Source of the DNA: Deltaproteobacteria bacterium | GTDB taxonomy: Bacteria > Bdellovibrionota > JACOXK01 > 2-02-FULL-40-11 | Length of the DNA stretch: 40,580 nucleotides | Assembly (NCBI GenBank): GCA_016198185.1 | Contig: JACQJD010000037.1 | Span: forward strand, 1 to 40,580 | Direction of reading: 5' to 3' | Shown here: positions 1 through 40,580 of the stretch, one piece after another | Layout: each line of letters starts with the position of its first letter | Numbering within the stretch: the stretch's first letter is position 1 | The notes under the pieces: model-generated | Told to the model about the DNA's origin: nothing | What the model saw: only the letters and a program-made list of their open reading frames with translations | Databases searched by the model: none | Made by a program: the position numbers and the translations under genes

Positions 1-375
1 CGCCTGAACATTCTTTGAAATAAAAGCCAATAAACTAAAATTAGAAAACATATAATCTATTTTTTTGCCCAAGGCACCAAAGACCACAATTTCCCTCGGT
101 TTTTTTGTAAGAATAAATCGCAAAGCAAGTTCCGCATCCGATTGATCTTTAATCGGTGAATAAGCATAAAACTCAGATTTTGGAAAATGCCGGTGGTGCT
201 TCTTCGGTAACGAATCAAAATCACCTATAATGACGTGAGGATGAAGATTCGAGCGTTTCAAATACCATGCCCCTGCATCCGCAGCGACTCTTAAATCACA
301 TTTTTTGACCCACCCCTTCACTTCGGGAGTCATTTTAAATTCACCTGCTAAAAATAAACCTGCGCATTGAACCAT
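1..375 (-). CDS. thiN: Thiamine pyrophosphokinase, N-terminal part (cut by window edge)
   Basis: The minus-strand frame starts with ATG at 375 and stays open to the edge (125 codons). The family transfers pyrophosphate from ATP to thiamine to make thiamine diphosphate. What identifies it: an ADAGA segment near residue 33, HVIIGDFDSLPKKH near residue 47 (family motif GDFDS), DQSDAELAL near residue 78 (family tDxxxAL), and FGALGKKIDYMFSN near residue 98, which matches the family GaxGgRxDHxxxN segment with K for R and Y for H. The start lies 33 nt downstream of the valS stop and has an AAAGG Shine-Dalgarno about 10 nt upstream, so it is probably cotranscribed with valS. The C-terminal half lies outside the window. 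The motif set makes another product unlikely. Confidence 0.8.
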   Translation of the reverse strand, partial: MVQCAGLFLAGEFKMTPEVKGWVKKCDLRVAADAGAWYLKRSNLHPHVIIGDFDSLPKKHHRHFPKSEFYAYSPIKDQSDAELALRFILTKKPREIVVFGALGKKIDYMFSNFSLLAFISKNVQA

Positions 376-408
376 GTCATTGACCTTTTATTGATAAGAA
401 CGGCATCC

Positions 409-3033
409 CTACCCAGAACAAATTTTTTCTAAATTATTCCCAACTTGTTGTTTGCGCAGTTTAAGCTCCTGCGCACGTTGTTTTTCTTTTTCAACCACTT
501 CTTTCGGTGCTTTTTCGATGAAAGAAGACTGTGCTAATTTTTGTTCAATATGCTCCAGTTCTTGAACAATTTTTTGAAGCTCTTTTTGCAACCGTTTTTT
601 TTCATTTTCCACATCAAAGAGTTCACGCATGGGTAATAAAACATCTGCAAATCCTACGGTTCCAACAACATAATTTTTTGTATCAACGGCTTTTAAACTC
701 AGAGAAAACTCTGAAAGTTTCGCAAGATGAATCATCGTGGATTTTTCACGCTCTAATAAAGAAAAGATGCTTTTATTTGAAACCACGATGACCGCTGGAA
801 TGGTTTTAGATGGTTTTACTTGGTGTTCTGCTCGTACTGTCCGAATATACGAAACAATGGCCATCATGGCTTCCATTTCTTTTTTCGCCATAGCATGCAC
901 ATGTGCTGAATTGGCTTTCGGATAAGAAGCCATCATGACACTCTCAACCTCTTTGTCCGGCAGATGTTGCCAAATTTCTTCTGTAATAAAGGGCATAAAA
1001 GGATGTAATAATTTAATAAGCTCTCTAAAAGTATACCAAAGGACTTCGGCATTTAAATGGCTTTTGGAAAGCTCAATATACCAATCACAAAATTCAGACC
1101 ATGCAAAATGGTAAACCGTAAAACAAGCTTCGTTCAGTCGATACTCCTCCAAGGAACGTCTCGTCTCCAAAATCGTCTCTTGTAATCGAGTCAAAATCCA
1201 TTGATGAACCACGGGAAGTTCCGACGAATCAAAATCTGTTGAAAACTTTGTTTCTTTCGGAAAATTCATGAGTACAAACCGTGCTGCATTCCACATTTTA
1301 TTCATGAAGTTTCGATACCCTTCAATACGATCATTGCTGAGTTTGACATCTCGCCCCTGGCACGCCAAAGAAAGATGTGTAAATCTTAAGGCATCCGACC
1401 CATATGTTTCAATGCTGTCTAAGGGATCCATTACATTTCCTTTGGTTTTTGACATTTTTTGTCCTTCGGCATCTCTCACCATGGCGTGAAGAAAAATTTC
1501 ATGAAACGGGGGTTCTTTCATAAAGTGAATGCCCATCATCATCATCCTGGCCACCCAAAAAAATAAAATATCAAATCCTGTTTCCAAAACGTGGGAGGGA
1601 TAAAAGAGTTTCAATTCTTTGGTTTGGCGAGGCCAGCCCAATGTTGAAAATGGCCACAACGCCGAAGAAAACCATGTATCCAAAACATCTTCATCTTGTT
1701 TTAAGGATTGAGATTTACATACAGAACAGCGCTTAGGTGCTTCAGAGGAAACGGTCGTGTGTTGCTCTGAACAATACCAGGCTGGAATACGATGTCCCCA
1801 CCAAATTTGACGTGAGATACACCAATCTTTGATATTTTCCATCCAATGAAAATAGGTCTTACCCCATCCTTCGGGAATAATTTTAACTTCCCCCGATTGA
1901 ACAGCTCGAAGCGCAGGCGCTGCAAGCGGTTTGGTTTTGACAAACCATTGAAGGGAAAGCCTTGGTTCCACCAAGGTCTGGCATCGTTGACACAGTCCCT
2001 GTGCAAAGAGATGCTCCTGTTCCGCCATGAGCAATCCTTCTTTTTGCAAATCTTGTAAAATTTGTTTTCTCGCTTTAAATCGCTCTAACCCTTGATAAGG
2101 ACCTGCCTCTCGGGTGAGATGTGCTTTCTCGTCAAAAATAGAAATCATCTCTAAGTGATGTCGCTGGCCAACTTCAAAGTCATTAAAATCATGGGCGGGT
2201 GTAATTTTCACAACACCAGACCCAAAGGCGGGATCCACAGAAACATCTCCCAAGATTGGAATTTTGCGATGCAGGAGCGGCAAGATCACAAACTTACCAA
2301 TCAAAGACCGATAGCGTTCATCTTCCGGATGAACGGCTACGGCCGTATCTCCCAACAAGGTCTCAGGGCGCGTGGTGGCAACCACCACCTGCCCTGGTTC
2401 GTCTGCCAAAGCATATTGAATCTGCCAAAGCTTTCCTTTCTTTTCTTCGTGTTCCACTTCCAAATCCGACAACGCAGATTCGCAACGAGGACACCAATTA
2501 ATCAAAAAACTTCCTCGATAAATTAATTTTTCTTGATACAAAGAAACAAACGCTTCCGTTACTGCTTTAGAAGAATGTTCATCCAGCGTAAATCGTTCAC
2601 GCGACCAATCACAAGAAGCTCCAAACCGATGCAACTGTTCCAAAATACGATGGCCATAATGTTCTCTCCATTGCCACACGCGTTCTATAAACTTTTCTCT
2701 TCCAAGCTTATGTCGACTTAACCCCTCTTTTGTCATTTCTCGTTCCACCACATTTTGGGTCGCAATACCGGCATGATCCGATCCCGGAAGCCACAGGACA
2801 TTGTGCCCCAGCATGCGTTTCCAACGCACCAAACAATCTTGAATATAATAAGCCAATGCATGCCCTTGGTGCAGGGATCCCGTAATATTGGGTGGGGGCA
2901 TAATGATAACGTAAGGTTTTTTCTTGGCTGAAGTCTCTGCCTTAAAATAACCCTTCGAAAGCCAAACTTGATACCACTTTTGCTCAATGTCTTTGGGCTG
3001 ATAGGGGCGATCAAAAGGAGAGACCGTTGTCAT
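409..3033 (-). CDS. valS: Valyl-tRNA synthetase (ValRS)
   Basis: Charges tRNA-Val with valine in the cytoplasm; essential class I aminoacyl-tRNA synthetase. The 874-residue product has the normal bacterial length. Visible parts: PPPNITGSLHQGHAL near residues 46-60, carrying the HIGH signature as HQGH (55-58); WCPRC near 180; the CP1 editing domain with TTRPETLLGDT at 220-230; the ATP-binding KMSKS loop as KMSKT at 526-530, a conservative change; an anticodon-binding helical domain; and a C-terminal coiled coil from about 805 to 870 that begins ENEKKRLQKEL, typical of bacterial ValRS. The ATG at 3033 has no Shine-Dalgarno but lies 6 nt after a -10 box, so the mRNA is probably leaderless. The partial thiamine pyrophosphokinase gene follows it. 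Confidence 0.98.
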   Translation of the reverse strand: MTTVSPFDRPYQPKDIEQKWYQVWLSKGYFKAETSAKKKPYVIIMPPPNITGSLHQGHALAYYIQDCLVRWKRMLGHNVLWLPGSDHAGIATQNVVEREMTKEGLSRHKLGREKFIERVWQWREHYGHRILEQLHRFGASCDWSRERFTLDEHSSKAVTEAFVSLYQEKLIYRGSFLINWCPRCESALSDLEVEHEEKKGKLWQIQYALADEPGQVVVATTRPETLLGDTAVAVHPEDERYRSLIGKFVILPLLHRKIPILGDVSVDPAFGSGVVKITPAHDFNDFEVGQRHHLEMISIFDEKAHLTREAGPYQGLERFKARKQILQDLQKEGLLMAEQEHLFAQGLCQRCQTLVEPRLSLQWFVKTKPLAAPALRAVQSGEVKIIPEGWGKTYFHWMENIKDWCISRQIWWGHRIPAWYCSEQHTTVSSEAPKRCSVCKSQSLKQDEDVLDTWFSSALWPFSTLGWPRQTKELKLFYPSHVLETGFDILFFWVARMMMMGIHFMKEPPFHEIFLHAMVRDAEGQKMSKTKGNVMDPLDSIETYGSDALRFTHLSLACQGRDVKLSNDRIEGYRNFMNKMWNAARFVLMNFPKETKFSTDFDSSELPVVHQWILTRLQETILETRRSLEEYRLNEACFTVYHFAWSEFCDWYIELSKSHLNAEVLWYTFRELIKLLHPFMPFITEEIWQHLPDKEVESVMMASYPKANSAHVHAMAKKEMEAMMAIVSYIRTVRAEHQVKPSKTIPAVIVVSNKSIFSLLEREKSTMIHLAKLSEFSLSLKAVDTKNYVVGTVGFADVLLPMRELFDVENEKKRLQKELQKIVQELEHIEQKLAQSSFIEKAPKEVVEKEKQRAQELKLRKQQVGNNLEKICSG

Positions 3034-3039
3034 GTGCTT

Positions 3040-3068
3040 ACCGTAACAAAATCAAATTCTCCCGTCAA
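3040..3068 (-). promoter_or_regulatory. Predicted sigma-70-type promoter of valS
   Basis: Reading the minus strand: -35 TTGACG (3068-3063), 17-nt spacer, -10 TACGGT (3045-3040). Six nucleotides separate the -10 box from the valS ATG, so transcription should begin at or next to the start codon. The -10 is only a moderate match. Confidence 0.5.
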
Positions 3069-3088
3069 AAATCTAATCATAGGTACGT

Positions 3089-3117
3089 TTGACTTCGTTA
3101 AGATTTACTTATATAAA
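3089..3117 (+). promoter_or_regulatory. Predicted sigma-70-type promoter of the GGDEF gene
   Basis: -35 TTGACT (3089-3094), 17-nt spacer, -10 TATAAA (3112-3117) within TATATAAAT-like sequence. It reads toward the diguanylate cyclase gene and leaves a leader of roughly 45 nt. Good match by eye in both hexamers and spacing. Confidence 0.6.
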
Positions 3118-3170
3118 TAGAAAGAATCACTGATTTAAAAGCACGTTTTCAGGCGAATAGGTTAGGTCGT

Positions 3171-4103
3171 ATGCCAACACTAAAAAAACAGTTTAAAAAA
3201 CCAAATTTTACACATGTCTTGTGTATAGGATTAGAAGACGCTGTCATGGGAACAGTGGAATCTTGCTTTTTTAAAGAAGACCTGATCTTTCATGCAGCAC
3301 ATCAAGCCAAAAAAGCCATTAAAATTCTTTTGGAAAATGAAGTTGAACTCATGATCATCGATCAAGATTTTTTTTCAATTCATTTTTTGGATTTCATTCA
3401 GAAGTGCTCCAGTTCGGTGATGAACCCCGCCATGATTGTCCTGACCCATGACCATTCCCCACAGAACATGCGAAAATTAATTCAACTTAAAATGAGTGAT
3501 TGCCTTTCAAAACCTATCGACGCACCTGTTCTCATCGAATCCATACGTTGCGCACTTGCCGATCGCAAACGTTCTATTTATGGCATTAAAGATCCACTGA
3601 CCGGTTTTTACAATCGTTATGCGCTCAAAGAAATTTTAAAAAAAGAAATTGATCGTGCCAAACGGTATCATCGTCACCTCTCCTTGCTCATGATTGATGT
3701 CGATTATTTTAAATCCATTAACGATGAATTTGGCCACCTTGTCGGCGATACGATTCTAGAAGAAATTGCAGATATTTTAAAAGCATCCGTCAGAAAAACA
3801 GATGTTCTCAGTCGCTTTGGGGGTGAAGAATTTGCCGTAATTTTACCTGAAACCACCATTGGACATGCCACCATGTTGGCAGAACGCATTCGAAAAAAAA
3901 TCGAAGAACATAATTATACCCCTTGGATTGGAAATAAAAAAATTACGGTCAGTATTGGAATTTCAAATTACCACACACCCGATCAGAAAAGTGATCTTGT
4001 TTTGATCCATTCCGCCGATCAAGCACTCTACGCGGCAAAAAAAGAAGGACGAAATAAAGTTTGTATTTCCATCCCCCCTCGTGAAACCAGAATTCTCCGT
4101 TAA
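3171..4103 (+). CDS. Response-regulator-type diguanylate cyclase (receiver + GGDEF)
   Basis: Predicted to make cyclic di-GMP from two GTP. The 310-residue protein has an N-terminal receiver-like fold (about residues 12-120) with a phosphoacceptor-type Asp in IIDQDFF and the conserved Lys in LSKP. The receiver is somewhat degenerate because the acidic pair near the first strand is reduced. A complete GGDEF domain follows from DPLTGFYNR (about 140). The active site is GGEEF at 217-221, an active variant of GGDEF. The product-inhibition I-site is intact as RKTD at 208-211, five residues before it, as in PleD. The ITVSIGIS strand near the C-terminus is typical. It stands alone under its own promoter. 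A PilZ protein at 14355-14726 could be one of its effectors, but that link is inference. Confidence 0.93.
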   Translation: MPTLKKQFKKPNFTHVLCIGLEDAVMGTVESCFFKEDLIFHAAHQAKKAIKILLENEVELMIIDQDFFSIHFLDFIQKCSSSVMNPAMIVLTHDHSPQNMRKLIQLKMSDCLSKPIDAPVLIESIRCALADRKRSIYGIKDPLTGFYNRYALKEILKKEIDRAKRYHRHLSLLMIDVDYFKSINDEFGHLVGDTILEEIADILKASVRKTDVLSRFGGEEFAVILPETTIGHATMLAERIRKKIEEHNYTPWIGNKKITVSIGISNYHTPDQKSDLVLIHSADQALYAAKKEGRNKVCISIPPRETRILR

Positions 4104-4111
4104 TAATGCCC

Positions 4112-4139
4112 TCGACAAAATCATCACCTTCATTATATA
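4112..4139 (+). promoter_or_regulatory. Possible promoter of the solute-binding lipoprotein gene
   Basis: TCGACA (4112-4117), 16-nt spacer, TATATA (4134-4139), 29 nt before the chosen ATG. The -10 is good, the -35 only fair. Readthrough from the GGDEF gene is the alternative. Confidence 0.4.
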
Positions 4140-4168
4140 CGTCTGCGCACTTAAAAAGGGAGATCATG

Positions 4169-4969
4169 ATGAAACATTTTTTGTGGCTTTTTATAAGTTT
4201 ATTTATTTTTTGTTTGTTGAGTGCAGGATGTCCACCCCCTACGACACCGGGGAACCAAGACACCTTGGATCTTGTAAAACAAAGAGGAACGTTAATCGTT
4301 CTTTTGGGGGCTGAGTATCCTCCCTTTAATGTCCTAGATACAACTGGAAAAGCTGTGGGGCTTGACGTGGATATAGCCCAAGAAATTGCCAATGACATGC
4401 AGGTGACACTTGATATCCAAGTATTACCCTGGGATGGGATGCTTGCCTTTTTTTCCACTGGAAAGGGAGATTTAATTATTGATGGAATCTCTATTACCGA
4501 AGAGAGACAGAAAGTGTTAGATTTTTCAGATCCTTATTACCGTGTGGGGCAGGTTATTTTAAAAAGAAAAGGGGATACGCGAATTCAATCTTATCGTGAT
4601 TTAAATCAGGCCAAGTTCAAAATTGCTTGTCAAATGGGGGCAACCTCCCATAAGGCCATCACAGAATTGATGCCCCAAGCAACTCCCCTTTTTTTCCAAC
4701 AACCAGACGAAGGAGCCTCTGCTTTGAAACAGGGCTTTGTGGATGCTCTCATCATGGATGACCCATGGATCAAGGTTTATCTTCATGAACAAGAGAGCGG
4801 GGAAACCCTCGAAGGTATTTTAGAACCCTTTACGGACGAGCCCATCGGAATCCCTGTTCGAAAAGACAGTCCGAAAATGCTTCAACAAGTCAATAAGACA
4901 TTGAAACGATTAAAGGACTCTGGGGCGTATCAACATCTTTTGGAAAAATATGATCTGGTGGTGGATTAA
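4169..4969 (+). CDS. Amino-acid-type ABC transporter solute-binding lipoprotein (SBP family 3)
   Basis: Binds a small polar solute, probably an amino acid, in the periplasm or as a membrane-anchored lipoprotein. The start at 4169 gives a classic lipoprotein signal, MKHFLWLF...LLSAGC, with the lipobox Cys at residue 21. AAGGGAG lies 6 nt upstream, whereas the adjacent ATG at 4166 would be too close. The mature part has the family-3 pattern: RGTLIVLLGAEYPPFN at the start, GLDVDIAQEIAND, WDGMLAFFSTGKGDLIIDGISITEER, LDFSDPYY, and a C-terminal PIGIPVRKDSP / LLEKYDL segment. At 266 residues it has the usual length. No permease or ATPase gene adjoins it, so it either serves a transporter encoded elsewhere or acts as a sensory binding protein for the neighbouring signalling genes (inference). 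The substrate cannot be read from sequence. Confidence 0.88.
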   Translation: MKHFLWLFISLFIFCLLSAGCPPPTTPGNQDTLDLVKQRGTLIVLLGAEYPPFNVLDTTGKAVGLDVDIAQEIANDMQVTLDIQVLPWDGMLAFFSTGKGDLIIDGISITEERQKVLDFSDPYYRVGQVILKRKGDTRIQSYRDLNQAKFKIACQMGATSHKAITELMPQATPLFFQQPDEGASALKQGFVDALIMDDPWIKVYLHEQESGETLEGILEPFTDEPIGIPVRKDSPKMLQQVNKTLKRLKDSGAYQHLLEKYDLVVD

Positions 4970-5011
4970 CGATAAGCGATCCGTTGGAAAGGTTTAAGCA
5001 AGACTCGTTAT

Positions 5012-5040
5012 TTGACGCCATTGATCGGTCCCTGTACACT
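5012..5040 (+). promoter_or_regulatory. Predicted promoter of the receiver-histidine kinase gene
   Basis: -35 TTGACG (5012-5017), exactly 17 nt, -10 TACACT (5035-5040). It leaves a leader of about 24 nt before the GTG start at 5071. Strong match by eye. Confidence 0.6.
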
Positions 5041-5070
5041 TATAAAAGAATTCTTTAAAGGGATCGTTGG

Positions 5071-7092
5071 GTGGAAAAAATATCACTTTTAATTGTAGAT
5101 GATGAAAAGAATGTTCTGTCTTCCCTGCAGCGGCTTTTTCATGATCCTGCCTATGAAGTTTATACGGCAACCTCTTCGGAAGAAGCTTTTCGACTTCTCA
5201 AAAATCATCCCATTGGTGTCATTATTTGCGATCAAAAATTGGCCGGGGGGGCGGAAGGTACAGATTTTTTAGCACTCACCAAAGTGCAGTGGCCCGATAC
5301 ATCGCGCATTCTGTTAACTGGTTTTTTTAATGCCCACATTGCCTATGAATCTGTCAAAAATGGAGAAGTCTATCGGTTTTTAAGCAAACCCTGGCATGAT
5401 GAAGACCTCAAAATAACCGTCAAAAATTCCTGGCAACGACATATCCTTCTTAAACAAAATCGAGAATTGCTAAACCTCATTCGAAGTCAAAACGATCATT
5501 TAAAACACCTCACGAAAAACTTGGAAAGTGTTATTGAAAACCGCATTGAAAAAACCATCCAATCCCAAAAAGCCATTCAGTCGAAAAAAATACAACTTCA
5601 AATTACACACACGCTGATCCAAGGACTCCACCGTTCCAAAAATTTACGCGACATTTATAAAATTGTTGTCCAAGAACTACAAAAAATCATCCGCCTGGAT
5701 GCGGCCAGCATTTTGGTCCAACTTCAGAGTCAAAAATTTATGCTGATCACAGATCAGAAAGAAATACCCATTTCAATAGAAAAATTTCCAGATTTAAAAC
5801 AAATTCTTCAAGATCAGACAGCAAAAATTGTTTCAACAGTTCCAAAAGTTTTTAAAGATGGAAAGCACACCTATCGATCTGGCCTTGTTTTTCCTCTGCA
5901 TACGATGGCAACTCTGAATTTGGCTTCATTTTTCAAAAATGCTTTCTCCAAAGAAGATATTTTAAAACTTCAAGAGATCGCACACCCCATTGCCATTGCC
6001 ATTGAAAAAATGAAATTGCTAGAAACCGTAGAACAGGCTTCCCAACAATGGGAATCGACCTTCGATGCCATCAGTGATTTGGTCACAGTCATAGATCCAA
6101 CCTTTACCCTCATCAAAGCAAACCGTGCCACCGAAATGATTACCCATAAAAAAGTGGAAACGGTGATCGGGAAAAAATGCTACCAAGTTTTAGCTGGACG
6201 AACCACGCCCTGCGAAAATTGCCCTGCGGTAGACGCCTTAAAACAGCTAGAAAAAATCGATCAACATGAAATTAAAGATTTTAAAAATAAAGATTACGTA
6301 AGTTGGGCATTCCCTGTTTTAAATACACAACGTCAAATCAGTTCCATTGTGCTTTATTATCGAGATCAAACAGAACTGACTTCATTATTTCGGCAGTTAA
6401 TCCAATCTGAAAAAATGGCCGCCATTGGCCATCTGGCCAGCGCCTTGTCGCACGAATTGAATAACCCGTTAACAGGTATCACCGCTTTCTCGCAAATATT
6501 GATGAAGGAGCTTGGGAAAGAACACCCCTTTTATACCGACCTTCATGAAATTGAAAAAGCATCCCTGCGATGCAAAGAAATTATCGAAAATCTCTTAACA
6601 TTTTCTGAAACACCAAAACAGGCTAAAAAAACTTGGGTCCATGTACATCCTATTATTGATGCCACTTTTCCTTTGATACAATATTCGCAGTCTTCAACCC
6701 ATCCTGTTGCTATTGTAAAAAAATATTTTTCACACTTGCCCAAAATTAAAGCCAACCCCAATGAACTTCAGCAAGTATTTTTTAATCTTTTTTTAAATGC
6801 AATCCAAGCCATGCCGAAGGGGGGAACACTGATCGTCACAACCCAAGTACTCCCCAAAAAAGAAGGTATCCAAATATCGATTTCAGATACCGGTATTGGC
6901 ATTTCCAAAAAAGACTTGTCTAAAATCTTTAATCCATTCTATACCACTAAAGAAAAATCTCGTGGAACGGGATTGGGATTATCGGTGAGTGAAGGTATCA
7001 TCCGAACGCATCAAGGTCGTATTGAAGTGAAAAGCAAAGAAAAGAAGGGCTCCACGTTTAAAGTCATATTACCCCTCAAGGAAAACCAGTGA
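5071..7092 (+). CDS. Sensor histidine kinase with N-terminal receiver, GAF-like and Cys-bearing PAS domains
   Basis: Two-component signalling protein of 673 residues that phosphorylates itself on His; the receiver in front suggests it is itself controlled by phosphorylation. The start is GTG with AAAGGGA 6 nt upstream. Domains in order: receiver (about 4-120) with VDDE, phosphoacceptor Asp54 in CDQKLAG and Lys in LSKPW; coiled coil (about 125-175); GAF-like region (about 180-325); PAS (about 335-440); HisKA with SHELNNP and His461; HATPase_c with NxxxA-type LFLNAIQAMP, DTGIGIS, and FYTTKEKSRGTGLGL. The PAS domain carries three close cysteines (370, 381, 384; pattern C-x10-C-x2-C-P) that could bind metal or sense redox; that role is inferred. 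There are no membrane segments, so it is a soluble cytoplasmic kinase. Its partner regulator could be the lone receiver at 8171 (guess). Confidence 0.93.
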   Translation: MEKISLLIVDDEKNVLSSLQRLFHDPAYEVYTATSSEEAFRLLKNHPIGVIICDQKLAGGAEGTDFLALTKVQWPDTSRILLTGFFNAHIAYESVKNGEVYRFLSKPWHDEDLKITVKNSWQRHILLKQNRELLNLIRSQNDHLKHLTKNLESVIENRIEKTIQSQKAIQSKKIQLQITHTLIQGLHRSKNLRDIYKIVVQELQKIIRLDAASILVQLQSQKFMLITDQKEIPISIEKFPDLKQILQDQTAKIVSTVPKVFKDGKHTYRSGLVFPLHTMATLNLASFFKNAFSKEDILKLQEIAHPIAIAIEKMKLLETVEQASQQWESTFDAISDLVTVIDPTFTLIKANRATEMITHKKVETVIGKKCYQVLAGRTTPCENCPAVDALKQLEKIDQHEIKDFKNKDYVSWAFPVLNTQRQISSIVLYYRDQTELTSLFRQLIQSEKMAAIGHLASALSHELNNPLTGITAFSQILMKELGKEHPFYTDLHEIEKASLRCKEIIENLLTFSETPKQAKKTWVHVHPIIDATFPLIQYSQSSTHPVAIVKKYFSHLPKIKANPNELQQVFFNLFLNAIQAMPKGGTLIVTTQVLPKKEGIQISISDTGIGISKKDLSKIFNPFYTTKEKSRGTGLGLSVSEGIIRTHQGRIEVKSKEKKGSTFKVILPLKENQ

Positions 7093-7140
7093 AAAAATTT
7101 AATTTACCGTTTCAGCGAAACTCAAATTTGGTTCTGACTC

Positions 7141-7356
7141 AATGAAGATTTATTTACGCAAGTATGATCATTTTGCTCCTTGGAGAATGAATGATAAACC
7201 ACGCGGTCAAATGGCCCTGCGAGCCATTTGCCGCTCAGCTCTCGGCCTCGCTCTTTTGCCCTACGGGCAAAAGCCATGCCCGCTCGGCCTGCGAGATGGG
7301 TTTATCATTCATTCTCCAAGGAGCTCTGTCATCTCTCCTATAAATAAATCTTCATT
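7141..7356 (+). mobile_element. MITE-like palindromic element without coding capacity
   Basis: A 216-bp near-palindrome. The outer 16-bp terminal inverted repeats are exact (7141-7156 and 7341-7356). An exact 26-bp inner inverted repeat pairs 7175-7200 with 7299-7324. At the very centre is a 9-bp stem, CTTTTGCCC / GGGCAAAAG, with a TAC loop (7253-7273). The core is clearly more GC-rich than the surrounding genes. It sits between the histidine kinase and uppP, 38 nt before the uppP start. No target-site duplication is obvious at the ends. The open frame running through it is a by-product of the palindrome. It could also act as a terminator or RNA processing signal between the two genes. Confidence 0.7.
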
Positions 7357-7381
7357 CGCCAGGCTCAAAATCACTGACATG

Positions 7382-7387
7382 AAGGAG
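7382..7387 (+). promoter_or_regulatory. Shine-Dalgarno that fixes the uppP start at ATT
   Basis: AAGGAG at 7382-7387 stands 7 nt before ATT at 7395, which is in the uppP frame. No ATG, GTG or TTG exists in that frame between the in-frame TGA at 7380-7382 and an internal TTG at 7473. Starting at 7473 would remove the conserved N-terminal catalytic motif. Confidence 0.7.
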
Positions 7388-7394
7388 AAGATAT

Positions 7395-8174
7395 ATTAAT
7401 TCATTAGAAGCCGTTATTTTAGGTATCGTTCAAGGCATCACCGAATTTCTACCCGTAAGCAGTGATGGCCATTTGGTCATTTTTCAAACACTCTTTGGTC
7501 TTAAAGAACCCTACATGCTTTTCGATGTGGCACTGCATATGGGAACCTTCCTGGCAACCATTATTATTTTCCATAAAGAAATTTATCAATTGCTCTTCAC
7601 CCCGAGAGCAATTTTATTGATCATCGTTGGGAGTATTCCTGCCGCCATTGTTGGATTCACCCTCGTCCATTGGATTGAAACAGAGCTTTGGAACATCACC
7701 ATTGCCGCCTATGGAATTCTATTTACAGGCACTTGCCTACTGCTCTCTCGCAGCGTGAGGCCCAAAAGCATTATTTTAGAAGGCCCCTTGTTTTCATACA
7801 TCACAGTTCAAAAAGCTTTCTGGATCGGCGTAGCCCAATCCTTAGCCCTTTTACCAGGGGTTTCAAGATCTGGCATGACCATTACCTGCGCCTTATTTTT
7901 AAAAACCGGACGAAAAGACGCAGCCACTTTTTCTTTTATCTTGTCACTACCGGCAATTTTAGGAGCCTTTGTCCTTAAATTGTCAGAAAATGGCGGTTTG
8001 CCAAACCAGGACCTCAATTTGTACCTCATCGGCTTTTTATTGGCTTTTGTCGTTGGGCTCTTGGCCTTAGCCTGCGTCTTAAAAATCGTGTTAAAAGGAA
8101 AATTTTACCAATTCGGCTACTACTGCTGGTTTGCCGGCATCATCAGTTTAATCATCCGCTACACTTTATTATGA
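7395..8174 (+). CDS. uppP: Undecaprenyl-diphosphatase (UppP/BacA), apparent ATT start
   Basis: Integral inner-membrane enzyme that dephosphorylates undecaprenyl diphosphate, recycling the lipid carrier for peptidoglycan and other envelope polymers; overexpression is known to give bacitracin resistance. The 259-residue frame has the family length only if translation begins at ATT 7395. Near its start is the hallmark GIVQGITEFLPVSSDGHLV, with the catalytic E-x3-E-like and SSxGH region. The second hallmark, LLPGVSRSGMT, is present, as are multiple hydrophobic helices. A six-codon frame (ATG 7379 to TAA 7397-7399) overlaps the ATT and could couple translation. The TGA at 8172-8174 overlaps the next ATG as ATGA, so the receiver gene is in the same operon. 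The ATT could also be a sequencing error or a recent mutation of ATG. Confidence 0.9.
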   Translation: MNSLEAVILGIVQGITEFLPVSSDGHLVIFQTLFGLKEPYMLFDVALHMGTFLATIIIFHKEIYQLLFTPRAILLIIVGSIPAAIVGFTLVHWIETELWNITIAAYGILFTGTCLLLSRSVRPKSIILEGPLFSYITVQKAFWIGVAQSLALLPGVSRSGMTITCALFLKTGRKDAATFSFILSLPAILGAFVLKLSENGGLPNQDLNLYLIGFLLAFVVGLLALACVLKIVLKGKFYQFGYYCWFAGIISLIIRYTLL

Positions 8175-8536
8175 AAAAAATTTTAATTGTTGACGATGAA
8201 CCCATTATCCTTCGAGCGTTAAGCAGAGCCCTTGCGCACGAATCGTTTGAAATATTAACAGCTCCTGATGGAAAAGCAGGTTTAAAAAGCATTGAAACCC
8301 ATGCCCCTGATTTGGTGTTGCTTGATATCCTCATGCCTCATCTTTCAGGCCTAGATGTTTTAGAAAAAATTCGAAAATCGAACAACACCGTCCCTGTCAT
8401 TCTGATGACAGCCTACGGAGATACCCACATGGAACAAACCGCAAAGCGATTGAATGTCACCGCCTATCTTAAAAAGCCATTCAATCAAATTGAAACGGTC
8501 ATCGACTTGGTAAAAAGAACCCTGCAAAGCGCTTAA
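8171..8536 (+). CDS. Stand-alone CheY-like response regulator receiver
   Basis: A 121-residue protein consisting of one receiver domain and no output domain. Residues visible: acidic pair D8-D9-E10 in VDDEP, phosphoacceptor Asp52 in LLDILMP, Thr80 in ILMTAYGD, and Lys102 in LKKPF. All switch residues are intact, so it should accept phosphate from a histidine kinase, possibly the soluble one at 5071-7092, and pass the signal by protein contact. It overlaps uppP by 4 nt (ATGA) and is therefore cotranslated with it. The functional reason for pairing a receiver with the lipid phosphatase is not evident. Confidence 0.93.
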   Translation: MKKILIVDDEPIILRALSRALAHESFEILTAPDGKAGLKSIETHAPDLVLLDILMPHLSGLDVLEKIRKSNNTVPVILMTAYGDTHMEQTAKRLNVTAYLKKPFNQIETVIDLVKRTLQSA

Positions 8537-8552
8537 GCTACCTTAAGCTACA

Positions 8553-8581
8553 TTGACCTCTTCCCAAATCTAAGTTAAATT
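8553..8581 (+). promoter_or_regulatory. Predicted promoter of uvrA
   Basis: -35 TTGACC (8553-8558), 17-nt spacer, -10 TAAATT (8576-8581), then only 9 nt to the ATG at 8591. The transcript would begin within a few nucleotides of the start codon. No LexA-type SOS box is evident around it. Confidence 0.55.
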
Positions 8582-8590
8582 TTGTCGTTT

Positions 8591-11353
8591 ATGAACTCCC
8601 GTCCAAAGCTTACTTTAATCGGCGCAAGACAAAACAATTTAAAAAACCTTACGATTTCGATCCCCCATGAAACCTTAACCGTCATTACAGGTCCAAGTGG
8701 CTCCGGAAAGTCCTCCTTGGCCTTCGAGACCATTTTTGCAGAAGGTCAACGCCTGTATATTGAATCTTTGTCCACCTATGCCAGACAATTTCTAGAAAAA
8801 ATCCAGCGACCCGATATTGATCACATTAAAAATATTTCTCCCACCATTGCCATCGAACAAAAAAATACCGTCAAAAATTCACGATCAACGGTTGGCACCT
8901 CTACTGAGCTTTATGATTATCTCCGACTTCTTTTTTCAAAAATTGGAAAAATGTACTGCCCCACCTGTGGAAAACAAATCCAAAAAAATTCTATCGCTGA
9001 TATTGTTGAATTTGTACTTAAGAAATTAAAAGATCAAAAAATTTACATTATTGCCCCTTATGCATTAGACGATCTCAATCCCCAACGAGTTATTAAAAAC
9101 TTTATTCAACGGGGATTTACCCGAATCGTTCATAACCATGAACTCCTGGAGTTATCCCCTACGCTTTCTCTCAATACAAAGCAGGAACTTTGGCTCGTCA
9201 TTGATCGTCTCCAGGTTTCGGGAGATATTCGACATACCTTAACCAATGCTTTGGAAACCGCATATCAAGAAGCCCAGGGACGTGCCTCTGTGATGGTTCC
9301 TCAAAAAGAATCCTATTCATTTTCCCGTCATCTTCGTTGTTCAACCTGCAATCTGAAACTACCAGATCTATCGCCGCAATTTTTTTCTTTCAACAACCCC
9401 TACGGCGCGTGCCCTAGTTGTAAGGGCTTTGGGAACCATCTTCGCTTAGATGAAGATCTCATCATTCCCAATAAAAATTTAAGCCTTGAAGAAGGTGCCA
9501 TCGAGCCCTGGACAAAACCTGCTCGCATTAAATGGCAAAAAAGACTTTTAGAATTTGCTGCCAAATATAAAATTCCCACCCATACCCCCTATAAAAATAT
9601 TTCTGAGGAAAATCAAAAGCTTATTTTTAAAGGCACACGAGGATTTCCTGGCATTGTTGGTTTTTTTAATCGCCTAGAAGAAAAAAAATATAAAATGGCC
9701 ATCCGCGTTTTGTTGAGCCGTTATAAGAGCGGTTTTCAATGCCCAGATTGCCAGGGAAATCGCCTCCGGAAAGAAGCGCAGTACGTTAAAATCGCTAACA
9801 AAACCATTACTGAAATTTTAGCGATGAACCTAAAACAAGCTCAAACATTTTTTGAAAAATTAACGTTATCCTCATTTGAACAAAAGGCTTCCAAAGAAAT
9901 TCTGCGCCAACTTGAATCACGACTGTGTTTTTTAAATAAAGTTGGGGTGGAGTATTTAACGTTAAATCGGTTAACCAAAACCCTTTCCGGTGGAGAAGCA
10001 CAACGCATTCAATTGGCCAATCAGTTGGGAGCTTCTCTCGTTCAAACCACCTATGTACTAGATGAACCCAGCATCGGACTCCACGCCAAAGACCATCACC
10101 GCTTACTGAAACTTTTAAAAAATCTCCGAGACGGTGGCAATACCGTCATTGTCGTGGAACATGATCGCGACACCATCCAAAATGCAGACTATATCATTGA
10201 GCTAGGCCCCCAAGGCGGAGAACGCGGAGGAAACCTCATCTTTCAAGGAACCGCCTCTGAATTTAAAAAAGAAGACTCCCTGACCGCTTCCTATCTAAAA
10301 AATCTTCATAAAATTACCATCCCTGAAACACGCAGGAAAAATATAAAACAATTTTTAGAACTGAAAGGGGTTCATCATCACAATTTAAAGTCTGTAGATT
10401 TAAAAATACCTTTAAATTGCTTCGTCTGTATTACCGGCGTATCCGGTTCTGGAAAAAGTTCCCTGATTCATGACACCCTGTACAATGCCCTCGCACGTAT
10501 TTTTAAATTAAAGAGTGGAAAAATGGGGAAATTTGAAACCATATCTGGATTTCAACATTTATCAACCGTACGACTGCTGGATCAACATCCGATTGGAAAA
10601 ACGTCCAGATCAAACCCCATTACTTTCTTGAAAGGATATGATGATATTCGAAGTCTCTTGGCCTCTGTTTCAGAAAGTCGAAAACAAGGATATTTGCCAG
10701 GTCATTTTTCATTCAACACACGAGGTGGCCGATGTGATGCCTGCGAAGGAACCGGTTTCGAACAGGTTGACATGCACTTTTTATCAGATGTCTATTTAAC
10801 TTGTGAACACTGTCAGGGTAAAAAATTTAAACCAGAGATTCTCGCCATTCGATACCGCGAGAAAAACATTGATGATATTTTAAATCTAACCGTTGATGAC
10901 GCCTATCATTTTTTCTCAGCCGCCCCCCATCTCAAACAAAAATTAAAATTATTACAGGAAGTTGGCCTGGGGTATTTGAAATTAGGGCAATCTTCCACCA
11001 CACTTTCCGGTGGAGAAGCACAGCGTTTAAAAATTGCCAAGGAACTTTCTTACAACATGCGTCATTGTCTTTATATTTTAGACGAACCCACCACCGGGCT
11101 GCATTTAGATGACATTCAAAAATTGCTGAAGGTTTTAAATAAATTAATTGCAGATGGGAATTCTATTCTCGTGATTGAACACCAACTCGATGTGATCAAA
11201 TGCGCAGATTATATTATTGATTTGGGTCCGGAAGGAGGGGACAAAGGGGGTAAAATTATTGCCGAAGGCTCCCCCGAAGAAGTGATTCATCATCCCTCAT
11301 CCTATACTGGAAAATTTCTGAAACGATACCTGACTGGACATTCAACTGTCTAA
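8591..11353 (+). CDS. uvrA: Excinuclease ABC subunit A (UvrA)
   Basis: Damage-recognition ATPase of nucleotide excision repair that loads UvrB on lesions. The product of 920 residues (E. coli UvrA has 940) contains two ABC modules: Walker A GPSGSGKSSLAF near residue 35 with signature LSGGEAQRIQLANQLG, and Walker A GVSGSGKSSLIH with signature LSGGEAQRLKIAKELS. Zinc-binding cysteine pairs are visible (YCPTCGK, CSTCNLK, CDACEGTGF with CEHCQGKKF). The region after YCPTCGK corresponds to the UvrB-binding domain, so this is a canonical UvrA rather than the UvrA2 type. ATG 8591 is preferred to the upstream TTG at 8582: it matches family N-termini (RPKLTLIGARQNNLKNL) and fits the promoter position. 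No Shine-Dalgarno is visible, so the mRNA is probably leaderless. Confidence 0.97.
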   Translation: MNSRPKLTLIGARQNNLKNLTISIPHETLTVITGPSGSGKSSLAFETIFAEGQRLYIESLSTYARQFLEKIQRPDIDHIKNISPTIAIEQKNTVKNSRSTVGTSTELYDYLRLLFSKIGKMYCPTCGKQIQKNSIADIVEFVLKKLKDQKIYIIAPYALDDLNPQRVIKNFIQRGFTRIVHNHELLELSPTLSLNTKQELWLVIDRLQVSGDIRHTLTNALETAYQEAQGRASVMVPQKESYSFSRHLRCSTCNLKLPDLSPQFFSFNNPYGACPSCKGFGNHLRLDEDLIIPNKNLSLEEGAIEPWTKPARIKWQKRLLEFAAKYKIPTHTPYKNISEENQKLIFKGTRGFPGIVGFFNRLEEKKYKMAIRVLLSRYKSGFQCPDCQGNRLRKEAQYVKIANKTITEILAMNLKQAQTFFEKLTLSSFEQKASKEILRQLESRLCFLNKVGVEYLTLNRLTKTLSGGEAQRIQLANQLGASLVQTTYVLDEPSIGLHAKDHHRLLKLLKNLRDGGNTVIVVEHDRDTIQNADYIIELGPQGGERGGNLIFQGTASEFKKEDSLTASYLKNLHKITIPETRRKNIKQFLELKGVHHHNLKSVDLKIPLNCFVCITGVSGSGKSSLIHDTLYNALARIFKLKSGKMGKFETISGFQHLSTVRLLDQHPIGKTSRSNPITFLKGYDDIRSLLASVSESRKQGYLPGHFSFNTRGGRCDACEGTGFEQVDMHFLSDVYLTCEHCQGKKFKPEILAIRYREKNIDDILNLTVDDAYHFFSAAPHLKQKLKLLQEVGLGYLKLGQSSTTLSGGEAQRLKIAKELSYNMRHCLYILDEPTTGLHLDDIQKLLKVLNKLIADGNSILVIEHQLDVIKCADYIIDLGPEGGDKGGKIIAEGSPEEVIHHPSSYTGKFLKRYLTGHSTV

Positions 11354-11379
11354 ATCATTGATATGTCTATGTTTTAGAC

Positions 11380-11430
11380 GTCAAAAAACATGACACCAAC
11401 TGTCAATTGTTTAGTCAAAAATTATTTGAC
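11380..11430. promoter_or_regulatory. Phased GTCA/TGAC half-sites upstream of the sigma-54 activator gene
   Basis: Five GTCA or TGAC tetramers start at 11380, 11391, 11402, 11414 and 11427, that is every 11-13 bp on one face of the helix. They include the dyad TGACACCAACTGTCA (11391-11405), and the last lies inside the -35 box. Another 5+5 dyad (GTCTA-N5-TAGAC) lies just upstream at 11365-11379. This looks like an operator array; the binding protein is unknown. Confidence 0.4.
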
Positions 11431-11453
11431 AACCCATAAAAAAATGCTAAACT
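11426..11453 (+). promoter_or_regulatory. Predicted sigma-70-type promoter of the sigma-54 activator gene
   Basis: -35 TTGACA (11426-11431, perfect), 16-nt spacer, -10 TAAACT (11448-11453). It leaves a leader of about 120 nt before the ATG at 11580. Confidence 0.65.
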
Positions 11454-11579
11454 AATTCAGTAGTTGGAGCAAACTGTCTCTTTTTTTTACACCTAGCTAG
11501 CCCTTGAATAGAGCATAGGATTTATCTTCAACCGTGATTGTGTAAAAAAAGTATACAGATCAAAGATGGAGGGGGTGCC

Positions 11580-13139
11580 ATGTTTAATTGGAAAGAATTT
11601 GAACATTTGCATGTGGTTCGAAAATTAAAGGAAATTCTCATTCATTGGTGGAATGTAGAGGTTTTCTTCTCAGATGACCGTGGTCTTTTAAGAACCATTG
11701 AAAAGGGCGAAGAAAAAGAATTTGCCAACGCCGTTTGCAATTTGGTGATCAATACCGAACGTGGCTTTGAAAGTTTTGCGGATTTTATCACTGAAACTAC
11801 CAAAAAAATCAAAAATTCCGGTGCTGATTTTACGGTCGACGATTGGGAAATTGGGCTGAAAGCCTCCATTTACCCAATTTATATCCACGATGAATTTATG
11901 GGCTCTGTGGTTGCGGTTGGATATTTTCACGAAACAGATCTGGAGAAACAACGAACTTATTTAAAAAAGCGCCTCATTGAAATGGGACTTGGCGTAGAAG
12001 ATGTTGAAGAAGCAATTCAAACGATTAAATGTATCAAAAAAAATGAGGTCGATTATTTTCATGAGTTGGTGGGTCTGGTTGCTGAAGAAATTGTAACGCT
12101 TCACAATGAAATTTCTGTAAGAGAAGAAAGAATCAGTGAACTCAATAAAGAATTAGGCACGCGTTACAAGTACGATACGATGATTGGAAAAAGTAAACCG
12201 ATGCAAGATTTGTATTCCCTGCTAGATAAAATTCGAGAATCAGAGAGTACCGTACTCATTCAGGGTGACAATGGAACCGGTAAGGAACTCATCGCACGTG
12301 CCATTCACTATAATAGCCATCGGAAGGACCGCGTTTTTGTGACACAAAACTGTTCGGCTTTTAATGACAACCTTTTGGATTCAGAATTGTTTGGTCATAT
12401 GAAAGGGTCATTTACAGGGGCCACCCGAGATAAAAAAGGATTGTTTGAGGTCGCAAATGGCGGAACCTTCTTCTTAGATGAAATTGGCGATATGTCACAA
12501 GCCATGCAAGTCAAGATTTTGCGTGTCTTACAAGAAGGAACGTTTATTCCCGTAGGGGCAACGGAACCTAGAAAAGTAGATGTGCGTGTAATTGCAGCTA
12601 CGAATAAAGATCTCAAAGAAATGGTCGAACGCGGAGAATTTAGAGAAGATCTTTATTATCGAATTAATGTCATCAATATTTCAGTACCGGCCTTACGAGA
12701 TCGAAAGGAAGATATCCCTCTATTGATTGATTATTTTCTTGAAAAGTCGGCAAAAGAAAAAAACACGAAAAAGAAGGTTCTTGTAAAACGTGCCTATGAA
12801 AAATTGTTGGATTATAATTGGCCGGGCAATGTTCGTGAATTAGAGAATGAAATTGAAAGATTGAGCGTTCTGTCGGGCACAGACACCAAAATTACAGCCG
12901 ATATGCTTTCCCCGCGCATTAAAACTTTTGGAGACGCAAAAAGTATTCAGGGCGTACGCGTTCAAGGAAAACTCAAAGACTCCTTAGAAGAATTAGAACG
13001 TGAAATGATTAAGGAAGGCTTGCGACGCAACAGCTGGAATAAATCCAAATTAGCAAAAGAATTGGGCATTAGCCGTGCAGGCCTCATTATGAAGGTCGAA
13101 AAATTTGGCCTGGATAAACGGAAGGCGAACAAGGATTAG
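11580..13139 (+). CDS. Sigma-54-dependent transcriptional activator, intact AAA+ (Fis-type HTH)
   Basis: Enhancer-binding protein that uses ATP to open sigma-54 RNA polymerase promoters. ATG 11580 follows a strong GGAGGGGG Shine-Dalgarno and gives 519 residues. The N-terminal about 170 residues form a PocR/GAF-like sensory domain (tentative; WEIGLKASIYPIYIHDEFMG resembles the core strand) and then a coiled helix. The AAA+ domain has Walker A GDNGTGKE (229-236), the sigma-54 contact loop as GSFTGA (276-281, Ser for the usual Ala), Walker B FFLDE (D300-E301), FREDLYYRINV and LRDRKEDIP. The C-terminal Fis-type HTH is in NSWNKSKLAKELGISRAG. No receiver domain is present, so it should respond to a ligand or protein rather than phosphorylation. 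Nearby sigma-54 promoters are likely targets. Confidence 0.94.
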   Translation: MFNWKEFEHLHVVRKLKEILIHWWNVEVFFSDDRGLLRTIEKGEEKEFANAVCNLVINTERGFESFADFITETTKKIKNSGADFTVDDWEIGLKASIYPIYIHDEFMGSVVAVGYFHETDLEKQRTYLKKRLIEMGLGVEDVEEAIQTIKCIKKNEVDYFHELVGLVAEEIVTLHNEISVREERISELNKELGTRYKYDTMIGKSKPMQDLYSLLDKIRESESTVLIQGDNGTGKELIARAIHYNSHRKDRVFVTQNCSAFNDNLLDSELFGHMKGSFTGATRDKKGLFEVANGGTFFLDEIGDMSQAMQVKILRVLQEGTFIPVGATEPRKVDVRVIAATNKDLKEMVERGEFREDLYYRINVINISVPALRDRKEDIPLLIDYFLEKSAKEKNTKKKVLVKRAYEKLLDYNWPGNVRELENEIERLSVLSGTDTKITADMLSPRIKTFGDAKSIQGVRVQGKLKDSLEELEREMIKEGLRRNSWNKSKLAKELGISRAGLIMKVEKFGLDKRKANKD

Positions 13140-13280
13140 ACGCCGAAAAAAAGATCTACATCTCACATCACAAATTCTTATTTTTAAGAATCCATTCTGG
13201 AGCTATTAAAACCATATTTTCTACAATAATTTAAACATGTTAGCTGGTATTCCTTATTTTGTTTTTCTGGCATGTCCCTC

Positions 13281-13296
13281 TGGCATAGAAATTGCT
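13281..13296 (+). promoter_or_regulatory. Sigma-54 (-24/-12) promoter of the degenerate activator gene
   Basis: TGGCATAGAAATTGCT matches the sigma-54 consensus TGGCAC-N5-TTGCW with exact GG-to-GC spacing. The predicted start is near 13307, then AGGA (13310-13313) and ATG at 13319. Its position rules out an upstream TTG start at 13292 inside the promoter. Confidence 0.78.
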
Positions 13297-13318
13297 TTTT
13301 CGACTCTGCAGGAAATAT

Positions 13319-14341
13319 ATGCTCCGAACAGACTCAACCTCTTTTTCAAATTTGACGTATAAAATGAGTATGCTTTACCAAAAAGTTCATGCTCGCCTGG
13401 ATCCATCTTTAGATCAAGAACTCAAAGAATTTATGATGGATTGTCAAAAACTGAAAGAGTATGCCGATACGTGTAATCAGCAAATCGATTTGCTCCGCCA
13501 TAACATTCAACAAAAACAACAGTTCGGCTTTCTTTTCAGCAAAAATGAACACATGCTCAAAACCTTTGGGCTTGCAGAAAAATACAAAGACCTAGATTCT
13601 CCAATACTCATCACCGGTGAAAAAGGATGCGCCAAGGAAGCTTTGGCTCGCCTCATCCATTTAAATTCGTTTCGAAAAGGTCCCTTCGTCATGACAGATG
13701 AACATTTTTCAATGGCCTCTTTTTTCGAGCAGAAAGAAGCCACCCTCTATTTTCCACATGTCTCTTTGCTTTCACCGGCATCTCAAAAACTTTTGGAAAG
13801 CTGCCTCCATCATGCATGGCAACATCACAATCGTTTAATTGTTTCCGTTCTACATCCTGGACATTTAGAACCCTCTCTCCACCACAAAATGAATCCTTTG
13901 GTCCTGTCTGTTCTACCGCTACGCGAACGAAAAGAAGATATTTTGCATTTGATGGATATTTTTATACGGGAATTGTCTCAAAATAAAAAAACGTTAGACC
14001 ATTTTTCAACCGCCGCACTCAAAAAAATACTGGAATACCCTTGGCCAGGAAATATCGGTGAACTCAAAAGCGTTGTGAAACAAATTTTACGACTCAATCC
14101 AAATGAAAAGAGTTATTCCTTATCTCATTTACCTGAAAACATTGTTGGAAGTTCTCTTAAAAATTTTGCTTCTATTATTGAATCTTCCCAAACATTACCG
14201 CAAGCCGAAGCAATTCTAGAAGAAGCTTTGGTCAGAGAATCACTGGTTAAACACAATTGGAATAAGACTCAAGTTTCAAAAGATTTGGGAATTTCGCGTT
14301 CAGGATTGCTTCAAAAAGTTCAAAAATACCATATCAAATAA
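13319..14341 (+). CDS. Degenerate sigma-54 activator paralogue lacking ATPase and sigma-54-contact motifs
   Basis: A 340-residue relative of the preceding activator. The start at 13319 has AGGA 5 nt upstream and lies downstream of a sigma-54 promoter. It has a short helical N-terminus and no sensor domain. Walker A has become GEKGCAKE (100-107; Ala replaces the Gly before Lys). Walker B DE has become P146-H147 (TLYFPH). Between these two motifs it is about 25 residues shorter than the intact protein, so the GAFTGA loop is deleted. Retained are the LRERKEDIL segment, the YPWPGNIGELK segment and the Fis-type HTH (NWNKTQVSKDLGISRSG), which closely matches that of the intact activator. It should bind DNA but cannot drive open-complex formation, so it may be a repressor, decoy or co-oligomer. 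The frame is intact, so it is not simply a pseudogene. Confidence 0.85.
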   Translation: MLRTDSTSFSNLTYKMSMLYQKVHARLDPSLDQELKEFMMDCQKLKEYADTCNQQIDLLRHNIQQKQQFGFLFSKNEHMLKTFGLAEKYKDLDSPILITGEKGCAKEALARLIHLNSFRKGPFVMTDEHFSMASFFEQKEATLYFPHVSLLSPASQKLLESCLHHAWQHHNRLIVSVLHPGHLEPSLHHKMNPLVLSVLPLRERKEDILHLMDIFIRELSQNKKTLDHFSTAALKKILEYPWPGNIGELKSVVKQILRLNPNEKSYSLSHLPENIVGSSLKNFASIIESSQTLPQAEAILEEALVRESLVKHNWNKTQVSKDLGISRSGLLQKVQKYHIK

Positions 14342-14354
14342 AGATCAAAGACAC

Positions 14355-14726
14355 TCAAATTTCGCAGTTTTCAATAACAAAACGTCGGATGACAGATCTA
14401 AAATCTTCTTTCATATCTGTAAATTGAACCCCAAACCCATGAAGCAACTCGTCGTCTGGTGTTCTTCCTTCGGTGGTCCAAATAACCTTGCCCTTGGCAC
14501 GAATGAGAGCTGGGTGATTGGGCAAAGAAAAATGCATATCTAAGACATCCCCAACATGAAAAGGCATATCGGGATTCGTTACTTTTAAAAATGCCCCCCC
14601 TTCAGAAATATTCTCAGAGGTAAAAGTCATAATTTTATCCTGGTTTGGGCCTGACAAAATTTTAAAAACAATTTGGGCTTGGATGCGAGTTCTAGGGGAA
14701 AGCCGCGTTTCTTTTGCGGGTGACAT
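14355..14726 (-). CDS. PilZ-domain protein (probable c-di-GMP effector)
   Basis: Single PilZ domain of 123 residues, predicted to bind cyclic di-GMP. The binding signature is present: an arginine-rich RLSPRTR segment at 8-14 and the N-x-S-x-x-G motif as NISEGG (39-44), then a beta-barrel pattern to VRFVIENCEI. ATG 14726 is chosen because a promoter (TTGTCA-17-TAATTT) ends 7 nt before it; the upstream TTG at 14762 lies within that promoter. It has no Shine-Dalgarno. It converges on the degenerate activator gene (13 nt between stops) and diverges from pccB, sharing overlapping -35 boxes with it. There is no adjacent motility or polysaccharide gene that would name its target. Confidence 0.88.
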   Translation of the reverse strand: MSPAKETRLSPRTRIQAQIVFKILSGPNQDKIMTFTSENISEGGAFLKVTNPDMPFHVGDVLDMHFSLPNHPALIRAKGKVIWTTEGRTPDDELLHGFGVQFTDMKEDFRSVIRRFVIENCEI

Positions 14727-14733
14727 TGTGCAT

Positions 14734-14762
14734 AAATTAACATACCAAATGGTAATTGACAA
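14734..14762 (-). promoter_or_regulatory. Predicted promoter of the PilZ gene
   Basis: Minus strand: -35 TTGTCA (14762-14757), 17 nt, -10 TAATTT (14739-14734), then 7 nt to ATG. Its -35 is the complement of the pccB -35, shifted by one base, so the two divergent promoters cannot be occupied independently. Confidence 0.55.
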
Positions 14763-14783
14763 GGATATCGATTTTGTTAGACT
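14756..14783 (+). promoter_or_regulatory. Predicted promoter of the pcc-mcm operon
   Basis: -35 TTGACA (14756-14761, perfect), 16 nt, -10 TAGACT (14778-14783). Eleven nucleotides remain to the GTG at 14795, giving a leader of only a few nucleotides. Confidence 0.6.
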
Positions 14784-14794
14784 TTTAGGCCACT

Positions 14795-16339
14795 GTGTCT
14801 AAACCATATGATATCCTTAAAGAATTAAATCAACAAGCTCTACGTGCGGGCGGAGAAAAACGCCTGGAACAACAACATCAAGCTGGAAAACTTTCAGCCA
14901 GGGAACGACTTGAACTGCTTTTAGATGAAGATAGTTTTGTAGAAATAGACCGTTTCGTTCGACATCGCTGCCAAGATTTTGGCATGGAACAAAAAAGATA
15001 TTTAACCGATGGCGTTGTCTGTGGTTACGGCACCATTGATACACGCCTCGTGTATGTCTATGCTCAAGATTTTACTATTTTTGGTGGGTCTCTGAGCGCC
15101 ACAAACGCCAAAAAAATTTGCAAAGTTATGGAAATGGCCCTTAAGAATGGGGCTCCTTTTATTGCGCTCTGCGATTCCGGAGGGGCGAGAATTCAAGAAG
15201 GGGTTGAGTCTTTGGGTGGCTATGCCGATATTTTTTTAAGAAATACCCTCTCTTCTGGTGTGATTCCTCAAATTACAGCGATTTTAGGCCCTTGTGCTGG
15301 AGGTGCTGTTTATTCACCCGCCATTACAGATTTTATTTTTATGGTCAAAAACACAAGCTATATGTTTGTCACCGGTCCCGATGTCATTAAAGCCGTCACC
15401 CATGAGGAAGTCACGAAAGAAAAATTAGGAGGGGCACTTTCTCACAGTACAAAAAGTGGCGTTGCTCATATGGCTTGTGACGATGAACGACATTGCCTCC
15501 AAATGATTCGAGAACTTTTAAGTTTCCTGCCATCGAATAATTTAGAAGATCCCCCCAGACGTCCTTGCCAAGATGATCCACGACGACAAGATGCAGAGCT
15601 TTTAAACATCATCCCCGATAATTCAAAAAAACCTTACGATGTAAAACGCATGATCCATGCCATCATCGACAATGGTCATTTTTTTGAAATCCATCCTTCC
15701 TTTGCCATGAACATTGTCATTGGTTTTGCGAGAATGAATGGCCAACCGATTGGAATTGTCGCCAACCAGCCTGATGTTTTGGCAGGATGTTTAGATATCG
15801 CGGCTTCTGTCAAAGCAGCTCGATTTGTGCGCTTTTGCGATGCGTTTAATATTCCCATCCTTACTTTGGTCGACGTTCCTGGTTTCCTACCCGGCACGGA
15901 ACAGGAGTTTGGAGGTATTATTAAACATGGCGCTAAGCTTCTTTATGCCTATGCCGAAGCAACCGTTCCCAAAATAACGATCATCACCCGAAAAGCTTAC
16001 GGAGGCGCCTATGATGTCATGGCTTCAAAACATTTACGGGCCGATGTCAATTATGCCTACCCTTCAGCAGAAATTGCCGTCATGGGGCCTGAAGGGGCCG
16101 TCAACATCATCTTTAAAAAAGAAATCGAAGAAGCCAAAGATTCAGAAACCAAACGACAAAGTTTAATTGAGCACTATCGCAATACCTTTGCCAACCCTTA
16201 TAAAGCCGCTGAATTGGGTTTCATCGATGAAGTCATTTTTCCGCAAGAAACGCGGTTTAAAATTATTAAATCCCTCGATATGCTTAAAAACAAACGTGAA
16301 AGTTTGCCCCCTAAAAAGCACGGCTGTATTCCGCTGTAA
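14795..16339 (+). CDS. pccB: Acyl-CoA carboxylase carboxyltransferase subunit, propionyl-CoA type
   Basis: Transfers CO2 from carboxybiotin to propionyl-CoA, giving methylmalonyl-CoA. The 514-residue length is typical of PccB. Two crotonase-like halves are visible: [23 protein letters not shown] with [16 protein letters not shown] in the first, and [31 protein letters not shown] with [12 protein letters not shown] in the second. Asp407 in GGAYDVM corresponds to the residue known to favour propionyl over acetyl substrates in Streptomyces PccB (from memory). GTG 14795 is the only reasonable start; no strong Shine-Dalgarno is seen. It is the first gene of a four-gene run with gaps of 1-3 nt. Position beside a methylmalonyl-CoA mutase gene makes the propionyl assignment safer than acetyl or methylcrotonyl. 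Confidence 0.93.
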
Positions 16340-16342
16340 CTC

Positions 16343-17869
16343 ATGGCAAAACTCTTTAAAAAAGTATTGGTCGCAAATCGCGGTGAAATCGCAGTTCGCA
16401 TTATTCGAGCACTCCGAGAAATGGCCATCGATGCGGTTGCAATCTATTCTGAAGCTGACAAAAGTGCTGCCCATGTTTCCTTAGCCGACGAAGCCTATCT
16501 GGTCGGACCTGCGCCTGCTCTGGAGAGTTATTTGTGCATCGGAAAAATCATTCAAATCGCAAAGAATGCTCATGTGGAAGCCATTCATCCGGGATATGGA
16601 TTTCTATCTGAAAATGAAGATTTGGCTGAAGCTTGTCAAAAAGCTGGAATTGTTTTTATTGGACCTCAACCTCACCTCATCCGTCTCATGGGAGACAAAG
16701 TCACCTCTCGAGAAACCATGATGAAAGCAAAAGTACCTGTGGTACCCGGAAGTCAAGAACCCATTCATTCTATTGAGCAAGCTAAAAAAATCGCAAAAAA
16801 TCTTGAATATCCCATTTTGGTCAAAGCCTCTGCGGGGGGCGGCGGAAAGGGCATGCGCGTTGTAAAACAAGAACGTGATTTACAAAAAAGCATCGATGCA
16901 GCTGAAAGAGAGTCTCAATCTGCATTTGGGGACAAGCGCGTTTATATTGAAAAATATCTTGAAAACCCACATCACGTCGAAATTCAAATTTTAGGCGACC
17001 TCAAAGGAAACGTCATTCATCTGTTTGAAAGAGAGTGTTCCATTCAAAGACGCCATCAAAAGGTGATTGAAGAATCCCCCTCCCCCTTTATTGACGATGC
17101 CCTTCGAAAAAAAATGTGTGAGGTTGCCGTTCGTGCTGCAAAGACGTTAAAATATCAAAATGCAGGTACGTTTGAATTCTTGGTTGACCAGAAAAAAAAG
17201 TTTTATTTTTTGGAAATGAATACGCGCCTTCAAGTAGAACATCCCATTACAGAAATGGTGACCGGCGTGGACATGGTCAAAGAACAGATTCGAATTGCGG
17301 CTGGATTTCCACTTTCATATCAACAAAAAGACATTCATCAATTCGGGCATGCGTTTGAATGTCGAATTTATGCCGAAGATCCCTTAAACCAGTTTTTACC
17401 CTGCCCCGGAAAAATTACTTCATATCGCATTGCTCAAGGTCCTTTTGTCCGTCTTGATTCCTACATGGAACCAGGCTGTACCATTCCCGTATATTACGAT
17501 CCGCTCATCGGGAAAGTATGTGTCTGGGGACCAAACCGCAGAGAGGCTGTTTTACGTCTGAAACGCGTACTTAAAGAATTTGTCATTCATGGCATTCGCA
17601 CAACGCTCATTTTTCATCGACAAGTGATCAATATCCCCAATTTCGTTCAGGGGAAATATGATACCAACTTTATTGATCGAGAATTTAAAATCACAAAAAA
17701 AATTCCAAAACAACCCTTGCAAGATATGGTTCTTTCAGTCGCTGCCATTGATGCTTACAAAAAAAGAAAAAAAGCCATTACACTGGTCCAACAGGAATAC
17801 CATGTGTCTCCCTGGCTAAAACAAGCACGGTCAGAATCCATGAGAAAATTTAACAGAGGGTTTTTATAA
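16343..17869 (+). CDS. pccA: Biotin carboxylase subunit of acyl-CoA (propionyl-CoA) carboxylase
   Basis: ATP-grasp enzyme that carboxylates biotin using bicarbonate. The 508-residue product shows the family blocks: VLVANRGEIAVRIIRALREM at the N-terminus, HPGYGFLSEN, the glycine-rich ATP loop KASAGGGGKGMRVV, FERECSIQRRHQKVIEE, EMNTRLQVEHPITEMVTG, and the C-terminal ECRIYAEDP segment. It ends about 50 residues after the usual biotin carboxylase core and has no biotin-attachment motif of its own; that lies in the next gene. It starts 3 nt after the pccB stop and ends 1 nt before the next gene. The stand-alone architecture resembles AccC. Its place between PccB and BCCP genes suggests it is dedicated to this complex, although it could also serve acetyl-CoA carboxylase. 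Confidence 0.93.
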   Translation: MAKLFKKVLVANRGEIAVRIIRALREMAIDAVAIYSEADKSAAHVSLADEAYLVGPAPALESYLCIGKIIQIAKNAHVEAIHPGYGFLSENEDLAEACQKAGIVFIGPQPHLIRLMGDKVTSRETMMKAKVPVVPGSQEPIHSIEQAKKIAKNLEYPILVKASAGGGGKGMRVVKQERDLQKSIDAAERESQSAFGDKRVYIEKYLENPHHVEIQILGDLKGNVIHLFERECSIQRRHQKVIEESPSPFIDDALRKKMCEVAVRAAKTLKYQNAGTFEFLVDQKKKFYFLEMNTRLQVEHPITEMVTGVDMVKEQIRIAAGFPLSYQQKDIHQFGHAFECRIYAEDPLNQFLPCPGKITSYRIAQGPFVRLDSYMEPGCTIPVYYDPLIGKVCVWGPNRREAVLRLKRVLKEFVIHGIRTTLIFHRQVINIPNFVQGKYDTNFIDREFKITKKIPKQPLQDMVLSVAAIDAYKKRKKAITLVQQEYHVSPWLKQARSESMRKFNRGFL

Positions 17870-17870
17870 A

Positions 17871-18371
17871 ATGCTTTTCAATGCTTCTTTTAACGGAAAT
17901 TCTCATGTCATTCATATCGTTGAGAATCAAAAGGGCTATTTGGTTTCCATTGATGACCAAAAACCCTTTCATATTGATTTGGTAGATCGCGTAACGGGAG
18001 GTTACACCATTTTACACGATGGGAAATCCTATGATTTTGAAGTAGAAAATAAAGAAACAGAATATGCCGTTTTAAGTCGTGGTCATTTATTTTTAGTGGA
18101 TCTTATCAACCCCAAAGCCTTAACTGCAAAAACAAAAGATATCGGTGAACAAAAAATTGTGGCCCGAATGCCAGGAAAAATTATTAAAATTTTAACACAA
18201 GTCGGTGATGTGGTTAAAAAGGGGCAAGGGTTAATTATCATGGAAGCCATGAAAATGGAAAATGAGCTCAAAGCGCCTACCTCTGGAAAAGTAAAATCAA
18301 TCTCAGTTCAAGTAGGTGCTACTGTAGAAACGGGTACAGATTTATTACATCTCGAATCCTCCTCAACATAA
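17871..18371 (+). CDS. Biotin carboxyl carrier protein of the acyl-CoA carboxylase
   Basis: A 166-residue carrier that shuttles carboxybiotin between the carboxylase and the transferase. The C-terminal biotinyl domain is clear: [21 protein letters not shown], then EAMKMEN with the biotinylated Lys128, then APTSGKV and [12 protein letters not shown]. The N-terminal about 95 residues form beta-rich repeats (GKSYDFEV and similar) like the linker or BT region that joins BC and BCCP in fused propionyl-CoA carboxylase alpha chains. So here the alpha chain is split into two genes. It starts 1 nt after the biotin carboxylase stop and is followed after 1 nt by the mutase gene, which implies strong translational coupling. 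Confidence 0.9.
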
Positions 18372-18372
18372 A

Positions 18373-19905
18373 ATGTCTACACCCCATCACACACTTTCAT
18401 TAAAATCTTTGGAACTGCCAGGAGCTTACCCTTTCACGCGTGGTATTCAAAAAGACATGTATCGTGGAAAACTTTGGACCATGCGGCAATATGCTGGATT
18501 TGCGACAGCAGAAGAATCCAACAAAAGGTATCATTATCTTTTAAACCATGGCCAAAAGGGACTCAGCGTTGCTTTTGACCTTCCCACCCAAATGGGGTTC
18601 GATTCAGACCATGCCATGAGCTTGGGAGAAGTCGGTAAAGTAGGCGTGGCCATTTGCACCCTAGAAGACATGGAAACTTTATTTCGAGGAATTCCTTTGG
18701 AAGAAGTTTCCACCTCAATGACGATCAATGCAACCGCAGCCATTTTATTGTGTTTTTATTTGGCCTGTGCTCAAAAAAATAAGATCCCATTCCATCAACT
18801 GCGAGGCACCATTCAAAATGATCTTCTCAAAGAATATATTGCCAGAGGAACCTATATTTATCCACCGGAAGGGTCTTTAAGGTTGATCACCGATATTTTT
18901 AAATTTTGTAAGGATACGGTCCCTTCATGGAATACGATTTCTATTTCGGGATATCATATTCGCGAAGCAGGTGCGACCGCAGTTCAAGAAATCGCTTTTA
19001 CACTCGCCAATGGCATTACGTATGTAGAGGCAGCACTGAAAGCAGGACTACCCATTGATGAATTTGCGCCACGACTTTCTTTTTTCTTTAATGTGCATAA
19101 TGATTTTTTAGAAGAAATTTCAAAATTTAGAGCTGCTCGAAGACTGTGGGCCAAAATCATGAAAGAGCGATTTGGCGCTAAAGATGAACGTTCTTTAAAA
19201 CTTCGATTTCATGCACAAACCGCGGGCGTATCTCTCACCGCGCAACAACCTCACAACAATGTGGTGCGTGTTTCGCTTCAAGCGCTGGCAGCAGTGTTGG
19301 GAGGCGCTCAATCATTACACTGCAATGGGTATGATGAAGCTTTATCGCTTCCGACAGAAGTGTCGGCAAAACTAGCACTCCGTACCCAGCAAATCATTGC
19401 TGAAGAAACGGGTGTTATCAATACCGTAGATCCCGTGGGAGGTGCTTTTGTCATCGAAGATCTCACCTCTTCGCTTGAAGAGGGCGCAAAACAATACATT
19501 GATAAAATGGATCGTCAGGGAGGCGTCATTGCCTGTATCAAAAATGGTTATTTGCAAGCCGAAATTCAAAGAGAAAGTTATAAATTTCAAAGACAAATAG
19601 AAACAAAAGAAAAAGCAATTGTAGGGGTTAATAAATATTGTATGGAAAAGGATCAAAAAATAGAAACGCTCAAAATAGACCCAGCCCTAGAAAAAAAACA
19701 AATTGAAAAAGTGTGGCAATTTAAAAAAAATCGAAATCAAATAGACGTTCAGCGCTCTATCGAGCAGATTAAAAAAGTTGCCCAAACAAAAGAAAATCTC
19801 TTACCGGAAATTCTAAAAGCCGTTGCCGCCAACGCCACCCTCGGTGAAATTTCAGATGCCTTGAGAGATGTTTTTGGGACCTACCAAGAACAGGTCACAA
19901 TCTAA
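18373..19905 (+). CDS. mcmA: Methylmalonyl-CoA mutase, catalytic large subunit without B12 domain
   Basis: Radical enzyme interconverting methylmalonyl-CoA and succinyl-CoA. The 510 residues cover the TIM barrel and end at [16 protein letters not shown], where fused mutases continue into the cobalamin-binding domain. There is no DxHxxG motif, so a small B12 subunit must come from elsewhere. Substrate residues by alignment to the Propionibacterium enzyme: Tyr40 (for Tyr89, in RQYAGF), Arg158 (for Arg207, in [10 protein letters not shown]) and His195 (for His244, in SGYH), at spacings of 118 and 37 as in the model. Tyr and Arg indicate methylmalonyl rather than isobutyryl specificity. It starts 1 nt after the BCCP gene. 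No epimerase or MeaB-type chaperone gene is in the window. The pathway may run either way: propionate or branched-chain breakdown, or propionyl-CoA formation. Confidence 0.94.
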
Positions 19906-20050
19906 TTTGCTTCGCATTTATTAAAATTTCACCTCGAAGCTACGAAGTGGCCGAGGAGGTCTCCTGGTTTACAACAATGCCCCCACATGACGATACCAAG
20001 GTAGTAGCGATAGTCCATCACCATAAAACCGAAGAGTCAAAGAGCTTTAA
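19906..20050. other. Convergent spacer with an imperfect hairpin
   Basis: Between two convergent genes. It contains an imperfect GC-rich dyad (ACCTCG near 19932 with CGAGGAGGT near 19952) that could act as a terminator, but it lacks a clear T-tract on either strand. Nothing else recognised. Confidence 0.3.
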
Positions 20051-21304
20051 TTATTTCCAGTTTTCGTAAAGTTTTCTGATATTTTCAGGGAGCGCATTTA
20101 ACATTTCTGATAAATGCTCACCTTTGGTTAAATCTTGATTCTTTGAAATTAATTTTAAAGCGTTGGTAATAAATCCGGGAGAATATCCGTAACGGCGTTG
20201 TGATTCATTCGAGAATTCATTTCTTAATAAAGTTAGAAAGTTGCCCATACGCCGCTTTTTTACAGGCTCCGGCACCCCCGGATCTAAAAAAATATCATTT
20301 AGTAATTTTAAAGAATCTTGGCGGTCTTCTTCGTCGCCATTCTTTACAACGAAATCTATAGGATGATACGTGGCATCCCAAAGTTTAGGAGAATTTCCAT
20401 CCTCTCTCATAATGTATTGAACAAATTTTTTATTAAAAGGGCGATTGATACCATTTAAATGGTCATAATAGTTTTCAATACGATCATGAGTTTTTTCAAA
20501 AAGACTGATTAATTTTTCAGTGTTGTTTGTTAGCATATAATAATTGCATAAGAGACGGTTGACCAGCGTTAGGAACTCTCTGGATGGGCTGTCTAAATAA
20601 CCTTCAAGAGCTAAAACAATTTCAGGTGTAAACTTTGATATTATTTTGTCTTCATCTTTTGAATTTGCATAAGATTTTAAAGTTTTTAGAAGCAGAGGAA
20701 GTTGATCAGCTGTAAGGGATGAATCTGAATCAACGTCAAATTCAGAAGTTTCAGATGATCTATTGTTTCGTTTTGCCCAAATAAGTCTTTTGCCATACTT
20801 ATAGTGATTAGGTGCTTTTTCATTTATAATTTTGAGTTGTAAATCAAGTATCTCATCAAGATATTCATGCTGCGATAAACCCTCCGGAAGATAAAATTCA
20901 TAAGCTTCATCAGGCCTTTTTCTTCTTTCTATAAATGTAGGAATTCGAAAAGGAGCTTTGCTTTCAATTTCTTTAGGCACAATTAATATACTATAAATTT
21001 TTTTTGAATCTAAAATCTCCGGGATATCTATGATATAATTCGTGGGCCAACGAAATGCTTTAAATAATTGTTGTGACGGACAAAAATGAGAATACTCGGC
21101 AGGCGAAGTATGCCACCAATATTTCTGTGGAATCTGAATCCAACTTTTTACTTTGTAGACTAGCTCATTCCATTCGACTCGGTCATGGTTTTTTATCAGC
21201 TCTTTTTGAAGACAAGCATGAGATTCAATCTCAGCATTCACTTGAGTGGGAACTAACGACAAGAGCGAAAGACAAAAAAAGACTTTTGTGGCATTTAATA
21301 ACAT
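20051..21304 (-). CDS. Hypothetical secreted protein, helical
   Basis: Family not recognised. The 417-residue product begins with a clear Sec signal peptide (MLLNATKVFFCLSLLSLV, cleavage likely after VNA near residue 24), so it is exported. The mature part is hydrophilic and largely helical in character, with a DVDSDSS acidic stretch in the middle and a C-terminal half (ILALEGYLDSPSREF and following) that looks like short alpha-helical repeats; that is a weak impression. Only two cysteines occur in the first part of the mature chain and one near the middle (RLLCNYY). The ATG at 21304 has no good Shine-Dalgarno. It is a single gene on the minus strand facing the mutase operon. No function is proposed. 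Confidence 0.75.
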   Translation of the reverse strand: MLLNATKVFFCLSLLSLVPTQVNAEIESHACLQKELIKNHDRVEWNELVYKVKSWIQIPQKYWWHTSPAEYSHFCPSQQLFKAFRWPTNYIIDIPEILDSKKIYSILIVPKEIESKAPFRIPTFIERRKRPDEAYEFYLPEGLSQHEYLDEILDLQLKIINEKAPNHYKYGKRLIWAKRNNRSSETSEFDVDSDSSLTADQLPLLLKTLKSYANSKDEDKIISKFTPEIVLALEGYLDSPSREFLTLVNRLLCNYYMLTNNTEKLISLFEKTHDRIENYYDHLNGINRPFNKKFVQYIMREDGNSPKLWDATYHPIDFVVKNGDEEDRQDSLKLLNDIFLDPGVPEPVKKRRMGNFLTLLRNEFSNESQRRYGYSPGFITNALKLISKNQDLTKGEHLSEMLNALPENIRKLYENWK

Positions 21305-21433
21305 ATTTTTTTAAAGTCCATTGAAATTTGCATTCTAATATAGAAATGCCCTTTTTAAAAGGCCCTATTTCTTGAGTCATATTCATCAATTTCTCCTCAG
21401 AACAGACAGATGCGTAAAATACTCTGACTTAAA

Positions 21434-21468
21434 GATCCCTCAGTCGCCTCCGCTCCTTCGGGATGACG
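21434..21468 (+). repeat. REP-like palindromic unit (copy 1)
   Basis: Starts GATCCCTC and ends TTCGGGATGACG, with ATCCC/GGGAT arms. It has the same GAxxC...GxxTGAC layout as the units at 26573, 29125 and 29179. Confidence 0.45.
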
Positions 21469-21579
21469 CAATTAATTTATCCTGGGAACGGTTGGAAGGC
21501 CAAAATAGCTCCAAAAAGTCGATTTGAGATGTGATCGACATCCCAGAAAGTGGGATCAAAATTCACTGTAACCGCCACC

Positions 21580-21616
21580 TTAATCTAGTTTTAATCTAGC
21601 CTGACTCATCTTTTGT
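21580..21616 (+). repeat. 37-bp direct repeat, left copy, with two iterons
   Basis: Identical over 37 bp to 24485-24521. It begins with two copies of TTAATCTAG spaced 11 bp apart, the spacing seen in operators of OmpR/PhoB-type regulators. It lies 43 nt before the start codon of the cassette's first gene. Confidence 0.85.
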
Positions 21617-21659
21617 TTGTGGTAAAGATCTAATCATCTACAACCGATAAGTGTACAAG

Positions 21660-22166
21660 ATGAAAAAGTGCTTAATTTTGTGTTTTTGGATGCTCATTTT
21701 GGGCCACCATCTAATGGCAGAATCTCAAACGCAAACTTTCACTTCTCTCCAAGGGAAATTTCAACTTAGTATTCCTGATGGGTATAGAGCCCTTGATGTG
21801 CCGCAAACAAAGACAGGGCTTTATTTATTTGGGCATAAAATAAAAGATCAGCGTATAAAATTTAATATTTTTATTACACTCCAGTCTCAGAAGAATGTAT
21901 CATTAACATTTTTTTGTGAGCAGGCCCATCAGTCATTAAAAAGAGCACACACTAAAAATCTTACTTCAGCTCAATTAAAAAAAATTGGAAGCAGGCAGTT
22001 TTGCCTAATGTACTTTGATCAGTCTTCAGAAGAAAAAGTCATTCAAGCTTATTTTAAAAATATAAACCATACGTTTTCAGTGCTCTCATATCAAACACCT
22101 AAAGAAAATCTGAACGAAGAAGTTAAAACTTTTTATAGCCTTTTAAAAAATATAGAGACGAAATGA
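21660..22166 (+). CDS. Secreted protein resembling DcrB/PsbP-fold lipobox-less proteins
   Basis: A 168-residue exported protein. ATG 21660 begins a signal peptide (MKKCLILCFWMLILGHHLMA, cleavage near residue 20); the upstream in-frame GTG at 21651 would only lengthen it. The mature start, FTSLQGKFQLSIPDGYRAL, and the end, FYSLLKNIETK, resemble the layout of small DcrB/PsbP-like (DUF1795-type) domains, which open with a strand-turn over a 'flsIP.gw' phrase and end with a 'f..il.si' helix. This is a tentative pattern judgement. It is the first gene of a three-gene cassette; its stop overlaps the next ATG by 4 nt (ATGA). The 37-bp repeat just upstream probably carries its operator. Confidence 0.75.
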   Translation: MKKCLILCFWMLILGHHLMAESQTQTFTSLQGKFQLSIPDGYRALDVPQTKTGLYLFGHKIKDQRIKFNIFITLQSQKNVSLTFFCEQAHQSLKRAHTKNLTSAQLKKIGSRQFCLMYFDQSSEEKVIQAYFKNINHTFSVLSYQTPKENLNEEVKTFYSLLKNIETK

Positions 22167-23953
22167 AATTTTATTCTAAAGCCTTATTCTATTGTTTTGC
22201 TACACTCATAGGTTCGAAGCTTGTATTTGCACAGATTGAAATTCCCAATGGATCGGGTGCTCCGTCACCTTCGCGTTCTCAAGAGGTTAGAATTGATCGG
22301 CAGGCTGAACAAGAGTTTTTGCAGGCATTTCCAATTGCAGATTCTTGTCCTTTAAGAAATGAAGCTTATTCCAAGCTTTCAGGTGTTTTAGAATTATTCA
22401 GAGACGAGTTAGAGAGCAGAAAAGACAAAGATTGTTCGGAAACACTACGTAACTTGGCAGGTGTGGAAAGGGCGTATAGCCAACTTCTAGAAAATGTTAG
22501 GCAAGGTGGTCTCTATCGTTCAGGTTCCCTCCCAACAGGTGGGCTTACCCCTCCTCCTTTAGATCCTTTAGGGGCTCCCCCTCTCCCAACAGGTGGGCTT
22601 ACCCCTACCCCTCCTCCTCCTTCCAAGCAGCGAATGCAAGAACGTTACCAATTTACAGCAGATGCAATTAATTATTTAAACGAGCTTCTAAAATCTCCTT
22701 GTGCAGATACGGTGATGTCGAACCCTAATGGCATTGCTAATTTATTTGTTCAATTTTCTTCCTTGGCCAGTGCTTTTTCTGGGCCCGTAGGTGCTGGGAT
22801 TGGTTTGGCATCTCAATTGGCCTTAAGTTTTCAAACATATTTTCAAAGTGCCGATCGTGATGAATTTGACAGGAATGATGCAAGAATGAGAGCAGACTTC
22901 ATAGATGATTCATGTTTTATATGGGCCTTTAAACAACAGTGGGATAAACTTCAACATTTAGATGAAAAGAGTGTGGTTCAAGCTCAAAGAGAAGTGGCTG
23001 CCATCAACTGCTATATTGAAGCGATGTTGCCGTCTTCAAAATGGAACGAACAAAGTAATAACCTTGAGCAGTTAACAAATAATGTAGATGCTATATTAGA
23101 AAAATTTAGACAGGAAGATCGCTTAGATGAGGCCTATCGTGAGTTTCGCGGTCAAATGGGGCCCAATGGCGTTTATAGTGCATTAATTCAAAAGTGGATT
23201 GATAAACTCGAAGGGGATCCTGCCCTTTCCAAAAATAATCCTAACTTATTAAATCGGCTTAGAGTTTTGAAAAAAGCAGCAACATTGTCTATTGATGGGG
23301 TTACCGATCTTGATAAAAATTTTCATTTAGATGCTTTGAGATATTCCAAAATTCAACTATTGACGTTAGAACGACAGTGGATCGATGATAATTTTAAACA
23401 AAGTTCAGATTATTTAGACATGCAGCAGTTATTGATAGGGCAGTATCAACGCCTTGAACAAAAACAAAATATGCTGAAGGAAACTATAGCTTATTTAAAG
23501 CCAGGTGAGGGAAGGGCTCGCTTTGAAATCCCAGTGTTATTTGAAGAGATGAAAGAAAAAATACTCAAAGATAATGCACCTGAATATTTAAGATTTGTTA
23601 GTGATCGTGTGGATGAAAACTTGAAAAACGTCATTTCACGCCAAGAAGCTGTAGTACAAATACTGGGGCCCCCTGGCTTTTTTTGGGGTTCTTGGAATCC
23701 AACCAACGCCCAACTAAAGGCAGAATTTAAAAAAAAGTCGCATCATAAGTCCAGAGTATGTGCGGAGATCAAAAATGCTGAATCTCAAAGACGAGCAATG
23801 ATTGCAGGGGTTGCTGCTTATAGAGAGTATTGTAATGCATTTCAAGGAGAGGCTGCATCTGAATTTACAAAATTTAATGAAAAATGTAGCCAATTGAAAG
23901 AGTTACAATATAAAATCCCCCCCCCCCCTGTGCTGATGGATGAATGCCCATGA
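22163..23953 (+). CDS. Large secreted coiled-coil/helical protein with proline-rich repeat
   Basis: Not recognised. It has 596 residues with a signal peptide (cleavage after KLVFA, residue 23). It carries a proline-rich linker (about 118-153) in which LPTGGLTP occurs twice, encoded by an exact DNA repeat of about 24 bp starting near 22529 and 22583. A glycine- and alanine-rich hydrophobic stretch follows (about 190-226) that could insert in or lie on a membrane. The rest is long, charged and helical (residues 260-500), with a Cys-containing C-terminus. A run of twelve C residues at 23917-23928 encodes the PPPP near the C-terminus. It overlaps both neighbours by 4 nt (ATGA), so the three products are made together and probably act together outside the cytoplasm. 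Function unknown. Confidence 0.8.
   Translation: MKFYSKALFYCFATLIGSKLVFAQIEIPNGSGAPSPSRSQEVRIDRQAEQEFLQAFPIADSCPLRNEAYSKLSGVLELFRDELESRKDKDCSETLRNLAGVERAYSQLLENVRQGGLYRSGSLPTGGLTPPPLDPLGAPPLPTGGLTPTPPPPSKQRMQERYQFTADAINYLNELLKSPCADTVMSNPNGIANLFVQFSSLASAFSGPVGAGIGLASQLALSFQTYFQSADRDEFDRNDARMRADFIDDSCFIWAFKQQWDKLQHLDEKSVVQAQREVAAINCYIEAMLPSSKWNEQSNNLEQLTNNVDAILEKFRQEDRLDEAYREFRGQMGPNGVYSALIQKWIDKLEGDPALSKNNPNLLNRLRVLKKAATLSIDGVTDLDKNFHLDALRYSKIQLLTLERQWIDDNFKQSSDYLDMQQLLIGQYQRLEQKQNMLKETIAYLKPGEGRARFEIPVLFEEMKEKILKDNAPEYLRFVSDRVDENLKNVISRQEAVVQILGPPGFFWGSWNPTNAQLKAEFKKKSHHKSRVCAEIKNAESQRRAMIAGVAAYREYCNAFQGEAASEFTKFNEKCSQLKELQYKIPPPPVLMDECP
23917..23928 (+). repeat. Homopolymeric C12 tract near the 3' end of a secreted-protein gene
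   Basis: Twelve consecutive C residues, a slippage-prone length. A frameshift here would alter only the last few residues of the 596-aa protein: both alternative frames stop within about 15 nt. It would, however, move the stop relative to the coupled downstream ATG. Confidence 0.8.
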
Positions 23954-24474
23954 TAAGAGTTCTTTTTTTGATTTTAACTTTAAGTTTCTCTGTGGCATGT
24001 AAAAAAAGTGAGCAAATTAAGGGGGGCTCTAAGCATAGAGTATTTGCACAAAGTGAAGAAAAAGATCCCTTTTTTATTTTACATGCTTATTTGGAAGTGT
24101 ATTGTTCAGCAGAAGAAAATACTTTTAAAGAGCAATGTAGACAAACAGAAGCATATTGTTCCATTCATGAAAACACATTTAAAAACTCATGTAGACATAG
24201 TGAGGCCTATTGTTCCATTAGTGAAAATAAATTTAAAAGGGTCTGTCAGCACTCCAATGTGTATTGTGTGATAAGAGAAAACACATTTAAGAAGTCTTGC
24301 CGTTACAGTGAACCCTATTGTCGAATTCCTGAAAATACCTTTAAAGAAACCTGTAAGTATTCCGAAGCATTTTGTACAAGAAGAGAAAATACATTTAAAC
24401 CATCTTGCATTTATAGTAAAGCTTACTGCTCTATTGCTGAAAATACAAATAAACCTTCTTGTAAAGACGACTAA
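23950..24474 (+). CDS. Putative lipoprotein with seven 18-residue Cys-rich repeats
   Basis: Not recognised. ATG 23950 is preferred over 23944 because it forms an ATGA overlap with the previous stop and has GGA 9 nt upstream. The N-terminus MIRVLFLILTLSFSVACKKS is a probable lipoprotein signal, with Cys in FSVAC. After a short linker come seven tandem repeats with a period of 18 residues (54 nt), consensus YCSIxENTFKxSCxYSEA; each has two Cys spaced C-x10-C, and the last is truncated at SCKDD. Fourteen repeat cysteines imply stacked disulfide-linked turns in the periplasm or on the surface. ENTFK is the most conserved part, while the DNA copies have diverged, which suggests selection on the protein. 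It closes the three-gene cassette. Confidence 0.8.
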   Translation: MIRVLFLILTLSFSVACKKSEQIKGGSKHRVFAQSEEKDPFFILHAYLEVYCSAEENTFKEQCRQTEAYCSIHENTFKNSCRHSEAYCSISENKFKRVCQHSNVYCVIRENTFKKSCRYSEPYCRIPENTFKETCKYSEAFCTRRENTFKPSCIYSKAYCSIAENTNKPSCKDD

Positions 24475-24484
24475 ACTTATATTT

Positions 24485-24521
24485 TTAATCTAGTTTTAAT
24501 CTAGCCTGACTCATCTTTTGT
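24485..24521 (+). repeat. 37-bp direct repeat, right copy, with two iterons
   Basis: Identical to 21580-21616, including the two TTAATCTAG elements 11 bp apart. It lies 27 nt before the start of the NlpD-like lipoprotein gene. The two copies bracket the three-gene secreted cassette. Confidence 0.85.
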
Positions 24522-24548
24522 CTTATTTCTTCCGATAGAAAAAGTAAG

Positions 24549-25172
24549 ATGAAGTTTTTGTGGTACGTTGCCTGTTTAGTCTCTGTGAGCGGCTGTGCGT
24601 ATTTGCCCATTCAAGATCAGCATACGGTGAAAAAAGGGGAAACATTGGCCGGCATTGCTCACCGCTACCATCTTGACCAAAAAAAGTTGGCCAAGCTCAA
24701 TGGCCTAGAAGATATTGATCATTTGCTACCCGCTGAAATGCCAATCGTAAAGCTTTCCAACCGAAAATCCTCCTATATTAAAAAAGCAGCGTATACGATG
24801 CCTTCAAATCGTTTTATTTGGCCTTTACAAGGAGAGCTCTCCTCTAAATTTGGTCGAAGGTGGGGAACGTTTCATAACGGCATTGACATTTCATCTTCCT
24901 TTGGTACACCCATAAAATCTGCTGCTCCTGGGCGAGTGATTTACAGCGGACAAGAACCTGGGTATGGAAAATTACTCATTATTTATCATGGAGAAGCCTA
25001 TTCAACTGTGTATGCGCATGCTTCAAAACTTATTACAAAAAAAGGGGAATCTGTGAGACGCGGACAAATCATTGGTTATGTGGGGTCCACAGGACGTTCT
25101 ACGGGCCCTCATCTTCATTTTGAAATTCGAAGACAGAAGGAATCTCAAAATCCTCTAGATTACCTTCCATGA
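24549..25172 (+). CDS. NlpD-like lipoprotein: LysM + M23 peptidase
   Basis: A 207-residue murein hydrolase-type lipoprotein. Lipobox SVSGC with Cys16; LysM peptidoglycan-binding domain at about 25-68 ([18 protein letters not shown]); M23 metallopeptidase domain at about 95-205. The zinc and catalytic set is complete: His109 and Asp113 in FHNGIDIS, His157 in VYAHASK, and His188/His190 in GPHLHFEI. It should therefore be active, unlike the E. coli NlpD/EnvC regulators, which lack these residues. It acts in the periplasm on peptide crosslinks, probably in cell separation or remodelling. The stop overlaps the DAHP synthase ATG (ATGA). The 37-bp iteron repeat just upstream is shared with the secreted cassette. 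Confidence 0.92.
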
Positions 25173-25933
25173 CCTCTCTTCAAGTATCACGCCTCATTCC
25201 TTCTTTTGCCTGGGGGAACGAAAAAATATTGATTGCAGGTCCCTGTGCCATTGAAAGTGAAGACTCTTTAGAAAAAGTGGCCACGCTCTTACAAAAACTT
25301 CACTGGAAGTTTTTACGAGGAGGAGCCTTTAAACCCAGAACTTCACCCTATAGCTTTCAAGGGTTGGGAGAAGAGGGGCTTAAACTATTAAATCAGGTCG
25401 CACGTAAACACAGCCTTTATTCTGTGAGTGAAGTTCTATCTCCAGAAGAGGTTTCTTTAGTGGCTGAATATATCGACATCCTTCAAATAGGTTCTCGGAA
25501 TGCTCAAAATTTTTCGTTACTTAAAAAAGTTGGGAAATGTCAAAAACCTGTATTGCTCAAACGCGGTATGATGATGCGACTGGAGGAGTTTCTATTGGCG
25601 GCTGAGTATATTGCTGAAAAAGGAAATCCAAACATTATTTTATGCGAACGAGGGATTCGCACATTTGAAACAGCCACCCGAAACACTCTGGATTTAAGTG
25701 CGATTCCCTATTTAAAAGAACATACGTCGCTACCCGTGATTGTGGATCCTTCCCATGCGACTGGAAAAGCATCCTATGTGCCGCCCTTAGCCAAAGCAGC
25801 TCTGAGTTGTGGAGCAGATGGACTGATGATTGAAGTCCACCCTTGTCCTCAAAATGCTTTGAGCGATGGAGAACAATCATTAGACCTGGAACAATTTAAA
25901 AACCTTGCGGAAAATATCAATACTGCACAATAG
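25169..25933 (+). CDS. aroF: 3-deoxy-7-phosphoheptulonate (DAHP) synthase, type I-beta
   Basis: First step of the shikimate pathway: phosphoenolpyruvate plus erythrose 4-phosphate to DAHP. The 254 residues form one TIM barrel without an added regulatory ACT or chorismate-mutase domain, so no built-in feedback control is visible. Family motifs: [11 protein letters not shown] near residue 22, [16 protein letters not shown] near 50, [28 protein letters not shown] and VDPSHATGK. The [10 protein letters not shown] phrase separates DAHP synthase from the related KDO8P synthase. ATG 25169 overlaps the stop of the lipoprotein gene by 4 nt. Its 3' end overlaps the convergent apt gene by 17 nt. Confidence 0.95.
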
Positions 25934-26432
25934 AAAAGATATCGTAGTTTTTCAGTTTTTCCCGACCTTTTAAAAAAACAAGTTCAATCAAGAAAGAAAG
26001 CCCCACCACTTTTCCTTGGAGTTGACGGACCAGTTCACAAACAGCTGCGCACGTTCCTCCGGTGGCCAAAAGATCATCGACAATCAAGACGCGTTGTCCG
26101 GGCCGAATCGAATCTTCATGGATCTCTAAATGATCGGAGCCATATTCCAGATCGTAAGATTTCTTGATGGTTCGAAAGGGAAGCTTTCCTGTCTTTCTGA
26201 CAATCGTAAATCCACATTCGAGTTGATAGGCTAAAACTGAACCAAAAATAAATCCTCGAGACTCAATCCCAACCACGCGATCAATGTTTTCACTGCGATA
26301 GCGCTCAGTAAAAATATCAATGACCTTGTGAAAAAGCTTGGGATCATTGAGAAGGGGCGTAATATCTTTAAAAACAATCCCTTTTTTAGGAAAATCTGGA
26401 ATATCTCGTATTTTTTCTTTGATGGCGTCCAT
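25917..26432 (-). CDS. apt: Adenine phosphoribosyltransferase
   Basis: Purine salvage enzyme: adenine plus PRPP to AMP. Starting at ATG 26432 gives 171 residues, the family size. The open frame extends upstream, but [28 protein letters not shown] is the usual N-terminus and the predicted promoter (-10 TACTTT at 26445-26440) ends 7 nt before this ATG, so the longer form is excluded. The PRPP-binding motif [13 protein letters not shown] is intact, as are [10 protein letters not shown] and the flexible hood region ([16 protein letters not shown]). No Shine-Dalgarno is seen; the mRNA is probably leaderless. It is divergent from a decayed cysteine desulfurase gene and convergent with the DAHP synthase gene. 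Confidence 0.95.
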
Positions 26433-26439
26433 AAATTGC

Positions 26440-26469
26440 AAAGTACAGAAAAATACACTATACATGCAA
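26440..26469 (-). promoter_or_regulatory. Predicted promoter of apt
   Basis: Minus strand: -35 TTGCAT (26469-26464), 18 nt, -10 TACTTT (26445-26440), 7 nt to the ATG at 26432. It overlaps the Shine-Dalgarno of the opposing cysteine desulfurase remnant. Confidence 0.5.
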
Positions 26470-26479
26470 GGGAAAACAT

Positions 26480-26690
26480 ATGCGAAGAATTTACTTAGAT
26501 TATAATGCCACAACCCCTCTCAAGCCTCAGGTGTATGAGGCCATACTTCCTTATCTCAAGGTAAAATTGCTCTGTCATTCCGAATGAAAGCGAAAGATTT
26601 GAAGTGGCGATTTTAAGATGTTTTACGCACGATAACTTTGGTAACATGGCTGCTGAAGTAGCAGACTTTTTGTTTTCGCGCTGCCTACTT
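26480..26690 (+). pseudogene. Decayed cysteine desulfurase (NifS/IscS-like) gene remnant
   Basis: ATG 26480 has a perfect AAGGGA Shine-Dalgarno 6 nt upstream and encodes MRRIYLDYNATTPLKPQVYE then AILPYLK, the unmistakable N-terminus of the NifS/IscS family. After codon 27 the frame runs into a REP-like unit and stops at 26587 (35 aa in all). Farther on, in another frame, GATAACTTTGGTAAC (about 26633-26647) reads DNFGN, which fits the next family block, followed by EVADFL. The conserved PSSxHxxG segment between them is missing. So the gene was broken by a short insertion and an internal deletion and most of it is gone. No PLP-lysine or active-site cysteine region remains in the window. The start region may still be translated. 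Confidence 0.75.
26573..26599 (-). repeat. REP-like palindromic unit (copy 2), inside the desulfurase remnant
   Basis: On the minus strand it reads from AATCTTTCGC to GGAATGACA (27 nt). It aligns base for base in length with the 29179-29205 unit, sharing ..TC.CTT...TTCGG..TGACA. Confidence 0.45.
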
Positions 26691-26791
26691 CCAACTCATA
26701 GACTGGTTCAAGAGTTTATTTTCAAAAAAAAATCTGACCTCTCTCGCAGGATGTTAAGTCTATGTGCATCGTTCCCATTACAAAAGAAGCG

Positions 26792-27676
26792 TTATTGACA
26801 ACAATGTATTCTCAGGGCTTTGGCTAATTTCTTAATATTAGCATCTTCAGGAGATGACTTTCGTTTGATGATAAAGACTTCCTGGTATTGATATTCCTTT
26901 AATCCCTTTTTATGCAAAGGGATTTCTTTTAACGCAAATTTTGATGTTACTTTTTCATTTTGAAGATTTACAATGAACTTTGGTAGATATGCCACAGCTA
27001 ATCCTTGTCTACAAAGCTCCATTGCTGATTCCATAAGAGTAACCTTATATTTTTGAAATCTTGGTAGGCTCGTATCAGGCCAACCATCAAGTCCCTTAAT
27101 TTTCGTCGGCGATCCTTCAACGGGTATTATAGGCACAACAAAAGGCAATTTAGAAAAAGAAAAATTTAAAAATTTATCTTGAGCTGAAAATAACCCCATT
27201 TTGATTTTTCCAACCTTTAAATGATCTATTTTGGGATGAGGAATAGGAATATAGGTAATGCCTATATCAATTATATTTGAGGCAAGCGCATCTTCCATCT
27301 TTCCTGGAATGAGCTCATGGAGTTCACAGTGAAAATCTTGAAAATATTTAGAAAATAGAGGGCCAATAAAATAAGTAGTAAATACTTCAAATGATCCTAT
27401 TCGAATCATAAGTTCTTCTATGCCATCATTGTTGACATTTTTAAGGTTATCTATTTGTTTAAGAAGTTTATAAGCCTTTTCATGAAATCTTTTTCCTTGA
27501 TCTGTAACAATGATCCCTCTTCCAATTTGTTCAATGATTTTTATACCGATCTCTTCTTCAAAAACTTTCATGGCCTTAGAAAGAGCCGGTGGTGAGATAT
27601 GGAGCAGCTCAGACGCTCGTCTTAAGTTTTCAGTTTGAACAACGGTACAAAAATATCTCAGCCGATTGATATCCAT
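26792..27676 (-). CDS. LysR-family transcriptional regulator
   Basis: A 294-residue DNA-binding regulator. The N-terminal winged HTH matches the family: MDINRLRYFCTVVQTENLRRASELLHISPPALSKAMKVFE, then IGIKIIEQIGRGIIVTDQG (residues 1-65). A periplasmic-binding-protein-like effector domain follows (about 90-290), with FEVFTTYFIGPLF and the DIGITYIP strand. ATG 27676 has no Shine-Dalgarno and lies 9 nt after a -10 box. It is divergent from a small secreted protein gene at 27779, the classic arrangement for a LysR regulator and its target; the shared 102-bp region contains an imperfect TTCAAC...TTATGAA dyad (about 27710-27733). The effector is unknown. Confidence 0.93.
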   Translation of the reverse strand: MDINRLRYFCTVVQTENLRRASELLHISPPALSKAMKVFEEEIGIKIIEQIGRGIIVTDQGKRFHEKAYKLLKQIDNLKNVNNDGIEELMIRIGSFEVFTTYFIGPLFSKYFQDFHCELHELIPGKMEDALASNIIDIGITYIPIPHPKIDHLKVGKIKMGLFSAQDKFLNFSFSKLPFVVPIIPVEGSPTKIKGLDGWPDTSLPRFQKYKVTLMESAMELCRQGLAVAYLPKFIVNLQNEKVTSKFALKEIPLHKKGLKEYQYQEVFIIKRKSSPEDANIKKLAKALRIHCCQ

Positions 27677-27685
27677 TGGTTAACA

Positions 27686-27714
27686 AATATAAACTATTAT
27701 TTAATTTTATTCAA
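27686..27714 (-). promoter_or_regulatory. Predicted promoter of the lysR gene
   Basis: Minus strand: -35 TTGAAT (27714-27709), 17 nt, -10 TATATT (27691-27686), 9 nt to ATG. The -35 overlaps the dyad that may be the LysR site, consistent with autorepression. Confidence 0.55.
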
Positions 27715-27778
27715 CATGCGTAGTTGTTATGAATCATTTCAATAAACAAACTGCAACAAACCAAAAAGGAGGTGTGAA

Positions 27779-28246
27779 ATGCAGTACACAATAAAATCTG
27801 GATTGCTGGTATTATTTGGGATCATTTCTTTTTCAACGGTGGGATTAGCCATGCACGATGAGGATATTGATCCATCAAAGGAGCTTGATTTTCAGTATTG
27901 TGAAACAAGCGATGCGAAATACATGGTTAATCAATTTGAGGAGGATAAGAAGCAATCAGAAAATCTGGAATTGCAAAAAGGGTATCAAATTTTTAAGGCG
28001 CGCTTTCTCGATACCTTTGAAAGAAAAAGCATAGATCTCACATGTTCTCGTTATTTGGACTCTTATGAACCCTATCAAGAGGTAGAATTTCAATGCAGTC
28101 ATAGCGCAATTCTTACAAGAAATGAAGAGCTGCACGTAAGAGTGTACAAAAAACATATTCCCTCTGCTCCTCGCATGGCTGCGTTGGCATTCGGGCCGTA
28201 TGAAGATCAAAATATTGATACTATTATACCTATGTTTTGTGAATAA
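27779..28246 (+). CDS. Small secreted protein, unknown
   Basis: Not recognised. 155 residues with a clear signal peptide (MQYTIKSGLLVLFGIISF..., cleavage after GLA near residue 24). The mature part has four cysteines (in QYCET, DLTCSR, EFQCSH and MFCE at the very end), probably two disulfides. AAGGAGGTG upstream is one of the strongest Shine-Dalgarno sequences in the window. The promoter region has only weak hexamers (TTGTTA-17-CAAACT), as expected for an activator-dependent promoter. It diverges from the LysR gene and is followed after 19 nt by a 33-codon frame that also has a strong Shine-Dalgarno. Confidence 0.8.
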   Translation: MQYTIKSGLLVLFGIISFSTVGLAMHDEDIDPSKELDFQYCETSDAKYMVNQFEEDKKQSENLELQKGYQIFKARFLDTFERKSIDLTCSRYLDSYEPYQEVEFQCSHSAILTRNEELHVRVYKKHIPSAPRMAALAFGPYEDQNIDTIIPMFCE

Positions 28247-28265
28247 AAAGAAAGGGGGTGATAAT

Positions 28266-28367
28266 ATGAAAACAAAAGGGATTAAAAAACCTATTTTGAG
28301 TTTTAAAGGTCAAATACATCAGCTACAAACTGTGCCTACTTCCTACATGAAGTCTATGCCATTTTGA
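28266..28367 (+). CDS. Possible 33-residue basic peptide
   Basis: ATG 28266 to TGA 28365-28367, preceded at 5-nt spacing by AAAGGGGGTG. The product starts MKTKGIKKPILSFKGQ and ends MKSMPF. It is basic (seven Lys, no Asp or Glu) and has no clear signal peptide. It lies 19 nt downstream of the small secreted protein gene and would share its transcript. The strong Shine-Dalgarno is the main support; no homologue is recognised. Confidence 0.45.
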   Translation: MKTKGIKKPILSFKGQIHQLQTVPTSYMKSMPF

Positions 28368-28464
28368 TTCTGTCACCCTCAACGCTCCTTTTTAGAATGT
28401 CGATGACCGGGTGAAGCTGATGCAGTAATATTTAGAACCCTTTTCAATTAAAATCAAAATATTT

Positions 28465-28890
28465 CTATTGAAGAACCATGTATGATGCAATGCTATTATC
28501 AGTATTCAAAGTAACCTCAATTCTATGTCCTTGACTTATCGCATCTATTGCTTCTGATTTAAAGTTCTCGCATGTTTCTTTGTGCGCGCTGTCAGAAAAA
28601 CGAACATAAAAACGCGGTGCAACAAATGAAGCAATACGACCACTATAAAGATTTAGCCCAGAACTATAAAGATATTGCCATGCATTCCCACCTTGCTTGA
28701 AACTAATGCCACACCCCAGCTGTGCTATCCATGCGCCTTCCTCATCAAGAAAATAGATGGCAGAACTTGTGTCTGGATCCATTACCAAATAATCGCCTAG
28801 AATAATGCTACTAGGCAGTTCTATATCATCACCACTAAACGCAACTGTTGAAGCAACTAGAAAAAGAGAACTAAATAATAATGATTTCAT
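28465..28890 (-). CDS. Small secreted protein, unknown
   Basis: Not recognised. ATG 28890 is chosen because AAAGGA lies just upstream and it begins a clean signal peptide (MKSLLFSSLFLVASTVAFSG, cleavage near residue 19). The frame itself is open to 28932. The mature part of about 120 residues is beta-rich in appearance (IILGDYLVMDPDTSSAIYFL, APRFYVRFSD) with two cysteines (LGCGIS and ETCENF) likely to form one disulfide. It is similar in size and export to the protein at 27779-28246 and convergent with it, but the sequences are not obviously related. Confidence 0.78.
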   Translation of the reverse strand: MKSLLFSSLFLVASTVAFSGDDIELPSSIILGDYLVMDPDTSSAIYFLDEEGAWIAQLGCGISFKQGGNAWQYLYSSGLNLYSGRIASFVAPRFYVRFSDSAHKETCENFKSEAIDAISQGHRIEVTLNTDNSIASYMVLQ

Positions 28891-28922
28891 AAAAATCCTT
28901 TCTTGATGGAAAATACAACTGT

Positions 28923-28952
28923 TTTCTAGCACCTACTTACTTGTGATGTCAA
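28923..28952 (-). promoter_or_regulatory. Predicted promoter of the 28465-28890 gene
   Basis: Minus strand: perfect -35 TTGACA (28952-28947), 18 nt, -10 TAGAAA (28928-28923). It leaves a leader of about 25 nt with a Shine-Dalgarno. Confidence 0.55.
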
Positions 28953-29124
28953 TGAACGTTTTGGAAAATAATTTTGAATCAATCACGTTTGAAAGCGACT
29001 TTTCTGTCGAGAAGTTTGACAATGCATATTTGAACTTTCAAAAAATTTTCAAAATAAAACCTCTGCTCCGACCCATCCACAGTGCTCCAAAAATGCTCTA
29101 AAACAATCTAAAAGAAATCGCTGA

Positions 29125-29150
29125 GATGCTTCGCTGCGCTCAGCATGACA
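29125..29150 (+). repeat. REP-like palindromic unit (copy 3)
   Basis: GATGCTTCGC to CAGCATGACA, 26 nt, with ATGCT/AGCAT arms and a CTGAG/CTCAG pairing that extends upstream. Confidence 0.5.
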
Positions 29151-29178
29151 GATACAACTACTACTCTGTTATCGATGA

Positions 29179-29205
29179 GACCCCTCACTTACGTTCGGGG
29201 TGACA
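29179..29205 (+). repeat. REP-like palindromic unit (copy 4)
   Basis: GACCCCTCAC to GGGGTGACA, 27 nt, with ACCCC/GGGGT arms; in tandem with copy 3, 28 nt away. Confidence 0.5.
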
Positions 29206-29276
29206 TGCCAAAGCGTATCCCGTTTCTCAGATTCAAACATATACTGCACCAACAGCGATTCTAGCTAAAAATTTTA

Positions 29277-30740
29277 TTAATCAGCAATATATTGCGTCAG
29301 TTTTTGCTGAGCTTTTTTATAATAGGGGTGATCGGGGGCTAAAGATTCGACCATTTGGTTCCATTTTTGTTTGGCTGCTTCCAAATCTGGCATACCTTCA
29401 AACACAATGGCTTCGGCATACAATTGTTTGGCCTGAAAATCTAAAATTCGCGTTAACTCTTCGTGTTTTTCAATGCCTGGTTTGAAATAGGGATTCATTT
29501 CTAATATTTTTTCAACATTTAATTTGGCCTGTAAAAACTTTTGAGCATCATAAAATGTTTTAACCTGTTGCCAATAGACTTCGGTCTTTGTTTTAAGTGA
29601 GTCAATAGCCTGAGACAAAGGGTCAATAAGATGATCCACCGAAAGCCCATGACGTTTCAACAACATGAGTGCTTTTTGATAGCTTTGGATCGCATAAGCA
29701 TATTTCATCTCACGAGATAAAGCCTCCCCCTTCTCCACCCAAACTTGAGCCTCTTGATAGACCTTAAGTGTCTGAGAAGTTGGCTCTTTCACTTTTGAAG
29801 TAGGATAACCGGGAACAGAGCGCTCATCATCTGTATTGAGAATGCCTTTTTTAGCTTCTTCATAACTCGGATCTAACATCAGCACCTCTTGATACGTAAT
29901 AATAGCCTTATCCCATTCTTTTTGTTTTACAAAAAGCTCTGCTTCTTTCATCATGGTTTGGATGCGCTCTTGAAATTCCTGCGTATCTTGGGCTAGAGGG
30001 TACATTTGTTTTAAAAAACTCGCTTCCTCAATGGCCTTTTGCATTTTTTCAAAGAGAGGTTGTGCCAACCCATGATGATAGGCAGATCTCAAATGCTGTT
30101 CGGCCTCTGGATAGTGCCCTTGAGCATAAGCCTGCGAAGAAAGACGATAAAACAAATCTGCTTGGAACTTCGCTCCTTCTTGAGACGAAATTTTTTTAGG
30201 CATACTGATGCTCTGGGGCGAACGCATTTTCGGATGAAATGATTTTTTTGCAGAAAAACATACCAGTAAAAAACAAATGGTAAGGATACTGGCAAAAAAA
30301 GAATACTTAACCCAATTGGAAAGTCCCCAAGAAAAAGACGTCTTCAAGAATTTTTTTGGAATAACACTTGGAATATTAAACTCAAATCGACATTGCCCGA
30401 TTTCAATCATGTCATGAGATCGCAGCTGAACTTCTGAAATTTTTTTCCCATTCACATAGGTCCCATTCGTACTATTTAAATCCTTAATATAATAATGACC
30501 TCGCATATAAAAAATCTGTGCATGGTGACGAGAGATCTTGGCATCATCAATCATGATATCCGCCGAGATTTTTCTTCCTAAGATCGAACTGCTTTTTAAA
30601 GAATAAATGTAGGCGGATTTGATGGCCTCGTTCCCTTCCACGACAATTAAATGCGCCCGATGCAAGGAATCCTCCTCCATTGTTTGTGGATTGAACGCCA
30701 ATGTCCGCGTGGTGGTTAATTCATTTTCAATACTTGCCAT
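29277..30740 (-). CDS. FHA-domain protein with one membrane segment and C-terminal TPRs
   Basis: Phosphothreonine-reading scaffold of 487 residues. The FHA domain (about 45-122) keeps the binding residues: GR at 55-56, SRHH at 70-73 and NSTNG at 89-93. One transmembrane helix follows at about 147-163 (YSFFASILTICFLLVCF). The C-terminal part (190-487) is built of TPR-like repeats, for example KEWDKAIITYQEVLMLDPSYEEA and YAYAIQSYQKALMLL. The likely topology is FHA in the cytoplasm and TPR array in the periplasm, so it could link a Ser/Thr kinase signal to an envelope complex (inference). It starts 1 nt after the stop of the 30742-31179 gene, the two forming an operon behind a sigma-54 promoter. 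No kinase, phosphatase or secretion apparatus genes are in the window. Confidence 0.88.
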   Translation of the reverse strand: MASIENELTTTRTLAFNPQTMEEDSLHRAHLIVVEGNEAIKSAYIYSLKSSSILGRKISADIMIDDAKISRHHAQIFYMRGHYYIKDLNSTNGTYVNGKKISEVQLRSHDMIEIGQCRFEFNIPSVIPKKFLKTSFSWGLSNWVKYSFFASILTICFLLVCFSAKKSFHPKMRSPQSISMPKKISSQEGAKFQADLFYRLSSQAYAQGHYPEAEQHLRSAYHHGLAQPLFEKMQKAIEEASFLKQMYPLAQDTQEFQERIQTMMKEAELFVKQKEWDKAIITYQEVLMLDPSYEEAKKGILNTDDERSVPGYPTSKVKEPTSQTLKVYQEAQVWVEKGEALSREMKYAYAIQSYQKALMLLKRHGLSVDHLIDPLSQAIDSLKTKTEVYWQQVKTFYDAQKFLQAKLNVEKILEMNPYFKPGIEKHEELTRILDFQAKQLYAEAIVFEGMPDLEAAKQKWNQMVESLAPDHPYYKKAQQKLTQYIAD

Positions 30741-30741
30741 T

Positions 30742-31179
30742 TTAATCTTCCTTTTTAAAAAGGGTTAACGTGTTCTGCGATTTATCCCACACCAGAGGGT
30801 AAACTTTTGTCTCGCGTTCCACAGGGTGAAAAAAAGAAACCAGAAGGTCTAACTGATGATCTTGATTGATATCCACAAAAGCCACTGGCGTAATAGATTT
30901 ATGATCATACAGAAATCCATCGTCCATATTTAAAAAAGCAAAGCTCACTTTAGATGACAAAAAAAGTCCACTTTGAACTTGAACCATAATCCCATGTTCC
31001 GTTTGAATTTTAGAAACTTTTTCAAGTTGGCCATCGAAGTTTAAATCAATGTTTTCTTCAAATAGCGTTTTTTGAGAAGCATGAGACACAATAGAAGATA
31101 CCAGCGGCGTAAAACGTCCATTAGCCCAAAGAACCAATATCACTCCAATCATCAAAATCAGCCCCTTTCGAAAATCCAC
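30742..31179 (-). CDS. Membrane-anchored protein with VCBS/EF-hand-like calcium loops
   Basis: 145 residues. GTG 31179 is supported by GGAGG 8 nt upstream. One N-terminal hydrophobic helix (GLILMIGVILVLWANG) anchors it, with the rest in the periplasm. Two short acidic loops, DLNFDGQLEKV and DINQDHQLDLLV, have the D-x-N-x-D-x-x-x-D pattern of FG-GAP/VCBS-type calcium-binding repeats, each followed by a strand. The family as a whole is not recognised. It is the first gene of the operon with the FHA-TPR protein (1-nt gap), so the two products probably meet in the periplasm. Transcription should come from the sigma-54 promoter at 31224-31239. Confidence 0.78.
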   Translation of the reverse strand: MDFRKGLILMIGVILVLWANGRFTPLVSSIVSHASQKTLFEENIDLNFDGQLEKVSKIQTEHGIMVQVQSGLFLSSKVSFAFLNMDDGFLYDHKSITPVAFVDINQDHQLDLLVSFFHPVERETKVYPLVWDKSQNTLTLFKKED

Positions 31180-31223
31180 AAGTACAACCTCCAGGTGAAA
31201 TCAATAGCCTTACTTGTATAAGG

Positions 31224-31239
31224 TGCAAGGAGCATGCCA
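31224..31239 (-). promoter_or_regulatory. Sigma-54 (-24/-12) promoter of the FHA-TPR operon
   Basis: On the minus strand it reads TGGCATGCTCCTTGCA, matching TGGCAC-N5-TTGCW with exact spacing. The predicted start is near 31213, about 34 nt before the GTG at 31179, leaving room for the GGAGG ribosome site. Confidence 0.78.
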
Positions 31240-31443
31240 GAATTAGGATTAAAAATATGTGTAATTTCAATATCTTATAAAACATAACCTTTTTTAAAAA
31301 AGTGCATATTTTTTACACACCCAACAAAGTCTATGAGGTATTTGTTTATAAGCATATGAAATTATTGTTGTTTTTTAATTATCGTTAAAAATCGAACACT
31401 TGTATAAAAAATAACGGTAATGAAAACGGATTTTACTTTGGCA
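31240..31443. other. Very AT-rich spacer upstream of a sigma-54 promoter
   Basis: About 200 bp with no supported gene. It is the natural place for upstream activator sites of the sigma-54 promoter at 31224-31239. Short dyads such as GTGCATATTTTTTACAC occur, but none can be assigned. Confidence 0.4.
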
Positions 31444-31520
31444 AATTGTAGCCCTTTGATCAGATCTCTGAGGCGGCATTGAGTTTCAAGCATCAGAGAT
31501 CTGATCAAAGGGCCGCAATT
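31444..31520. repeat. Long inverted repeat (28-bp arms, 21-nt loop)
   Basis: 31444-31471 pairs with 31493-31520 over 28 bp with two mismatches; the inner 20 bp are exact and contain TGATCA and AGATCT. It begins 7 nt past the stop codon of the 31528-33498 gene, so it can end or stabilise that mRNA. A T-run is missing, so it is not a standard intrinsic terminator. An insertion remnant is the alternative. Confidence 0.65.
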
Positions 31521-31527
31521 CGATTAA

Positions 31528-33498
31528 TTAAAAATCGGCCTCAACCCCACTGGCAACGCTAAAATCATCTATTTTCGGGGAATACGATCCATCCAAGTAC
31601 CATCTCCATGGGTCTACCATCACCATCAGCCGACTTCCAAACCGTTTTCGTGAGGCTGGAAAATAAATTGGAAATTCCCCAATCATAGGCCCTTGAATGT
31701 AACTTGAAAGTCGAAAGTGATCGATCTCAAACCCACTTTGAAAGCGGCCCCGTAAACCAAGTTCATTTTGAATCAAATCGCTTTTTGAAAAAAAAACAAT
31801 TTCTTCTTCTTTTTTCTCAAAATCCGAAAACCAGGGCACGCGATAACTCATTTCTGATTGATACATCACAGAATCCCATAAAATAGCGGGCTCCAAAGAA
31901 GCAATATTTTCAAGCCCCGGCTTAAAATGGGCTTGCGCTCGATGTTCCAATCTTAAATCTCCCCCTAAATATTGCGCTTCATAAGCAAGCCCAGATCTCA
32001 CATCAATCTCAGATTGAATATTGATTCCAGCATCTCCATTCAAAGAAGTTAAACCATCCACCCGAAAACCGCTGATCCATTGAAACTCATGCGCCTTTTT
32101 TATTTGGTAAAGCGGAACAATGGCTTGTTGATCAATATGAAAAAACAAATACCCAATATCTGCGTCGCTTTCTAAACGATCACGAATACCTAATGCAATG
32201 CCTGTCTGACCCGGAAAATAATCTGATGGCGCATAAGACAAAGCCGCAGCAACGGCTGCATACTGCGCAATGCCATCTTGTCCAAGCGTCAATTGAAGAT
32301 GGACATCTTCATTCGCCTCCGGAGACAAACGAACGCCCATGCTGTTTAGAATAGGATCTGCCAAAGGATCAATCTCCGAAGGATCTCCTGCCACGGCTTC
32401 AATATTAAACAAATAAAAAGAACTCGCCAATCGAGCGATCGTACGCCCATAGGGTTTGGAAAGACCGTAAGATAAAGCGATATCTTCTTCTCCCTGATCT
32501 AAAGCAAGTGCCCCTTCCAAATTTTTTGAACTTTGCAAAACGTCATAATTAATTTTGTGAATGACATTGGCATTATCAATATCCGTCATCACGGTGGTTG
32601 CATGTCTTGAAAGCTCATAGATCGTCGTATAATCCACCACATAGACATCTGAAAAACCAAGTTTCTGTGAGATTTTTCCTAATGCAGATGCAATGTCTCG
32701 ACAGACACCTGCTGCCTCATGACGATTTTGAGTCACACCAAATTTTTGTTTTTGATAAGCAACCGTTAACATCTGTCCAACAGAAACATCCTCCCCCACC
32801 ACACGCCAAGGTTTATAGGTTGTATCTTGACTTCGTTTTTCATCATAATTATTCAAGAAGAGCCGCCCATAAACTTGGATCAATAATAACTTCTCAGATG
32901 TACTCAAAAGATGCCCTTGGTTAATCGCAGTCAACTTTTCAAAAAAAAGATTTTCGTAAGCGCCCTCTGTTTTTGCCTGTTCTCCTTGAGAAAATGTTTG
33001 ATGAAAGGCTTGTATCACCTTGAGATTGCTTTCACTGAGTTGGCTTAAGACCCCCACCACAGACCTACGGCGATCCCGATAATTAGGATCTGAAAGATCC
33101 ATGTAAAACAAAGGATCCCCTTTCAAAAGAGTTACAGAATGATCCAAATAGGTCGACATTTCTGAAAGTGCCCTGCGATACTCCAGCTCATTGAGAATAA
33201 GCCCCCCCTGTTGTGTTAGAAAGATATCCTTAAAAAAGATTTTTTGAAGCCCTATATAATTTGAAATGAATTGAACAGCTACATCGGTCAATTCAAAGCC
33301 TGACTCCTTTAAAGAAATATGGCTTTCGAAAAGATTTCCAACGGCCTCACGATGGCCTGTGCGAAGCCAAAACGTCAGTTGTGTTTTTTCATCTTTATCT
33401 AAAAGAGGCTCTTCTGGCGGATTTGCAAAACAAAACAACGATAGAAAACTTAATGGTCCAACAATCCAGCCAATTTTAAAACACAACGACTGTTTCAA
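31528..33498 (-). CDS. Exported transglutaminase-like protein with C-terminal barrel-like region
   Basis: 656 residues with a signal peptide (cleavage after CFA near residue 26). The helical N-terminal half leads to a segment with a possible papain-like/transglutaminase triad: Cys266 in AGVCRDIA, His299 in RHATTVMTD and Asp319 in HKINYD. The C-terminal about 250 residues alternate in the manner of an outer-membrane beta-barrel and end in VEADF with a terminal Phe, the usual barrel-assembly signal. So it may be an outer-membrane protein carrying a periplasmic cysteine-protease or transglutaminase-like domain. The triad assignment is by pattern only. TTG 33498 is the earliest possible start; AAGGGA directly abuts it, so the start is uncertain. 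It is followed by a strong inverted repeat. Confidence 0.75.
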   Translation of the reverse strand: MKQSLCFKIGWIVGPLSFLSLFCFANPPEEPLLDKDEKTQLTFWLRTGHREAVGNLFESHISLKESGFELTDVAVQFISNYIGLQKIFFKDIFLTQQGGLILNELEYRRALSEMSTYLDHSVTLLKGDPLFYMDLSDPNYRDRRRSVVGVLSQLSESNLKVIQAFHQTFSQGEQAKTEGAYENLFFEKLTAINQGHLLSTSEKLLLIQVYGRLFLNNYDEKRSQDTTYKPWRVVGEDVSVGQMLTVAYQKQKFGVTQNRHEAAGVCRDIASALGKISQKLGFSDVYVVDYTTIYELSRHATTVMTDIDNANVIHKINYDVLQSSKNLEGALALDQGEEDIALSYGLSKPYGRTIARLASSFYLFNIEAVAGDPSEIDPLADPILNSMGVRLSPEANEDVHLQLTLGQDGIAQYAAVAAALSYAPSDYFPGQTGIALGIRDRLESDADIGYLFFHIDQQAIVPLYQIKKAHEFQWISGFRVDGLTSLNGDAGINIQSEIDVRSGLAYEAQYLGGDLRLEHRAQAHFKPGLENIASLEPAILWDSVMYQSEMSYRVPWFSDFEKKEEEIVFFSKSDLIQNELGLRGRFQSGFEIDHFRLSSYIQGPMIGEFPIYFPASRKRFGSRLMVMVDPWRWYLDGSYSPKIDDFSVASGVEADF

Positions 33499-33576
33499 TC
33501 CCTTGCCCGAACACCCTCAACAGATTCCAAACAATCATGCCCATAATCTAATATCAAGAGAATCATGATAAAAATG

Positions 33577-33612
33577 CAAAGAATCTTTCCACGTACGTGA
33601 AAAGATTCTTTG
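33577..33612 (-). terminator. Intrinsic terminator of the 33646-34041 gene
   Basis: A 36-nt near-perfect palindrome (CAAAGAATC...GATTCTTTG around ACGTACGT, one mismatch). On the minus strand it is followed by CATTTTTATC. It lies 34 nt past the stop codon of the membrane-protein gene. Confidence 0.7.
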
Positions 33613-33645
33613 TTGAAAGATAAGCTTAGAAAAATGGCTGAAGAA

Positions 33646-34041
33646 CTAAAAAAAGTTTTTGGTTCCCCAAAGAAAATAATGAACCAAGGCAGAAGCAATG
33701 GCTAAGATCCCCAAAGGTAATTGAAGAGGGGTCATTTTTTGACTGATCTGATACAGAACCGGAACTTGTGGCTTCACATTTGAAAATGCCAACCAAAATC
33801 CGATCAGCAAAGCTGCCATTCCGGGAATGAGATCTCCAACAAATTGTTCTGTTCCCAGAGGATAAAAAAGAGCAAGCGCTCCACCCACAAAACAAAAAAT
33901 ACCTAATAAAATTTGAACTGGAGCCATTTTATTAAGTAAATTTCGGTGTTCATAATGATGGATTGCATACCAGGACCATACCGCAAAGATCCCTGCCAAT
34001 CCCACACCATAGGTCATTGCCCAAAATGTGATCTTATACAT
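33646..34041 (-). CDS. Small inner-membrane protein with about four helices
   Basis: Family not recognised. 131 residues with four hydrophobic segments: about 8-28 (GVGLAGIFAVWSWYAI), 40-60 (PVQILLGIFCFVGGALALFY), 68-88 (LIPGMAALLIGFWLAF) and 105-125 (LPLGILAIASALVHYFLW). There are few polar residues inside the helices, so it is unlikely to be a transporter on its own. ATG 34041 has GGAGG 6 nt upstream. It is transcribed alone, from a good promoter (TTGACA-18-TACACT) whose start point falls inside the palindrome ACTAACGTTAGT, and ends at an intrinsic terminator. A dedicated repressor is therefore likely, though none is encoded next to it. Confidence 0.82.
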   Translation of the reverse strand: MYKITFWAMTYGVGLAGIFAVWSWYAIHHYEHRNLLNKMAPVQILLGIFCFVGGALALFYPLGTEQFVGDLIPGMAALLIGFWLAFSNVKPQVPVLYQISQKMTPLQLPLGILAIASALVHYFLWGTKNFF

Positions 34042-34100
34042 AGTTAACCTCCACAGGCTTTAGCCGCCTTGTAAATGCATTTCGTCATACAACAAACCTT

Positions 34101-34112
34101 ACTAACGTTAGT
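34101..34112. promoter_or_regulatory. Perfect 12-bp palindrome at a transcription start (operator candidate)
   Basis: ACTAACGTTAGT overlaps the -10 box (34115-34110) and predicted start of the membrane-protein gene. The half-site style resembles TetR-family operators; the protein that binds it is not known. Confidence 0.5.
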
Positions 34113-34139
34113 GTAGAAGAAATTTTTCGGTTCTGTCAA
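34110..34139 (-). promoter_or_regulatory. Predicted promoter of the 4-TM protein gene
   Basis: Minus strand: -35 TTGACA (34139-34134), 18 nt, -10 TACACT (34115-34110), leader of about 62 nt. Confidence 0.6.
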
Positions 34140-34166
34140 ATAGTTCGCTTAATATGACTAAATAAA

Positions 34167-34182
34167 TGGCATAAACATTGCA
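34167..34182 (+). promoter_or_regulatory. Sigma-54 (-24/-12) promoter of a 27-residue peptide gene
   Basis: TGGCATAAACATTGCA matches TGGCAC-N5-TTGCA with exact spacing. The predicted start is near 34193, followed by AGAAGGA (34196-34202) and ATG at 34209. The layout is the same as at 13281-13319. Confidence 0.78.
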
Positions 34183-34208
34183 AGTAATTAAAATTAGAAG
34201 GATTTTTT

Positions 34209-34292
34209 ATGAAAATAATACTAGCATCTATGGCGATGATCCTTGGAATCATCAATATTTACATGGGGTTAAAGAATATTCGTCGTTTTTAA
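34209..34292 (+). CDS. 27-residue single-helix membrane peptide under sigma-54 control
   Basis: ATG 34209 to TAA 34290-34292, with AGAAGGA 6 nt upstream. The product has one hydrophobic helix (IILASMAMILGIINIYMGL) and a basic tail (KNIRRF), the layout of small regulatory membrane peptides with the C-terminus in the cytoplasm. It is too short for routine gene finding, but a near-consensus sigma-54 promoter and a well-placed Shine-Dalgarno directly precede it, and no longer gene on the plus strand follows that could own the promoter. It may modulate a membrane partner, perhaps a stress or envelope complex; the partner is unknown. Confidence 0.6.
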   Translation: MKIILASMAMILGIINIYMGLKNIRRF

Positions 34293-34353
34293 TACCTGTC
34301 TGTTTGGTGTCAAATTGCTCAATATTGATTAAAAAATAGACGCTTTTTTAAGC

Positions 34354-35676
34354 CTACGAACCAGAACTGATCGTTCCTTTTAGATCATACGTATACGCTT
34401 TATTGAATCGCACGGGATAAAACTGGCCTACCTGTAACGCTTTGTCAGATGCGACATAGACATGGCCATCGATATCTGGCGCTTGCCCCTCATAGCGCCC
34501 CTGGTAAAGGGTTGAGGACTCCTGCCAATTTTCAATTAATACGGAGGCAGTGGATCCCACCTTTTTTTGATGGTGTTTACGTGAAATTTCAGACTGAACC
34601 ATCATTAATTTTTCTTTACGCTTTTCTTTCACTTTTTGGTCGATTTGACCTTTTAATGTCTCCGCATGGGTGCCTTCTTCCTGTGAATAGGTAAAAACCC
34701 CAACATGGTCAAATTCCATTTGCTTCACAAAGCCATAGAGGGTCTCAAAATGTTCCGCTGATTCACCTGGATAACCCGTCATAAAGGAAGTTCGTAAGGT
34801 TAACTTGTCGATGCGATTTCGTAATTCATCAATCAGATTTAAAATCATGGTTTGATTCACACCTCGACGCATCGATTGTAAAATATCATTGTGAATGTGC
34901 TGTAAAGGCAAATCCAAATACTTGCATATCTTTTCTTCACTGGAAATGAATTCAATCAGCTCAGAAGAAATTTTATCCGGGTAGCAATACAACAACCGAA
35001 TCCACTTTAAATCTTTGATTGTAACCAGCTTTTTTAAAAGAGCCGACAAGGTTGTTTTCGCATCTTTCAGATCTGTCCCATAAGACGTTAAATCTTGCCC
35101 AATTAAATTTAATTCTCTAACACCCAGGGCTACAAGTCTCTGGGCTTCTTCCTGTAGATTTTCAATGCTTTGGCTCTTTTGCAGACCTCTCATCGTCGGA
35201 ATAATGCAAAAACCACATTTTCGGTTGCACCCCTCTGTGATTTTTAAGTATGCGGTGTAAAAAGGCATCGAATTGATCCGAGGTGCATCGTAAGCATGAA
35301 TATAGGAGGGGATGGAGTAGTTGCCGCGTTGCTCAGATTCGACAATGCTTGCAATTTTATAATATTCACCCGTTCCAATAAAATGATCCACTTCGGGCAA
35401 AAGTACTTCAATTTCTTTTTGATAGCGCTGCGCCAAACACCCTGCCACCACTAACTTTTTAAGCTTTCCCGTTTTTTTAAATTCAGACACTTCCAGGATC
35501 GTATCGATAGATTCTTTTTTGGCATCCTGAATAAATGCGCAGGAATTAACCACAATCAGTTCTGCCTCCTGTGGTTCATCGGTATACTCATAAAAATGCT
35601 CGAGCAAAGAACCAAACATGACTTCAGAGTCAACGCGGTTTTTAGGACACCCTAAGGTAATAAAATGAAACTTCAT
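34354..35676 (-). CDS. rimO: Ribosomal protein S12 methylthiotransferase RimO
   Basis: Radical-SAM enzyme that adds a methylthio group to the conserved Asp of ribosomal protein S12. ATG 35676 gives 440 residues starting MKFHFITLGCPKNRVDSE, the standard N-terminus; the frame is open farther upstream but would add an atypical stretch. The UPF0004 domain supplies the auxiliary cluster cysteines (LGCPKN, NSCAF, AGCLAQR). The radical-SAM motif is C-x3-C-x2-C in EGCNRKCGFC. The C-terminal TRAM domain covers about the last 65 residues (GSTASVLIEN onward). LGCPKN with VDSE separates RimO from MiaB. It has its own promoter although ftsK lies upstream on the same strand. A weak GCTT/AAGC hairpin followed by a T-rich stretch lies just past the stop. 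Confidence 0.95.
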   Translation of the reverse strand: MKFHFITLGCPKNRVDSEVMFGSLLEHFYEYTDEPQEAELIVVNSCAFIQDAKKESIDTILEVSEFKKTGKLKKLVVAGCLAQRYQKEIEVLLPEVDHFIGTGEYYKIASIVESEQRGNYSIPSYIHAYDAPRINSMPFYTAYLKITEGCNRKCGFCIIPTMRGLQKSQSIENLQEEAQRLVALGVRELNLIGQDLTSYGTDLKDAKTTLSALLKKLVTIKDLKWIRLLYCYPDKISSELIEFISSEEKICKYLDLPLQHIHNDILQSMRRGVNQTMILNLIDELRNRIDKLTLRTSFMTGYPGESAEHFETLYGFVKQMEFDHVGVFTYSQEEGTHAETLKGQIDQKVKEKRKEKLMMVQSEISRKHHQKKVGSTASVLIENWQESSTLYQGRYEGQAPDIDGHVYVASDKALQVGQFYPVRFNKAYTYDLKGTISSGS

Positions 35677-35702
35677 ATCGAAAATGGGGTAAAAGGTGAG
35701 CA

Positions 35703-35731
35703 AAAGTAGCATACCCCATGACAAGTGTCAA
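35703..35731 (-). promoter_or_regulatory. Predicted promoter of rimO
   Basis: Minus strand: perfect -35 TTGACA (35731-35726), 17 nt, -10 TACTTT (35708-35703). It sits immediately after the ftsK stop; leader of about 20 nt. Confidence 0.6.
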
Positions 35732-35735
35732 AATG

Positions 35736-38216
35736 CTAATCCGGGTTATGGATGAGGACTTCCCTCGGCTTCGCCCCATCCGCCGGGCCTACCAATCCTT
35801 CTGCTTCCATTTGTTCAATCATCCGTGCCGCACGATTGTAGCCAATTCGCAATCTTCGTTGAATCATTGAAATCGAGGCATATTTCATCTTTGAAACAAG
35901 GTTGACTGCTTCTTCATAAAGACCATCGTCTTCTTCCTGAAATTCAACATCGCCTTCTTCTTTTTTTGAAGATAAAATTTCTTCATTATATTCTGGCTCC
36001 CCTTGCTCTCGCAAATATGAAACAATATCTTTAATTTCTTGGTCAGAAACATAGGCCCCATGAATACGAATCAATCGCGAAATGCCGGGTTTTAAAAACA
36101 ACATATCTCCACCACCTAAAAGTTTTTCAGCCCCCATAGAATCCAAGATGGTCCGAGAATCCACTTTGGTCGACGTTTGAAATGAAATACGGGCTGGGAA
36201 ATTTGCCTTAATCAACCCTGTTAAAACATCCACGGACGGTCTTTGCGTGGCCACCAAAAGATGAATCCCAGCAGCACGCGCCATCTGTGTTAAACGCGCA
36301 ATGGAAAGCTCCACTTCTTTAGAAGCCACCATCATCAAATCCGCAAGCTCATCAATCACGATCACCACATAAGGAAGTTGATCGGGTAGTTCAAATGGAT
36401 CCATTTCATCATTTTCAATTTCTTGAGCAAATAAAGCTTCTAGTTCTTCTTTGGGTGTATCTTCTATTTTTTTATTGTAGCTATCAATATTCCGTACAGA
36501 AAGACGACTCATAATCGTATACCGTTTTTCCATCTCCAGAACAGCCCATTTCAAAGCTTGTGCCGCTTTTTTAGGATCCGTCACCACTGGAAGCAGCAAA
36601 TGAGGAATTTTATCATACATGGAAAGTTCCAACATCTTGGGATCAATCATAAGAAATCTCAATTGATCAGGTGTATATCGAAACAGAAAACTACAAATCA
36701 AAGAATTAATAAAAACAGATTTTCCAGACCCGGTAGCACCCGCAACCAACAAATGGGGCATCCGTGCCAAATCGGCAATCAAAGGTTCTCCTGAAATAGA
36801 CTTACCCAGTGCCAATGGCAAACGATACTTTAAACTTTTAAACTCATTGTTTAATAAAATTTCCTTGAGCTTGACGAGTTGTCGATTGTCATTGGGAAGT
36901 TCAATCCCAACCACAGATTTTCCTGGAATAGGAGCAACAATTCTCACAGAAAGCGCACTCAATGCTAAAGATAAATCATCCGCTAAATTAACAATACGAC
37001 TCACTTTAACCCCAGCCGCAGGTTCAAATTCATAAACGGTAATCACAGGTCCTGGGCGAACTTCCACCACCCGCCCTTCTACATTAAAATCTTTTAGTTT
37101 TTGTTCTAAAATTTTTGAATTTTGAAGAAGGGTTTCACGATCTATCTCAATTTCTTCGTGAATCTCTGAATCTGCCAATAAGTTCAGTGTTGGAAGCTTA
37201 AAATTACCCCTAGGACGAACATAATCAAAATTGAGTCTCGAATTTTTCTTTTTTTTTACTCTTGCTTGAGCACTTGGCTCAACAATGACGGGATCTTCAT
37301 GAATGGACTGCGCTTCGATTGATTCTTCAAGCTCAGAGGCAGGGTCATCTTCCATATATTCAATCGCTTGCGCTCCCTGCGCGGGGGGCACATCTTCAGG
37401 AGGAAGGGGTGGCAAGTCCTCAGGCTCTGTCTCGTAGTAAACCTCTTCAACATTCTCCTCGGGTACATTTTCCTCTGCCATCGTTTCTGCATCCTCAGGC
37501 TCTCCCTCCTCATATTCAATCTCAGACGGTTCTACTCCAACAGGAGGTTCAACTTCAGCAAGAGGCTGATTTTGATACGTTACAATTTTTGTTTGTGGCG
37601 TTTTTTTCAATTTCGAAAAAGGAGAAAACAATAAACCGAGGAGCTTCTTAAAGGTTAACTCTCTAAAAAAAGCAGGAAGCCCCTGAAACAAGAAAGAGAA
37701 GAACCCTAAATAGGAAAATTCCAAAGCCAATATCAAGTTGATCAAAAGTCCCCCAATGACAACGATATAGGTTCCTGTCCTATTAAAATACGGGAGCATC
37801 CAAGACGTAAAAATATGCCCTACCAATCCACCCGCCAAGAGCCTCTGATCTTTCAAGGTAATCATGTCAAAAACCAATGAAAACAAGGCACAAGAAAAAA
37901 TCATGAGCATGACAAACCCAAATAATTTTATAAACTTTTTTTCAACGCGATATGGGAAAAAACAAAGATAGGCAAAAAACAAAATAATCCCCAATAACCA
38001 ATAGGCAGAAAGCCCAAAAACTTGAAATAAGGCATCGGCCGTGTAAGACCCCACCAAACCTGTTAAATTTTTCACTTCGGAAGAAGTCGCCACACTGTTT
38101 AAAGAAGGATCTGTAGGCTGATACGATATGAGGCTTAAGGCCACAAATGCAAAAAAACATAAAAAAACAATAGCCCAGATTTCTTTACGATCTTTTTGGG
38201 ATTTTATGATTGCCAT
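35736..38216 (-). CDS. ftsK: DNA translocase FtsK
   Basis: Septum-located motor that pumps chromosome ends and links segregation to division. 826 residues: a membrane domain with four or five helices (about 12-180), a linker of about 215-330 that is strikingly acidic and proline-rich (EYEEGEPEDAETMAEE and similar), then the RecA-like motor with Walker A GATGSGKSVFIN (Lys499), Walker B VIVIDELADLMM and the ATQRPSVDV segment. The C-terminal gamma winged-helix (ISMIQRRLRIGYNRAARMIE) recognises KOPS-type polarity sequences. ATG 38216 has AAAGG 6-7 nt upstream. It is divergent from suhB, with overlapping -35 boxes. The length and all domains are complete. Confidence 0.97.
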   Translation of the reverse strand: MAIIKSQKDRKEIWAIVFLCFFAFVALSLISYQPTDPSLNSVATSSEVKNLTGLVGSYTADALFQVFGLSAYWLLGIILFFAYLCFFPYRVEKKFIKLFGFVMLMIFSCALFSLVFDMITLKDQRLLAGGLVGHIFTSWMLPYFNRTGTYIVVIGGLLINLILALEFSYLGFFSFLFQGLPAFFRELTFKKLLGLLFSPFSKLKKTPQTKIVTYQNQPLAEVEPPVGVEPSEIEYEEGEPEDAETMAEENVPEENVEEVYYETEPEDLPPLPPEDVPPAQGAQAIEYMEDDPASELEESIEAQSIHEDPVIVEPSAQARVKKKKNSRLNFDYVRPRGNFKLPTLNLLADSEIHEEIEIDRETLLQNSKILEQKLKDFNVEGRVVEVRPGPVITVYEFEPAAGVKVSRIVNLADDLSLALSALSVRIVAPIPGKSVVGIELPNDNRQLVKLKEILLNNEFKSLKYRLPLALGKSISGEPLIADLARMPHLLVAGATGSGKSVFINSLICSFLFRYTPDQLRFLMIDPKMLELSMYDKIPHLLLPVVTDPKKAAQALKWAVLEMEKRYTIMSRLSVRNIDSYNKKIEDTPKEELEALFAQEIENDEMDPFELPDQLPYVVIVIDELADLMMVASKEVELSIARLTQMARAAGIHLLVATQRPSVDVLTGLIKANFPARISFQTSTKVDSRTILDSMGAEKLLGGGDMLFLKPGISRLIRIHGAYVSDQEIKDIVSYLREQGEPEYNEEILSSKKEEGDVEFQEEDDGLYEEAVNLVSKMKYASISMIQRRLRIGYNRAARMIEQMEAEGLVGPADGAKPREVLIHNPD

Positions 38217-38254
38217 GAAGAACCTTTAGACCTGAAAACTACGTAACTTATTTA

Positions 38255-38283
38255 AGTGTAAGGACTTTTTTTGACCTTGTCAA
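38255..38283 (-). promoter_or_regulatory. Predicted promoter of ftsK
   Basis: Minus strand: perfect -35 TTGACA (38283-38278), 17 nt, -10 TACACT (38260-38255), leader of about 32 nt with a Shine-Dalgarno. The suhB -35 lies within its spacer, directly adjacent to this -35. Confidence 0.6.
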
Positions 38284-38299
38284 ACTCATTTGATAGTGT
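38271..38299 (+). promoter_or_regulatory. Predicted promoter of suhB
   Basis: -35 TTGACC (38271-38276), 17 nt, -10 TAGTGT (38294-38299), 6 nt to ATG 38306, so the transcript is predicted leaderless. The two divergent -35 boxes together form TTGACCTTGTCAA. Confidence 0.55.
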
Positions 38300-38305
38300 G
38301 AATGA

Positions 38306-39088
38306 ATGCAAGATATTGCTAAATTTCAAACCATCGCCCTAGAGGCTGCTAAAATAGGCGGCAAAATTTTAAAAAAATTCTTTTCACGATCTTTAGATTT
38401 TCGCTTAAAAAAAAATGCCGGCATTGTAACCCTCGCCGACCAATTGTCTGAGCAAAAAATAATCTCTTTCTTGAAATCAAAATTCCCAACCCATGAAATT
38501 CTAGCTGAAGAAAGTGGCCTTCATCACAAAAAGTCATCCTTTCGATGGATTATTGATCCTTTAGATGGGACCACCAACTTTGCACATCATATTCCTTTTT
38601 TCTGTACTTCCATCGCATTAGAACAAGAACATCGCATCATTGTCGCAGCCGTTTATGATCCCATTCACGAAAATATGTATTCAGCTTCTCTGGGAAAAGG
38701 GGCTTACTGTAATCAAAAGAAAATCCATGTTTCAAAAACAAAACACCTCAACCGTAGTCTTTTGGCCACAGGGTTTGCTTATCAAAAAGGATCCATCTTA
38801 AAAAAGGAAATGTCGCATTGGCTCCCCTTTCTAGAACAATCCCACGGAATCAGACGATCTGGTTCTGCAGTCTGGGATTTATGCCAAGTCGCCTGTGGAC
38901 ACTTTGATGGCTTTTGGGAAAGAGGGCTCCAGCCTTGGGATATGGCTGCAGGTAAATTACTCATTGAAGAAGCAGGGGGAAAAGTAAGTTGCTATCGCGG
39001 AACATCGCTTTCCATTTACAATCAAGAAATAATTGCTTCAAATGGTTTGATTCATCCCAAAATTCTAAAAATTTTAGAAAGCCCCTGA
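38306..39088 (+). CDS. suhB: Inositol monophosphatase family protein (SuhB-like)
   Basis: Mg-dependent phosphatase for inositol monophosphate and related sugar phosphates; in enterobacteria SuhB also assists rRNA transcription. The 260 residues are the full family length. Metal-binding motifs are complete: AEESG near residue 71, WIIDPLDGTTNF near 85-96, and WDMAAGKLLIEEAGG near 210. RRSGSAVWDLCQVACG supplies the usual substrate-site segment. There is no Shine-Dalgarno; the -10 box ends 6 nt before the ATG. The 3' end overlaps the convergent 39074-39676 gene by 15 nt. The physiological substrate cannot be told from sequence, since this family also includes CysQ-like and fructose-1,6-bisphosphatase-like members. 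Confidence 0.93.
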   Translation: MQDIAKFQTIALEAAKIGGKILKKFFSRSLDFRLKKNAGIVTLADQLSEQKIISFLKSKFPTHEILAEESGLHHKKSSFRWIIDPLDGTTNFAHHIPFFCTSIALEQEHRIIVAAVYDPIHENMYSASLGKGAYCNQKKIHVSKTKHLNRSLLATGFAYQKGSILKKEMSHWLPFLEQSHGIRRSGSAVWDLCQVACGHFDGFWERGLQPWDMAAGKLLIEEAGGKVSCYRGTSLSIYNQEIIASNGLIHPKILKILESP

Positions 39089-39676
39089 AGGGGGCTCTGC
39101 TTGGAGTATCAAACGAAATTCTTTAAGCTCGAGTTGAACTTTTATGAAATCGCTCTGCACAACATGCTTGACCATGCCTCCCAAAGGCACATTCTTGGCA
39201 TCAAGCCATGTTTCTAAAACAGAACGATCCATCTTATCCGTCAATGTCACCTGAGTGGTCTTAAAAGTTCCTGCAGACACCCCCATTTCAATCTCTTTTT
39301 GCCGTTCGGATATATCATAATCTGAAGCAGCCATCGGCGTCTCATTTCCATCTAAAACCAATTTTAACAAATGGCCGTTCTTCTTTGAAATCCAGGCTTG
39401 TAGGCTTTGCTTCCAAAGATCTGTATCGATTTGGACATCTACACAAACAGCATCTTTTTCTTCTGAAATAACTTTCTTTTTGAGGATTCCTTTTCCAAAC
39501 ATACCAGCTTGAATCGTATAAATGGCCTCTTCACCCATTTTCCATTCGATAATATTGTTCCTAGAAGAAATGGGTAACCCTACCTTGACAACCAATATGT
39601 CTGCATAAACACCCACGCTAAAACAAAAGAGACTGATACTTAGAAAAATTTTTTTCATGAATGCATTTTTTATCAT
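39074..39676 (-). CDS. Exported protein, possibly DUF3108-like
   Basis: 200 residues with a signal peptide (MKKIFLSISLFCFSVGVYA after a six-residue lead). The start is either ATG 39676, which forms an ATGA overlap with the upstream gene but is only 1 nt from AAAAGGAG, or ATG 39658, which gives the cleaner signal peptide. The mature part is beta-rich: it begins with strands (DILVVKVGLPISS, EWKMGEEAIYTIQAGMFG), has a central KKNGHLLKLVLDG strand pair, and ends LELKEF RLILQAEPP. This suggests a periplasmic beta-sandwich or lipid-binding shape like DUF3108 proteins; the match is weak. It is translationally coupled to the epimerase gene and overlaps suhB at its 3' end. Confidence 0.75.
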   Translation of the reverse strand: MIKNAFMKKIFLSISLFCFSVGVYADILVVKVGLPISSRNNIIEWKMGEEAIYTIQAGMFGKGILKKKVISEEKDAVCVDVQIDTDLWKQSLQAWISKKNGHLLKLVLDGNETPMAASDYDISERQKEIEMGVSAGTFKTTQVTLTDKMDRSVLETWLDAKNVPLGGMVKHVVQSDFIKVQLELKEFRLILQAEPPSGAF

Positions 39677-40524
39677 ACTCCTTTTAATAAGTGAAGGAGC
39701 GTTTCATATAAATCTGTATGTTTAAATTGATATCCTGCCTCTTGCAATCGCTTGGGTAGGACTTGGGCACTTGAGAAAATGACTTCTTGAGCCATTTCTC
39801 CCATGGCCAAACGAGCCAAAAAAGCCGGTGTTCTTAAAAAAAGAGGTTTTTTTAAAGTGCGCGCCAATGTCTTAGAAAATTCAATATTAGAAACAGACCG
39901 AGGGGATACAAAATTAAAGGGCCCTTCTAAAGAAGGATACCTTAATAAAAAATCAATGATTCTTGGAACCTCTTCTATGGAGATCCAGCTCATCATCTGC
40001 GTACCACTGCCCATTGAACTGCCAATCCCCCAACGAAATAGTGGCGTGAGGCGCGCCAACATGCCCCCTTGACCACTCAGCACCACACCGAATCTCATCA
40101 TCACAACTCGAAGTCCATATTCTTTGGCTCTCATTGCCTCACGTTCCCAATCCTGGACAACCTTTGCCAAGAATCCTCCACCGACAGGACTTTGCTCGTC
40201 CAATCTCTCTTGGGGACGATTCCCATAATATCCGACCGCGGATGCGCTGAATAATATTTTGGGACGTTCTTTGAGAGAACCTATCGCCGCACACAGTTTG
40301 CGCGTTCCTTCAATTCTACTGTTACGAATTTTATTTTTTTGAAGAGAGGTCCACCGATGAGCGGCAACATTTTCTCCCGCCAAATGAATAATGATATCTT
40401 TATGCTCAAGTTGAGACGCAAGATCCTCTTGACGATCAATGGCTGTCACCCGATGAGATTTAGAAAAAAAGGAAACCAACGCCGACCCAATTAAACCGGA
40501 GGCACCCGTAATGGCAATATTCAT
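39673..40524 (-). CDS. NAD(P)-dependent SDR epimerase, TIGR01777/YfcH type
   Basis: Extended short-chain dehydrogenase of 283 residues; the family is widespread but its substrate is unknown. Rossmann motif GASGLIGS at residues 7-14, then IIHLAGENVAAHRW and FSASAVGYYG with the catalytic Tyr-type segment (YYGNRPQE). The C-terminal DUF1731 block is present (LARTLKKPLFLRTPAFLARLAMGEMAQEVIFSSAQVLPKRLQEAGY, cited here only as position about 225-270). In most sequenced bacteria this protein stands in unrelated contexts. Here it follows another gene by 3 nt and overlaps the next by 4 nt, so it is the middle of a small operon. ATG 40524 is the natural start (MNIAITGASG). Confidence 0.92.
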   Translation of the reverse strand: MNIAITGASGLIGSALVSFFSKSHRVTAIDRQEDLASQLEHKDIIIHLAGENVAAHRWTSLQKNKIRNSRIEGTRKLCAAIGSLKERPKILFSASAVGYYGNRPQERLDEQSPVGGGFLAKVVQDWEREAMRAKEYGLRVVMMRFGVVLSGQGGMLARLTPLFRWGIGSSMGSGTQMMSWISIEEVPRIIDFLLRYPSLEGPFNFVSPRSVSNIEFSKTLARTLKKPLFLRTPAFLARLAMGEMAQEVIFSSAQVLPKRLQEAGYQFKHTDLYETLLHLLKGV

Positions 40525-40527
40525 TCG

Positions 40528-40580
40528 TTACAAATCTAAAATATAGGCGAACATCAGTGGTGCTACAATAGAGGCATCAG
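40528..40580 (-). CDS. 3' end of an unidentified gene (cut by window edge)
   Basis: On the minus strand a frame enters from the edge and ends at TAA 40530-40528, encoding DASIVAPLMFAYILDL as its last residues. It ends 3 nt before the epimerase ATG, which fits an operon. The other two frames carry stops. The family cannot be named from 16 residues. Confidence 0.45.
   Translation of the reverse strand, partial: DASIVAPLMFAYILDL

Follow-up and report, generated by a model that had tools for sequence, protein, structure and literature searches.

A conserved 27-residue peptide with one predicted membrane helix, encoded behind a sigma-54 promoter in a small family of uncultured bacteria

A peptide of 27 residues preceded by a sigma-54 promoter is almost certainly the product of a real, conserved gene. 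It belongs to a previously unnamed family of a known kind, found only in one small family of uncultured bacteria. The gene lies on a contig of 40,580 nucleotides (the whole stretch of DNA that was analysed, hereafter the window) from a genome of 1.77 Mb assembled in 93 contigs and 92% complete. A first-pass annotation had described a near-consensus -24/-12 promoter, an AGAAGGA ribosome site and a 28-codon frame following one another; all three are present where it placed them, and the promoter motif is exact. The promoter TGGCATAAACATTGCA (TGGCAT-AAACA-TTGCA, 34167..34182, + strand) matches TGGCAY-N5-TTGCW at every position. The C of its -12 GC is at 34181 and the +1 is therefore predicted near 34193, in agreement with the start site proposed earlier. 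The Shine-Dalgarno AGAAGGA is read from the sequence at 34197..34203 (+) and the frame, 28 codons including the stop, extends from an ATG at 34209 to a stop ending at 34292 (+), with MKIILASMAMILGIINIYMGLKNIRRF as its 27-residue product. Immediately downstream, a possible but weak intrinsic terminator (34298..34349, +) consists of a hairpin GTCTGTTT...AAATAGAC with a long loop, then a T-run, GCTTTTTT. This hairpin appears in both the MFE and the centroid structures of the predicted transcript, and a strict terminator scan found neither it nor any other terminator ahead of the convergent neighbour, a rimO-like radical-SAM methylthiotransferase (34354..35724, - strand; UPF0004, Radical_SAM and TRAM_2 domains) whose position is kept in relatives. 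Prodigal's usual lower gene limit is 90 nt, and it is plausible that a peptide gene of 84 nt would escape standard annotation.

Homologs of the peptide, one copy each, were found by sequence search in four of five relatives from the same bacterial family (E values of 3e-3 to 9e-5 taken singly). The fifth relative, whose genome is 61% complete, likewise yielded no rimO match at a strict threshold, so that its lack of a homolog may reflect a missing region. In all four homolog-bearing relatives (G001-G004) the peptide gene is flanked by the convergent rimO and by a divergent membrane-protein gene, and a perfect TGGCAY-N5-TTGCA lies 25-38 nt upstream of the start codon, with a GGA-containing ribosome site at the equivalent position. 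Promoter, Shine-Dalgarno and frame are thus retained together in 5/5 same-family genomes holding the site, which represent four genera with the window genome included. This bears out the proposal that the peptide has a sigma-54 promoter of its own, and answers the check suggested with it, whether the frame persists where the promoter does: it is conserved in every relative that keeps the promoter. Start codons are GTG in three relatives and ATG with one extra codon in the other. Translation yields MKILIPLLAIIVGIINIYMGLKRS, MRILIPLLAIIVGIINIYMGLKRSS, MRIIIPVLAIMVGIINIYLGLKRS (with GTG starts taken as M) and MVKIVLPLVLMAVGILNIYIGLRNSNSKN, giving a family size of 24-29 amino acids and a conserved core G13-I-[IL]-N-I-Y-x-G-L21-[KR]. 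The KNIRRF tail pointed out in the first-pass annotation is present in the window peptide but is not a family feature, the relatives ending in KRS, KRSS, KRS and RNSNSKN.

The pattern of substitutions follows the reading frame. Among the five sequences, variable columns are distributed 11/5/16 of 21 over the three codon positions, position 2 being the most conserved. The BLOSUM-weighted substitution score is 292, against a column-shuffle mean of -100 (sd 88), and 0/20,000 shuffles reach it; with one member per genus the score is still above all 20,000 shuffles. Since substitutions track the frame, we conclude that the frame encodes a protein. Across the five intergenic regions conservation falls off downstream of the stop codon. 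An antisense coding frame, which also had a high shuffle score, was rejected because it contains an in-frame stop at the identical place in 5/5 sequences.

The family appears narrowly distributed. A five-sequence profile run on 369 genomes of the phylum matched convincingly (E 2.6e-13 or better) only in the same five genomes, the homologs' E values of ~1e-13 to 1e-14 coming from a profile that includes those very sequences; the next match had E 0.008 and partial coverage. Two genomes that belong to the class but are more distant had no homolog. Matches within frames of 1037-1055 aa in other families of the phylum were dropped by the profile and are attributed to chance similarity between helices. 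Among 84,980 species genomes, a scan with short peptide patterns, which diverged relatives may escape, returned only two loci, both in groundwater MAGs labelled 'Deltaproteobacteria' (JACPST01 and JACPSU01), with match positions agreeing with G004 and G001. No Pfam, NCBIfam or PDB family exceeded threshold for the peptide, with sub-threshold matches only.

The element at 34167-34182 is very probably a sigma-54 promoter. RpoN is encoded in the window genome (E = 6.7e-63), together with several Sigma54_activat proteins, including four strong ones that carry GAFTGA or GSFTGA. The exact TGGCAY-N5-TTGCW motif occurs at 67 sites in the 1.77-Mb genome, while the same two half-sites at four wrong spacings total 22 and the reversed pattern 2. 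Each wrong spacing is about 12-fold rarer than the correct one; from the 22 sites over four spacings, 5 or 6 of the 67 are expected by chance, so that about nine in ten should be genuine. Thirty-one of the 67 sites precede a Shine-Dalgarno and an ORF of at least 100 codons with a hydrophobic N-terminus, compared to 2.4% of random window positions. The downstream genes encode mostly lipoproteins and other exported proteins, along with a Flp-pilin-like protein and others. Same-family genomes hold 42-77 exact sites each in 1.2-2.0 Mb, and two genomes from another family of the class hold 37 and 49. Counts elsewhere in the phylum are 8-22 sites in 2.7-3.4 Mb for three other families and 36 in 1.7 Mb for one more. 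We place the peptide gene within a large sigma-54 regulon of the envelope type.

This abundance corrects the premise of the first-pass annotation that sigma-54 promoters are rare, and with it the deduction that a promoter devoted to so small a product implies a specific regulatory role: where sites are so abundant, a dedicated promoter is by itself no evidence of a special role. The observation was confirmed, and its interpretation was half right. A regulatory role of the peptide at the membrane is possible. What is unusual is that the entire transcription unit encodes just 24-29 residues. A limited literature search found no described sigma-54 gene encoding 24-29 amino acids, and to our knowledge none as small as this one has been described.

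Several other features of the regulon were noted. An inverted repeat, TGTC-N7-9-GACA, lies 98-171 nt upstream of the -24 element in 6 of 67 upstream regions (L008, L013, L029, L059, L062 and L072) against about 1.2 expected, a weak enrichment that makes it a candidate activator site. The dyad was not seen at the peptide promoter in the window, where no convincing enhancer site was found. Elsewhere in the window (11538-14341, +), a gene for a sigma-54 activator with a PocR-like domain and a GSFTGA motif is followed by a sigma-54 site (13281-13296, +) that lies directly ahead of a gene for a second, diverged 349-aa activator-like protein with only partial Sigma54_activat similarity; the two could form an activator cascade.

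The peptide has the features of a single membrane helix, as had been suggested. Across the family the best 19-residue Kyte-Doolittle mean is 2.17-2.52, and there is no acidic residue; one basic residue precedes the helix and two or three follow it in the five sequences. One helix, no acidic residue and a basic tail together suggest a bitopic inner-membrane peptide, with perhaps an N-out/C-in topology. The five sequences agree at residues 13, 14, 16, 17, 18, 20 and 21 and, within 12-21, differ only at 12, 15 and 19. These last three fall on one face of the helix, an arrangement as tight in 6/120 triples; it concerns only three variable positions and has a probability of about 5% by chance. It suggests a helix with one side towards the lipid and a specific surface for contacts, which may contain G13, N16, Y18 and G20.

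Divergently from the peptide gene lies a gene for a 131-aa membrane protein of no known family (33646..34041, -). A promoter scan assigns it a likely sigma-70 promoter, TTGACA-18-TACACT (34110..34139, -), which starts some 27 bp upstream of the -24 element of the peptide gene; TGTCAA (= TTGACA) and a TGTA block are kept in 5/5 intergenic regions. A perfect palindrome, ACTAACGTTAGT, at 34100-34111 adjoins the -10 of this gene and could be a repressor operator; it is not conserved among the relatives' intergenic regions. The 131-aa protein was found in the same five genomes as the peptide and in no other of the 59 searched. Its AlphaFold model has membrane-length helices (mean pLDDT 81), with no solved-structure fold match at E <= 0.001 and no Pfam match over cut-off, and peptide and neighbour have no profile similarity to each other. 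In G001 the membrane gene has lost 43 bp by comparison with G004, which shifts its frame, while the peptide has stayed intact; this speaks mildly against strict dependence, although an assembly error could also explain it. The 131-aa protein is perhaps the best candidate partner of the peptide, and we offer it as a guess.

Further along the same strand, a gene for a 145-aa exported-looking protein (30742..31179, -), hydrophobic near its N-terminus and weakly similar to FG-GAP (FG-GAP_3, E=0.0011, under the cut-off), is headed by a second sigma-54 promoter (31224-31239, -), a site found in 5/5 family genomes. In the relatives, the gene for its exported-looking counterpart adjoins the divergent membrane gene; in the window genome only, a 656-aa gene (31528-33498, -) with no Pfam match stands between the two, and it is missing from that place in 4/4 relatives.

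On this basis, we propose that the locus is a monocistronic gene, under sigma-54, whose product is a bitopic micropeptide of the inner membrane acting by helix-helix contacts. Promoter conservation, coding selection, hydrophobicity, lineage restriction, synteny and regulon context are its computed support; expression, insertion, topology, partner and effect are its predicted parts, and we regard the proposal as a whole as reasonably probable. An enhancer-binding protein would activate RNA polymerase-sigma-54 at 34167-34182, and a short mRNA would start near 34193, its Shine-Dalgarno driving translation of the 27 residues. The peptide would then insert as one helix, its basic C-terminus probably cytoplasmic, and would act non-enzymatically, through side-to-side helix contacts made by its conserved C-terminal half (G13, N16, I17, Y18, G20). 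The target could be the peptide itself, in an oligomer, or a membrane partner, for which the divergent 131-aa protein would be the first candidate. Its expression would form part of the large sigma-54 programme by which the lineage turns on cell-surface and exported proteins. A bolder version, a lineage-specific switch in which the helix, made only upon firing of a sigma-54 activator, binds the divergent membrane protein and so ties the programme of surface proteins to inner-membrane state or activity, we hold to be improbable.

The most serious alternative is that the peptide acts alone on the bilayer, through its fluidity, its potential or a self-dimer, in the manner of E. coli YohP and without a dedicated protein partner. 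The peptide shares with YohP its length of 27 amino acids, an MKIIL start, a single helix and glycines in that helix, and YohP reportedly forms dimers via a glycine motif and reduces both the potential and the fluidity of the membrane (PMC12719787). However, the two do not align by BLASTP, YohP lacks N-I-Y-x-G-L, and the near-invariant GI[IL]NIYxGL block, with its Asn and Tyr, exceeds what a generic action on the bilayer would need. We prefer contact between the helix and a membrane partner as the mode of action, and consider an effect on lipids alone rather unlikely.

Small RNAs driven by sigma-54 are known, and the locus might instead produce a regulatory RNA, perhaps antisense to the 3' end of rimO, with the short frame incidental or secondary. 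The transcript does head towards rimO, with no terminator in between by the strict scan. Yet the frame-specific substitutions, whose score beats 20,000/20,000 shuffles, and the drop in conservation past the stop codon are those of a coding sequence; moreover, the predicted transcript of 153 nt is no more stable than its shuffles (z = 0.33) and has no Rfam match, which makes an RNA function very unlikely. Activator-dependent promoters are unusual among type I toxins, and this counts, with the absence of an antisense sigma-70-like promoter opposite the frame in a promoter scan, the single copy, the conserved, non-mobile synteny and the weakly structured mRNA, against the highly improbable reading of the peptide as a type I toxin kept in check by the antisense RNA of a toxin-antitoxin pair, even though its size and hydrophobicity fit such toxins as TimP (PMC7667032).

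The bitopic micropeptide that we propose belongs to a small (~1.8 Mb) genome where many genes for exported proteins appear to be under sigma-54, and which could be searched for further overlooked targets. More generally, conservation of a promoter together with a short frame can uncover genes below annotation length limits.

Among known peptides, the closest analogue in kind is YohP (b4679), which is no detectable homolog. It is an inner-membrane protein, reported to be mainly N-out/C-in and to dimerise through a glycine motif (PMC12719787). Besides its length and its single hydrophobic helix with a glycine inside, it resembles the window peptide in the basic residue after the helix and in its small gene adjoining a tRNA-modification gene, dusC. 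Homology was rejected, BLASTP giving no alignment at E <= 100; when the family is aligned with YohP, only I3 and one glycine are common to all, the latter aligned with a gap. YohP also differs in lacking the NIYxGL motif, in its lineage and in having no exact TGGCAY-N5-TTGCW in the ~280 bases upstream. A weak similarity to the C-terminal helix of YtpI-like proteins (PF14007) spans the whole peptide (E = 0.045, 14.6 bits), but it falls below the 29.4-bit cut-off of an 87-position profile and most likely reflects chance between hydrophobic helices. AcrZ, KdpF and CydX are likewise accessory, single-helix bitopic peptides, and in this class the helix binds one larger membrane complex (AcrZ-AcrB, PMC7267776; CydX, PMC4325964); the peptide described here differs in being under sigma-54 control, in having only a candidate partner and in matching no family. 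At the level of the regulon, sigma-54 has been described as controlling the exterior of bacteria (Francke et al. 2011, PMC3162934), and the sites of the window genome, which mostly precede lipoprotein and exported-protein genes, resemble such regulons, with the difference that the target here is a tiny monocistronic gene for a predicted membrane peptide.
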